A stretch of DNA of 64,000 bases, taken from positions 1,240,001 to 1,304,000 of the forward strand of contig NC_085068.1 of the NCBI RefSeq assembly GCF_963662255.1, read 5' to 3'. Shown here in pieces: positions 1-64,000 of the stretch. A model generated the notes under the pieces. That model saw only the letters and a program-made list of their open reading frames with translations. It did no database searches and was not told where the DNA came from. A program made the translations under genes and the position numbers. The DNA is from Cinclus cinclus (Eukaryota; Chordata; Aves; Passeriformes; Cinclidae). The number at the start of each line of letters is the position of its first letter. The stretch's first letter is position 1.

Positions 1-1236
1 TGCTCAGGGCCCCAGTGGAATTTGTTCTTCTTCCGGGTGACCAGGTAGAGAGGGCTGACAATCTGGCTGTACTCAGGAATGTGCATTCTCCAAAAGCCTA
101 TGGCACTTAGGAAAGCTTGTGTTTCCTTCTTGTTGGTTGGTGGAGACATCGCGGTGATCTTATTGATGACCTCAGTGGGGATTTGGCGCCGCCCGTCTTG
201 CCACTTTACTCCCAGGAACTGGATCTCTCGGGCAGGACCTTTGACTTTGCTCCTCTTGATGGCAAAACCAGCTCCCAGCAGAATCTGGATGATCTTTTCT
301 CCTTTCTCAAATACTTCCATTGCCGTGTTCCCCCACACAATGATGTCATCGATGTATTGCAAATGTTCTGGAGCTTCACCCTTTTCCAGTGCAGCCTGGA
401 TCAGTCCATGGCAGATGGTGGGGCTGTGTTTCCACCCCTGGGGCAGTCGGTTCCCGGTGTACTGCACGCCCCTCCAGGTGAAAGCAAACTGAGGCCTGCA
501 CTCTGCTGCCAGAGGAATGGAGAAAAAATGCATTGGCAATGTCAATGGTGGCGTACCACTTTGCTGCCTTGGACTCCAGCTCGTACTGGAGTTCCAGCAT
601 GTCCGGCACAGCAGCGCTTAGCAGTGGAGTCACTTCATTCAATGCACGATAGTCCACAGTCAATCTCCATTCTCCATCAGACTTGCGCACAGGCCAGATG
701 GGGCTGTTGAAGGGTGAGTGGGTTTTGCTGACCAGCCCGTGGCTTTCCAGTTTACGAATCATCTCAAGGATGGGAGTCACAGAGTCTCTGTCGGTACGGT
801 ATTGCTGACGGTGTACTGTTGTTGTGGCGATTGGTACCCGTTGCTCTTCAACTCTCAGTAGTCCCACAGCAGAGGGGTCATCTGAGAGACTAGGTAAGGT
901 ATTCAGTTTTCTGATGTCTTCTGTCTCTACAGAAGCTACCCCAAAAGCCCAGCGATATCCCTTTGGGTCTTTGAAATACCCATTTCGAAGATAGTCTATG
1001 CCGAGGATGCATGGGGCCTCTGGGCCAGTCACGATGGGGTGTTTCTGCCACCCTTTCCCAGTTAAACTCACTTCAGCTTCTACTACAGTCAGCTGCTGGG
1101 ATACTCCTGTTACCCCAGAAATAGAGATTGACTCTTCTCCTACATACCTTGATGGCATCAGGGTACATTGGGCACCGGTGTCAACCAAAGCCTTATGTTT
1201 TTGTGGGTTGGGTGTGCCAGGCCATCGGATCCACAC
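1..1236 (-). pseudogene. pol: ERVL-like protease and reverse transcriptase (broken)
   Basis: Minus-strand frame opens with a retropepsin-like segment (active-site motif LVDTG near 1185) followed by the N-terminal half of a retroviral reverse transcriptase (fingers/palm, with TIDIAN before the first catalytic aspartate region). At 523-528 the copy has six A on the plus strand where the related provirus has five (29341 region), so the frame shifts there and RT continues in another frame down to position 1. The YIDD-type active site falls in this shifted part near 350-360. The protein product would be a polyprotein segment processing and copying retroviral RNA; here it cannot be made intact. Confidence 0.85.
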
Positions 1237-1290
1237 AGTCCAGTAGATCCGATTGTCCCTCTCCTCTACCTGGCTAGAGGCAGGGCTCCT

Positions 1291-2703
1291 CTATTCCTGG
1301 TCTTGGTACACGTTGCTCTCTTCCTGTAAATAGGTTCTTGAGGTCCCTTCAAGAGGATCAGTCATATCATCGTTCTGATACTGTTTGGAGTTCTGTGCAC
1401 GAGAGACTGGAGCAGCGTTGACTCTAGATGAGCTTCTCGTGTTGGGTGTCCCTCTTTTCAGTTCACGTACCCGGGCTGCTAAGGAGGAGGTGGGTTTTCT
1501 ATCCCACTTCCTCATGTCTTCTGCATGCTCCTGAAGGAAAAACCAGAGGTTACCTCGTGGAGTGTGTCCTTTCTCCCTGGCTGGGAAACACCGGCTCCTA
1601 ATGGCAGAGACTCTTGTTGGTTCTGGTGAGATCTGGTAGTTTTCTGCCTTAAGTTCTTTTTTTAGTTTCTGATGGCCCTCTTCAATCAAGCTCCGGACTT
1701 GCTCAACTTGTTTCCATGGTTGAGACATGGGTACGAAATGGGGCAGTGACAGTGTCCTCATAAATTCTTAGTTTATTGGCCAAGACGCCTACCATGTCCT
1801 CACCTTCCCTCCATTGCAGCGTTGCCAGGTAACGGGAGTATATCTCTGGTCCAAGCCGTGCGAATCTCAACCACATCTGTGATGTGCACCGGACACAGTC
1901 TGGGCTCTTAGGAAATCTCTCATCTTCTGAGAAAATGATCTCCAGCACAGCCAATTCCCTCAGGCATCGGATACCTTGTTCCATTGTGCTCCATTTTCCT
2001 TGGTGCGCCTGGAGATCTTCTTTACAAAGGTATCTGTCCTTCACACTTGTCAGCAGTCACCGCCAGAGGCTGAGGGTTTCTTGGGTTTTCCCGATCCCCT
2101 GGTCAATGACCACATCCCGGGACAGAGATCCCAGTTGCCTGGCCTCAATTCCATCCAGAACTGTGTCATTGGCTGCAGCGTCCCAGATGCGGAGCAGCCA
2201 GGTCAGGATGGACTCGTTTGCCTGGCGGGTGAATTCCCTCCGCAGGTCACGCAGCTCACCCAGGGATAGACAGCGAGTGATGATTTCTGGCTCTGTCTCT
2301 TCTGCTGGGTGCAAAGGTCCTGCCACGTCGTCATCAGTGACTATGCGAACTGATTTGCTCTTTGATTTCTTCTTCTGAACGGGGGCAACTGCTACTGGTC
2401 TGGGCTGTTCTGGTTTGGTGACAGTTTGTGTGGAGATGCTGATGGCACTTTTGGTTCCTTCTTCCTGGATAAAAGTCTGCGTAGAGACAGATGCTGTTGC
2501 TTTTCTTTAGGCTCTTTTCTCCTTTGTGACAGTCTGTGCAGACATGGACGCAGTAGATTTGTTTCTTTTTTCCTCTTCCTCAAGAATACGCTGCACTATA
2601 CCGTGTAGTGTTTTGTTTCTAAGCATGTTGCAGGCTGTGAAGGCTGTGCAGAGAAGACAAAGCAGAATTAACAACAATATTATGCTGTCCTTGGCATCCA
2701 GAG
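1291..2703 (-). pseudogene. gag: ERVL-like gag region (broken, several frames)
   Basis: Open minus-strand segments at 2057-2326, 1703-2044 and 1291-1761 match in order and in protein the gag segments of the provirus at 27325-28564 (shared features include a TWLLR.WD block and a later block with GPE/GPS..I and a KVRCTG/ DCVRCTS motif). Frame changes separate the segments. No CCHC zinc knuckle is visible. The 5' part, 2392-2703, continues the hydrophobic leader with a second membrane-like stretch (poly-Leu/Ile near 2640-2690) and a short tandem repeat. I infer gag from position and homology with the second element, not from a recognised capsid fold. Confidence 0.65.
2419..2560 (-). repeat. ~51-57-bp imperfect tandem repeat in ERVL leader/gag
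   Basis: Three imperfect copies, with equivalent points at about 2424, 2475 and 2532. Each encodes on the minus strand a short Ser/Thr/Gln-rich motif of the form S-x-S-T-Q-T-V/F. The spacing is 17 and 19 codons, so copy-number change keeps the frame. Confidence 0.6.
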
Positions 2704-3402
2704 TGTCCTGGCTTGAAAGACAGGTGTTTGCTAAGGAAAGCAGAAGCTTCCCCTTGGACTGAAAAAAACGTGATTCTTCCCATTATTATAATTTTGGAAT
2801 TAAGAGAGCTCTCAGGCAAAGATATGGGGGTAGGAATAACAGTTCTTTACTAGTGTATCTAACAAGACAAACAAGAACAACAACAGCTATGAAATTACCC
2901 ACAAACAGAACAGTAACTCAGTCCCAGTGTTTTTTGGCTGCAGGCACCTTTTGCCTGAGCTGCAGTTCCCGATGCTGGGGGCGGGCGGGTCCTGCAGAGC
3001 CGCAGGAGGGCTGGGGGTGATGGCAGCGCTGTCCCAGGGGGAGAGAGAGAGAGACGGAGAGAGCCCTCCGCTCACGGTGTCGGTCCCAGTGCTCAGCAGA
3101 ATGCTGGATGGTGGTAGTTCACAGCGAGAAGGCAGCAGGGCAGGGTCCAATAGTGGTTTCCCGACGCTGGGATGGCGGAGATGGAGGAGAGGCGGCGATC
3201 GTCCTTCTCGTCCGAACTCCGCTGGGGAAGTGGGCCGAGGCCCAGCCTTCCACTTCCTCTTCTGGCTGTTTGAATCTCGCGGGGTTTCCCTCTTCCCTCC
3301 CGTCCCCTCCCCCTTGTCACCAGGGCCGAGTCAACAGGTATCTTAGCATGACAATGGGGGAAATTCCACAGAGGGAAAAGAGAAAGAAACCAACCCCCAA
3401 CA
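2704..3402 (-). mobile_element. Solo LTR (699 bp), family of the 25872 provirus, nested in older ERVL
   Basis: On the minus strand it starts TGTTGGGGG and ends CCAGG-ACA, like the LTRs at 25872, 31866 and 40518. It is flanked by a perfect 5-bp direct repeat CAGAG (2699-2703 and 3403-3407), which is the target-site duplication of its own insertion. The surrounding element reads through on both sides, so this is a solo LTR left by LTR-LTR recombination, not the 5' LTR of the host element. Confidence 0.92.
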
Positions 3403-3797
3403 CAGAGAGAACTCAACATTTCCAAAAACTGCTGTGCCATGCCTGAAAGATTGGAAAAAATCATCCTTTTCCCCTCCCCCCAGGGGCTGGGTTCGATTGT
3501 TGAGACCCCAGATGTAGCAGCCTAGACTAGGACAAACAAACAAAGTTGAGTATATATTCCGAATGATGTTCATTGCCTCAGAGGTTATCATGCAATAGAC
3601 ATAATAGGCCAATAAAGCAATTTTTATACCATACCCTGGTCTACACAGGAGCATTACAACCGGCAGATAGTTCCCCATGTGCGGAAAAATATAGAGAGTA
3701 AGATATAAAACCCATGTAAGCATGTTGAGAATCATGGTGAATAGGTGGCTGGCACAAGTCAAAATTGTAATGCTGACTTTTTTCTCAGTACCTTCGT
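3403..3797 (-). pseudogene. Hydrophobic leader frame between primer site and gag
   Basis: A minus-strand frame runs from the primer-binding site through about 120 codons and is cut by the solo LTR. It contains at least two long hydrophobic segments (near 3730-3640 and 3640-3560 on the minus strand) with aromatic and Leu/Ile/Val residues typical of membrane helices. No ATG-proximal signal peptide is obvious. An equivalent hydrophobic frame occurs at the same place in the provirus at 26605-27120. Its role is unknown; it may be an N-terminal extension of Gag. Confidence 0.5.
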
Positions 3798-3815
3798 GCC
3801 TCACATTGGGCGCCA
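3798..3815 (-). other. Retroviral primer-binding site, lysine-tRNA-like
   Basis: The minus strand reads TGGCGCCCAATGTGAGGC five bases inside the LTR end. TGGCGCCCAA... is the usual start of sites pairing with a lysine tRNA; mismatches toward the 3' end make the tRNA assignment tentative. Confidence 0.65.
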
Positions 3816-3820
3816 ATAAG

Positions 3821-4336
3821 TGTACTGGTTTGAAAAGCAAAACCAGTGAGACTTCAAGTCAGTAATACAATTTTTAATAGGAAAGAGGAAAAAAAAAAGA
3901 GAAAAAACAAAATACATGCAATAATTAAAAGAAAACCACTGACAGAGTCGGAATACAACCTGATACCCTGTCAGTCAGGGTGCTGGTGCAGTTTTCCTCC
4001 AAAGGGTCCAGCGATTATGTGGATATAAACCTGGTTCTTCCTCTGGAATCCAGTGGAAAAAGGCTGCCTTTGGCGTTCTAAACCTCAGTTTTTATCTCGG
4101 TAGGAAAGGCTTGGCTTGTCCTCCTGGCTGGAGCATCTCCCAATGGGATGATGTAATCTTATCAGTTATACAGTAGGACTGAATGGCCCATTAACAGAAG
4201 ATACTTTCCACAGAGATAAGGATGATCACCCTTCTCAGTTATGGCCCATCAACAGAAAACATTTCCCACAGAGATAAGGATGATCACCCTTCTCAGATGG
4301 TAATAGAATATGTATGTTGTATTGTAAACCAGGACA
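3821..4336 (-). mobile_element. 5' LTR of the minus-strand ERVL-like element (516 bp)
   Basis: Bounded by the imperfect inverted repeat TGTACTGGTTT (3821) and AAACCAGGACA (4326-4336), differing at one position, and located directly next to the primer-binding site. A 56-bp segment is duplicated inside it (4183-4238 and 4241-4296). It is unlike the 700-bp LTR family elsewhere in the window, so two LTR families are present. The 3' LTR and target duplication lie outside the window. Confidence 0.8.
4183..4296. repeat. 56-bp tandem duplication within LTR U3
   Basis: Two copies with a 58-bp period. The last 34 bases (from CCACAGAGATAAGG to CTTCTCAG) are identical and the first part differs at a few positions. 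Duplicated enhancer-like blocks in U3 are common in retroviral LTRs. Confidence 0.8.
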
Positions 4337-4782
4337 GCTGGGTTAAGAACTGGCTGGAGGATGAGCCCAGAGAGTGGTGGGGATGGTGCTGCACCCAGTT
4401 GGTGTCCAGTAAGTGGTGGTGTCCCCCTGGGATCTGTGTTGGGCCCAGTCCTGTTTATCATCTTCATTGATGATCTGGATGAGGGAATTGAGTCCACAAC
4501 TAACAAATTGCAGATGACACCAAGCTGGGTGCAAGTGTGGATCTGCTGTGCAGCCTTAAGCTGAACCAGGGGAGGTTTTGGCTGGACCATAGGAAGAAAT
4601 TCTTTACACAGAGGGTGATTGGGAATTGGAATGGGCTGGCCAGCAGGGAGGTGGTAGGGTCACTGTTCCTCTCCAGTGGCTTTTATTGCATGGTCTGGGT
4701 GACAAGTTGGTATTAAGGCATTAGTTGGATTTGATGATCTCCATGGTCTTTTCCAACCTACTTGATTCTGTCATTCTGTGAT
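4337..4782 (+). mobile_element. CR1 LINE fragment (RT to 3' end)
   Basis: Translates to the CR1 reverse-transcriptase block [13 protein letters not shown] followed by IDDLDEGIE. It then jumps to the 3' UTR and the CR1 tail with GATTCTGTCATTCTGTGATG. Internally deleted. Confidence 0.85.
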
Positions 4783-5723
4783 GACTGGGACACTCTGGGG
4801 AAGCAAGGGGCCATTGTTACGCTACAGGGCCTCACGGAACTAAGAGGACCATAGTGACACTGTGCATCCTCATAGAACCAGCAGTCCATTGTGGCGCCGT
4901 GGGGCCAAATGGAACCAGGCAGTCCACTGCAATACTCTGCTTGTGGAACCACTGAGACTACTGTGACACTTGCAGGGCCTTGTGTAACCAAGGGGTTTCA
5001 CCATTTTGACACTGCAAAACTAAGGAGAGAATTGTGAGACTCCAAGGCCCAGTGGAACCATGGGGCCATTCTGGCACTGTGGGGCCTTGTATAACCGAAG
5101 GGACATTGTGACACTGCAGGGACTCATGGAACTAAGGGAACAATTGCAATACTCTAATGCCTCATGAAACCAAGGGGACTTTGTGATATCAGGGGCTTCA
5201 TGGAACCAAAGGCCCATTGTGACACTGCAGGATCTTGTGTGACCAGGAGTCCATTGTGACACTGTATAACCAAAGAGACCATTGTGGCACTTTGTACCAC
5301 ACAGTGGCTTCACGTAGGAGTGGGGCCACTGTGACACTATAGGGGCTCAAGGAATCTAGAAGACTGTTGTGGCACTGTGTGGCCTCTTGGAAACAAGGAG
5401 TCCATTGTGACACTGAGGGGACTTGTGGAACCACAGAGACCATTGTGACAGTGCCAGACCTAATGTAACCATGGGGCAATTGTGGCATTCTTGGGCCTCA
5501 TGGAACCAAGGGGCCATTGTGAAACTGCGGCTCCAAGGAGAACTTTGTGACACTGTAAGGCCCCATGGAACTAAGGAGTCCATTGTCACATTTTGGGGCC
5601 CCATGGAACCAAGGACTCCGTTGTTACTCTGTATGGTCTCATGAAACCATGGAGACCAGCGTGACAGTGCAGGGCCTGTAACCAGGAGGCCATTGAGATA
5701 CTGAGGGACCCTATGGAACCAAG
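4783..5723. repeat. ~38-bp tandem satellite, block 1
   Basis: About 25 degenerate copies of a ~38-bp unit built on CCATTGTGACACTG - GGGCCTCATGGAACCAAGGGG. Individual copies vary by a few bases and small indels. Long frames on either strand here are by-products of the repeat and are not listed as genes. Confidence 0.9.
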
Positions 5724-6331
5724 TGAATAATGTTTTTAAGGAGTTAAGATTTTAGCTGAGTTAGAAGCAATTCGTATTGATCAAGGTGCAAGTTAGATAA
5801 ACAGACGATAGGTTAATGACTATTAGATGCTTAAGCTAGAGATAATAGAGGTATTGTTTGCCATTATGAGCTTGTTTCAGTTTTGTTTATAGAAAGAGAT
5901 GGAGTAAGAGAACCGTTAAAAGAACAGATTGAAACCAGTAGAACAATGGCTACCACCTGGACTGTATACCAATCAATCATGAATCAGGGGACATTGGATT
6001 GTACCAAAGGGTCACGGAGACCTGATGAAGATTTTCTATACTTCAACTTCCAAGACCACCGACCCAATTCAAGAGAAGGATTACACACACGTGACAGAAT
6101 ATTAGCTTCATTTTAATACAGAGCAGGGATGGGAGGTGCTGGGGTTATGCATATGTATGGAATGTAAGATTATGGGAAATAAACAGAGGGCAAAGAACCT
6201 TGTACGGGGCTGCCTTGTCTCTAGGGAATTACCCCCCCTGCAGCATGCCAGAGTCTTAATAAACATACCACTTTCTAACTTTAACTAGTTAGAAAGTCTT
6301 TGTTCATGAACATACCAGTTTTAATGATTCA
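5724..6331 (+). mobile_element. LTR-like insert interrupting the satellite
   Basis: A 608-bp unique stretch splits the two satellite blocks. Its ends are TGAATAAT and AATGATTCA, which form a short inverted repeat starting TG and ending CA. It contains AATAAA signals near 6178 and 6260 and no coding capacity. No clean target duplication was found, so its identity as a solo LTR is tentative. A short palindrome-like TTTCTAACTT..AGTTAGAAA lies near 6273-6296. Confidence 0.4.
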
Positions 6332-7660
6332 CAGCCTTAAAGAGTGGCGGAGACCACTGTATTGCAATGGAATATCCTGAAACTGTTGTGACAAACCTGG
6401 GCTTTATGAAACCACAGAGACCACTGTGATGCAATCAAATCTCAAGGAAACAAGGGTCAATTGTGAACACATCAGGTTCTCAGGAAACTAAGGAGAACAT
6501 TGTGACACAGTGGAATCTCATTGAAACAAGGCTTTATTTTGACAAAGTGGGGCTGAATAGGAGACAGATGCCACTGTGACATTGCCAGCTCTTGTGGAAT
6601 CTAGTGTCCATTGAGACATAGGGCAGGTCAAGAAAGATAGTGACCATTGTGACGCAATGGAATCAAGGGTCAATTCTGACAGAGAGAGGCTACATGGAAC
6701 ACAAGGGCCACAGAAATATTACCAGGCTTAGTAGAAACAAGACACCACTGTGGCAGAATAAGGCCTCATGGGATCTGGGACAGCACTGTGAAACAATGGA
6801 ATCCCATGGAAGTAGTGACCTTTGTGACATGGCAGGGCCCCATGGAACCCATGTGCCACTGGGACTGTGCCAAGGCTCATGCAAGCAAGGCTCCACTGTG
6901 ACAAAGGACATCCTCATGGCACCCTGGAGACATTGTGACACAATGGATTCTCACAGAATCAAGGCCCCATTTTGACAAACCGCAGCCTGGTGGAAACCCG
7001 GTGCCACTGGGACATAACCAGCCTTGCTTGAGGAGGAAGCAAGTGTCCATTCTTGGAGGAAGCAAATGTCCACTGTGTCACAGCACAGCCTCAGTGAATC
7101 ACTGGAGAGCACAGTGATGCCATGGAATCTTGGGGAATCAAGTGTCAATTTCAAACACAGTGGGGACTCATGGAACTCAGGAGACCATTGTGATGCAATA
7201 GAATCTCATGGAACCAAGTGTGAATTGTTACAAAGAAGGACCTCATGGAACCCAGGAGACCATTGTGACACCATGGAATCACAGTAAAGCAAATGTCCAC
7301 TGTTTCATGTTGTGACCTCAGTGCTGGAGACTGTTGTGACACAATGAAAACAATGTAGAACAAAGGTTCCCTAGTGACATATGGAATCTAAGACACCACT
7401 GTGATGGAATGGAAACTCATGGATTCAAGTGCCCACTGTTTTGCAGCATGGCCTCATGGAATGTCGAAGACCATTGTGATGCAATGGAAACACATGGCAC
7501 AAAGCCTTCACTGTGACACAGCAGGGCCTCATGGAATCCAAGAGAGGATTGTGATACAATGGAATCTCATGAAACCAAGGTTCAGTTGTGACAAAGCTGG
7601 GCCAAATGGAACTAAGGAGACCACTGTGATGCAATGGAATCACTAGGAACCAATGATCAT
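6332..7660. repeat. ~38-bp tandem satellite, block 2 (alternating dimer)
   Basis: Same family as block 1, about 35 monomers. Two monomer types tend to alternate: one carrying GATGCAATGGAATCTCATGG and one carrying GTGACA-AG-GGGCCTCATGG. The working period is therefore ~76 bp, a higher-order arrangement not obvious in block 1. Confidence 0.85.
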
Positions 7661-8029
7661 TTGTCAACATATGAGGAGACCCAAGCTTGATACCAAGAGA
7701 AAGGAATTTCCTTCCCAGGGCAGGGCTGTGGTGCAGTACATCCCCCAGAAGGAATCTGAAGCAGCCCAAGGAAATGAGGTTTAAATAATCTCCTTCATTG
7801 TGCAGGATCTTTGTGGCTTCCTCTCCATGTTGGATTCCTGAGCTGTGGAGCCTCTCAAAACAGCCTCCTCCACAAGGGTCTACTGAGGGGTTTTGCAACC
7901 CTGGCCTTCATTCACAGCTTGCTGCCCCAGCCATGGTGGCATAGTCCCAGTGCAGGTCCAGCCCAGGACAAGAGCATTGTGGGTGGGAACGGCCCCTCTG
8001 CCATGGTGCCCTCATGTGGATATGGGTAA
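7661..8029. other. No gene seen
   Basis: Unique sequence between satellite and LTR-like candidate. The short open frames lack start context, splice context or recognisable protein. Confidence 0.5.
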
Positions 8030-8320
8030 TGCAAATGAAACCGATAGTACTGCAGACTTAATCAGCATAACGATGATGCTATGGCAAGAGCAAACAGAGC
8101 TCTGACTGCAAGAAGATTGACTCAAGTCTGGCTTACAGGAAATAAGATTTTACTAAGTCAAAATGTAAAGTTTGTCTATGTGATGGTTAACTAGATGATT
8201 GTAGTAAATTATTACCAGCCTTCCTGTAAATGGTATATAAGCACATGTAGTGCTCAGTAAAAATTGGATTCTGGTCACCATTTAGTGTCCCCATCTCTCT
8301 CTCATCATTGATATGCAGCA
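8030..8320 (+). mobile_element. Possible solo LTR (weak)
   Basis: Contains a TATATAAGC box (8231-8239) followed about 30 bases later by a poly-A-signal-like AGTAAAAATTGG and a CT-rich tail ending near TATGCA. This is the layout of a short retroviral LTR. Ends and target duplication could not be fixed, so boundaries are approximate. Confidence 0.3.
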
Positions 8321-8960
8321 GCAAATGCAAATACAAAATAATACAGGGCAATAGAAGCCAAATATATATTAATACAATATAACCATCTTTCTATTTCTGA
8401 AATGTTCATTATGTTTTGTTTTATTGTTACTGGAAACCCAAAACAAAAGCAGCACACAAAACATAACACTCATCCACCACTCACACCTCCTTCACCTTAC
8501 ACACAAACTCACTGTCACTCTCAACTGCTCCATTACACCATGGTCGTTGGTGCTTCTCAGGAACGTGGCTCCTGGGACCCTCAAAATCGTCGTGCCTGAC
8601 AAAAACCCCAGTCCCTACACGGTCTGCACCCAAACTTTGGTGATGAATGTGGCCTTGCAGCCTGGCTGGGACCAAGGTTAAAAAATACCCCAGCCTAGGG
8701 GAAGAAAAAGCCGAACGCCCCAGCAGGGGATTTTTTAATCTGGATTTAAAATGAGTTGAAAAACCTGAAAGGCAGAAGTCAAGGTTAGAACCAATCAGCA
8801 CACAGGCACAGGCAGATGCAAGCAGAGACAAGCTCTCCCACAAAGTCACACACTCTTCAGTTTACACACTGACTGCAACCCTTCCTTGAAACACTACACT
8901 GAAGAAAAACGTCTGGCAAGACTTAACATTAATCCAGGAGTTCCGACGCCGGACTGCACA
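8321..8960. other. No gene seen
   Basis: A- and CA-rich unique sequence with no splice-flanked open frame, leading into the GC-rich island. Confidence 0.5.
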
Positions 8961-9334
8961 GCTGGGATTTCAGCTACTATACAAGCTGTGAGGAGCAGTG
9001 AGCAAAACAGGACCTTACAGATGGAACAGCGACACCGGATCAGCCAGCAGCAGCTGCGCCACGCGGGGGCTGTCTGGGCGATGGAGCGGGAGCTGTGGCC
9101 GGTACCGCAGGGGCGGGGGCCCGGGACAGGCGTGGTACCGGGGGCTGCGGTTCTGGCCCTGTCCCTGCCCGTGTCTGCCCCGCAGCGCAGAACGCGAGGG
9201 TCGTTCTCCTTCGGCTGCCCTGTTCTTGCTGCGCCAGCGGCCGGAACGGGGAATATCCTCTTGGCTCGGGCAGCTGTGGAGTCTGACTCCAAAACTCCGC
9301 AGTCTTCACTAAGACCGTGTTGAGCCACACAGGC

Positions 9335-9645
9335 GGCTGAGGGTACTGGGCTTGTTCAGCTGGAGAAGAGCTTGAGCTGAGAACTCTCTAGGGTCTGTAG
9401 CTTCCTCGCGAGGGGCAGCTCTGATCTCTGCTCTCTGGGACCCGTGATAGGACCCAAGGGAATAGCTGGAGCTGTGCCAGGGAGGTTTAGGTTGGATATC
9501 AGGAAAGGTTGTTCCCCCAGAGGGTGCTGGCACAGCCCAGGCTCCTCAGGGAACGGGCACGGCCCCGAGGCTGCCAGAACTCAGGAGCGTTTGGGCACCG
9601 CTCCCAGGGATGCACGGGGTGGGATTGTTGGGGTGTCTGTGACTG
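9335..9645 (+). mobile_element. CR1 LINE 3' fragment inside CpG island
   Basis: CR1 consensus-like text: CTTGTTCAGCTGGAGAAGAG, TTTAGGTTGGATATCAGGAA and GGTGCTGGCACAGCCCAGG in order. Its own CpG content is high. Confidence 0.75.
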
Positions 9646-9999
9646 GATGGTCCCTGTGAGTCACTTCCAGTCCGGGGTATTCCCCGGTTCTATTCCGTGA
9701 CTGCTGCCGGGAGGACGCCGGCTTTAGCCGGCTCCCATCCGAGCCGAGGCGCTGCGAGTATCGCAGCCCTTCGTCCAGCGCGGTGACTCAGAGGCGGCTC
9801 GGTCCGCACGGCCGTTCCCGAGCCTGTCCCTTGGTTTTTGCTCCTCGCACCAATCCGGCAGCGGAGCTTGGGGCTGGCCGTATTCGGCACACGGCGCGGT
9901 TCGTTTAAAGCGCAGCTCCGTCCCGCCACGGCCCCAGCGCCCGCCCCGTCCTTGCCCTCCCTTCCGGGGCGGGCGACGCAGTGCGGAAGGAAGCGGGGC

Positions 10000-10049
10000 C
10001 GGGAGGAAGCGGATCGCGGTGGATGCCGCCGGCTCCGCGGCGCCGGGCG
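10000..10049 (+). other. Candidate first exon with splice donor
   Basis: Within the island an ATG at 10023 opens nine codons (rich in Pro, Ala and Arg) and runs into GCG|GTGAGC at 10049/10050, a good donor. The exon could equally be non-coding. No downstream partner exon was found on the plus strand, so the call is weak. Confidence 0.25.
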
Positions 10050-10629
10050 GTGAGCGCGGCGGTACCGCGGAGCCGCGCCGGGGCCCGGGCGGCTCGGATG
10101 AGCTCGGGTGCCAGGCGAGGAGGAGTGGGCGCTGTCAGGCGTGTCCCGCTGCGCTGTGCGGGAATGAGGCGGCCCGGCGGTGGCGGCCCCGCGGCTCGGC
10201 CTTACCCTGAGCCCCCCCGGGCGCGGAGGGGGCGGGCAGAGTTCGGAGCGGGCGGGGCCGCGTCCGCTCCAGAGCTCGGGGAGCTGCCGGGGGAGGAGGG
10301 AGGGCGGAACGTAAAGAAGCAACTGCTCTGTTTACCTGTTTCCTAATGGAGAGGCTTCTGCTTTAAATGAGAAAAGAAAAAGAGACATTTTCTTATCTTA
10401 AGCTGTTGAGAGAGCATTTTACACATTTAATAACATTTCATTATGCTTGTATATTTTCATGAAGCCAAAGCCTAAGCCTAGCCTGAACCCTAACCCAACT
10501 TCTGGCCAAAGGCACCTGGCTGCAAATACTGTCCCTTTTCCATGGGAAAAAGCTCAACCCCCCCAGTGTCTTGTTGTAAGTTCAGAGGTGGCATCTGGCA
10601 GTCTGACAGCCAGAGTCCTAGTTGCCTTT

Positions 10630-10915
10630 CTCATCCAGTCCAACTCCTGGCCCTGCACAGACACCCCGACAATCCCACCCTGTGCCTCAGAGAATTGTCC
10701 AAACAGTCCTGGAACCCTGGCAGCCTTGGGGCCATGGCCATTTCCTGAGGAGACTGTTCAGTGCCTGACCACACTCTGCAGGAAGAATCTTTTTGTGATA
10801 TCCAACCTAAACCTCCCTGACACAGCTCCAGCCATTCCCTGGGCCCTGCCACTGGTCACAGAGCAGAGGTCAGTGTGTGTCCCTCCCCACACTCTGCTCT
10901 ATAACCTCCCTGTAC
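10630..10915 (-). mobile_element. CR1 LINE fragment
   Basis: Reverse-complement CR1 signatures: CATCCAGTCCAACTCCTGGC, CAGTGCCTGACCACACTCTG and ATATCCAACCTAAACCTCCC in the order expected for the minus strand. Confidence 0.8.
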
Positions 10916-12344
10916 AATTCTTTTCCTTCACTTTCCTCTGCCTCAGGTGCTTCTGTCATCAACTCAGGGATTTTCTCTCTCCCAAGGCTTATATTCTAGC
11001 TGGAGGCTTTTTTGATCCTCTCCTGGCTTGTCCTGGAGGGACACTTGTGACCCAGGTGTGGGACATCCTCTTCCAGATCAGGGTCCCAGAGGATCCCCAC
11101 TGTGAGGGATGGTGTTCATGGGGTGCATGGCATGCTGACTGCTGTGACCCACCTAGGAACAGTGGGCACAGCTTCTGGAGCTTTTGGAGCACCCAGAAGT
11201 GATGTCACAGCCCCATGCAGAGCTTTATCAGGAAATAAATGTTAATATTCTTCAGCCCTGACTACCAGCTTGTTGTTGGAATGGAATTGTTATTTTTATG
11301 AAGGAGAAGATGAAAGACTGGTGGGAGAAAAGGACCTGGATACCACATCCTCCCATAAAACTTCACCTCAAATAAGAGTGTTTTATACCCAGCCTTTTGT
11401 CAGCTTTGAGTGATCCAGCCTCAGGAACCAGGATCTGCAATTGCCCCTGTTTCACACGGAACAAACATTATTCCTGCCATAAACTCTTCAAGGTAGGGCT
11501 CTTGTTTTATTTGCATTCGTTTGTCCAGCCTCTTTTCCAAGCCTGCTCCATGTCTCCTGACATCATGTACTCAAAAACATCAAAAGTGCCTCTAAGAGGT
11601 GATGATCTCTGACTAATTTAACTGAGGGTTCTTTTTTAATGCTGCCTTTCGTGGTCAGGTGCAGAATCTGGGACCCCAACAGAGGCAAGGCTGCCACAGG
11701 CCCACCAGGCTCAGCAGCCCTGAGTGTGTATCTCCAGTAGCTGCACATCAAACCAGCAGCTGGTCCTGGATCTTCCCAATTGACCCCTTCAGACTCCAAG
11801 ATGTCTCCAGCACTTAGCTAGGGTCCTCTGAGCCTCTGGCAGTCAAATCCTCTAGTTTTCACACCCTCACACACATGCAGACTCCTGCCTCCCAAGGCTC
11901 TTACCCAGCTGCTTAACTCCTCTGGCTGGACATTCCTGGGAACACACAGTTCATTGGCACACACAGTTCCAGCCCCTGGCACACGAGCCATTCACCCATA
12001 GTCCCACTCCATGGATGCTCTCGTACCTCTCTTCAGAGGGAATAAACAGTCCCTGACCCAGGAAAGGATTTAGGGATGGAGGTTAATGAGCAGCCACATC
12101 ACAGTGTGCTGGTCAGGATCAGGATCACACTACCTAGTAAACTCTTAATGCAGTACTGGCCATTCTTGTCCCCTAAACCTTATTTTTGTTCTGTGTTAGT
12201 TCCTCTCCAAATTCTATCAACCCCTCCAGTTCCCCACCTTTGGTTCTTCCCCTAGGCTTCGTACAGTAAATCTTATAGGATCCTGTACTTGCCTTCCCCC
12301 ACATTCATAATATTTCCTATATACCTGTGCAGGGAGAAAGGGAG
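10916..12344. other. No gene seen
   Basis: Unique AT/GC-mixed sequence with an AATAAA at 11234 but no supported exon. A 251-codon plus-strand frame that begins at 10447 and crosses the CR1 piece is a chance frame. Confidence 0.5.
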
Positions 12345-12640
12345 AAGAGAGAGGTTGGCTGGAAGGACCTTAAACCTCATCCAGTCCCACCCTCTGCCAT
12401 GGGCAGGGTCATTTTCCACTATCCCAGGGTGCTCCAAGCCCCGCCCATCCTGGCCTTGGACGCTTCCAGTGATGGGTCAGCCACCACTGCTCTGGGTACC
12501 CTGTGCCAGGGCCTCACCATCCTCACATGGAGGAATTCTTCCCAACATTACATCTAACCCTGCCCTCTGGCAGTGGGAAGCCATGCTTCCTTGTCCTGGC
12601 ACCTTTCACTCTTCCTCTCCTCATTCCCAGTCTGAAGAAG
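12345..12640 (-). mobile_element. CR1 LINE 3' fragment
   Basis: Minus-strand CR1 3' region with CTCTGCCATGGGCAGGG, CACTATCCCAGGGTGCTCCA and CTGCCCTCTGGCAGTGGGAAG. Confidence 0.85.
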
Positions 12641-13534
12641 TATATTGTCCTCTACCTGATGTGCCACAGACCCCTCACCACCTTGGTCACACTGCATTGG
12701 ATTTTCCAGGATTTTTTCACAGGTATGTCCCAGGAGAAAGGTTGGATGTCTACCAGGAAATATCAAAAAGTTAAAGATGCCTGGGACATCAGATATCTAA
12801 AATCTAACACATGTTAGTTGAATGCTAACAGGGATATTGGGATTCACAGTCACCTCATCCACTGGAACAGCAAAGCAGAACATTTACTGATCTGGTCAAA
12901 AAGTGTCTCACCATGACAGGAATGAAAACAGCAATAAAATACTTTTATCAGCAATTCTGGTTCAGGTGCCTGTTTGTGCAAATATCCCAGGTGGAGGAAA
13001 ACATGGGATTTGTCTTTCAGATTTCCATTCCCAGGGGAAAAAAAAAAAAGTTAGGCTCCTGGATAGATCTGAGAGTGTTTCTATTTTGACCCTGATATTT
13101 TTTATCAGAGCATACAAAACATTTAATGCAAATTCTCCTTGGGTGTGCCATTGCTTTTATGGACTTTTTATTGCCTGTAAACCAAATCACGTCATTGCTG
13201 GTACTTTCTCTGACTCTTTAGTTAAAATGTTACCCCAAGGACAATCCCATCTTTGTGTGCTCAGTGTTTGCTGAGCACTCTGGGATCCTTGGATTTTCAT
13301 GGGGTGGGGGAGCAGAGCCCCATCCAGAGATGACACCAACCACCCCATCAGCATTGCCTCAAATCCTTCTGCTTTTTTTCCATGAAGAGCACTGAAATTT
13401 CCTCAAAAAAAAAAAAAAAAGAGCTTCATTTGAAATTAGCAAAGCTAATTAGCAAAGTTTCTGTTCTTCTATTTCCTAGGTAGGGGCAAGTCAGAAATTC
13501 ATTGATAATGAACAAAAAGTAAAAGAAGGGTAAC

Positions 13535-13690
13535 TGAGCACTGGAATGGGCTGCTCAGACCAGCTGTGGAGTCTCCATCCTTGGAGACATCCAAAAGTCA
13601 TCTGGAAATGGTTCTGGGCACTCAGGAGGTAAGACTGGACTGACCAGTGTCCCTTCCAACCTCAGCCACTCCAGGGTTCCATGAAGAAAT
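13535..13690 (+). mobile_element. CR1 LINE 3' fragment
   Basis: CACTGGAATGGGCTGCTCAG, GTGGAGTCTCCATCCTTGGA and CCCTTCCAACCTCAGCCA are typical of the CR1 3' end. Confidence 0.75.
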
Positions 13691-14879
13691 GGGTTTCAGC
13701 CTTCACATTTTTGTACACTTGAAGGAAGTTTTTTTGCTGTGAAAACAACTTCTCTTCCTGCTTGCCTCAAATGCTGTCTGGATTTATCCCTTTCTGGAAA
13801 ATTAAAAGAAATAGATAAATAGATAAATAAAGGGCGGGGGGGGAGGGGGGAGGAAAAAAGCAAGGGTTAACAAACATTCTAAAATACAGGAAGAATATGG
13901 GCAAACCAGGAGGTGATAATTGCCAGATGGGTGGGAAGCCAGTGGTTAATTGGAATAGAAGCAGTTAAACACATTTCTGGATAGAAGGGATACAGGGTGG
14001 GAATTGGAAAAAAATGATGGGATTAGTATTTTAACAGGATCTAAAGCTGGTTGTTTGAGAACACTGGAGGCTAGAACTAGAGAAGAGAGTAAAAATGTGA
14101 GAAATATGTAGAAACGATATATTTTAAACTAATAAAAAATAATCAGTCCAGGAAATATTGAACTTCATCAGAGTAGAGGGAGAAATAGGCAGGGAAATCC
14201 TATAAGGACCAAGATTGTCATGGGGCAGGAATGGAAGGGGAGGAATAATGAAAGCTGGATAAAGAGCCACATTGTAGAATCAAGGAGAAAAAAAAACCAG
14301 CCCAAATTCCAAAAAATTAGAGAAAGGAGACTGGGGTTGGTGCCAGTAGGAAGGGCCAGAACTGGCAGACAATAAGTAGAATAAATGGATGCATCAGCTA
14401 AGGCCTGGATAATGTGGAAATGTGGAAGAGCCAAGCAAAGTGAGGAGAAAGGTAAGCGAAATTTGGGGGGAAATGTTTAGGCAAATTTAAGGGAGAACAG
14501 ACACAAAAGTCTGTGCATCCAATAATGATGAGAAAAGGGAAAATTGCACCCTCCTAATGACTGTGGACATCATAACACAGAATTACACAGTGACAAAGGG
14601 ATGAGGGGAATCGGGCTGGGGGTGGCAAGTGCTGGACACAGAGAAGAGCTGCCAGTCTCTGGATTCACCAGTGCTTCAAGGAGCTCTTGGAATTACAGAA
14701 GTGACAGAATTTGTGATCTCAGTGCTCAACAGCTGCAAAAAAGCTCTACTTTTGGGAGCTGGCAATAAAGGAGTGTTAAGGTGAGTAAAATCTCCTATGA
14801 GGGGAGGAGAATATCAGCACCAGGCTGACGTCTGTCCTCTCATTAGTCATTAAACATTAACAGCAAATCAGAGAATCAG
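13691..14879. other. No gene seen; low-complexity runs
   Basis: Contains a G-rich run near 13834-13851 and A-rich runs. No splice-flanked open frame is supported. Confidence 0.5.
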
Positions 14880-15010
14880 TCATATAAGAGAATCCCAGAA
14901 TGGGATCTTGAAGCCGATCCTGTCCCTCCTCTGCCATGGGCAGGAACACTTTCCACTCCAACAGGTTGCTCCAAACCCCGTCCAACCTGATCTTGGCTCC
15001 CTGTCCCCAT
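14880..15010 (-). mobile_element. CR1 LINE 3' fragment
   Basis: GAGAATCCCAGAATGGGAT and CTGCCATGGGCAGGAACACTT with GGTTGCTCCAAACCCCGTCC, in minus-strand order. Confidence 0.75.
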
Positions 15011-15252
15011 AAAGCAGTGGGATTCAGGAGTCATTTATAGAGCACAAGTGGAGAAAAGGAATGAAATTTTCAATAAGTGTAATAGGGAAAATAATGGATT
15101 TAGAAATAAGGGTGTGTGAGGTAACACAAGCCTGATAGTTTGGTGAAAAATAAGGGCATCAACATGGTCTTTTCTCATAATACAAATTGTCTAGTTGAAT
15201 CACCAGTGAGACAATTCATTGTAGCTCATTTTTCAGGGACTGAGGTGTTGAA

Positions 15253-15350
15253 GAATCATAGAATCACAGATTAGTTTGGGTTGGGAGGGACCCCAAAGAT
15301 CATTTAGTTCCATTTATTTCCCCTGGCAGGGACATCTCCTACTGGACCCC
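15253..15350 (-). mobile_element. CR1 LINE 3' tail
   Basis: GAATCATAGAATCACAGA followed by GGTTGGGAGGGACCCCAAAG, the minus-strand CR1 terminus. Confidence 0.75.
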
Positions 15351-17029
15351 TCAAGGAAGGGCTTTGTGCTGTTACTTGATGCTCAGAATTCAGGTCTGCC
15401 AAAATAATTTCTTTCTGATTCTGATGTGGGATTTCACCCAACTCTGCATTTGGGTTATAAACACACACATCATGAAGTGCTGCCAAGCCAGTGAGATCCA
15501 TCTGCTCCCTGTGGGCTGGGGGCGGGGAGCTGAGAGCAGTCCTATCCCACAGCACATGCATAAGCTGAGCACGGCTCACTGTGATCAGGTTCAGCCAAGA
15601 GTTCAAATTTTATGGATTCATTGGATGAGGCAGATCTAACATTAATTTGGGAAGTCAGTGTCCGTGCACAAGTCAGGGGTCCAGGGACAGTGAAGATCAG
15701 ACAGAGCCCTGTGATCACCAGGCAGGTCCATCATGAAGAGACAGGTCCCATTTCAGGCCAGAGGGGTGTCTGTGGACTGGGGTCCTGATCATCTGGCCTA
15801 TGGCCAGGCCCACACAGGTGGTGGGCACCAGCACCCTTGCAGTACCTGGTTGTGGTGGAGAGCAGCACCCTCCAACACAGCCCAGAGCTGACTGAAAATG
15901 TAATCTGGGGTCAGGTCGAGGACTCAGGTGACCTCAAATCCATTAGAGCTCCCTCACTACCCTCAGGGCTTGCAACCAAGATCACCAAAAGACCAAGACC
16001 TTAAAAATGCAGTGCAGGGTCTGCTCTGTGGGAAGCACCATCAGAGGCTGCTCTTTGGGGCCAGGAGCAGCCAGTCCCAGCCTCATAGTGCTGCTGGGTT
16101 GGTGGTGTGATTCTGTGCATCTGTTAATCACAGCTACTCCTGCAGAGCTAAGCCTAGCATGTGCTGACCTTCTGCAGATAACAGCTCTATATGGTACAAT
16201 TTTTCTCTGTCTGAGCTCCAAACCCTCAATATCCTGACAGGGAACGTCAGCAGACCTTTGCATCCTCTAGCAATTCTGTAGGGAAGGGAAGCCAGGGTTG
16301 AAGGGGTAATTCTCAGCTGTTCTGATTTACTTTTTTCAGAGCAAGTATAAAGGCATTTTGTACGTTTCAGTGGAGTGAAGCACATTTTGGGTTTGGGAGG
16401 CGCCCACAGGAAGGTTTCCAGTCAAGCCCTCCTGCCCCACCTGAGAACTGGCAGTGTTTCAACAGGATCTTGGTTCTAATGCTGTTTCCAAGAATTCTCC
16501 CTTTCAAAATCCATGACCTTCTTTTTCAGGAGCTGGTCCAAGCTGCTGTGCTGGGACCCAAGGATTTGTCACATTTGTTTTAAAGGAAAATAATAAGTCC
16601 CTTCTCTATTTGGAGAAATTACTTCCCCTGCAGTGTTTGAATCAGGGAGTCCCATTTCCCAGAGATTCCAACTTCAAGGCAGTGGGAAGAGCCTTAGTGA
16701 GGGACTCTATCTTTGGAATTTGCTCTGGATGCATTTTGCCCTGGGATACTCAAAATACTGGATGTAAGGACTCCTATTCTACACCCTCACAGTTTTCCTG
16801 TCAAATGAAGTAGGAATTTATGCACCTCATGATAATTTTCTAACATCATTTGTAGAATTAAGCTCCAAATTCCAGGGCTGAGAATACAGATTTGGAACAC
16901 TGAGAGTCTTGGTAGAACTTGGTTGCTGATTTGAGGGCTCCATATATAAAAATGGATTTAAAAGTTCAACAGTTAAAAGTAGGAGAGAAAATTTTTAAAT
17001 CTCTGCTGTGGACTTGCATTACCATGACA
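15351..17029. other. No gene seen
   Basis: About 1.7 kb of unique sequence without a supported exon or repeat. Confidence 0.5.
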
Positions 17030-17412
17030 GACCTGGGGTTACTCAGCCTGGAGAAAAGGAGTCTCAGGGGGGACCTTGTGGTTCTGCACAACTCCCTGAC
17101 AGGAGGGTGTAGCTGGGTGGGTTGGGCTCTGCTCCCAGGGAACAAGGGACAGGATGAGAGGGAAGGGCTTCAATTTGGGCCAGGGGAGGGTTAGGTTGAA
17201 CATCAAAAGAAAATTCTTTATGGAAAGGGTGGTCAGAAATAGGATGGGTATGCCCAGGGCAGTGGTGGAATCCCTATTCCTGGAGGCATCCAAGGAAGGA
17301 CTGGGCATGACCCAGCTGTGGGCTGGGTGACAAGACGGGGATCAGGCACAGGTTGGACTCAATGATCCTGGAGGGCTTTTCCAACTCAAATAGTTCTGTG
17401 ATTCTGTGACTA
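17030..17412 (+). mobile_element. CR1 LINE 3' fragment
   Basis: Runs from TACTCAGCCTGGAGAAAAGG through GGGGAGGGTTAGGTTGAACA to the terminal TAGTTCTGTGATTCTGTGA. Confidence 0.9.
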
Positions 17413-18428
17413 CAAATTGATTTAAGTTCAGGACATTGTTAAAAGATATCTTTTATTTAGGGAAGCTGCGGACATGAAACACTTTATATGGGGGAAAAAG
17501 CAAGGAGGCAAGAAGAGTATCCTAAAACAAAGTCCACCACAAACCCCATCAATAACAAACAAACAAACAAACAAACAAAGCAAAAAAACCACCCCGAATT
17601 ATTTAGTTTTTATTTCCTGTACAGCATATAAACATGGGCAGATAATTTCTTTACAATCTTACCACCAATAAATAAAACAACAGACAATGCTTTCATTTCA
17701 GTGTGATTCTAGCACTGCACTTTGGAATTCCTTTCTCCCAAATAGAGTTTAAATAACCTTGATATCCAGGGAAGAAGTGTTCCTGTGCTGCTCTACACCC
17801 ATTCCGTAAATCAACAACAATCAGTACAAGGAACAGTCTGATTTCTGGCTGTCAGAGTGTTCCTAAACACCAGGAATTCAGCTCAAGTTACTTGTTGCAG
17901 TTCTGCTACAAACTCAAAGGTGTCACCTGCAGACAGGTGAAAGGGAAAGGTATCCAGCACACTAGGAAGGAGGGACTGGAAAAAGGAATAAGTGGTATTG
18001 TGTGTAGGGGAAGCCAAATCACAGACAGATATTAATAATTAGATACTATTATTGGGCATTAAATATTAGATATTAAATATTAGATATTTAAAAGACTACA
18101 GGGGATGCTGAGTTTCACCCAGCTTGTTCAAATCCAGGCAAAATAGTGGGAAATGAAACACAGGGCATTTCTATTCCAGTATCACACAACTTCTGTAGTA
18201 CTTGCACCTCTCAGAGGAGTCATAGATTCCTTACTGGCAGAACTGCTCTGGTAGTGGCACCTGATCCAGGTGCTTCAAGACTGCAGGGATGTCCCCAAGA
18301 GCTACCAGCTCCAGTTTGGCTGCAGTGGGAGATGAAGCCCAGGAATATTGATTGGTGAAAGTACATGATCTTGCCACAGGAATGCACTAGCTTCCCAGCT
18401 GGACATGTCTTGTGTGAGTTTTTCCACC
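17413..18428. repeat. (CAAA)n microsatellite and AT-rich spacer
   Basis: (CAAA)n lies at 17555-17579, followed by AT-rich unique sequence with a short ATTAGATATTAAAT-type repeat near 18055-18092. This is the 3' side of the guanylin gene. I could not fix its poly-A site. Confidence 0.6.
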
Positions 18429-18493
18429 TCAGAAGCAGCCGGCACAGGCAGCATTGGCACAGATCTCACACAGGTCGTCCTCAGCAGCCAGGC
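18429..18493 (-). CDS. GUCA2A/GUCA2B: Guanylin-family gene, coding exon 3 (mature peptide)
   Basis: Acceptor TTCTGGACAG; encodes a short linker and the four-cysteine peptide, then TGA at 18431-18429. Confidence 0.93.
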
Positions 18494-21400
18494 CTGTCCA
18501 GAAGAAAAGAAGGAGTCAGTCTGATGCCAGGAGGGCACAGCCACCTGTCAAAGCATTTGGAGACTCCTCTGCCTAAAACCCTATTTTATAATTTGAAATA
18601 TCTTTGTAGGTAATACTGCTGTAAGATTTTAATCTGGCTGAAGGAATGAAATCAAATCTGAATTCCTTGGGATGCAATGGGAACATGTGGAAGCAAAAGG
18701 ACAACAGGACATGGCACCATTTCATTCTAAAGTGTCCCTTGGACTGGACAGTAGAAAAATGCAATATAAAAACTTTAAAAAGCAAACACTTTTGCAGAAG
18801 CAGCCCATGGCAGAGGGACTTTGGACAAGGAGGAATAGCTCAAGCTAGAGAAGGGTAGATTTAGATGAGATATTGGGAGGAAATTCCTCCCTGTAAAGGT
18901 GGTGAGGCCATGGCTCAGGTTGCCCAAAGCAGCTGTGGCTGCCCCTGGATCCCTGCAAGTGTCCAAGGCCAGGTTGGACACTGGGGCTTGTAGCAACCTG
19001 GGATTGTGGAAGCTGTCCCTACCCATGGCAGGGGGTGGAATGGGATGAACTTTAAGGTTCCCCCCCAACCAAACCATTCAGTGATTCCATTATTCTACTT
19101 GGATGAACTTTTCCATGGTCACAGAAGTGGAATATGCCCAGGTAACAGCTCAACTCAGCACTGCAGGAGTTTTCCTCAGGGGGTTCGTGAAGCCCAACCT
19201 TTGCAGGAGAAAGGGCAGCACAAAGGCAGTGCAAACTCTCCCACCTACCCTAGAAGTGACACAAAAGTAATTCCGTGCCTTTGCATCCTGCTATTGGAAT
19301 GTTTTAAGGTTGAAAATTGTGGTAAAAATTAAAATTACAAAATATGAACAACATACTCAGCCTCCTAAAAATCATTGGTGCATCTTCCCTCTTGCACACA
19401 GGCTGGAATTCCTCAGGGAGGTGTTTTTCTTGGCATGGGGAATAGCTGGCCATAGGAACCATCATGCGAGGGTTGATGTGTCTGTTCCCATCCATGAGCT
19501 CCTTCAGCTTCTTCACAGACTCCAGGGGGAATTTCAAGTCTCCATCCTGTGCAGAACCAGAAAAAAATAGGCATCAGAAAGTCAGGCCTTTGGCAAATCC
19601 ATTCCATCTCAACCAAGAGCTCTCCCAAAAAATATAAAATGGAAAAGATGGTATTGAAAAAAGACCAGATAAAACCTGTGCTGAATGAAGGCAGTGGACA
19701 GAGGGAGAATTCGGGCCTGGCTCCTCCCCATGAAATAGACTCATAAAATCTGGGATAGGAAGATCCAGGCTGGGAATTGTCAGCCTAGGAAAGAGATGAC
19801 TAGGCAATATCAGAGAATCCTGGAATGGGTTAAAGCTCTTCTCATTCCTCCCCATGCTACAGTCAGAGACACCTTCCACTAGACCAGGTTGCTCCAAGCT
19901 CCATCCAGTAATGCCAGGGATATGTGGTAGAGATCTACAAAATCATTACTTGAATGGGGATAAATGGGAATTTATTTGGTTCACCCTTTCTCCTAACACA
20001 GCAGTGGAAGTGTTGAGTGTTGTCTATGACCTGGCAGGGTGTGACCACACAAAAGCAGCTCTTCTTTCACAGCGTGCATTGTTGAGGGCTTAAACTATTC
20101 ACCCCAAGACATTGTGGAAAGTTTCCATTAATTTAGAATCACAGAATCTCTTGAGTTGGAAGGGACCCACAGGGATCATTGACTCCAGCTCCTGGCCCTG
20201 CACATATGGCCAACAAACCCACCCTGTGCCAATTTAAAACTTGCCCACACAGTTTGGGAAAAACAAGTTTTTGGAAGCATAAATATGGCACTTCTGACTC
20301 AAAGCTTACACCAGAAACTTAAGGAAGCTGGGACTGGACTCTGAGAAATATTACTCTATGTTTTAGTTGCTTCTCCCTGTGCATCCATTAAAGGTCATTC
20401 CCTCAAGAGACTTCCCCTTTTTCAGGTAATAAATTTAGGTTGCAGGTGTTGCAGCTGTTTAACCAGGTGCACAAAGTCTGTACCCATCAGCAGTTAATCA
20501 CAGTTTGGCCTAAAAGACAAATAAGCTTTTCAAACTGTTTTAATCTGCCATTTTAACATGGTTTCATGGCCAACATATAGTCAGTAAGGTGATGTGGGAT
20601 GTTCCAACTTGATGGCAAGGTTTGGAACAAGATGAACTTTAATGTCACTTCCAACTCAAACCATCCTGGGATCTGGGATCAAGTAACAGCTCCTCATCCA
20701 AAGAAATAAAATTTAGTGACTCTGATACAGCACAAATATTAGCATTTGTTTCACATCCCCATGAGTCCAATGGGGAATGGTATGAGATAAGTGGGAAGGA
20801 GACTTGATTCTCACTGGGGTTTTGGAGGGTTTATTACAGAATCACATTATTTTGGTGTTAAAGTTTTAAAAAACCTGATCAGATACACTTTGGATATGCA
20901 TTTATTAACTAAGTCAAATTATTTTCTTTTGCAATCAGTTTATGACCTTACTCAGGTAAATTTATCAGTTGAACTCAATGTTCTTATAGATCTTTTCTGA
21001 CCTTAATGATCTATAAAGATTCACTAGGCACTGGCAACAGCTGCCCATGGGAGTGGTGGAGTCACCATCCCTGGAAGTGTTCCAAAAACATGTGAATGAA
21101 GCACCTGGGGACATGGTGGATCTCTCTGTGCTGGAGGAACAGCTGGATTTTCCAACCTAAATAACTTTCCAATTCTGTGATCAACCTGGCTGCCAATGAA
21201 AAATTCACCTTTCCTATAAAAGCAGCTTTAGATTCAGCTGTTGGTCACACAACTAAGAAGCAAAACCCATAGAACTAAAAAAAGAGTGGATTTCCACAGG
21301 CACAGTTTCAGAGAAACCCAGTAGTGGGAACAAACCCTGAGATCTGCAGGTCCTGGGGACAAAAAAGAACAAAGGAACAGCAAAACAGAGACAAAACCCT

Positions 21401-22742
21401 GCCACCTCAAGTAAGAAAGATGTATTAGAGAGAGCTAAATAGGACATACTATGGGATAATGAAGAGAAGTCTTGGGAACAATTTCAGGGAAGAAGAGTGG
21501 AAGCCAACTTTGTGCAGTGAAGAATCAAAGAATCAGTCAGACCTCAAAGACCTCAAGGTGAAAGGACTGCAACGCATTCAGAGTTCACTGCAAGTACAGT
21601 GGGGAAAACACAGATTAATGAGAAGAGAAATCCAGCTTAAACTCCAGAGATGCACTTCCTACTCTTTTATGCAACCTAGAAGCAGTTTCTTTTTTTTTCT
21701 TTTTTCTTTTTTTTTTTAATTTTTCTTTTTCTTTTTATTTTTTGTTTGTTTGTTTTTTTAAGGCTACAAGTAGTAAACGGAGATGTTTTTCACTGGGTAG
21801 GAAGCTGGAGACTGTAAATGTTGAAGAATGGCTTGAGAGAAAGGAATAGCTTTAACCTACTACCTCTGGATATCTCTGTCATCCAAAGGGTGAAAAAGAG
21901 GATAACCCAGGACACAAAGATACCTTATTCTTGGAAACTGCTGCACACACATAGAGAGTATCAATAATTGTTCAACAAGTATTAGTTTTCCTGGCCACCA
22001 GAGGAAGTTGTTTATATATTGCAATCAGATTGAAATCTCCCATACTGTCTCTCAGGATGATTGTGGAGAGATCCAAAGCTTTCCCAATGTCAGACCAGGG
22101 TCCTGAATACCTTCTTAACCCTTTCCACATTGCATGGAATATCAGCCATAGGTGCTGTGTACTTGGAAAATTTCACAGAGGCTCCTCTAATCACTTCTAT
22201 TAATATTTAATTGGATCCAGCTAAACTCTTCTTTGCCCTTTCTTGACAGGCTCTATCCCATAAATGGACAGAGAATTTCCACAAAGAACTTCCTGCCTAG
22301 AACCTGGTAACACAAGACAATTTCTCCTTTGTCACACCTTGCTTGCATCACTCTCTAAAGTCAGCACCTTCACTGCACGTGTCTTTGGTCTAGTAGAAAA
22401 CTCTGGGCACCTCAGTCCTTGAGGGATTTCAGAGAAGAGATATGGCTGGAGAAGGTAAATAAACAGCAACAGCATTTAGTGATACTTGAAGTGTTTTACA
22501 GAAGGAAGACCCAGAGCACAGGGACATGAAGGTGGAAATCAAGACAGAGAAAAGCAAAAATTCAGGTCTATTAATTTAGTTCAAGATTTGTGTTGCAGCA
22601 AGAAGTTTAAAAAATATCAGCACTTTGTTGAATTTGTAATAACAACAAATGAAAGAAAAAAGCTCACCTGAATATAGACTGCCTGGGAGACATGCACCAG
22701 GGCAAGGACTGCCAGGACTGTCCAGGAAAGAAAGCTTTTCAT
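18429..22742 (-). CDS. GUCA2A/GUCA2B: Guanylin/uroguanylin-family prohormone
   Basis: Three coding exons on the minus strand: 22742-22668, 19546-19357 and 18493-18429. They join in phase (0, then 1) to a 109-residue precursor. Residues 1-21 form a signal peptide (MKSFL..., hydrophobic core LAVLALV). The pro-region has the family block DGDLKFPLESVKKLKEL and the paired cysteines of the prosegment. The C terminus is the 16-residue peptide DDLCEICANAACAGCF, with four cysteines in the guanylin pattern CxxCxxxxCxxC. Family members are secreted by gut epithelium and activate receptor guanylyl cyclase C, raising cGMP and salt/water secretion (established knowledge). The peptide is mosaic: acidic residues before the first Cys, an Asn in the middle and one residue after the last Cys recall uroguanylin, while CEIC and NAAC-like spacing recall guanylin, so paralogy is left open. 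A TATA box lies upstream. The first intron (3.1 kb) is full of CR1 pieces. Confidence 0.93.
18790..19095 (+). mobile_element. CR1 LINE 3' fragment (intron 2 of guanylin gene)
   Basis: Ordered CR1 blocks: GGGACTTTGGACAAGG, GGTTGCCCAAAGCAGCTGTGG, GTCCAAGGCCAGGTTGGACA, CATGGCAGGGGGTGGAATGG. Antisense to the gene. Confidence 0.85.
19357..19546 (-). CDS. GUCA2A/GUCA2B: Guanylin-family gene, coding exon 2
   Basis: Acceptor ...CTGCACAG before GATGGAGAC; 190 bp; donor GTATGT at 19356. Encodes most of the prosegment. Confidence 0.92.
19810..19915 (-). mobile_element. CR1 LINE 3' fragment
   Basis: GAGAATCCTGGAATGGGTTA and GGTTGCTCCAAGCTCCATCC in minus-strand order. Confidence 0.65.
20136..20255 (-). 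mobile_element. CR1 LINE 3' fragment
   Basis: AGAATCACAGAATCTCTTGAG, TTGGAAGGGACCCACAGGGA and CTCCTGGCCCTGCACA. Confidence 0.8.
20585..20682 (+). mobile_element. CR1 LINE 3' tail, diverged
   Basis: GGAACAAGATGAACTTTAATGTCACTTCCAACTCAAACCAT-type CR1 3' text. Short and old. Confidence 0.5.
21025..21182 (+). mobile_element. CR1 LINE 3' fragment
   Basis: GGCACTGGCAACAGCTGCCC, GTGGAGTCACCATCCCTGGA and TTTTCCAACCTAAATAACTT. Confidence 0.75.
21683..21765. repeat. T-rich low-complexity tract
   Basis: Almost uninterrupted T with scattered C, ending in a (TTTG)n-like run; an A-tail-like remnant on the minus strand. Confidence 0.85.
22668..22742 (-). CDS. GUCA2A/GUCA2B: Guanylin-family gene, coding exon 1
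   Basis: ATG at 22742 opens 25 codons encoding the signal peptide. The exon ends CAG|GTGAGC at 22668/22667 in phase 0. Confidence 0.92.
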
Positions 22743-22842
22743 AGTGCTGGCAAAGCCAAGCCTTTCCTGACCTGAACAGATTTTATTTCCTCTGCCTTCG
22801 GCCTCTCTGCCTTTTCTGTGTCTCTCAGATTTCCTCTCTTCT

Positions 22843-22882
22843 CCTGAGCTCTCAGACTGCCCAGCAGTCTGAGTTTTATAAA
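22843..22882 (-). promoter_or_regulatory. TATA-box promoter of the guanylin-family gene
   Basis: The minus strand reads TTTATAAAACTC at 22882-22871, about 135 bases upstream of the start codon. Transcription would then begin near 22845 and give a ~100-base 5' UTR. Confidence 0.75.
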
Positions 22883-23236
22883 GACTTCACACAGCATTAG
22901 GTTGGTAATCCATTAATCCAAACTTTTTATTGACATATCATAAACCCTGAGGGGACTCTCAGTTATCTGCTCAGTAGCACAGCTGGTCAGTCACACCCAG
23001 GCAGATCTTGGGTTTTATAAGTTGCTCCCACTTTGAGACACTGTCCATGACATGGGTGAGCAAAACATTCCAAACTGCAATAAATAAATGGTGGAGATTG
23101 AGCTCAGGCAACGCCTGAAAGTCTCCATAATGCTGGCCACTTCCTGCAGAGCTAGGAGTAAAAAAAGAAGTTTGGAAAAGATAGAAAAAAACTGATCCAG
23201 TCAGTTGCCTGTTCTGGGAGTTAAAGGAACTAAGAG

Positions 23237-23600
23237 TCATGGAATCATGAAATTGTTGAAGTTGGAGAAACCTCTAAGATCATTGAGTCCAACCTTCAAC
23301 CCAGGACCTGGTGGTAGGTTGTTCACCATTAACCTTTTCCCCAGATGCCACATCCACACATTTTTTTAACATTTCCAGGGATGGTGACTCCACCACTGGT
23401 CTGGGCAGCCCATTTCAGTGCCTGACCACTTTTTTCCATGAAGAGATTTTCCCAACATGCAGCCTAAAGCTCTCCTGGCACAATATTCCCTGGTCCTGTC
23501 CTTTGTGACCCCACTCCTGTCAGGGCTTTGGAGAGAGCTATGGACCAAGGCTGAGAGCCCCAGGCTGTGCCTCCACGTGCCCCACTATAAAAGGTCATCT
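23237..23600 (-). mobile_element. CR1 LINE fragment
   Basis: GGAATCATGAAATTGTTGAAG, TCATTGAGTCCAACCTTC, CAGGGATGGTGACTCCACCA and CAGTGCCTGACCACTTTTT in minus-strand order. Confidence 0.88.
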
Positions 23601-24539
23601 CTGTTCTTTGCATCTCCTTCTTTTGTTCTTAAAATGCATATGTTAAAAGGTGGGGGGGGTGTCATTAAGGGAAAAGGCTGCCAGGAATCAAATCCATTTC
23701 TCCATTACTTCCATGCTTATATGGAAACATGGGAAAGTCACATGGATGGAGAAGGGCCAACGTGCCTCAAGTAAGTTCTGACATCAAGCTCAGGTCCTCA
23801 AATCTGTAAATGATTTCTGGAATTTTGTGGGTTTGGATTAACATAGATACCAGGAGAACAATGTTCCTGAATTCCAGCAGAACAGGAGAGGACAACAGTT
23901 ACCCACTGAGCACCTTCCTCACATCTCAGCAGTGTTTTATGCCTGAAAGACTCCAGTTCTCACTGCAACCCAAATTCAAGTTACAGTGAAAATCATCTTT
24001 TTGCTTGGAGTAAACTTCCAGAATCCAAAGCAGCCAAGTCCCCAGTCAGGGTGCTTTGAGGGATGGAATGGGACTTTTCTGATTATAGTATAACCCAAAA
24101 ATTACTGTAGAGTCGAAGCTTAGCTGACAATGTAGAATGTGAGCTGACAGACTTGGCTTCTCTCCTCTCCACCAGCCTCATCCACAAAATTTGATCACCT
24201 GGAAGGATCTTTATTCCAACAAAACAAGCATGTTTCCTCTCTGTAATGATTTCTCTGCTTTCTGCTGCCCTGGCCAGCAGCCAATAGCATTTGCAACCCC
24301 ACAGCAAGCTCAGGCTTCTGCCCTTAATTACTTTAATGTGGGTCAAGGGTGGAACAGCAAAGGGCAGAGCAAAAATCTCTGAGAACATTTCCCTTGGGAA
24401 TTTTTACAACCATTTTCTTCTCCAAAACCTGGTTTATCCTCAGCTTGTTAAACCCTGAGTACAGCTTGGTGGGAATTTAAAAGATTAGAGAGGCATTGAG
24501 GGAACCAGAAAATTGTTAAGATTGAAAACAGACAAGATC
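23601..24539. other. No gene seen
   Basis: Unique intergenic sequence; no splice-flanked open frame supported. Confidence 0.5.
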
Positions 24540-24980
24540 AAGTCCAACCTTGGAGAGAACCCAAAGAGATGGACAGGCAATTTTGGAGAGGTGTAACAAG
24601 AACACTGAACCAACAGATGCAGACAGAATTTAGTCAATGGTTCCATGTCCAGTGAGGCATGGGGTACCTCAGGGCCCTGCCTTGGACCAGTGTGTTCTTT
24701 GATGCCTTACCAAGAACAGAGTGAGGTGGAGCACACCCTTAGCCTGTTGGCAGGTGACAGGAAGCTGAGCAGGACTGGTGACACACTCAAAGGATGGGGC
24801 CATCCTGGAGGACCTGGCCTCAAGCTTGAGAACTGGGGCTATGGGAATCTCATGAGGTCCTGCACATGAGTTGGGAAAACCCGCAGCCTCAATCCAGGCT
24901 GGGAATGAAGGGCTTGATAGCAAGACTTGGGGTGGAAGAAGGACAAGAGAGGGACACGCTCACTTCTGGGCTGATACTGA
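24540..24980 (+). mobile_element. CR1 LINE fragment (RT region)
   Basis: Diverged plus-strand CR1 RT text: the frame around 24655 reads GTSGPCLGPV, followed by a degenerate catalytic and palm region. Confidence 0.6.
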
Positions 24981-25325
24981 AGTTGCCAAAACCCCTGTTC
25001 AGGACCTTGTATTTGTCTGCCTTGATCCTACTGAGGTTCCCATGGGCCTACTTCTCAAACATGTCCAGGTTCCCCTGAGTTGCATCCTGTCTCCCAGGTG
25101 TGTCACCTGCACTGCTCAGCTCAGTCATCTGCCAACATGCTGAGGGTGCCCTTAACCCTACTGTCAGTGTCATTGATGGAGACATTAAAAAGCACTGGTC
25201 CCAATATGGACCCTGAGGGACACCGCTTTTTCTCTGAGCTCTATCTGAGCCCTTCACCACTACCCTGCACATGGCCATCCAACCAACTCCTAATCCCCTG
25301 AGCAATCCATCCATGAAATTTGAAT
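24981..25325 (-). mobile_element. CR1 LINE fragment (RT region), inverted relative to the previous piece
   Basis: The minus strand encodes SGVPQGPYWDQCF, then ..LSSAGDTPGRQDA and NLDMFEK, the CR1 RT order with frameshifts. Confidence 0.75.
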
Positions 25326-25389
25326 TATTCCAACTGAGAGAGAAGGGTGTTGTGGTTTTGCTGTGTCCCTTTGCTTCTCAGTGTCACAG

Positions 25390-25720
25390 TGCAGGTCCAT
25401 GCGGGGCCACTACCCCACACCACATCCACATCCCAGTTCCACTTCTCTCTGGGGTTGTGGTGCTCCAGCTGCTTCACCAAACACAAGGGGGACCAGGAAC
25501 TGTTCAGATGGAGATACAGGGAGGAGGGCAGAGACCTTCTGCTCACCAGGTCTGCTCCTGAAGGTTCTCTGGTCTCTGAGACACCCCTGCCCTGCAGACC
25601 CAGCTCTACCAGCCCAAAACTTGGGAGAGGCCAGGGCCAACACCAGAGTAATCCACTGTGTCCATGCCCACCTGTGCCATCCTGCCTGGGGCCATCTTGG
25701 GGCTGGAAGGTGAATCTGGC
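25390..25720 (-). pseudogene. Partial duplicate of the 3' region of the CCDC81-like locus
   Basis: This stretch aligns by eye with 33810-34130. Shared stretches include CTCACCA-GTCTGCTCCTG, CACCCC-GCCCTGCAGACCCAG and CCAGCCCAA-ACTT/CCTG. In both copies the same minus-strand donor-like CTG|GTGAGCAG occurs. The 25-kb copy lacks the AATAAA present at the other copy. It may be a decayed exon duplicate, or an unrecognised repeat shared by both sites. The ERVL provirus begins 150 bp to its right. Confidence 0.35.
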
Positions 25721-25871
25721 TGTCTCAATCCCAGGCTCATTCCATGGTATGCAGAACCAGTTCCCATCCTGAGGTGAGAGACCTCTATTATCTTCATTTC
25801 AGTTTGTGCACAGCAGGACCTGGGTGGTTCCTACAGACATTGGATCCCCGTTCAGTGAAGCTTTATGTTAT

Positions 25872-26571
25872 TGTTGGGGTTGGTTCTCTCCCTTTTCCCT
25901 CTGTGGAATTTTCCCCATTGTCATGCTAAGATACCTGTTGACTCGGCCCTGGTGACAAGGGGGAGGAGAGAGGAGAGGGCAACCCCGCGAGATTCAAACA
26001 GCCAGAAGAGGAAGCGGAAGGCTGGGCCTCGGCTCATTTCCCCCACGGAGTTCGGACGAGAAGGACGATCGCCATCTCAGCCCCACCTCCGCCATCCCAG
26101 CGTCGGGAAACCACTATCGGACCCTGCCCTGCTGCCTTCTCGCTGTGAACTACCACCATCCAGGACTCTGCTGAGCACTGGGACCCACACCGTGAGCGGA
26201 GAGCTCTCTCTCTCCATCTCTCTCTTTCCCCCCCTGGGACAGCGCTGCCATCACCCCCAGCCCTCCTGCGGCTCTGCGGGACCTGCCCGCCCCCAGCACC
26301 GGGAACTGCAGCTCAGGCAAAAGGTGCCTGCAGCCAAAAAACACTGGGACTGAGTTACTGTTCTGTTTGTGGGTAATTTCATAGCTGTTGTTGTTCTTGT
26401 TTGTCTTGTTAGATACACTAGTAAAGAACTGTTATTCCTACCCCCATATCGTTGCCTGAGAGCTCTCTTAATTCCAAAATTATAATAATCCGAAGAATCA
26501 GGTTTTTTTTTTTCAGTCCAAAGGGAAGCTTCTGCTTTCCTTAGCAAACACCTGTCTTTCAAACCAGGACA
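25872..26571 (+). mobile_element. 5' LTR of ERVL-like provirus
   Basis: Starts TGTTGGGGTTGG and ends CCAGGACA next to the primer site. Same family as 31866, 40518 and the minus-strand copy at 2704. Confidence 0.93.
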
Positions 26572-26576
26572 GATTT

Positions 26577-26595
26577 TGGCCACCCAACGTGGGGC
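26577..26595 (+). other. Primer-binding site, lysine-tRNA-like with one extra base
   Basis: TGGCCACCCAACGTGGGGC begins five bases after the LTR. It resembles a lysine-tRNA site except for the CA insertion/substitution near its start, so the primer tRNA is uncertain. Confidence 0.55.
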
Positions 26596-26604
26596 CCGAG
26601 GGCA

Positions 26605-27232
26605 TTGAGAGAAAAGGGTGAAAAAGGAATAACAGTTCTTGAGATACCTCAGTTTTGTGTTAGGTGGCATCATGTTGTCCAGCTTACCGTGGTTTGGGCT
26701 CCATGTGGCCACAGCTTTATCTCTCCCATTTGCAATCCCTTACTTGAACATGGGTCCTATAACTCAGGCTGCTGTAACTATTATCCAGTTCATTTTGTGG
26801 GCTGATAACGAGAGAAATTAATGGATTTTTAACTTCCTCTGGAAGGTGGGCACATGGATTCAGAGCTATCACACTCTAACTGTATGTTTTTGGGGTTACT
26901 TTAATAATGGTACATACTGTGAGGGTATGACAGCAGGAAAATTTTTGTCCCAACCAATTACACAGTTTTTTGGGTCTGCTCCACCAGCTTTTGAGGGGTT
27001 CAAATCTCTTCTAAGCAGTAATGATATCATACAGTGGCTGACATTGCTAATAGGCCTTGTAGACCTGTTCTATTTAACATTCCAAGATGAGGGGAGATTG
27101 ACTTGCATGACAACCCTGATACGTCCCCCAAGGAATAGGGATCCTGCCCCAGAGCCTGGCTCTGCCCCAGAGACTAAGGATTCTCCCCAAAAACTAAGGA
27201 ATCTCCCCCAGAGACTAAGGATTCTGCCCTAG
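26605..27232 (+). pseudogene. Hydrophobic leader frame plus tandem repeat, upstream of gag
   Basis: Two overlapping open segments (26639-26821 and 26846-27232) carry membrane-like stretches: a Leu/Ile/Val/Ala-rich segment near 26650-26800, and another around 27030-27080 with an LLIGLVDLFYL-type core. They lie at the same place as the hydrophobic frame of the element at 3403-3797. The segment ends in a Pro/Glu/Ser-rich repeat. Function unknown; it may be an N-terminal Gag extension or a separate small membrane protein. Confidence 0.5.
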
Positions 27233-27300
27233 AGACTAAGGATTCTGCCCCAGAGGCTAAGGATGTTGCCCCTGAGCCTGATTCTGCCCCAGAGCTCACC
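27135..27300 (+). repeat. ~21-24-bp tandem repeat in leader/gag
   Basis: About seven copies of a unit such as CCCCAGAGACTAAGGATTCTG, encoding a Ser-Ala-Pro-Glu-x-Lys-Asp-like heptad. Units vary by 3 bases, so some changes shift the frame. Confidence 0.8.
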
Positions 27301-27324
27301 TCAGAAAGGAACCATCCAGAGTGG

Positions 27325-28564
27325 GTGGGGTTTCTAGTGAAGGAGATGGGCCAAATGCTGAAGGAGTACCTTTCCCCAGCTCTTGAGAAACTCTCCCTCT
27401 GCCTTAATGAGGGAGAACCTGATGGTGCAGCAGTGGAACCCACAAATGTTACATCTCTCCAGGCTCCAGCTGAACTGCAAGGGCACTCACAGCCAGCAGC
27501 AGTTGCCCCCGTGGAAACTAGAAAGTCTAAGGTGAAAAAAAAGCACCTAGATAATAATGATCAGAAAGCAGAGCCCTCACAACCAGCAGGGGAGACAGAG
27601 GTTGAGATCGTCACGGAGTCCCTGTCATACGAGAGTCTCCGTAATCTGCGTAAAGACGTTGTACGAAGGGGCCGTGAGGCTTTTACAACGTGGTTACTGC
27701 GGGTCTGGGACCTTATGGGTACAGGTGTGCAGCTGGATGGTACTGAGGCAAGGAATTTGGGACCCCTGACCCAGGACTCAGGTGTGGATCACATATTTGT
27801 AAGGAAACCAGGCCTCCATTCCCTCTGGGAGCGGCTTTTAATGAGTGTAAGAGAGAGGTTCGTCCACAGAGAGAGAATGCAGGAGCACCACCATAAAATG
27901 CGCTAGAAGACCGTTGAGGAGGAGATCCAACAGATGAGAGAAGTGGCAATACTGGAGGTAATCTTTGGGAGGGGTGGACAACATGACAACAACCCTGACA
28001 AGGTCAGGTGCACAGGGCAGATGATGTGGAATCTGGCACACCTGGGGCCATCTCAATACATCACATTCATTGCAGCCATTAATGCTGACACCAACCACGA
28101 GACAGTGGGTTCTGTTGCCAAAAAGCTCAGAAATTTTGAGAGTATAATGAATGGCCCAATACAGGCTCAGGTCTCTGCTGTGATTAGGGAACTCAAAGAG
28201 GAGATGAGAGGGGTGAGGGAGGAGATGAGGAAGGTCAATGCAGCACCAGTGCGAGTCACAGATCCCAGAGTTAAGAGCCCAACGTCCCCCAGCTAGGGAG
28301 AGAGGATACATCCCACGAGCTGACTTGTGGTTCTTTCTGCGTGACCATGGGGAAGACATGAGGAGGTGGGATGGGAAACCCACTTCTGCCCTGGCAGCGC
28401 GGGTGCGTCAACTCAGGGAGGGAAACACTAACCAAGGGAGCTCCACTAAAGTGAAGGTAGACTCAACTTCCCATAACCAAGATGCAGGGTATTACAAAAG
28501 GGAGGATGATTTGTCAGATCCCCTTGAGGGAACCTCCAACATTTATGCCCCGGAAGAAAAATAA
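27325..28564 (+). pseudogene. gag: ERVL-like gag (interrupted)
   Basis: Segments 27325-27906, 27934-28296 and 28238-28564. The first two are in one frame, separated by a TAG at 27904-27906. The third is shifted by one base. The protein begins with an acidic/Pro-rich part, then the TWLLRVWD block shared with the minus-strand element, then a charged helical C-terminal region (KEEMRGVREEMRKV). No CCHC knuckle is seen. It would form the structural shell of the particle; here it is broken. Confidence 0.7.
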
Positions 28565-28628
28565 TAACCAGTGCTAGAGGGGCCCTGCCTCTAGCCAGGG
28601 AGAGGTACGGGAAAACCGGGTCTTTTGG

Positions 28629-29750
28629 ATGGTGTGGATCCGATGGCCTGGCACATCAGAGCCACAAAAACATAGGGCATTAGTTGATACTGGTTCACAG
28701 TGCACCCTAATACCATCAGAACATGTGGGGGAAGAACCTGTTTCTATTGCTGAGGTGACAGGGGGATCACAGGAATTGACTTTGCTGGAGGCTGAGGTGA
28801 GCCTGACTGGGAAGGAGTGGCAGAAGCATCCAATTGTGACTGGCCCAGAGGCACCATGTATTCTGGGCATAGACTTCCTCAGGAATGGCTATTACAAAGA
28901 CCCAAAGGGACTCAGGTGGGCTTTGGGAATAGCTGCTGTAGAGGCAGAAAACATTAAGCAATTGAACACCTTGCTTGGACTGTCAGAGAACCCATCTGCA
29001 GTGGGACTCCTGAAGGTGAAGGAGCAGCAAGTGCAAATTGCCACCTCAACAGTGCACCACAGGCAGTACAGGACAAATCGAGATGCCGTGATCCCCATCC
29101 ACAAGATGATCCATGAGCTGGAGGGCCAAGGAGTGGTCAGCAAAACCCACTCACCCTTCAACAGCCCCATCTGGCCTGTGCACAAGTCTGACGGAGAATG
29201 GAGATTGACTGTGGACTATCGTGCATTGAATGAAGTGACTCCACCGCTGAGCACTGCCGTGCCGGACATGCTGGAACTCCAGTACGAGCTGGAGTCCAAG
29301 GCAGCAAAGTGGTACGCCACCATTGACATTGCCAATGCATTTTTCTCCATTCCTCTGGCAGCAGAGTGCAGGCCTCAGTTTGCTTTCACCTGGAGGGGCG
29401 TGCAGTACACCGGGAACCGACTGCCCCAGGGGTGGAAACACAGCCCCACCATCTGCCATGGACTGATCCAGGCTGCACTGGAAATGGGTGAAGCTCCAGA
29501 ACATTTGCAATACATCGATGACATCATTGTGTGGGGGAACACGGCAATGGAAGTATTTGAGAAAGGAGAAAAGATCATCCAGATTCTGCTGGGAGCCGGT
29601 TTTGCCATCAAGAGGAGCAAAGTCAAAGGTCCTGCCCGAGAGATCCAGTTCCTGGGAGTAAAGTGGCAAGACGGGCAGCGCCAAATCCCCACTGAGGTCA
29701 TCAATAAGATCACCGCGATGTCTCCACCAACCAACAAGAAGGAAACATAA
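28629..29750 (+). pseudogene. pol: ERVL-like protease-reverse transcriptase, ends at nonsense codon
   Basis: A 373-codon open frame. Retropepsin motif LVDTGSQCTLIP occurs at residues ~18-29. RT fingers/palm follow, with TVDYRALNEVTPP, TIDIANAFF, LPQGWKHSP and the YIDD active site near residue 295. The frame ends at TAA 29748-29750, where the related minus-strand copy has CAA, so this is a nonsense change rather than the natural end. The same frame continues after it to 30044 with the RT connection region. Together these enzymes would process Gag-Pol and copy the genome; the stop prevents a full product. Confidence 0.88.
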
Positions 29751-30305
29751 GCTTTCCTAGGTGCCATAGGCTTTTGGAGAATGCACATTCCTGAGTACAG
29801 CCAGATCGTCAGCCCTCTCTACCTGGTCACCCGGAAGAAGAATGAATTCCACTGGGGCCCTGAGCAGCAGCAAGCCTTTGCCCAGATCAAGCAGGAGATC
29901 GCTCATGCTGTAGCCCTCGGCCCAGTCAGGACAGGACCAGAGGTGAAGAATGTGCTCTACTCTGCAGCTGGAAATCATGGTCTATCCTGGAGCCTTTGGC
30001 AGAAGGTACCTGGTGAGACCCAAGGCCAACCTCTGGGATTCTGAAGCTGAAGTTACAGAGGATCTGAAGCCAACTACACCCCAACAGAGATGGAGATCTT
30101 GGCTGCTTATGAAGGAGTTCAAGCTGCCTCAGAGGTGATTGGCACAGAAGCACAGCTCCTCCTGGCACCCCGACTACCAGTGCTGGGGTGGATGTTTAAA
30201 GGGAAGGTCCCCTCTACCCACCACTCCACCGATGCCACATGAAGCAAGTGGATCGCCCTCATCACACAGCACGCCCGTATTGGAAACCCAAATCGCCCTG
30301 GGATT
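29751..30305 (+). pseudogene. pol: RT thumb/connection region, frame-disrupted
   Basis: 29781-30044 continues the pol frame (IPEYSQIVSPLY, WGPEQQQAF). Then stops and shifts occur until the RNase H frame resumes at about 30306. Confidence 0.75.
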
Positions 30306-31517
30306 TTGGAAATAATTACAAACTGGCCAGAAGGTGAAAATTTTGGTCTTGCCGATGAAGAGGAGCAAAAACAAGTGACCCGGGTTGATGAAGCCCCGCC
30401 ATACAACCAACTGCCAGCAGATGAAACTCACTACGCTCTTTTCACTGATGGTTCCTGTCGCATCGTGGGGATGAACCGGAAGTGGAAAGCAGCTGTAAGG
30501 AGCCCCACACGACAGGTTGCACAAGCTACTGAAGGAGAAGGTGGATCAAGTCAATTTGCTGAACTCAAAGCCGTTCAGCTGGCCCTGGACATTGCTGAAA
30601 GAGAGAAGTGGCCAAAGCTTTACCTTTACACTGATTCATGGATGGTAGCCAATGCTCTGTGGGGCTGGCTGGAAAGATGGAAAAAAGCTAACTGGCAACG
30701 TAGGGGAAAACCAATCTGGGCTGCTGATGAGTGGAAAGACAATGCCAGTCGGGTAGAGAAGCTACCCGTAAAGGTCCGTCATGTAGATGCCCATGTCCCC
30801 AAGAGTCGGGCTAATGAGGAGCACCAACACAATGAGCAAGTAGATCAGGCTGCAAGGATAGAGGTGTCACAGATAGACTTAGACTGGCAACACAAGGGAG
30901 AGTTGTTCCTGGCTCAATGGGCCCATGATGCCTCAGGTCACCAAGGCAGAGATGCTAGCTATAAGTGGGCACGAGACCGAGGGGTGGATCTCACCATGGA
31001 CAGTATTTCCCAGGTTATCCATGACTGTGAGACGTGTGCTGCCATCAAGCAAGCCAAGCGAGTGAAGCCCCTCTGGTATGGGGGGCGGTGGTCCAAATAT
31101 AAGCATGGGGAGGCCTGGCAGATTGACTACATCACACTGCCTCAGACACGCCAAGGCAAGCACTATGTGCTGACCATGGTGGAAGCCACCACTGGATGGT
31201 TGGAGACCTACCCTGTGCCTCATGCCACTGCCCGCAACACTATCCTGGGCCTGGAAAAGCAAATCCTTTGGAGACATGGTACCCCTGAGAGAAGTGAGTC
31301 AGACAATGGGACTCATTTCAAGAACAGCCTCATAAGAACCTGGGCCAGAGAACACGGCATCGAGTGGGTGTACCAGATTCCTTATCACGCACCAGCAGCT
31401 GGGAAAGTGGAACGGTGCAATGGGCTGCTTAAAACCACCTTGAAGGCACTGGGTGGGGGGACTTTCAAGAACTGGGAGATTAATCTACCAAAGGCCACAT
31501 GGTTAGTGAACACCTGA
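30306..31517 (+). pseudogene. pol: ERVL-like RNase H and integrase
   Basis: A 403-codon frame. RNase H motifs: FTDGSCR (first catalytic Asp), a Glu-containing AELKA block, YTDSWMV and HVDAHVP. Integrase follows: an HHCC zinc-binding segment (H..H around residue 205-215, CETC near 240), then catalytic Asp in WQIDYI, Asp in ESDNGTHF and Glu in GKVERCNG. The frame stops at TGA 31515, but about 60 more in-frame codons follow to TAG near 31698, so the C-terminal domain is cut by a premature stop. It is the best preserved part of this provirus. Confidence 0.88.
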
Positions 31518-31865
31518 GGTTCCACTGATCGAGCAGGCCCTGCCCAGTCTGAGCCCTTGAGAACACCAGATGGGGACAAGGTTCCAGTGGTGTATATGAG
31601 AGGTATGCTAGGAAAAACTGTTTGGGTGAACTCTGCCTCCAGCAAAGACAATCCAATTAGTGGGGTGGTTTTTGCTCAAGGGCCAGGTTGCACCTGGTAG
31701 GTGATGCAAAGGGATGGAGAGACCCGAAGCATTCCCCAAGGAGACCTTGTTTTAGGGTGAACTACCTACAATACTGTGCCTGTATCTGTAACTGTATGGA
31801 TGTCTATAATTTGAAGATTTTAATTTGGTTTAGCATGATGGTAGGGGAAAATTTGGGGTGGATAA

Positions 31866-32558
31866 TGTTGGGGGTTGGTTCTCTCCCTTTTCCCTCTGTG
31901 GAATTTTCCCCATTGTCATGCTAAGATACCTGTTGACTCGGCCCTGGTGACAAGGGGAAGGGGGGAGAGAAGAGGGCAACCCCGCGAGATTCAAACAGCC
32001 AGAAGAGGAAGCAGAAGGCGGGGCTCGGCTCATTTCCCCCACGGAGTTTGGACGAGAAGGACGATCGCCATCTCAGCCCCACCTCCGCCATCCCAGCGTC
32101 GGGAAACCACTATCGGACCCTGCCCTGCTGCCTTCTCGCTGTGAACTACCACCATCCAGGACTCTGCTGAGCACTGGGACCCACACCGTGAGCGGAGGGC
32201 TCTCTCTCCATCTCTCTCTCCCCCTGGGACAGCGCTGCCATCACCCCCAGCCCTCCTGCAGCTCTGTGGGACCTGCCCATCCCCAGCACCGGGAACTGCA
32301 GCTCAGGGAAAAGGTGCCTGCAGCCAAAAAACACTGGGACTGAGTTACTGTTCTGTTTGTGGGTAATTTCATAGCTGTTGTTGTTCTTGTTTGTCTTGTT
32401 AGATATACTAGTAAAGAACTGTTATTCCTACCCCCATATCTTTGCCTGAGAGCTCTCTTAATTCCAAAATTATAATAATCGGAAGAATCACATTTTTTTT
32501 CAGTCCAAAGGGAAGCTTCTGCTTTCCTTAGCAAACACCTGTCTTTCAAACCAGGACA
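31866..32558 (+). mobile_element. 3' LTR of ERVL-like provirus
   Basis: TGTTGGGGGTTGG to CCAGGACA, 693 bp, followed by TSD GTTAT. A purine-rich GGGGAAAATTTGGGGTGGA precedes it as polypurine tract. Confidence 0.93.
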
Positions 32559-32563
32559 GTTAT

Positions 32564-32849
32564 TTATACATTTTAGCAAACAAAGGCCTCAATATTTATT
32601 GGCTGCATGTTACAGAATTCTCTATTTCATATTTTATCTTCTTTTGGTTAAATGATTTTCTCCCATCTCTAATTATTTCTATAACACTAATTATTCCACA
32701 GGCTCAGTCTTGTCCATCCTTGGAGTTTGTGAGATTCTGGAATCAGTGGCCGTGAGTCAGTTGTCATGATCTCCTCGTGCCAAAATCACCTTTCATAGAG
32801 AGAACACCTCAGACTGATGAGCTGGCCCTGTTTGTCCCTCCTGAGACCC
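32564..32849. other. No gene seen
   Basis: AT-rich spacer between the provirus and the next CR1 copy. Confidence 0.5.
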
Positions 32850-33690
32850 AGCCTCAACAGCCCTGAGGGATGTGCAGCCCTCAGAGGGACCTAAACAGGC
32901 TGAGGAAATGGGCAGGGAAGAATCTTCTAAGAGTTCAACAAGGGAAGTGCAGATACTGCATCTGTGGAGGTACAACCCCAGGCACCAGCACAGGCTAAGA
33001 GTGACCTGCTGGAGCAGCTCTGCAGAGAAGGACCTGAGGGTCCAGGAGACAGTGAGCTGTCCCGGGCCAGCAGTGTCCTGGGGGACCAAGGAGATTAATG
33101 GGATCCAGGGGGGATCAGGAAGAGCATTGCCAGCAGGTCAGGGAGTGCTCCTGCCACTTTGGTCAAGCCTGGGAGGCACATCTGGAGTGCTCTGTCCAGT
33201 TCTGGACTTCTCAAGACAGGAGGGACATGGAGGTCCTGGAGTAGGGCCAGTGGAGGCTGCGGAGATGATGGAGCATCTCCCTGCCGAGGAAAGGCTGAGG
33301 CAGCTGGGGCTGTTCAGCCTTGACAGGAGACAGAGCTGAGAGGGGCCCTCATCCCTGTCTTTCCTGGTCTGCAGGGAGGGCTCAGATCAGGGATCAGGCT
33401 CTAGTCCAGAAGGCCCAGCAATGGGACAAGGGGAACGGACAGGAACTGATGCCCAGGAAGTTCCAGCTGAACATGAGGTAGAATTTCCTTGCAGTGGAGT
33501 GATCGAGCTGGGAACAGGTGGTCCAGAGAGGGGGTGAAGTCTCCCTCACCAGGGATATTTCAGACCCGTCCAGATACAATCCTGTACCATGTGCTCTAGG
33601 ATGGCCCTGCTAGAGCAGGAAGGTAGGACCAGATGAGCCACTGGGGTCCCTTCCAACCTCATCCATCCTGGGGTTCTGTCACTGGAGTCA
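32850..33690 (+). mobile_element. CR1 LINE fragment (long 3' part)
   Basis: Nearly continuous CR1 text: GTGACCTGCTGGAGCAGCTC, GTTCTGGACTTCTCAAGACA, AAGGCTGAGGCAGCTGGGGC, AACCTCATCCATCCTGGGGT. Confidence 0.92.
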
Positions 33691-33784
33691 TCCATGTCCA
33701 CCAGTCCCATCTGGATTACCGAACACTGTTGTCCCAACCAAGGGCTCAATCCCTGGTGTGAAGCAGCAATTCACACACCAAGGT

Positions 33785-36700
33785 GGTGGATTTCCAGGTC
33801 TTTATTCTTTTTTTCATGGTGCCATGTGGCCATCCTCATGTTCCAGTTCTGCTTCTGTCTCTTCATGGATCTCCAGTGGCTTCACCAAGTTCAAGGTAGA
33901 TCCAGGAGCTGTTCAAGGTTCAAGGAGGTACAGGGAAGAGGGCAAAGAACTGCTCACCAAGTCTGCTCCTGGAGGTTCTGTAGTCTTCCAGACACCCCAG
34001 CCCTGCAGACCCAGCCCTGCCAGCCCAAGACCTGCGAGAGGTCAGTCCAGACAGCAGGGGAACCCACCCATGTTCTTATCTGCCCTGTCCTGGCTGAGGC
34101 TGTCACCTGCAGCTGGAAGGCATGTCTGGTTAAGGGACAGTTCTGCCCCCCCTTCACCACCCCCCCCCCCCAGCAGCACAGACAGTACTTCCCAGGGGCT
34201 GCTGCCAGTCAGGGGAGGAATGTGCCACCACAGGAAAATGCAACCAGTGCTTGGAAATACTTACTGAGGGAATTGTCATTGGACCATTTCTGTAACTTGT
34301 TGATCTGCAAGGCCTTCATGCACTGCTCCTGGGCAACTTTGTATGGCTGCAGATTTAGCAGGACCTGTTTTGCTCGTGGGGTCCTGCAAGGTAGGGACAG
34401 ATTCCCCTCTCACTCCCTGGTTAGAATCCTGCCTGGCCCAGCTCCTGCTGCTCTTGTCTCCACTTCCTCTTTGACCACACCACCAAAAGGGACATATGGG
34501 ACACCAGGATCAGGAGCTACCCCAGGGCATGCCCATGTCAGGGGATGTACAAGGGATCATATTCAGCCCAGGGCTCAGGGCTCCACTTCTTTAATCGCAA
34601 AGGGGTCCCTCCCACCTGCTCAAACCCCCTGGCCCTGACAGCTGCTGCCACACTCTTACCTTGGCTGTGGTCTTCCTACATGAGGGGACAGTGTCTTCTC
34701 TTTTCTCTCTGGGGACAAAGCAGCAACCACTCCTGCCACAGCAGCCACTCTCTCCTTCCTTAGCTTTTCAAATTCTCTAGGACCGAAGGCAGCAGCCTTC
34801 CCTGGACTCCTCTGCCCTTCCAGGGGTGAAAGCTGTTACATGAAGCAAGGGAAAGGCAGCTCATACATTTTGGCAGCAAGGGTCCCATCCTGCAGCCCAT
34901 GACCCAAGGGACAGTTTGGATGCTTCCTTTCTCCCCCAGAGATCTTGGCAGTGACCCTCTGCTTCATGAAGAAGTCTGGACACCATAAGGGTTCCGTTCA
35001 GAGAAAGATTCCTAGCAACACAGCACAGAATGATGAAGTCATTCTCAGGACTGAATGGAGGACCCAAAAGACATCCCAGAATGGACACATCCAAAGGTAC
35101 CCTTTCAACAGCCTCCCTGCAGTGACACAGGACATGATCCTACATCCATGTCACATACCTGGACACGTTTTCCCTGCCTGGTGGGAGCTGCCAGCCCAGT
35201 TTGGGGTGCTTCCATGCCCTTGGTGGCTCTGTCCTTCTTCACAGAGTTCTCAATTGGAGACAGTAAACTGCAAAGACATCACACAAGCGTTTTGTCTGAG
35301 AACAGTGAAAGCATCTTCTCCAGTGTGTTTTCCAGGCCTCTCCAAAACACTGCTGCCTGCTTCCCATGCTGTGGGAAGGGCCGAGACCTTGGGCATGTGC
35401 CCATATCTTCTCTCCATAAGTACAGGCAGCAGGGCCAAAGGTGACAGCTCCTCACACCTGTCCAGGAGCATGGAATTACCTAAAGGCAGCTCTCCTAGAC
35501 TCTCACCTCCCTCTCTGCACTCCACCATCAGCCTTTTTCTTTTCTCTTCCCATCACTTTCACATCACATATCTGACTTGGAGAAAGATGTGGACAAAGAA
35601 GGAGGTGTTGGCTGGGAAGGTTCCCTGAAGAAGAAAAATAGGAAGCTCCTCTCAACTGCATCTCCTGAACACTTTGTGCATGAGGGATCGCCCAGCCTTC
35701 CTGTCCCAGCCGAGTCCCCTTCCCTGAGGGCTGTGCTGCTCCATGGTCCTGTCCCACTGCTTCCTTAGGTCCCCGTTCAGAAAAAGAGGGACCGGCCGGG
35801 ACACTTTTCTGGCAGGCAACAGAATTCGCTTTGCATGGAGGACATCAGTTCCTAGGAGGGAACTTACCTGGAGTTTTTTGGCGCTTGGTGTTGGTCTTGC
35901 TTCTGGTTCCAGTGCCTTGTAGGGAAGCACTTATAGGATGTGGCTGGGACTTCCCATCTGCCTTCACAAAGCTGCAAAGGAGGTGGTGACACCAGTTTGA
36001 GTAAGGGCAGCAAAGTCCATGGCAGCCTCTGGGAAGAAGCTGTTCCCAGGCATCCAGTTTTCCAAATGAAACATCACACTAGAGCATGGGGAGAAGAGTC
36101 TCCCTCCATAGGGCTCCTCTCAGCCAAGTCTGGGATCCCACTTGTCAGAGATGCTTTCCAGGGAAAACAAACCCGCAGTGACTGAGAACACCCCAGGCTC
36201 TGGGACCTGTTGGTTCTCAGTCTTTCTCAAATGAAAAGGAAGGAGCTGGTGAGGCTCTCTGCTCCATGGCCCCCAGCTGTGCCTCTGGAGTCATTCCCAC
36301 AGAGGTGGGAAGGTAAAGCAGGCCCTTTTCCCAGGGGAATCCACCTGAAGACACTCCCCAAAGAAACCAGAATGGCCATGGACCTTGCACAATTTCAATT
36401 CCACCTCCAAAATTAAATACATCCAAAGATTCCTCCCACATGGAAGAAGCCAGGACCAAAAGCTGTTGCTGGTTATCACCCTGCCATGTACAGAAACAAT
36501 TGCACTCACTGTGGCAGCACTAAGACACCTCCAGGTGGAATCTGGGAAATATCCTTTTCCGTGTGGGCTATGAATAACGGCTTCAGATTTGGTGACTGCA
36601 ACAGGGACAGAGACATGGCAGAATCCTCAGGGAATTTACCTGCTGCTCGCAAGGCACAAAACCCCTCTTCCACTCCCAGTCCCAGCTGCCTCTCCTCAAC

Positions 36701-38294
36701 CCCCAGCTCCAGCTCTCTCTTCACCACCCTGTGCCCCTACATCATCCCAAATCCATAAGCATCTCCATGACCTCTGCATTTTGAGACAACAAGGCCATGC
36801 CAGGAGCCTGGACACACAGGAGCCAAAGCCAAGGGCTAATTCCCTGGAGCAGGAGGGCAAGCTCAGCTACTAGGACCATGGAAAGCTGTCCAAGGCCACA
36901 GTTGTGTCCCCAGGAGTTTGAGGGCACATAAAATACATGCCAGACTCACTTGGAGCAAACCTTCTGCCAGGTGCTGTGACGGAGCCACCCTTCGGACCAA
37001 GTCTTCAAAGAACCGCATGACCATGTAGTTTCCCCAGCAGACCAGGATGCCAATGTCCTTGAACACAAATTCGAAGTTCTGGCCACTGGACAAGGCCCAC
37101 TCACAGATCTTTAGTGTGGCCTCAATGCACATCATGATGGTGGCCTTGGGCTTGTGGAGGTGCAAGGCCACCTCAGCACAGACCAACTCATCTGCTTTGG
37201 AAAGCCCTGTGGAGAAACCACCCAATACAAAGTCACTCACTCAGCCCTTCTGTGGCCCCTTGAGAGCCCACCAACCTCCACCCACCACAGTGACTCTTCA
37301 CCCAGCAGCAAATGCCCTGCTTGTGCCATGAGACCCTGTCACTGCACTGCCAGCTCAACCACCATGCTCCAGCTCCACAGAACCTCTAAGGTGGCTGCAG
37401 GAGCCAGCAGGAATGCTGGTTCCTGCCTTCCCAAAGTAGTGGGGATCATCAGCCTCTTTGGTGCCAGGAGATTCTCAGGAACACCTCCAGGAGCTCTCCA
37501 GCGGCAGCCAGCATATTGTGGGCACTCAGGGAGCCCTGGAGGGGCTGCTGGAGGGACCCATCCCTGTCCAGTGGGAGCACAAGGCTGAAGGGCTCATCTT
37601 ACCAGGCACGGGGCTTTTCCCACAGACACTCTTCTTCCCCACCATAAATGGCTTGTTCAGCTCAAACTCCAAACTGTCTGCCATGAAACCTTCCCCTTCT
37701 CCATGCCAGATGGGTCTTTTCATAATGTGGATGGTACCCAGGCCCATCAGCCCAACTCTCTGGAAGCAAAAGCAGGCAATCAGAGGGCAAAAAGGAGGGA
37801 AGACTAAGGGTGATCTTCCACCCCTGCAGCTCCAAGGCCTTTCCTGGAGCCCCCAGGAAAACTTTGGAGAAGAGCTGTTTCACTCTGTTTTACTCCAGAT
37901 GGTTCCTCACTCCCTCCTCTCCAGGATCTGCAGGGTGCAAGACGTGGGAGAAATTCCTGCAGCCTGGGAAAGCCCAAGGAGTGCAGGAGAGGTGCCTGGG
38001 TGTCCCTCCTTTCCAGCCATCCTGCAGAAGACTCCAAAGAGGAAATCCAACATTCTTCTACTCAAGCAACAGTTGACTTCTTGCCTGCACTCACAATGGG
38101 TCTCTGGCTAAAATGCAGGGTCTGCCTAGGGCACCTCTTCTGTCCTCTAGGCTGGGTGAGGGCCAGGCAGGATGGGGAAGGATCAGGAAACCACCGTGGT
38201 ATGAGGGAGGACCATGAGGAAACCAGCCCCACCTTCTTCAGCAGCAGGTCTTGGTGATAGTACTCAGACACACAGTCCCAAACTTTAGTGATTT
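33785..38294 (-). CDS. CCDC81-like: CCDC81-like gene (HU-domain protein), partial exon set
   Basis: Three minus-strand exons chain in phase: 38294-38233, 37759-37603 and 37206-36950. The first encodes ITKVWDCVSEYYHQDLLLKK, the second a beta-rich segment with GLGTIHIMKRPI, and the third a helix plus QNFEFVFKDIGILVCWGNY and VMRFFEDLVRR. These follow the order of the two N-terminal HU-like domains of CCDC81, which in the human protein has a QNVEFTFKGIGVL-type block (recalled). CCDC81 is a centrosome-associated protein; many bird genomes carry extra CCDC81-like copies (established but recalled). Candidate downstream exons are at 35971-35868 and 34383-34265, and a poly-A signal is near 33801. The start exon was not found, so this is a partial model. 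Confidence 0.7.
33796..33812 (-). terminator. Poly-A signal, probable 3' end of CCDC81-like gene
   Basis: The minus strand reads AAAAGAATAAAGACC, a canonical AATAAA about 100-250 bases beyond the last candidate exon sequence. Confidence 0.4.
34265..34383 (-). CDS. Candidate CCDC81-like exon
   Basis: A 119-bp block between CCTTGCAG and CTCA|GTAAGT. One frame reads through as PRAKQVLLNLQPYKVAQEQC, a plausible helical segment. Confidence 0.45.
35868..35971 (-). CDS. Candidate CCDC81-like exon
   Basis: Open 104-bp block between CTTTGCAG and CCAG|GTAAGT, Lys/Thr/Ser-rich in one frame. Two frames are open, so the phase is undecided. Confidence 0.4.
36950..37206 (-). CDS. CCDC81-like: CCDC81-like exon (HU2)
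   Basis: Acceptor TTTCTCCACAG; 257 bp; donor CCAA|GTGAGT. Contains the QNFEFVFKDIGIL block, the strongest family signature in the locus. Confidence 0.78.
37603..37759 (-). CDS. CCDC81-like: CCDC81-like exon (HU1 end)
   Basis: Acceptor GCTTCCAG; 157 bp; donor CCTG|GTAAGA; phase continues from the previous exon. Confidence 0.72.
38233..38294 (-). CDS. CCDC81-like: CCDC81-like exon (HU1 start)
   Basis: Acceptor TTTCTCCTGACAG; 62 bp; ends AAG|GTGGGG in phase 0. Confidence 0.68.
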
Positions 38295-40517
38295 CTGTCA
38301 GGAGAAAGGGCCATGCTGAAGTTATGAAGTTCATCATCCCCCCTTCACCTTCCTAATGTCAGATCCCCTTCTCCAAAGGGACCCTCTCCCTGGGCAAAGC
38401 CACCAACACATTCCTGCGCCCAGGGGCAGGAAGATGCCAGGACCTTGGGGGATCTCAAACTTCACCATCCTTGTGGAAGTACACAAGATCCGGAGACAGT
38501 GCAAGGAGGAAGCCAGGGAAAAGCTCTGTCATCACTGCAGCTCCTTCTGCCCGACCACTTCCTCTCCTGGTGGAACAGTGGGGCACCACAGCTGGGCTGG
38601 TCTCTTGCTCTCAGGGAAGTGGGTGTTACGGTTCCATGGAGGCAGAATTTATCATTATGACCTCACATGTGTGACCAAGGGGCTGCAGAGCCCCACAGAG
38701 AAGCCCCCGGCTTCAACCCACAGGGGAATTAGGCTGCACTCATCATCTCGAGGGGCTGCCCCCACTCAGCCACTGCCCTTTCCAATGAGTCTCCCACAGC
38801 TGCTGCTGAAGCACACAGGAAAATAGAATGGAAATCGATTTAGAATTATTTACATGGATACTGGGAACTGCTGTGTTATGAGTTAGAAATCTGGCAGCAA
38901 GCAAAGTTAGTGTCCCAGCTGGTCCTGAGGGATCAGAGGGGCTGGGGGCAGCAGGGCTGAATTATTGATAGGAGCCAGTTCCACCTGGCAGATCTGGTCA
39001 CATCCAGTGGAAACTTTCACAGACACAAATTCACCAACACTGCAGTTTATTGGAGCAGCAGGTTACAGACTCTTGTTAAGACTGAGACTGATAAATGCTC
39101 TGGACCTGCAAAAGCTGCACAGGACTAATGTTCCCAGGAATTTTCTGATGCATCTGGAGGCACAAATCTTTGCTAAGAGGTGTCCATGCTTTGGGAAGGA
39201 GAGAGGAGCATCCAATTTATCTGGAAATTAGGGATATCGAGTCATAATGAGAGAGATTCCAAAGGCTCTGGGTCTTGGCAAGGGCAGAACAGAATGTGAC
39301 ACCTGAGCAGCACTCCCTCTTCTACCTGGCAAGATTCCAAGGATAGGCATTATTCAGCCTCTGCCTGATGATCCATCACCTCCTCAGCAGATGATCACAC
39401 CCAGGTACTCCCATCACCATATATCCCATGGAAATGCCTTATCTCAGATTGTGGGCCTAACTCCTACACAGGCACAGAGCTGCAGCACAGGAGAACTCCA
39501 AGGCAGATTGGACTGGTGTTTGCAAGGTTAGGAGATGACTGGCTTGAATCATCAGTAAATTTCTATCCTGGCCAGAATCCAAGTTATCCAAAACATTTAG
39601 AAACTGTTTTCAAAACTCCAGCAACAATGGTACTGTTCCACTCAAGCTCTGACTCCGGCAGGGACTGTTCCAAGGCTGTCAGGGAATGCATGATTATACT
39701 TTGTTCCTCACCTTGGACAGGCTGTTGGACAGCTGCTGTTCCTGATATACTCAGGAGTTCCTTGTACTATCAGGGGACACTTCACTTCATCAGGTGCTTA
39801 TCAGGAGCTCCCATATAGCAGGGGGAGGAGGATGCACCACAACAGGTTATTGCAAAAACAGCCATACAGCTGATACTGGATGCGTGAAAAGTCCATGAAG
39901 TGTAGTTCTGTTGGGGTTCACCCAGAGCAGGGTCCACTGTGTGTGACATACAGGGTAACTGATCCCACTTAACTGGATCCACAATTACCAGTTACAGAGA
40001 TCCCAGTTACCTTGTACCAGATGCATTCCTATGCTGGGCATAAGGAAAACGAACCTGCAGTACAGCCCCAGAGAGTTCCAACAATGCCATTACAATCACA
40101 GATTCATTTCCTGTGTCAAAACACTCAACACGGCCTTACCCAGGGATTTACCCTGGGGCATCATTCTGGGCAGGATGAACGGGACAACACCACCAATCTG
40201 TAACTCCAAATTCCAGGTTGAGCTTTCATCCCCTACATAGGTATAAAATCGGGGTACATTTCTTACCTTTTTAACCACAACTGTGCAAAGTGCTGTGGGT
40301 AGGGTCATGGTCAAACCTCTTGTTCTCTGGGGTCCCAGTGTGTGGAGGCTGGTAAGCCTGCCCCAGCTCTGCCCTGGAGGGATATCCCTTGAAGAGGGTG
40401 TGGAAGCCCATAAGCCTACCTCAAGCTCCCCTGGAGAGATACCCCTTATATGGACACATCCTCCTGGCCATGGTGAGCTATCCCAAGGGCTTCAGTTATC
40501 CCACCATGCTTTGGTCC
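38295..40517. other. No supported gene
   Basis: Should contain the 5' exons of the CCDC81-like gene, but no ATG exon could be fixed. 39.5-40.3 kb is unique sequence with short frames on both strands and no recognisable protein. Confidence 0.45.
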
Positions 40518-41215
40518 TGTTGGGGGTTGGTTCTCTCCCTTTTCCCTCTGTGGAATTTTCCCCATTGTCATGCTAAGATACCTGTTGACTGGGCCCTGGT
40601 GACAAGGGGAAGGGGAGAGAGAAGAGGGCAACCCCGCGAGATTCAAACAGCCAGAAAAGGAAGCAGAAGACTGGGCCTCAGCCCATTTCCCCCACGGAGT
40701 TCGGACGAGAAGGACGATCGCCATCTCAGCCCCACCTCCGCCATCCCAGCGTCGGGAAACCACTATTGGACCCTGCCCTGCTGCCTTCTCGCTGTGAACT
40801 ACCACCATCCAGGACTCTGCTGAGCACTGGGACCCACACCGTGAGCGGAGAGCTCTCTCTCTCTCCATCTCTCTCTCCCCCTGGGACAGCGCTGCCATCA
40901 CCCCCAGCCCTCCTGCGGCTCTGCGGGACCCGCCCGCCCCCAGCACCAGGAACTGCAGCTCAGGCAAAAGGTGCCTGCAGCCAAAAACACTGGGATTTTA
41001 GTTACTGTTCTGTTTGTGGGTAATTTCATAGCTGTTGTTGTTCTTGTTTGTCTTGTTAGATATACTAGTAAAGAACTGTTATTCCTACCCCCATATCTTT
41101 GCCTGAGAGCTCTCTTAATTCCAAAATTATAATAATCGGAAGAATCACATTTTTTTTCAGTCCGAAGGGAAGCTTCTGCTTTCCTTAGCAAACACCTGTC
41201 TTTCAAACCAGGACA
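40518..41215 (+). mobile_element. Solo LTR, TSD GGTCC
   Basis: TGTTGGGGGTTGG to CCAGGACA, 698 bp, same family as the ERVL provirus LTRs. Flanked by the perfect 5-bp duplication GGTCC (40513-40517 and 41216-41220). Confidence 0.95.
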
Positions 41216-41220
41216 GGTCC

Positions 41221-44073
41221 TTCCCCCTTTGGTACCACCCTTGCTTTCCTCATTAAAACCCCAGCTTGTCCCCAGTTCAGCGAGGCAGGTGTTGTCCCTG
41301 GTCCCTTCCACAGAGCTGCTGGACAGCAAAGAACCTCTGTGGAATTGTCATACGATGCTTCTGTCTCTCTGTCCCTGTGTTGGCCTGGGGTGTCTTAGAA
41401 AGGCAGAGCTGGAATCACGGAGCTGAAATTCACTGCTAAGAGCTGATCTCCAGCAGCCACAGGCTGTCCCCCCTTGCTGAGGTTACCCAGCAGCCAGAAG
41501 TGCCAGTCCCTGGAAGGCTGTCCCTTGTGAGAACTCTCTCTGGGAAGGTTGAGGCATTCCTGGTCAAACCAACAGAGTCCTGGCCATGATACCAATGAAC
41601 AGAATATTCCTTGGTAGGAGTTGTTGGGCCTCAAGCAGAAGAATGAGGCCATGCCCTGCTCCATGTTCCTCTCAGTGCCACAACAACACAAAACGCGGAC
41701 TTCCCTCTGCTTCTGTATCTGCACCATGGCCCTGTCACATTTGGAGCTTTGCATTTTCTTCCCTATTTTATGCTTCCAGCACTGGGGAGGTCCCAGCTCA
41801 GGTACTGTGGTTGTTTTAGGCCCCTCAATGCAAGACAGGGCCCAAGATTCCAGACATTGGAGGGCTATGGAAAATTGCCCATCCTGTTGTGTGGGCACAG
41901 AGCTGCTGTGAGGTGAGAAATAACTGATGGAGCTGTTCCAAGCCATCTCTGATGTGGGAGAACCCAGGCTCTTGGGTTAATAGATCCCTTGTAATGGATG
42001 AAAGGACACTAAATGTTTGGTGTTTACACACATACATACATATATATTTATATATATGTCACATTTATTTTAACACTGGTTGCAATGAAAATCACCTCTT
42101 GTACCCGTTTTGATTATTTCCTTTAGAAATACACCAATATAAAAGTATAGAAATAACACTTCAGAAAATACATGAGGAAAAGAAAGAATAAAAAGAAAGG
42201 ATCAGAGTAAAGAGTGGAGAGGAAAGGTCTCACCCCCCACGGGTGCAATGACAAGGCTTGGTTGTTGCAATTTCAGTGTCCACGGTCAAAGTGATGGTAA
42301 CAGTCTGGATCGATCAGGTGTGGGGGAAGCTCCAAAAACACAAAGTTCAGTGGGTTAATAGAGGATCAGGCTTAATGGGAACACCCAGCGACCTTCCCTG
42401 GGGTCAGGAGTTTTACACTGACTGATGTAACACTGGGGTCATGCCCAGCCCTCTGGTGGAAAGCCCAGAAATGAGTTTGTGGGCCCTTCAGGGTCTCTAA
42501 TGGTTTGTACCCCTTCTAAGACCTGACTCTGCTTCTCCCCAAGTGTGGCTGAGGCAGTTCTGCCCCATCAGAAGGGATGAAACCCTTCAGCCCTCCATGG
42601 GAGTGCTTCTGATACCTTCCCTGGGGTCTGTGGTAGCCAAAGGCTCAGTAGGGGGCTCTGGGGTAGCCCAGGGCACAGCCAGAGGGCTGAGGATGCACTG
42701 AACTCCCCCAAGCAATGCTCACACACACTGGGGTGTGCAGAGGAGGCCAAAGGTACACCCAGGACTCCGTGACACAGAAAATCCCATGGAGAGGTTCTGT
42801 GCACCCCAAAAGGCTCCTTGAGGGCTGTGGGGAGCCCAAACAGGCACAGGCATGGTCCAGGGACACCCAAAGGCAGTGCTGGGGCCTGGACATGGCACAA
42901 AACAAACCAAGGGGTGGGGATAGCCCCCAAAATGGACACCAGGGCATGGGATACCCTCTAAGGGATGTGTGCAGAGGGGGCGAACCAAGGAGTCAAGAAC
43001 TCCCCAAAACAGACAGGGAGAGTCCAGGAAGCACAGAAAGGCCCATGGAGATGTGCAGCCATGCTCTGTTCCCACCTGATTTACAGCTGTGATCCCTCTG
43101 TTTCCTTCTTCGTATCCTCAGACTCCAACCACTCTGTTTCGCAGGGCCTGATCAATCCCACCCAAGCATCCTCAGAGAACATCTATTCCAGATGTATCTC
43201 CTTTCTTTTCCTGGATGCTCATATCCCTCCTCCCTTCTATCCTTATTCAAATTCCTTTTCCCCTTCCATTTACCTTTATCTCATTTCTGACCCTTTTGCC
43301 CATAGCATCCTGCCCCCAGAGCTTCTCTTTTCTCCCATCTTCCTTCCCTGCACATACCCATCCTCTCCCCAGTGCTCAGATATCCCATTCACGTCTGCAC
43401 AAAGCAAAGGGAATTCTGAGAGCATGGAAAAGGGGTATACCAGTGGGTGTGCATGGATTGTGGGCACAGGGTAAAAGGGAACTTCTCCAAGTTTTATTTA
43501 AAAAATGTATAGATTTGGACTGGACAGGGAATTAGACTTGAGGGAAGACACCCTTCAACCCACCCCTCTACCACTGTACAGAGTTCATCTATAAATTCCA
43601 GCCTTCAGTGGATCTGGGATCACACACATTTAGAGGTGGGCAAGTAAAAAAACATCTGTGGAATAATTCAGTTGGAATATATCCCACAAATCATGGGGTC
43701 AGTCCATTTGGCAATTCTCTTTGCAGGCTCTGTCATCCCATGGCCCCAGGAGGCAAAATCCTGCAGTTCAGGCAAGACTGCACCAACCAACATTCCCAGC
43801 TCAGTTCTCGGAGCCAAGGCTCCGGCTCCCATCATGCAGCGGTGAGGCCATGGGGGCTGTGGTATCCCCAGGAGAGGCCACATTCAGGTATCCGATCTCT
43901 GAAGGCTGCGATGGGGACAGGCAGAAGGAGGAATCCTGGCTCTCAGCCTCTCCCTCAGGCTTTGTGTTCTGTGGGGCCTTCAGGGTGCTGAGGGGCTCTG
44001 GGACATCTTGGGCTGGGAAGCTGGAAATAAATTTCCATCTTCTGTCATTCTATGGAGTCTGGGGGACCCTTAC
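41221..44073. other. No gene seen; AT microsatellite
   Basis: Unique sequence. A CATA/TATA microsatellite (CACACATACATACATATATA...) lies at 42027-42058. At 42.65-43.03 kb a loosely repetitive block of GGGG-A/T-AGCCC phrases occurs, without a regular period. No supported exons. Confidence 0.5.
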
Positions 44074-44129
44074 CCAACGCCTCTGAGCAGCACAGGACGA
44101 TGTTGATGCTATTCTCTTGGATCAAGGCT
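44074..44129 (-). CDS. Candidate further CCDC30-like exon
   Basis: A 56-bp block with donor TTGG|GTAAGG whose phase would fit the exon at 44646-44713. The acceptor (GGAGGAAG) is weak, so this is only a candidate. Confidence 0.28.
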
Positions 44130-44645
44130 CTTCCTCCAACCAAGGAAGGGAAACACCATCAGCCAGCCTAGAGGGCTGTTGATCCAGGTCCAACCTGCTT
44201 GGACCATCCTTCACCCCAACAGCACCTGGGGCTGTGATCAATCCCCCTGAGCTGCATCTCCAGAGCTACAGGGTCCCTCTGCCTTCCCCTCATCTGGTTT
44301 GGCATAGATTAGAATGGAGGAACACATCCCAGAGTGATGTGGGGACACAGCTCTGGCCGTACTAGGACTCCAAGTCTTACCACCTCTTGTATAAAGACTC
44401 CTCCAAAGCCCCTGGGCACCAAGATTCCTAAATCCCACAATGTTCCCCAAAATCTTCTGAAAATCTGACTTCTCCATCCCATCAGCTGACTGGTTTTAAT
44501 ACTATTTCAATGCCATTTTAATACCATTTTCCCTAAAATTTGACCAAAAATTAACAAAAATGGCCTCTGGGAGGTGAAAGCAGAGGGTGGAGCAGCCAAA
44601 ATGCTTAAGTGGCTCCTCCCTGGCTCCTCCTTCCCCCCACAGTAC

Positions 44646-44713
44646 CTGGCACGAGGAGGCGGCAACACTTTACTCTGTGGTTGGCGTTCCGACCCAGGAA
44701 CAATCTTCAAGTC
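44646..44713 (-). CDS. CCDC30: CCDC30-like exon
   Basis: Acceptor TCCTTCCAG; 68 bp; donor CCAG|GTACTG. Non-coiled, Pro-rich. Confidence 0.68.
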
Positions 44714-47700
44714 CTGGAAGGAGAAACAGAGACTTTGAAAGGAGGAGATACTGGTCAGACCCTGAATTCCAACAATTCCTGATCTTCCAAGCTCTCTCTC
44801 AGCTTCACTGAGAATCCTCTCCAGCAACTGCAGTCCCACAGAGGTGCTAATCAGGGATTTGGTTGTTGTTTGGGTGTAAATTTCTACCAAAAAATCCAAA
44901 CCAAGCCCCACCAAGGCCAGGTGAGCCCCAAGCAGCTCTTTCCCCCTCAACAGCTCATTTCCAACCTACCTGGGTTCTCTCCAAATTAAAAGTTCCAATA
45001 ATCTCCTAAATCCACCTGGTTGATTTGAAAACTCTTTGATTTCCTGGATTTTCTCAATTTCTCCAGCCAAAGCTCTTCATTAACATGACCAATACTTTCA
45101 CTCCGCTCAGGAATTATTGCTTAGCTTGGCCTGAGGGAGGAACATTCCTCCTGGCAGGAAGAACATTCCCAATCTAGCACACAGGGTTGGTTCTCCTTTC
45201 CTAGAGCCAACTTTACAACTAAGGCCTCTGAACAGCTCTAAATGTGCCAAGTGAGATTCCTGTCCCTGTGGAAGGGGATCCCATGGGCAGCAGCTCAGAG
45301 ATGAGCAGGGGCTGAGTGTATGGAGCCTTCAGCTCCTCACAAAGCCTCTCCTCAGCACAGTTGTCAGCACCTACCATATGGGAACCCTTTCCATCTCACA
45401 GGATGGATCCAGCTCTTCCTCAGCCCCTTAGACATCAGGTTCTGTGATTGCTGCTGATCCCAGCCCTCCCAGGGTCTCACCTCTGTGTTGGGAGTGGGGC
45501 TGCTCCTGGCAAGGTGCTGGGAGAAGGCCACATGGCTGGAGAATTGGAGCTTGTCCTGCAGCCGGGCGTTCTCCTCCTCCAGGATCTTCCCTCTGGGTAT
45601 GGCACAAAGCACAAGTTATTTTCCTTCCAGCCATGTTTTCAAACAGGAATTTTCTTTTCCAACCTCAGAGCTGTTGCTCTCCACAGCCTCCAGCTCAGCG
45701 GCAGGATCTTGGATGGGAAAACGGGGTAATTACATCTCTAATTACAGCCAAGAAAGCTACTGCACCAACAGCTGGGGCACAATCCAGACTTTCCTCTAGA
45801 ATTCGTAACAGAAAGAGGCACAAAACCAGGAAAAGGGAGGATCCCAGGGGATGGACATCAGCATGGACCTACCTACTCTGCAGGGAGGGAATCCCAGACC
45901 AGAGGCTCCAAGGGAATTCCTCCTGATCTGATATTTTTTGGAGGAGCCATCGCCTCTCCTGGAGTAATTTCTCATTCTCAGCATTGATCTGGGCAATCAG
46001 CACCTTCCCCTTAGGGTGGTGGAGAAGGAAAGAACAATCACCAGTTACTTTTGACTCTTCTCTGTCCTCTGCAAATCTCGGGGCTTTCCCAAGGGACCAC
46101 CATTAAGGGTGCCAGCTCCTAAAAGCTTGCAGTCACCACCCCTGCAAGTGCTCAAGAATCATGTGGATGTGGCATTTGGGGACATGGTTTAGTGGTGGTG
46201 AGTGGATAGGTGGATTTGATGAAGATCCTCATCTTTAAGGTCTTCTCCAACCTCAATGACTCTGCAATTCCACACCCTGTTCGATGTAAAATACCCCAAA
46301 AAGAGGCTCTGGGGTCACCTCCCAGCAGGAATTGCTGAGACAAAGGAACATGGAGCTCAGCCAGTATTAGACTGCGATTTGAGGATGTGACTGCCCCCAA
46401 GGGCTATCCTGAGCCAGGAATTTCTTTTTGGGTTTTTGTTGCTACAGGTTGGTAGTCACACAGGTCCCTTCCTGCAAGGAGGGACTTTGGACAAGGGCCT
46501 GGAGTTCCTGGACAAAGGAGAATGGCTTCTCACTGCCAGGGGACAGCGTTACATGTGATATTGGGAAGGAATTGTTCCCTGTGAGGGTCAGGGAGCCCTG
46601 GCTCAGGTTGCCCAGAGCAGATGTGGCTGCCCCATCCCTGGCAATGTTCAAGGCCAGGTTGAACAGGGCTTGGAGCAGCCTGGGATAGTGGAAGGTGTCC
46701 TTGCCCATGGCAGAGGTTGGAATGAGATAAGCTTTAATGTCCCTTCCAATTCACACCATTCCCTGAATCCATGATTATTTTCACAGAATCATGAGGTTGG
46801 AAGAGACCTTAAGATCATTGAGTCCACCCATGCCCTAACACCTCAACTAACCCAAGGCACCAAGCGCCATATCCAGTCTTTTTTTAAACACATCCAGGGA
46901 TGGTGACTCCACCACCTCCCTGGGCAGTGATGATTCCAGTATTTTATCACACTTTCAGTAAAAAACCTTTTCCTAATATCCAAATTAAATTTCTGGCAGT
47001 GCAGCTTGATACTGTGTCCTCTCATTCTATCAGTGCTGCGTGGAGGAGACCAACCCCACCTGACCACAACCACCTTTCAGGGAGCTGTAGAGAGGTGATA
47101 AGGTCACCTCCGAGTCTCTTTTTCTCCAGACTAAACAACCCCAGCTCCCTCAGTCATTCCTCACAGGGTTTGTGTTCCAAACCCCAACCAGCCTTGTTCC
47201 CTCCTGTGGACACACTCAAGGGTCTCAACATCCTTCCTCAAGTGAGGGACCCAGAACTGGACACAGCACTCAAGGTGCAGCATCACCAGTGCCAAGTAAA
47301 GGGGAAGAATAACCTCCATGCTCCTGCTAGCCACACCATTCCTGATATAGGCCAGGATGTCATCGGCCTTCTTGGCTACCAGGGCATACTTTCAGAAGCA
47401 GCGATGCCCCTGCAGCATCCCCTTGCAGAAGCCCTGGATGTGTCCTCTCACCTTTTCCACTTGGAGCTTTGACTCGCTGAGCTCATTTTCCAGCTGTTTG
47501 ATCCTACTGTCCCTCTGTTTTACCTCATGGATGAAGGTCTCCTTGGCCCTGCGGATCTTGTCCTTGTGCCGGAGCTGCATCTCATTGTATTTCCTGTGAA
47601 AGCAGGGACAATCATCAGACTGTGAAAGGCACTTTGGCTTGGGATCACCATCCAGGCAAGAATGTCCTAGGTTTATTCAGGCTCCTCAAAGTCCAAACTC

Positions 47701-50700
47701 AGAGTCTCAGCCATCCCCCAGCTCCTCCTTCCCATCCAGAATGAGCACAGAGACTATCTAGATGCTTTCACTGATCAGTTTTGGGGTGTTTTTGTTGGAA
47801 ATTTTAATTTTTAAGTGTCAACCAAATGCAAATTGATAAAGGAAAATGACCCAAAGCATTTCCAAAAGTAACTCTCAGCTTTATAAATCCTTGTGCTCAT
47901 CCCTCCCAGCTCTTTACAACAAACAGTATTATAAGGGCACCAAAACTGCAAGGTCCAAGGAAAGGATAAGTGTGTTTTGTTGATGGGCATGTGGATGGTT
48001 AAGGGAATGACTTCTGAATGGGAGGAAAATTTAGGAAAATCCTCTAAGATCACCAAGTCCAACCATTCCTCCAGCACTGCCAAGTCCTCCCACTAACTAT
48101 GTCCCCAAGTGCCACATTGACACATTGGTTGCAAAATTAAGAATTCTAAACAGCAATGGACAGGTCAAGAGGAACAAGAAGAGCCACTTCAGTGCGAGCT
48201 TCTTTGAGTTAGGACATTGGAGACAAATATTTTTCCCTCCTGACACTTCTGATTTTTGCTCTTCCTCACTTGTCAGTTTGAGCAAAGTTCTTGTTCAGTT
48301 TTATCCAGTTGGGATAGAAGGTAAAATGATACCAAAACAGAAGACAAATTCCTACCATATAAGGAGTATTTGCCCATGTTTGCTCAAAATTCTTGATAAG
48401 AAAAGCTACTCTGCTTCAAATTAACCAAGAGGGCTTTGGGGAGAAAGGGGCAGCTCCAGGGAGAGTCTTTGCTGACAACAGACCCCAAGTGATACCCAGA
48501 CCATCCTCCTGTGCTGCCTTCACCTGCCAAGGAGAGCAGAAAGGCTGGAAGAGCTGGGGGTGTTCACCTGGAGAAGAGAAGGCTCCAGGAAGACCTCAGA
48601 GCCCCTTCCAGTGCCTCAAGGGGCTCCAGGAGAGCTGGAGAGGGACTTGGGACAAGGGCCTTGAGGGACAGGACACGGAACGGCTTCCCACTGCCAGAGG
48701 GCAGGGTCAGATGGGATACTGGGAGGAAATCCTTCCCTATGGAGGTGGGGAGACCCTGGCACAAGGTGCCCAGAGCAGCTGTGGCTGCCTCACTCCTGGA
48801 AGTGTCCAAGGCCAGGCTGGACAGTTTGCTCTGAGCAACCTGGGCTAAAGGAAGGTGCCCCTGGCCATGGCAGGTGGTGACACTGGATGGGCTTTAAGGT
48901 CCCTTCCCATTCAAACATGTCTTGAATTCTCTGACAGCAGACATGGGGGATGAGCTTCTAATAAAAACAACATAAAAATTGTTCATTAAAATAGAAGGAC
49001 TACCAAGAGTTCAATAAAATAACAAAGAATAGAACCAGATCTGAGAGGGCACAAGTCATGCACCCGTAGTCCACAAGAATGTCTTGATTAGTTTGAGCTG
49101 AGTTAATTAACCATACTTAAGTGTCCATTGTTCAACGTGTAAAAAGGATCTACTGATAAGGCAGAGGTTCTGCCGGGAAGAGGAGTCTTCTTCATTCCAA
49201 CAACCACCGGAGAGCAAAGTACGACCCCTATCAACAGGCAGTGCCAGCGCAGACACGATTGCAAAAGGGACACGTATACCAGAAACAAGGGGTATAAACC
49301 CCAAAGGACAGAGAGAGGAAAGTGCGCGCCGTTGGTGGAGTGCTAACTCCCGGCCGCCCAGCGCTGCTTTTGCTTGTTACCGCTTGCTTAATAAATTCCA
49401 CTTGTTGATGTTCAATTGGCTCTGAGTCAGTGTGTGTGACAAACACTTATAACAAATTGGTGCCGTGACTCGGATAAGGGCAACCCGGTGGGAGACCTCC
49501 ACCAGGGAGGCGCCCCGCTTTTAGCGGCCTTGGTGCTGCGCCCACCCTCCTGGACCCTTACCGACAAACCCTAAATTGGTAACAAGCAAAGGAAAACCGG
49601 TAACCCCATAATCTTTGTGCACGAAGCCCCGGGCGAAGACGCAGGAAGCGTAAGTATATGTGTGAATCCGTTCAGTTGGGGTTGGGTATCCCAGGACACA
49701 GCAAATGAGACGCCCGGTGTGGGTGAAGCAAGTGCAGACCTCTGAGTAGTGTGGTTCCCAAATCCCGGGAGGAACTGGGCCACAAAAAGAGGGAAACGTG
49801 TGTGTGAGTGTTTGTTGGTGTTCTGGAAGATGGGACAGGGGAAAAGCAAGCCCTCTGATCCCATGGGTAAGGGGACCCCAGTAAAGCTCCCCCAGATACC
49901 CCCTGACAGTCCGTTAGGGATGATGATGATTAAATATTGGAATGATTAGCCTTCTAGGAAAGGGAAGGATAAGGTCAAAATGATACATTATTGTATGGAG
50001 GTGTGGGGAGGGAAACAGATCCGTGGAGATAATCTGTTTTGGCCAGTATTCAGAAGTTCCGAAGACTGGATTTGCCAGGCATTAAATATTTTTGTAAACT
50101 CTAAAGAACCTTTTTGCCTGGAAGAAAGTGAATATGCTGCCCTTTGGATAGTGGGAGAAACTAGGACTAGATTGTTTGCCCTAAACACCTGGGGAGGGAA
50201 AAAGAAATCTAAATGATCCGAGGAGGTCCCGACTGCTCCCCCCCCCCCCCTACATATCTCCTCCTCTCCCAGTTCCCCCACCTCCCCAGGCACAAGTCCT
50301 AGAGTCAGATCATGAAGAAGAATCCGGGGAACAAGAATTGGGGAACCACGAGTTAAGATCCGAAGATAACCGAAGGATCACTCGCAGCCAGTCTAGGAGG
50401 GATAGAGAAGGTCCAACCCTGTATCCATTAAGAGAAGTGGGCCTGGGGATGATCCCTAATCCAAATGCTGGACAACAGGGGCAGCCTGCCCAAATACCGG
50501 GCATAGGCTATGTAGAAGTGCCCCTTAATTCTGGAGATGTTAGAGAATTCAAGAAGGAGATGGGACATTTGCTAGAAGATCCCCTTGGGGTGGCGGAAAG
50601 GGTTGATCAATTTTTGGGTCCCAATATATATACGTGGGATGAAATGCAGTCTATCATAGGAATTTTGTTCTCTTCTGAGGAAAGGAGAATGATCAGAACA

Positions 50701-53700
50701 GCGGGAATGAGGGTGTGGGACAGGGACCACCAGGCAGGTCCCCAAGATGATGTGAAGTGGCCATTGCAACGCCCTAATTGGGATAAGCAAAATCCACAGC
50801 ACCGAGCCCATATGGCAGACTTAAGAACTATCCTAATCCAAGGAATCCGGGAATCTGTCCCTCGGGGACAAAGTGTAAATAAAGCCTTCTGTGAAAGCCA
50901 AAAGAAAGATGAGGACCCTACTGAATGGATAGAGAGGCTCCGAAGGTCATTTCAACTATATTCCGGGGTGAACCCTGATACTCCAGAAGGTCAAGTGTTA
51001 TTAAAAACTCGATTTGTAGCAAAATCTTGGCCTGACATCAGGAAAAAGTTAGAGAAAATTGAAGATTGGCATGATCGTAGTTTAGATGAATTGTTGCGGG
51101 AAGCGCAGAAGGTGTATGTCCGGAGGGAGGAAGAAGGACACAGGAAGCAGGCTAAAGTAATGATGGCAGTAGTACGTGAGGGGCAACGAGTAACAACTAG
51201 TCGATTCTCCTCGAAGGCGGGCCCTCCTAGAACCAGAAATGTGCCTAGAGAAAAGGAGGGTACCCAGGAGACTTGCTATTATTGTGGAAAGAGGGGGCAT
51301 TTTCGGAGAGATTGTCGGAAAAGGATTGCAGATGAGAAAGAATTTAAGGAAGATTAGGGGGGTCAGGGGCTCTATTTGCTGGGGACCCGAGAAAGATCAG
51401 AGCCCCTGGTAAAGCTGAAAGTAGGTCCCCAGCAACAGGAAATAGAGTTTTTAATTGACACTGGAGCAGAAAGGTCCACAGTACAAAGCCTCCCTTTAGG
51501 ATGTAAAATATCAAAAGAAAGAATCCAAGTTGTGGGAGCGAAGGGAGAACCTTTTAGTGTACCTGTAATTAAAGATGTAGCTTTTGAAAACAGCTCAAAA
51601 TTGGGTTTAGGAACCCTCCTGTTGGTACCTGAAGCTGATTACAATCTTTTAAGAAGAGATCTTATGGTAGAACTAGGAATTGAAATTAGTATAGAAAATA
51701 AACAATTAACAGTAAAATTATGTCCATTGCGAGTAGAGGATGAACAGGAAATAAACCCAAAAGTTTGGTATACCCCCAACACTGTGGGTCGATTGGAGAT
51801 AGAACCGTTTGAAGTGACATTGAAAGACCCTGACATTCCAGTAAAGATTAAGCAATATCCAATTTCAGATGAAAGGAAAATGGGGATAAAACCCGAAGTT
51901 GAAAGACTTCTAAAACAAGGATTGTTGCAACCCTGCATGTCCCCTTTTAATACACCCATTCTCCCTGTTAAGAAGCCTGATGGGAAATACCGGTTAGTAC
52001 ATGATTTACGGGAAATTAATAAAAGAACCGTGGAACTGATTTCCCGTAGTAGCAAACCCTTACACCCTGTTGAGCCAATTAGGACCTGATAATCAATGGT
52101 ATAGTGTAATAGATTTAAAAGATGCTTTTTGGGCCTGCCCCTTGAAAGAGAATTGTAGGGATTATTTTGCATTTGAGTGGGAAGACCCAGATACTCATAG
52201 AAAACAGCAGCTTCGCTGGACGGTTCTTCCTCAAGGATTTACTGAGTCCCCCAATTTGTTCGGCCAAGCACTTGAACAATTACTAAGTGATTATAAGTTA
52301 GGAGAAGGGGCCGTGTTGATTCAATATGCGGATGACTTGTTGATTGCTGGCAAGGAGGAATGGGTGGTAAGGCAAGAGAGCATAAAGCTGTTGAACTTCC
52401 TTAGTTTAAAAGGACTGAAGGTATCAAAATCTAAACTCCAATTTGTAGAAGAAGTAAAATACCTGGGATACAGGCTGAAGCAAGGAATGAAAAAGATAGA
52501 TCTGGATAGGATAAAAGGGATCTTATCTATGCCAAGGCCACAAACAAAACGAGAGGTGAGGCAATTACTGGGATTATTTGGATATTGTAGACAATGGATT
52601 GAGGGGTTTAGTGGGAAAGTAAAATTTTTATATGAAAAATTAACCAAGACTGGTTTACTTAAGTGGAATCAGTTAGATGAAGACAAATTACAAATTCTCA
52701 AGACAGAGTTGGTAAATGCACCTGTATTAAGCCTCCCAGATTTAAAAAGGCCTTTTTATCTCTTTGTAAACACAACGGAAGGAACAGCATATGGGGTGTT
52801 AGCCCAGGATTGGGCTGGTAGTAAAAAGCCTGTGGCCTACCTATCTAAATTACTAGATCCGGTATCAAGGGGTTGGCCAACATGTTTGCAGTCGATAGTG
52901 GCTGCTGCTCTGTTAGTAGAAGAAGCTGTAAAAATCACTTTCGGGGGAGAGTTGCATGTTTTGTCTCCTCACAACATAAGGGGGGTCCTCCAACAGAAAG
53001 CAGACAAATGGATAACTGATGCTCGGCTTTTAAAATATGAAGGGATCCTTATATCTTCTCCTAAATTGAGCTTAGAGACAACCTCTCTCCAAAATCCCGC
53101 CCAATTTTTATATGGGGAACCGAGTGAAAACTTAAAGCATGATTGTTTAAGGGTAATAGAAGAACAAACAAAAATCAGACCAGACCTAGAAGAGGAAGAA
53201 TTAGAATATGGGGAAAAACTGTTTGTGGATGGGTCTTCCCGAGTAGTTGAAGGAAGGAGAAAATCTGGTTATGCAGTAATTAATGGAAAGACCCTAGAGG
53301 TGAGAGAATCAGGACCACTAAATTCTGTGTGGTCAGCGCAGGCTTGTGAATTGTATGCTGTATGGCAAGCACTGAAATTATTGAGAGGAAAAGCAGGAAC
53401 AATCTTTACAGACTCAAAATATGCTTATGGGGTGGTGCATACCTTTGGAAAAATTTGGGAAGAGAGAGGTTTAATTAATTCCCAGGGAAAAGGATTAATT
53501 CATGAAGATTTAGTAAGGAAGGTTTTACAGGCTCTAAGGTGGCCCACTGAAATAGCTGTGGTCCATGTAAAAGGGCACCAGACTGGAGTAAACAATCGAG
53601 TGAGGGGAAATAACCTAGCAGATCACGAAGCAAAGGCCGCAGCCCTCAGGGTATTAAAAGAAAAGGCTGCAGGAGTTAAGAGAAATTGCTCCTTTTGTGA

Positions 53701-56700
53701 AAAAGATTTAAACAAATTACCTCGTATGCTTTGCTGGGAAGATTCCAAAATAGATAAGATAGAATGTGTCTGTTTGAACCCCACTAAGATGCATTGTTAT
53801 TATCACGGGCCAATTCAAATACTCACATTCACTGAGAGAGAACAACAGAAATTGAATGAAATGGGGGTAGTGAAGAAAGGAAAATAAACGAGAATTGCCA
53901 GACGGTCGCGAAGTTCTTCCAAAACCGGTAGCCCGAAGAATTTTGGAAGCCATCCACTCCAAAACTCACTGGGGTACACAAGCCTTGATAGATCAATTTG
54001 CTATTAAATATGTCTGTATTGGGATGCATAACTTAGCCAAACAGGTCACACAACGATGTTTAACCTGTCAAAAGGTGAATAAGAAGCATTGGTGACAACG
54101 GGAAGCTGGGGGAAGGGATTTAGCCTACAGACCTTTTTCACACATTCAAATTGACTTTACTGATTTGCCTAAGGTAGGGAGATACAAACATTTGTTAGTG
54201 ATAATTGACCATTTAACCCATTTTGTAGAAGCTTTTCCTACCTCTAGAGCAACTACACAAGCAGTGGTGAAAATTTTGCTAGAAGATATCATCCCTCGAT
54301 ATGGGTTAATAGAGGTGATAGATTCAGACAGGGGGGCACATTTTACATCTAAAATCGCTAAAGAAATTGTTTCAACCCTGGGGACAAAATGGAAGTATCA
54401 CACTCCTTGGCACCCACAGAGTTCAGGGAAAGTAGAAAGAATAAATGGAGAAATAAAGAAACAACTAACCAAGCTGATGTATGAAACACAATTACCTTAG
54501 GTAAAATGTTTACCTTTAGCTTTGCTAAATATACGCACTCAACCCCGGACTGATGTAGGGATTTCCCCCTTTGAAATGCTTTACGGAATGCCGTATAATA
54601 TGGATGCCCCAGCGGATCATCCCGAGATAAGTAATCAACAAATTAATCATTACATAATACAGCTGACACAAGCTCGTGATAAACTCAGAAAAGCTGGATT
54701 ATTGGTACAAAGACCTCCTCTTGACTTAGCGATTCACAATATAAAAGTGGGTGATAAGGTTTTGGTTAAAACATGGAAAGAAAATACGTTAACTCCAACT
54801 TGGGAAGGTCCCTATGTTGTGTTACTCACTACAGAAACTGCCATCAGAACCGCGGAAAAAGGCTGGACTCGTGCAAGCAGGATAAAAAGACCTATACACC
54901 CCTCCTCCGAGGAACCCTGGAAAGTAACCAGCGCTCCAGGAGATCTTAGAGTCACCCTAAAACGGACTTAAATGAACACTGTGAAGGTAGTTCGGGTACA
55001 ATGAGACAGCGAAATTAAGTGTAACTACTTGATAACTGGATATTTCAAGATATATTGCTCGAACAAGGATTGTGGTTGTGATCCATTTGTATGTTTTGTT
55101 TGTAAAATTTGCCAAGAACGGTGGTGGGTCCATTGTTAGAGAGGAAGTCCACCTAGCAGTGTTTGTAAGAATTGCTATCAACTAGAACGGGAGCTTACTA
55201 AAAGGATTTTACATGAAGGGGAAGGGTATTCACAAGGGGGGGCAAGGTCAGAAAATTATTGCTTCCATCCTAATGAACCAGTTCCTTTCATAGCTAAAAT
55301 CATTAAGGGAAATTGTAGAAAAGCTGTACCTGGGGTCTGGTGTTCTTCACCGCAAGTGAAGGATAAGAAGTGGGAATCTTATAAAAAGAGGCAACAAAAA
55401 ACGACATGGCCCTCCTGAAGAATATCCTTGCTGCCGAGAAGATGGTTCCCCTCGCGGCTCGAAGCAACCGAGTCGGCGAGCGAGGCAGAGGGATAAGAAA
55501 AGGTGGAGGAGAGAACCCACAGACTGGAACAATTCAGAAATGTTCCGAGAACTGCCTCAAGGATTTTAAATCCCAGAAATCACTCATAGACCCAGAGGGG
55601 GGGTGCAAAAAATAAAAATTTCACATTAAGACACAAAGGAATTGAAAATAAAAATCCACCAGGACCACACCCTTCTTGGCAGGTTATGGGAATTTTAGCT
55701 GTAATATATATACAAATCAGCCAAGTAGATGCTTATGCGAACAAGCATCAACCTTTCAAATGGTCTTTGATACAAATAGAAGACTCGATAGTTATAAACT
55801 CAACGATTACGACTGCAGCCCCAAGCTTCCAAACACATTTGAGCTCAATTATTCGAGCAGGGACTGATAACACATACAAAAGACAAGTACAATCTAAGGC
55901 CTTTTATATGTGCCCAAGCTCAAATCCAGGATGGGGTTATTGCAATTGGCCTGGACATTACTATTGTGCATATTGGGGATGTGAAACTATTGCCTCTGAT
56001 TGGGAACCGGGGGCAGGCCAAGACAGATACCTTAGAGTCGGGTGGGGACCGCCTGGATGTCAAATACCCAAACATGGATATGATGACACAGTGCAAGGGG
56101 AAAATCGAAATACCTGTTGGATGATTTACCTTAACATAACCAATCCACAGGATCCAGGGTGGAATATTGGGAAAATCTGGTGAATTCGGTTTTGGGAACC
56201 TGGCACAGACCGAGGAGGATTAATACTAATAAAGAAAGAAATAGTCCCAAAAGACCTAGTGGGTGTCGGTCCTAACCCAGTGGTAAAAGAGTCCCCAAAA
56301 TTATATACCATCCAGAGGAATATGTATATCAAGCCCAAAATACCCCAGAACATCATTTACAAAAAAGAGAACCCTTTACAGCCCTTACTGTGGCCACACT
56401 TATGTTGGTGGGCACTGCGGGAGCTGGTACAGGAATAGCTTCCCTAGTGAGACAAACAACAGAGTTTAATACATTAAGGATAGCAGTAGATGAAGATTTA
56501 GCTAGAATAGAAGAATCAATCACAGCCTTAGAAAAATCTGTTCAATCTTTATCTGAGGTAGTATTACAAAACCGAAGGGGGCTAGATCTAATAATCTTCC
56601 TTCAGCAAGGAGGATTGTGCGCGGCACTTAAAGAAGAATGTTGCATTTATGCAGATCATACCGGGCTTGTTAGAGATACAATGGCTAAATTGAGAGAAAG

Positions 56701-59700
56701 GCTAGAGCAAAGAAAGCGAGAAAGAGAAGCTCAACAGTCCTGGTATGACACTTGGTTCAACAGTTCTTCCTGGCTTACTACTCTGCTATCTACAATTGCA
56801 GGTCCTTTGTTATTTCTGGTGTTCGGATTAACTTTCGGACCCTGCATCTTTAATAAGGTCATAGAAATTGTAAAAGGGCGATTAGAAGCTGCTCACCTGA
56901 TGTTAATTAAAGCTAAATACGAGTACATCTTAAATGATGAGGAGGTGGAAAAAGAGCTTGCATTGAGCTATCAGGAATTAAAAAGATTTAATGAACAAAA
57001 TATGAAAGAAGAAAAGGAGGGATTGTAATAAAAACAACATAAAAATTGTTCATTAAAATAGAAGGACTACCAAGAGTTCAATAAAATAACAAAGAATAGA
57101 ACCAGATCTGAGAGGGCACAAGTCATGCACCCGTAGTCCACAAGAATGTCTTGATTAGTTTGAGCTGAGTTAATTAACCATACTTAAGTATCCATTGTTC
57201 AACGTGTAAAAAGGATCTACTGATAAGGCAGAGGTTCTGCCGGGAAGAGGAGTCTTCTTCATTCCAACGACCACCGGAGAGCAAAGTACGACCCCTATCA
57301 ACAGGCAGTGCCAGCGCAGACACGATTGCAAAAGGGACACGTATAGCAGAAACAAGGGGTATAAACCCCAAAGGACAGAGAGAGGAAAGTGCGCGCAGTT
57401 GGTGGAGCGCTAACTCCCGGCCGCCCAGCGCTGCTTTTGCTTGTTACCGCTTGCTTAATAAATTCCACTGCTTGATGTACAATTGGCTCTGAGTCAGTGT
57501 GTGTGACAAACACTTATAACAAGCTCACTATATTCAGGGCTAGTGGATTTAGCGCTGAAAGTCTGAACATTGGACAGGAAAGTGCACACCACAGCCAAAT
57601 CCAAGAGCAGGCCTAGGCAGGTTTTTGGTCATTACCTGACATAGAGATCCTTCTGGTTCAGGAGTCGGACACCTTCCTCATACAGAGCTTTGTTCTCCTC
57701 CTTCAGCAGCGCCAGCTGCTCTGAGAGCTTCTGGTTCTCCTTCTGGCACTGTACATGCTGGAAAAGGGCTATTTTTAACTTGTGTATGTGTGGCCTCAGC
57801 TGGACGGGCCCCGCTGCCTCCCATCTGCCTGGTTTCCAAAGCTTCTCTCTCATCAATCCCAGCGGTTTCCAGTACAGCCAATAGCCAACCAGCCAGCCCC
57901 CCAGACCACTCCCTCCTCCCCCCAACAAGCAATGGGATTTTGTTGCAGAGAGAGGCAGTGAACCCTCCCAGACTGCCAAAATTTCCAAACAAAAATTCCA
58001 AGCTCTGCAAGATAAAGGGAAGGAAGAAATAACCAAGCCTTCCTGGGCCCTGCATCCCACTGTTGTTTGTTTTTCCTCTCCTCTTTGCCTGTGGAATTTT
58101 TTCCCATTGACATGCTAAGAAGCACTGATGGCTAGGTCCTTGAGATGGGGGAGGGAAGGAGGAACCTCCCTGTTTTTTTGGGAATTTTCTCCCAGAGGGG
58201 GTGGGGGGAACACTTCGAGATTAGAAGCAGGTGGGGGGGGCGGGGGGGCAGTTGCTGTGGCTTACTCGCTTTTGGCTCTTGGAGGAGGAAGGCCGCTTTC
58301 CCCTGGCCATCCCAACGCCGGGACCTGCCTCTTCTGCTGTTGGACCTCGCACCCCTGCCCTGCTAGGACGCCCTGTCGCTTCAGTTTGCTGTTTCCAAGA
58401 ATCCTGTTAGAGCACCAGGACCGACAGTGCCCCAAGGGTTCATGAGCAGAGTCTCTCCTCCACCCTTCCCATCTGGGACACGGCTGCCATCACCCCCAGT
58501 GCCCCTGCAGCTGCACAGGGATGGTCGCACCTGTCCTGCCCACTGGGAACCTGCCAGAGCTCATGGCCAGCTGGGACGGGAACTACACCAAAGGGGAAAG
58601 TGCCCCTATTCAAGAGAACTGTTACTGGCTTCCTGTTCTGTTTGTTGTTAATTCCATAGTTGTTGTTGTTCTGTTTGCCTTGTTATATATACTAGTAAAG
58701 AACTGTTATTCCTATCCCCATATCTTTGCCTGAGAGTCCCTTAATTTCAAAATTATACTAACTCAGAGGGAGAGAATTTACTTTTTCCATTCCAAGGGAA
58801 GGCCCTGCTTTCCTCAGCAGACACCTGTCTTTCAAATCGGGACACCCAGAAAACCAGCTGGCAATGGGAGACTGCTTTTCCTCCAGCTCTTGTTGAAATC
58901 AGTGAGAACTGCAAGAACTCAGCCTCTAATTAGATGTTCACAATTTCAGAAGCTCCCAGGAGCAGATTCCAGCTCATGATGTGTGATGAGGAACCCCCTC
59001 ACTGTCACTCACCTCACCAGCATCCAGCTTCTTCTCATCCTCCAGGACGTGCAGGGTCTTGGCCTGGAGCTCCACATGCATCTTGGCCAGTGATGCCTCT
59101 GTCTCCTGGGAATGCCAGAGCTGCTGCTGCAGCTCCTCCACCTGCTGTTCCAGGAGCCTCCTGGAAACACAATAGGGTAACAGTGAGAGCTGGAGGGGGA
59201 ATGTATCACCTGTCCCCAAGACGTCTGTCTGTCTGTCATCCAAAACACCCCATTCTCCTCTTGCCCTGACTGGCATGGAGGGGACAAAGGAATCAGCACA
59301 TACCAGTTGTCCCCATGTCCCAGTGACACAGAAAGGGGGGATGATATACTGGGATCATTCCCAGCTGCACGGGGAAGGGGCCTGCTGGCATCACTGCACT
59401 GACAGGAGAGGCCACAGCCCTCCCAAGGCAGATGAAGCCTTCAAAAATCTTTTAAATCTCAGGAAGAGGGAATCTCTGGAGAACTCCAGGGATAAGGTAA
59501 GTCCAAAGGGAAGACGGAAGGTCAAAACAGTGGTTGGGTTCTCCCTGAACCCTCCAAGGGCAGCCAGGAGGACTGGCACAGCCCCTGCACAGCACAGAGA
59601 CCTTTTTAGCTGCTCCTCATGAAGTTCCTGTTGCACTCGAGCTTCATTTTCCCGAGCTTCCTTCAGCTCCTCCTCCAGAAGCTTCTTATCAGAAACATGG

Positions 59701-62700
59701 GCCTCTGCCAACAGCAGCTGGTGCTGGGAATCCTTCAGCTTTTGCTGGAGTTTTGAGACCTTGGATTAAAACGGACATAGATTAAACTTTCTGAATATAC
59801 AGGTCAGCATCTGAATCAGATCCCTCTAATTCCCCAGTGTCTGAGGCACGGGAAGAAAAGACTTCCTTGTTTTGACTCTTAAGTCCATTAAAAGCAAAAC
59901 CTTTGGAATGGCTACCAAATTTTGGACCAAACACTATGTCATGAATTCCTAACAATCTTTTTTCAACCCAATTTGATCCTGCAAACTTCAAAAGGGAATC
60001 CAATGGTTTCTGCATGAGCATGGCAGAATCAGCGCCACGGAAAACACAAGGTTTTGGAATTTTCCAGACAGCAAACAGTAGGAAATCTCAGCAAGAACAA
60101 GATCAGGGTTCCCTGTGCCTGCCAGCCCCACTATCAGTATTTCAGAGATATTGAGTTATCAGACATGGCTTCTATTGCCTTGATTATGCTCCTGCTAATT
60201 ACAGGCATTTTTTCTTATAATATTAAGCCGAGGGATCACAAAAACAGAATTTGGGGAAGCAAAGCTGCTTGTTTTCTGAACTAGACCTGCACAGAACTGT
60301 CAAACATACCCCAGCTTACACTCACCTTCTTTTGTGCTTCTCCTGCTCTCGATTTCTCCTGAACCAGCTTCTCCTGGAGGCTGCTCTGGAGCTTATCAGC
60401 CTGGGAGCACTTGGAGAGCTCCAGTTCCAGCTCCTTGACCTTCTGCTGGCTCCTCTCCCACTGTGCTGAGAGGGAAGAACATGTTTCCGTGGTGTCCGAG
60501 AGTTTGGCCCGGGCCTGCTTCAGCTCAGCTTTGACCTGAGATCCCAGAGAATAAATCAGATTTATCCTTCAGCAAAAATCAGCTGGAATGGCTTGGCTAG
60601 GGAAGGGGAACAGGATTCCCGAATGAGCAAAAGAGGAATCACAGAGGAAGTAAAGCATGTTTTATTTGGATGCAGTGAAATTTTTAACAGAATCCCAGAG
60701 TGGTCTGGGTAGGAAGGAGCCTTAAAGATCACCTGGTTCCAACCCCCTGTCATGGGCAGGTACACCTTCCACTATCCCACGTTTCTCCAAGCCCTGTCCA
60801 ACCTGGCCTGGAACATTTCTGAGGATGAGGTGCTCTGGGTAACCTGTGCCAGGGCCTCCCCACCCCCACAGGGAAGGATTTTCTCCCAGTATCCCATCTG
60901 ACCCTGCCCTCTGGCAGTGGGAAGCCACTCCCCCTTTTACTGGCACTCCAGACCCTCATCCCAAGTCCCTCTCCAGCTCTCCTGGAGCCCCTTTGGCCCC
61001 AGAAGGGGCTCTGAGCCTTTATTCCTCCAGGTGAACACACCCAGCTCTCCCAGCCTGGCTCCAGATGGGCTCCAGCCCTCGTGCTTGTAATTCCCATGGA
61101 GCTGAGGCAGAGCACACTGTGGAGCCTGGCTCTGTCCCTACCTTGGTGCATTCCTGCTGGAGCAGCAGATTTTGCCTCTGGAGGTCAGCGTTCTTCTCCC
61201 TCTCATACCTGAGCTCCCTCTCGGCGGAGCTGCACAAGTTCTGCACCCGCCGCAGGTCTTGGCGCAGCTGCTGCAGCTTCTCCTCCTGCTGCTGGAACCT
61301 CTCCTCAGACAGACCCTGCAGGAACAACAGAAGTGACACAGAAATTAAGGTAGGATAAAGGTGATTAAAGAAGGCAGAAGCCAGTAGGATTTAAGGACAT
61401 TTGGGCAGGTAGATGCATGAAGCCTGGCATTTCTATGTCCTTACACCATGTCCTGTTCCCTTCACTGTCCCTGCAGGGCTTTAAGAGCCATATGGATGTG
61501 ACACTTGGGGACATGGTTTGTGGTGGATATGCACTGCTGGGTTAATAGTTGGACCTGATGATCTCAGAGGCCCCAGTGATTCAATGATTCTCTCCACCAC
61601 CTCAGAGAAGCCAATACAACTCCTGAAACTGAGGGGGAAGAGGTGATAAGGGAATAAATCCCTGTTAAAAAAAAACCTGTCCAATCAAAGCAAAGCCACT
61701 AGATCACTTTGGATTCTTGTACCAGAGTCTCATTCAGGAGTGACACAGTCAGGCCAGCTCCCAGAGGGATCAGGAACAGGAGAAAGGTGAGTCCCGGCAG
61801 CTGGACAAGAATACATGACAGAGCCTGGCCACTGGGAGGTGTCACCGACGATCTGTGAGGGCTCTTGGGAGATATCAGATCTCCTTGGCTCACTCACCTT
61901 CCTGGCACATACACCAAAACCTGGCTTGTACCAAAGCCATTCTTTCCAGATCACTTTCAGCCATCTCTGGATCTGCATTCCCACTTTGCATCTTCACTCT
62001 CTGCTCTTGGGACCAGATGGAATTCACTGAAGACTGAATCTGCCTTCTCAGATAATCCCCAGATAATTTCCCAAGCTGGGAAAAGTCTTGATCCAGCACT
62101 GTGGGATCTGGCAGTGTCAGTCATTCTGGAGGCCCGTTGACTCCATTGGTTTTGTGGGGCTTTCCCCACCTGTTTCTATCAAGATCCCTTCCCACATCCA
62201 CTGCACTCCTTGTGTCTTGCCCTGCTCCATCGGATGATTTGCTGCTTCTTGGATATAACCAGACTCCCATCCTCTACTTCTCATTCCCACCCTGGCCATA
62301 CAGACCACCCTGTCCTCTCTTCTCTCTTCTCTAAATCTTTACACAGAAGCTGAGATCCTCCTCAGTCTCCCCATCCTGAGTTCTTCCATCATTTCCTCCC
62401 TGTTTGGCAGGGACACCTACACCTCCCTTTCTCTGTCAGCTCACAAGGTGAGAAAAGTGAACAAATTCCATTTAAATCACTTATTTCTGCCATGTGTAAT
62501 CAGTTCAGTTTATCCAAGTCCCCAGCCCATCCAAAAGCACAACACAAGAAAATGAACACATCCCTAATTTCCAACCATTGCTCACACCACAGGACTGGCT
62601 TTCAGCCCACTTCAATTATGTTTTGCCACTCAATTAATGACAAAAAGTAGGGTGCAGATAAGCTGCCCATACCTGTTTAAGGCTCCCCTCTAAACTGCCT

Positions 62701-62913
62701 GCCAAGCTCTGCCATGGGAGAAACCTGTTCTCCCTCTCCTCCAAGCCTGGGGTCATCCTCCTCATGTCTCTGCTGGGGCCCTGCTCCCAGGCATTCCGGA
62801 TGTCACGTTTGAGCTGAGCAATTTCTTCAAGCAGCATCTGTTTCTCTTCATTGCTCTCTTTGAGCTGCTTTTCCAGCTTCTCCTTCTTCTTATTGCTCTC
62901 TAGTAATTCAGAG
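44646..62913 (-). CDS. CCDC30: Coiled-coil protein, CCDC30-like, ten internal exons
   Basis: Ten minus-strand exons with GT-AG borders chain in perfect phase: 62913-62673, 61315-61142, 60535-60326, 59759-59602, 59160-59013, 57757-57636, 47593-47452, 46009-45873, 45592-45481 and 44713-44646. They give about 500 residues of nearly continuous coiled coil (Glu/Lys/Gln/Leu heptads such as [20 protein letters not shown] and [19 protein letters not shown]), ending in a Ser/Pro-rich linker. First and last exons lie outside or are unrecognised. The name rests on general resemblance to CCDC30 and on the adjacent guanylin gene, a near neighbour of CCDC30 in human 1p34.2 (recalled). Function of CCDC30 is poorly known. 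A 10-kb intron (47594-57635) contains a full provirus in antisense. Alternative: another coiled-coil gene of the centrosomal/golgin type. Confidence 0.75.
45481..45592 (-). CDS. CCDC30: CCDC30-like exon
   Basis: Acceptor CATACCCAG; 112 bp; donor GAG|GTGAGA. Contains [18 protein letters not shown]. Confidence 0.82.
45873..46009 (-). CDS. CCDC30: CCDC30-like exon
   Basis: Acceptor ACCCTAAG; 137 bp; donor GTAG|GTAGGT. Contains [17 protein letters not shown]. Confidence 0.8.
46148..46275 (+). mobile_element. CR1 LINE 3' fragment
   Basis: ATGTGGATGTGGCATTTGGGGACA and GGTCTTCTCCAACCTCAATG-type terminal text. Confidence 0.75.
46460..46780 (+). mobile_element. CR1 LINE 3' fragment
   Basis: GGACTTTGGACAAGGGCCTG, GGTTGCCCAGAGCAGATGTGG, AAGGTGTCCTTGCCCATGGC and CCCTTCCAATTCACACCAT. 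Confidence 0.88.
46787..47400 (-). mobile_element. CR1 LINE fragment, tail-to-tail with previous copy
   Basis: From AGAATCATGAGGTTGGAAGA through CAGGGATGGTGACTCCACCA and CCCAGAACTGGACACAGCAC to GTCATCGGCCTTCTTGGC, in minus-strand order. It ends about 50 bp from a CCDC30-like exon donor. Confidence 0.92.
47452..47593 (-). CDS. CCDC30: CCDC30-like exon
   Basis: Acceptor TTTCACAG; 142 bp; donor AAG|GTGAGA. Encodes [20 protein letters not shown]. Confidence 0.85.
48035..48130 (-). mobile_element. CR1-like short fragment
   Basis: TAAGATCACCAAGTCCAACCA followed by CCCCAAGTGCCACATTGACACA. Confidence 0.65.
48430..48935 (+). mobile_element. CR1 LINE 3' fragment
   Basis: GGGTGTTCACCTGGAGAAG, CTTCCCACTGCCAGAGGGCAG, AAGGTGCCCCTGGCCATGGC and GGGCTTTAAGGTCCCTTCCC. 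It stops ~20 bp before the provirus. Confidence 0.92.
48957..49454 (+). mobile_element. 5' LTR, class I provirus
   Basis: TATAAA at 49293-49298 and AATAAA at 49390-49395 define U3/R/U5. The usual terminal TG reads TC here (3' copy has TG), a point change at the outermost base pair. Confidence 0.93.
49458..49475 (+). other. Primer-binding site, histidine tRNA
   Basis: TGGTGCCGTGACTCGGAT, the exact 18-base complement used by histidine-tRNA-primed retroviruses, three bases inside the LTR. Confidence 0.92.
49646..49655 (+). promoter_or_regulatory. Candidate major splice donor in leader
   Basis: GGAAGC|GTAAGT, a strong donor in the untranslated leader between primer site and gag ATG, where retroviruses place the donor for spliced env RNA. 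Confidence 0.6.
49830..51357 (+). pseudogene. gag: Gag, class I (broken)
   Basis: ATG at 49830 begins MGQGKSK, a myristoylation-type start for matrix. TAG at 49947 and TGA at 50214 interrupt matrix. A proline-rich linker carries PTAP-type and PPPY-type late-domain motifs around a run of 13 C (50238-50250); the two motifs are not in the same frame. From about 50251 the frame is open to 51355: capsid (residues with [15 protein letters not shown], a major-homology-like [15 protein letters not shown]) and nucleocapsid with one zinc knuckle [14 protein letters not shown]. It ends with UAG at 51355-51357. Gag would assemble the particle at the membrane. Confidence 0.9.
51355..51372 (+). promoter_or_regulatory. 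Gag-pol readthrough stop context
   Basis: The gag UAG is followed by GGGGGTCAGGGG and the next frame (pro) continues in phase. A UAG with a purine-rich 3' context is the gammaretroviral readthrough arrangement; a downstream pseudoknot was not computed. Confidence 0.7.
51358..52089 (+). pseudogene. pol: Protease and N-terminal RT, class I
   Basis: In frame with gag after UAG. Retropepsin active site [10 protein letters not shown] near 51450. RT begins with [16 protein letters not shown] and reaches [20 protein letters not shown], typical of gammaretroviral fingers. A one-base shift near 52040 ends this frame; RT resumes in the next frame. Confidence 0.9.
52038..53887 (+). pseudogene. pol: RT palm/thumb, RNase H and integrase start, class I
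   Basis: About 605 open codons. [32 protein letters not shown] and the YADD active site near residue 86, then thumb/connection with [10 protein letters not shown]. RNase H: LFVDGSSR, a Glu in [21 protein letters not shown], and HVKGHQTG then DHEAKAAA. The end enters the integrase N-terminal region and stops at 53885-53887. A frameshift separates it from 53895. Apart from this it is one of the longest intact retroviral frames in the window. Confidence 0.92.
53895..54971 (+). pseudogene. pol: Integrase, class I (two nonsense codons)
   Basis: One frame broken by TGA at 54093-54095 and TAG at 54498-54500. Zinc-binding N domain with HSKTHWGTQ and CLTCQK; catalytic core with [19 protein letters not shown] and [11 protein letters not shown] (D,D,E); C-terminal GPY-type segment WEGPYVVLL near 54810. 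It ends TAA at 54969-54971, immediately followed by an ATG. Confidence 0.9.
54972..55569 (+). pseudogene. Unknown accessory-like frame between pol and env, Cys-rich then Arg-rich
   Basis: ATG at 54972 follows the pol TAA without a gap. The frame runs to 55418 (148 codons) with two internal stops (TGA 55002, TAG 55137). Its first third is cysteine-rich, with spacing C-x4-C-x-C-x4-C-x2-C-x2-C, and there is a further CxxC near 55170. After a one-base frame change around the A-rich stretch 55380-55402, a second frame continues to TAA 55567-55569 and contains CC and then a basic segment with about 12 Arg/Lys in 20 residues (55470-55525) with a Trp. It is unlike pol or env. Gammaretroviruses of the simple type have nothing here. 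It could be a regulatory or zinc-binding accessory gene, a captured sequence, or a remnant of an env N-terminal extension. I do not recognise it. Confidence 0.5.
55686..57028 (+). pseudogene. env: Env (SU and TM), class I, broken
   Basis: ATG at 55686 opens a signal-peptide-like start and an SU segment rich in Cys, Trp and Tyr (YYCAYWGC) that stops at TGA 56181-56183. The frame then shifts, and TM is read from about 56340. TM has a dibasic site near 56365 before a Gly/Ala-rich fusion-peptide-like stretch, a heptad region, a class I immunosuppressive-type block ending in CX6CC (near 56625-56645), a membrane span near 56770-56850 and a ~60-residue tail. The stop codon (57026-57028) overlaps the first bases of the 3' LTR. 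SU is short, which suggests a deletion or a small receptor-binding region. Not expressible as an intact envelope. Confidence 0.88.
57004..57022 (+). other. Polypurine tract
   Basis: GAAAGAAGAAAAGGAGGGA directly precedes the 3' LTR, as needed to prime plus-strand DNA. Confidence 0.85.
57024..57521 (+). mobile_element. 3' LTR, class I provirus
   Basis: Begins TGTAATAAAAACAAC, with TATAAA at 57360-57365 and AATAAA at 57457-57462. Ends TTATAACA before TSD AGCT. Confidence 0.94.
57636..57757 (-). CDS. CCDC30: CCDC30-like exon
   Basis: Acceptor CTTTTCCAG; 122 bp; donor GTCAG|GTAATG. Lies just 3' (in plus coordinates) of the provirus. Confidence 0.83.
58061..58844 (+). mobile_element. Older solo LTR related to the 700-bp ERVL LTR family
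   Basis: Starts TGTTGTTTG and ends TCGGGACA. It shares the skeleton of the other copies (TGTGGAATTTT-TCCCATTG-CATGCTAAGA near the start; ACTAGTAAAGAACTGTTATTCC and CCATATCTTTGCCTGAGAG near the end), but with many differences and extra sequence. Flanks CCCAC / CCCAG are a decayed 5-bp duplication. It lies in a CCDC30-like intron, antisense. Confidence 0.85.
59013..59160 (-). CDS. CCDC30: CCDC30-like exon
   Basis: Acceptor GTTTCCAG; 148 bp; donor GAG|GTGAGT. A competing upstream GTGAGG five bases earlier would break the phase. Confidence 0.83.
59602..59759 (-). CDS. CCDC30: CCDC30-like exon, weak donor
   Basis: Acceptor TAATCCAAG; 158 bp; donor AAAAAG|GTCTCT is a poor match to consensus, but phase links correctly to the next exon. 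Confidence 0.78.
59782..60060 (-). other. Unassigned open frame in intron
   Basis: About 80-90 open minus-strand codons with protein-like composition (an [20 protein letters not shown] stretch, then an acidic [13 protein letters not shown] end) and a stop just before the acceptor of the 59759 exon. No flanking splice sites are clear. It could be an unspliced alternative exon or a retrocopy fragment. On the opposite strand, 60054-60284 is also open with a membrane-like segment. Confidence 0.25.
60326..60535 (-). CDS. CCDC30: CCDC30-like exon
   Basis: Acceptor GATCTCAG; 210 bp (70 codons), phase 0; donor AAG|GTGAGT. Confidence 0.85.
60688..61068 (-). mobile_element. CR1 LINE 3' fragment
   Basis: AGAATCCCAGAGTGGTCTGG, GTCATGGGCAGGTACACCTT, CCTGCCCTCTGGCAGTGGGA, CAGGTGAACACACCCAGC in minus-strand order. 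Confidence 0.92.
61142..61315 (-). CDS. CCDC30: CCDC30-like exon
   Basis: Acceptor TTCCTGCAG; 174 bp (58 codons), phase 0 at both ends; donor AAG|GTAGGG. Confidence 0.85.
61480..61600 (+). mobile_element. CR1 LINE 3' fragment
   Basis: TATGGATGTGACACTTGGGG and TTGGACCTGATGATCTCAGA up to TGATTCAATGATTCT. Confidence 0.75.
61601..62672. other. Intronic sequence, no exon seen
   Basis: Between the 61315 and 62673 exons. No repeat or splice-flanked frame recognised. Confidence 0.5.
62673..62913 (-). CDS. CCDC30: CCDC30-like exon
   Basis: Acceptor TCTCCTTCAAG; 241 bp; donor CAG|GTATGG. Coiled coil then a less helical [14 protein letters not shown] segment. Confidence 0.82.
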
Positions 62914-63284
62914 CTTGAAGGAGAAACAGTAAAGAAGAGAGATAACTACAGAAATCCAGGGAAAACACCCTTAAAGCAGAAAAGCTTGGGAGAGTCCAGT
63001 GAAACACTTAAGCGCTTCGGGAGGCTCCAAAGGGGATTCAGTCCTGGATGCAGCTGTTCTGGGCAAGGGTCAGTCTCCCTGGGACACTTCCCACAAAATC
63101 ACGTGTGTCCAAAGGTTCAGCTCTCCCCCAGAGGAGGTTACAGGCTGGCTAAGGAATCCTCACAAAGGCACAGGAGCTGCTCTGGACTCAGAGTCACAGG
63201 GAAGCCCTGGAATAGGGGCTCAGGTGTCCCAGTCCAGCTGTCTGACTGATCTTCACCCGAACTCCATCTCCATTTTCTCCATCC

Positions 63285-63440
63285 AAGATCAAAGCTGTGG
63301 CTGCTCCATCCCTGCAAGTGTCCAAGGCCAGGTTGGACAGGGCTTGGAGCAACCTGGGATAGTGGAAGGTGTCCCTGCCCATGGCAGGGGGTGGAACGGG
63401 ATGAGCTTTAAGATCCCTTCCTTCCCACAACAGTCTGGAA
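63285..63440 (+). mobile_element. CR1 LINE 3' fragment
   Basis: CAGCTGTGGCTGC-like start (AGCTGTGGCTGCTCCATCCC), GGTTGGACAGGGCTTGGAGC, CATGGCAGGGGGTGGAACGG. Confidence 0.9.
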
Positions 63441-63479
63441 TTCTGTGATTTTATGTCCTGGATGTCCAGGCACTGGTAC

Positions 63480-63640
63480 AGGTTGTCCAGGATGGAATCA
63501 CCATCCCTGGAAGTGTTAAAAAAAAACTGTGGATGTGGCACTTGGGGACATAGGTTAAGGGTGAACATGGCAGTATTGGGAAACAGTTGGACTCAATGAC
63601 CTTGGAGGGCTTTTCCAGCCTGAATGATTCCATTATTCCC
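63480..63640 (+). mobile_element. CR1 LINE 3' fragment, second copy
   Basis: GGATGGAATCACCATCCCTGG, GGATGTGGCACTTGGGGACA, GGACTCAATGACCTTGGAGG and the TGATTCCATTATTC end. Confidence 0.85.
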
Positions 63641-64000
63641 TAGCAGCTCCCTATTGCCTTTTCCTGGTTGCACTTTATCCCAGTACCAGTAACCCAGGTC
63701 ACTGTAACTATACTGGATTTAAACCAAGCTTTTATTTACTAAGTTTTAGCCCAGATGCTCCAGCTCCAAATTTGTCCTGATCTACTCAAAAAGGAGAGTT
63801 GGACCAACACCTGCTGATACCTCCCCTCCAAAGACACCCAAATTCCAAGGACTACCCAAACCTCAAGTGGGACTAGAACCACCAGCTGCTGCCAGCAGCG
63901 AGCCCTGAGGAGCCCAAACCCACAACAGGAGACTTCTGAAACCCCCTTAGTCCAACTTTAAGGGAATAATCTCCTCCCTAAGGACAGCTCCCATTTAGGC
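63641..64000. other. No gene seen
   Basis: Unique sequence at the right edge, probably an upstream intron of the CCDC30-like gene. Confidence 0.45.

What the first reader, a model, noticed from the sequence alone, without database searches (positions are those of the whole stretch)
54972..55569. Extra Cys-rich/Arg-rich gene-like frame between pol and env of a gammaretrovirus-like provirus
Seen: the ATG abuts the pol stop; a cysteine cluster with closely spaced CxC and CxxC pairs; then, one frame over, a basic stretch with about 12 Arg/Lys in 20 residues and a tryptophan. Only two stops and one shift occur in ~200 codons, similar to the decay of pol and env in the same copy, so it was probably coding when the element was alive. 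Known: simple gammaretroviruses have no gene here; a Cys-rich part plus an Arg-rich RNA-binding-type part is the general composition of regulatory proteins of complex retroviruses. Inference: this avian class I lineage may carry an undescribed regulatory or zinc-binding accessory gene.
Basis: partly seen in the sequence, partly recalled or inferred. Interest (0 to 1): 0.8.

Follow-up and report, generated by a model that had tools for sequence, protein, structure and literature searches.

The report
Extra zinc-type gene in bird retroviruses
An old retrovirus copy in what looks like a bird genome holds the broken remains of an extra gene between its polymerase and envelope genes, and open relatives of that gene, kept by selection, sit in the same place in other retrovirus lineages of the same genome, although viruses of this group are thought to have few or no such genes.

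Summary
In detail: between pol and env of a class I (gammaretrovirus-like) provirus lies a Cys-rich frame that starts directly after the pol stop and is broken by two stops and one shift. It is the remnant of a real gene. One natural copy elsewhere has it open over 211 codons, Cys-rich and Arg-rich parts in one frame. A second lineage (43% identical) has it open at 10 of 13 places, and a third differs from the second with dN/dS 0.14 over 181 codons (adjoining pol 0.08); the other five frames give 0.31-1.71 with 6-18 stops. A Cys/His array is kept in 9 of 10 copies. AUGs are depleted between its start and the env start in two lineages, suggesting leaky scanning to Env. The Arg-rich tail occurs only in the window's family and overlaps the Env leader in another frame. 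Within the window's own family the gene evolves neutrally and 22 of 26 tree rows share one stop, so I read it as dispensable, not as a Tat/Rev-type regulator. Its molecular function is inferred only: no Pfam or protein-database match, and a weak PDB match (RNF216, E 0.03).

The parts
48957..57521 (+). provirus with LTRs 48957-49454 and 57024-57521, 4-bp target duplication AGCT
   Evidence: LTRs differ at 9 of 498 sites
50185..51357 (+). gag frame (Gag_p30 and one CCHC knuckle)
52040..54971 (+). pol pieces (RT, RNase H, integrase with MLVIN_C), broken by stops and a shift; stop TAA 54969-54971
54972..55418 (+). ORFx, Cys-rich part; stops at codons 11 (55002-55004) and 56 (55137-55139); open in other copies
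   Evidence: homologs
55056..55175 (+). Cys/His array of ORFx
   Evidence: array in relatives
55360..55569 (+). Arg-rich tail, one frame over in this copy; in frame with the Cys-rich part in L141; absent from lineages 2, 2b and 3
55406..55615 (+). start of the Env frame: long basic leader, start codons at 55406 and 55442 (the second conserved in other lineages); a frame shift follows in this copy
55590..56183 (+). Env signal peptide and start of SU
   Evidence: TLV_coat E 0.015, below its cut-off
56276..57028 (+). Env TM part (TLV_coat E 6.5e-76)

Best explanation
ORFx is a conserved accessory gene of a group of avian gammaretrovirus-like ERVs, lying between pol and env and overlapping the start of env. 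Shown: open frame in several lineages, purifying selection between lineages, a kept Cys/His array, AUG depletion up to the env start in two lineages. Inferred: the protein of about 200 residues binds zinc; it is made from the spliced env mRNA, Env being reached by leaky scanning past a weak ORFx start (as in HIV-1 vpu/env, recalled); and it is a dispensable, host-antagonist type of accessory protein, perhaps one that engages the ubiquitin system, not an essential transactivator or RNA exporter. In the window's subfamily it was lost before most of the sampled insertions arose.
For: Homologs at 46-51% identity with 15 of 19 matched stretches free of stops; 10 of 13 lineage-2 places open over all 216 codons; dN/dS 0.14, bootstrap upper bound 0.23, L132 against L130, and 0.12 for L131, adjoining pol 0.08; frame control; no gap in 594 aligned bases; array in 9 of 10 copies; off-frame AUGs 1 against 6.8 expected in L132, 3 against 8.0 in L130, with six control regions not depleted; a 27-residue match in a predicted Apus apus protein, just ahead of the Env leader. 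For dispensability: one codon-56 stop event shared by 22 of 26 tree rows, while shared variants of the second pol segment are enriched for silent changes (25 against 13.6 expected, P 0.0004; without L031 and L040 17 against 8.5, P 0.0006).
Against: Inside the window family ORFx is neutral (10 silent against 9.0 expected). The first pol segment shows no significant enrichment (P 0.17), and the second has 6 shared stop-changing sites against 3.2 expected, so pol was not intact in all of those copies; help in trans could explain spread without ORFx. dS between lineages is near or at saturation; two of eleven pairs gave no value and one pair of near-identical copies gave 0.97 on 5 changes. Lineage-2 copies are nearly identical and their flanks were not compared, so 10 of 13 is not 10 independent insertions. 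AUG depletion is absent in lineage 1 (P 0.24 and 0.28), where an extra early AUG also lies in a fair context. No relative among 5.8 billion proteins, no Pfam family, no usable structure model, no RNA evidence.
Confidence: 0.55

Rival explanations
1. A regulatory gene of Tat/Rev type: the Cys part acts on transcription or export and the basic part binds viral RNA.
For: Cys-rich plus basic composition and, in L141, both in one frame; a shorter basic stretch before the C-terminus is kept across lineages.
Against: The Arg-rich tail is missing in lineages 2, 2b and 3; most sampled insertions of the window family descend from an ancestor with the gene broken; no family match.
Confidence: 0.2
2. A host-derived ubiquitin-ligase-like domain (RBR RING2 type, as in RNF216) taken up by the virus.
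For: Only PDB match in sequence and profile searches is RNF216 (E 0.37, 0.03, 0.038); seven Cys of the two stand at identical spacing over 35 residues.
Against: None of these E-values is significant; Pfam gives nothing beyond E 0.06 in one of 11 members; zinc domains share spacings by convergence; both structure models were poor.
Confidence: 0.13
3. ORFx is only an N-terminal extension of Env.
For: In some copies (L003, L006) one open frame of 303 codons runs from the Cys part through the Env signal peptide.
Against: In lineages 2 and 2b, and in L141, ORFx and Env are in different frames and overlap by 20-23 and 128 nt; ORFx has its own start and stop there.
Confidence: 0.04
4. Non-coding stretch or RNA element, open by chance.
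For: Neutral pattern inside the window family; codon usage not distinctive.
Against: dN/dS 0.14, no indel in 594 aligned bases and no stop in 198 codons of either sequence at 74% identity, with the other five frames closed; no Rfam match in the window.
Confidence: 0.02

Closest known systems
Gammaretroviruses and class I ERVs (MLV type)
   Same: Gag_p30, one CCHC knuckle, MLVIN_C, TLV_coat, 4-bp target duplication
   Different: MLV-type genomes have no gene between pol and env (recalled); a review says that viruses with gamma-type Env have few if any accessory genes (PMC9967133, passage)
Lentiviral vif/vpr/tat/vpu region between pol and env (recalled)
   Same: Place between pol and env; Cys-rich and basic composition; possible leaky scanning to Env as in vpu/env
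   Different: No sequence relation found; the host virus is class I
orf-x of JSRV and Orf-x2 of XtERV-S
   Same: Extra frame towards the 3' part of pol
   Different: Those lie inside the integrase region of pol in another frame (PMC8278194, passages); ORFx follows the pol stop and overlaps env
Crocodilian ERVs with captured KIT-ligand or nectin3
   Same: ERVs with an additional gene
   Different: Recognisable host mRNAs (PMC4299795, passages); ORFx has no recognised host parent
Long Env signal peptides of betaretroviruses (Rem, Rec type; recalled)
   Same: The bird Env leader is long and basic
   Different: That is the Env leader overlapping ORFx, not ORFx; no export function was tested
RBR E3 ligase RNF216, RING2 region
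   Same: Seven Cys at identical spacing
   Different: E 0.03 at best; one extra Cys in ORFx; no RBR family match in Pfam

Membership tests
Gammaretrovirus-like (class I) ERV | Gag_p30, MLV-type integrase C-terminus, gamma-type Env | tested here: met
   Gag_p30 E 5e-28, MLVIN_C E 3e-10, TLV_coat E 7e-76
Gammaretrovirus-like (class I) ERV | 4-bp target duplication | tested here: met
   AGCT on both sides
Gammaretrovirus-like (class I) ERV | Simple genome without a gene between pol and env | tested here: not met
   ORFx homologs under selection in that place
Retroviral accessory gene | Open frame kept by purifying selection outside gag, pol and env | tested here: met
   dN/dS 0.14 between lineages 2 and 2b
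Retroviral accessory gene | Expressed from a spliced mRNA | not testable with these tools
   No RNA data; donor motif at 49648 and crude acceptor candidates only
Retroviral accessory gene | Dispensable for replication | tested here: inconclusive
   Shared broken state in 22 of 26 rows with silent-change excess in one of two pol segments, but shared pol stops too
Tat/Rev-type regulator | Arg-rich RNA-binding part kept in relatives | tested here: not met
   Tail absent from lineages 2, 2b and 3; only a shorter basic stretch is kept
Tat/Rev-type regulator | Action on LTR transcription or RNA export | not testable with these tools
   Needs an experiment
RBR E3 ligase domain | Significant profile match | tested here: not met
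   RNF216 E 0.03 and 0.038; no Pfam match
RBR E3 ligase domain | Same fold | tested here: inconclusive
   AlphaFold2 mean pLDDT 41 and 39
RBR E3 ligase domain | Ubiquitin transfer activity | not testable with these tools
   Needs an experiment

The most novel reading that the evidence does not exclude
A group of avian gammaretroviruses was complex: it carried a zinc-type accessory protein with an RBR RING2-like cysteine pattern, translated ahead of Env from the env mRNA, and one lineage dropped the gene when it turned to spreading inside the germ line.
Probability: 0.2. Interest if true: 0.88.

Novelty: new variant of a known kind. Interest (0 to 1): 0.74.

Why it matters
Gammaretroviruses serve as the textbook simple retroviruses. 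A selected extra gene between pol and env, in several lineages of one bird-like genome and in part in a predicted swift protein, would mean that complexity arose there too. It defines a protein family that can be tested, offers a natural case of accessory-gene loss followed by further insertions, and warns that close ERV copies alone can hide a gene that was lost at the root of their expansion.

Tried and rejected
Searched the window's own broken pieces apart against Pfam, NCBIfam (4 pieces) and PDB (2 pieces): nothing for ORFx. An open copy against 5.8 billion proteins: 2 candidates, none scored; a Gag query found 239 and an Env query 101, so bird ERVs are in that collection. IMG/VR scans with ORFx, pol end and gag: no relative. 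Rfam on the whole window: nothing. Descent from another part of the window: best match outside itself E 0.03, rejected. Both AlphaFold2 runs were poor (mean pLDDT 41 and 39), so I made no fold search. I first took 10 open copies as support; their flanks showed that 9 are duplicates of one insertion. Of 20 LTR pairs fetched, 10 could be compared over nearly full length (0-9 differences) and one in part. SPRE RNA element: considered and dropped because it lies near the 3' end of ERVs (PMC8579622, passages). Notebook slips corrected here: codon 56, not 55; 13 codons, not 12, missing from the window family; 13, not 15, proteins with the Env leader.

Full report
What is there. The window is part of contig C26 of a 1.17-Gb assembly. 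It holds an 8.6-kb provirus: LTRs 48957-49454 and 57024-57521 that differ at 9 of 498 sites, target duplication AGCT, and Gag_p30, RT, RNase H, MLVIN_C and TLV_coat domains. It is a class I, gammaretrovirus-like element; its nearest named Gag and Env relatives are mostly from birds. Directly after the pol stop (54969-54971) begins the frame of the finding, here called ORFx.

The window copy is broken. The Cys-rich frame 54972-55418 has stops at codons 11 and 56, and the rest lies one frame over up to 55569. Shuffles make an open frame of this length and Cys content unlikely; codon usage, on the other hand, gives no support.

Close copies. A DNA query gave 93 candidates, of which 40, the window copy included, were scored, at 95-100% identity. 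The frame is open for 148 codons in 10 of 40, but 9 of these 10 share one 3' flank and are duplicates of a single insertion. In a tree of 26 rows (two of them, L031 and L033, from that one insertion) the codon-56 stop needs one change and the codon-11 state three; 22 of 26 rows carry the codon-56 stop. The root was set by hand on L031, L033 and L040. Among 24 rows, silent changes at shared variable sites are: first pol segment (53400-53887) 20 against 16.3 expected, P 0.17; second pol segment (53887-54971) 25 against 13.6, P 0.0004; ORFx 10 against 9.0, P 0.41; the stretch after it 4 against 4.5; SU part 11 against 8.9, P 0.26; TM part 18 against 12.9, P 0.05. Without L031 and L040 the second pol segment keeps its excess (17 against 8.5, P 0.0006) and ORFx has none (5 against 6.4). 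The second pol segment also has 6 shared sites that make or remove a stop, 3.2 being expected. My reading: this subfamily lost ORFx once, early, and went on inserting; pol was under selection in its history, though not intact in all copies, and help in trans is not excluded.

Other lineages. tblastn in the same genome with an open copy gave 143 matches; 229 candidates, 150 scored. A sister group of the window family (9 places at 88-90% over the whole query, 1 of 9 without a stop) includes L141, where the frame is open for 211 codons and runs from the Cys-rich through the Arg-rich part. The window family lacks 13 codons found there. Separate lineages at 46-51% identity have 15 of 19 matched stretches without a stop. 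With the lineage-2 protein as query (162 matches, 311 candidates, 150 scored, list cut) lineage 2 has 13 places at 97-100%, 10 of them without a stop over all 216 codons. Five of the 13 lie within 2.5 Mb of C6 and may be duplicates; flanks were not compared. Lineage 2b has 5 places at 68-71%, each with one or two stops. Lineage 3 has 3 rows that span positions 1-213, all broken, and many partial rows. A distant lineage 4 (27-31%, E 2e-9 to 1e-5) carries one TAG in each listed row. Of lineages 3 and 4 I read 6 stretches.

Selection. L132 (lineage 2) against L130 (lineage 2b): 181 codons, 70% identical residues, dS 1.33, dN 0.18, dN/dS 0.14, bootstrap upper bound 0.23. Of the other ten pairs: L132-L131 0.12; L141-L132 0.31 (upper bound 0.51); L129-L132 and L129-L130 0.23; L141-L145 0.21 (0.63); L141-L031 0.36 (1.09); L132-L139 0.30 and L132-L133 0.97 on 9 and 5 changes; L141-L130 and L141-L129 saturated, no value. 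The adjoining pol of L132 and L130 gives 0.08 at 67% identity, with dS 2.9. On 594 gap-free bases the real frame has no stop in either sequence and 0.14; the other five frames have 6-18 stops and 0.31-1.71.

The protein. The array C-x4-C-x-C-x4-C-x2-C-x2-C-x6-HC-x9-C-x2-C is intact in 9 of 10 copies checked; L137 has one Cys replaced. A second block with Cys, HPNEP, CRK and C-x2-P follows, then a short basic stretch and PEE-x-PCCREDG (not every copy reaches that far). The Arg-rich tail follows only in the window's family; lineages 2, 2b and 3 stop just before it. A predicted Apus apus protein, which looks like a mixture of pol, ORFx and env exons, contains 27 residues of the CRK/C-x2-P block followed by the Env leader (E 2.2e-6 among 221 proteins; hhalign E 1.4e-6).

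Overlap with env. A conserved Met of the Env frame (55442 in the window) lies inside ORFx: the overlap up to the end of the ORFx stop is 23 nt in L132 and L139, 20 nt in L130 and 128 nt in L141 and L145. The Env frame with this start runs on for 253 codons in L141, and frames of 227-273 codons reach the signal peptide in L018, L021, L023, L026 and L027. The L030 frame used as query enters the leader through a junction downstream of that Met, so it shows the leader and not the start. Of 221 retrieved proteins 13, all among the 101 Env hits, match the leader at E 0.01 or better; named ones run from songbirds to Rhea. The Arg-rich stretch is thus a second reading of DNA that also codes the Env leader.

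How it is probably made. The ORFx start has a weak context (T or C at -3), the conserved env start a strong one (A at -3, G at +4). Between them L132 has 1 off-frame AUG against 6.8 expected with shuffled synonymous codons (P 0.001); L134, L139, L130 and L131 are also depleted (P 0.001-0.014), though these five represent only two lineages; L141 and L145 of lineage 1 are not (P 0.24, 0.28). None of six control regions in gag, pol and env is depleted (P 0.64-0.98). The lineage-2 copies tested have no internal Met (P about 0.04). This points to leaky scanning from ORFx to env on one mRNA; no RNA was seen, and in lineage 1 an early short AUG frame and a further start at 55406 complicate it.

What it does. 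Not known from experiment. Zinc binding is inferred from the array. Loss followed by many insertions argues for an accessory role over an essential regulator, with the reservations above. The only PDB match is RNF216 (E 0.37 by single sequence, 0.03 and 0.038 by profile), with seven Cys at identical spacing: a lead, not a membership.

Novelty. Ten library searches (two returned no paper) listed no paper that I recognised as describing such a gene in bird ERVs. The library holds open-licence papers only; I saw listings and passages of nine papers, no whole text.

Noticed in passing
window 55406-55690 and bird Env proteins P0122, P0123, P0189, P0193, P0205: Env of these elements has a long, basic leader before the hydrophobic signal (motif RSNRV-x-ERGRG), matched in 13 of 221 retrieved proteins; a Rem/Rec-like second role of the leader would be worth a test.
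   Followed up: partly
L028, L031-L035, L037-L039 (contigs C54, C38, C240): Nine copies share one 3' flank: one provirus insertion multiplied with its surroundings, on three small contigs.
   Followed up: partly
L119, L120 (copies L031, L040), stretch matching window 53400-53887: Only 86% identical to the window there, against 95-96% around ORFx: probably recombinant subfamilies.
   Followed up: no
lineage 4, for example L151 (C275:223000-223900): Each lineage-4 row listed carries one TAG in the ORFx frame; a second inherited loss, or read-through, is possible.
   Followed up: no
L150, L152, L153, L154 (lineage 3): A run of A of variable length lies inside ORFx in these four copies, where L149 lacks it.
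   Followed up: no
L003 and L006 (duplicates of one insertion): One open frame of 303 codons joins the later Cys part of ORFx to the Env signal peptide, a fusion frame in the decaying family.
   Followed up: no
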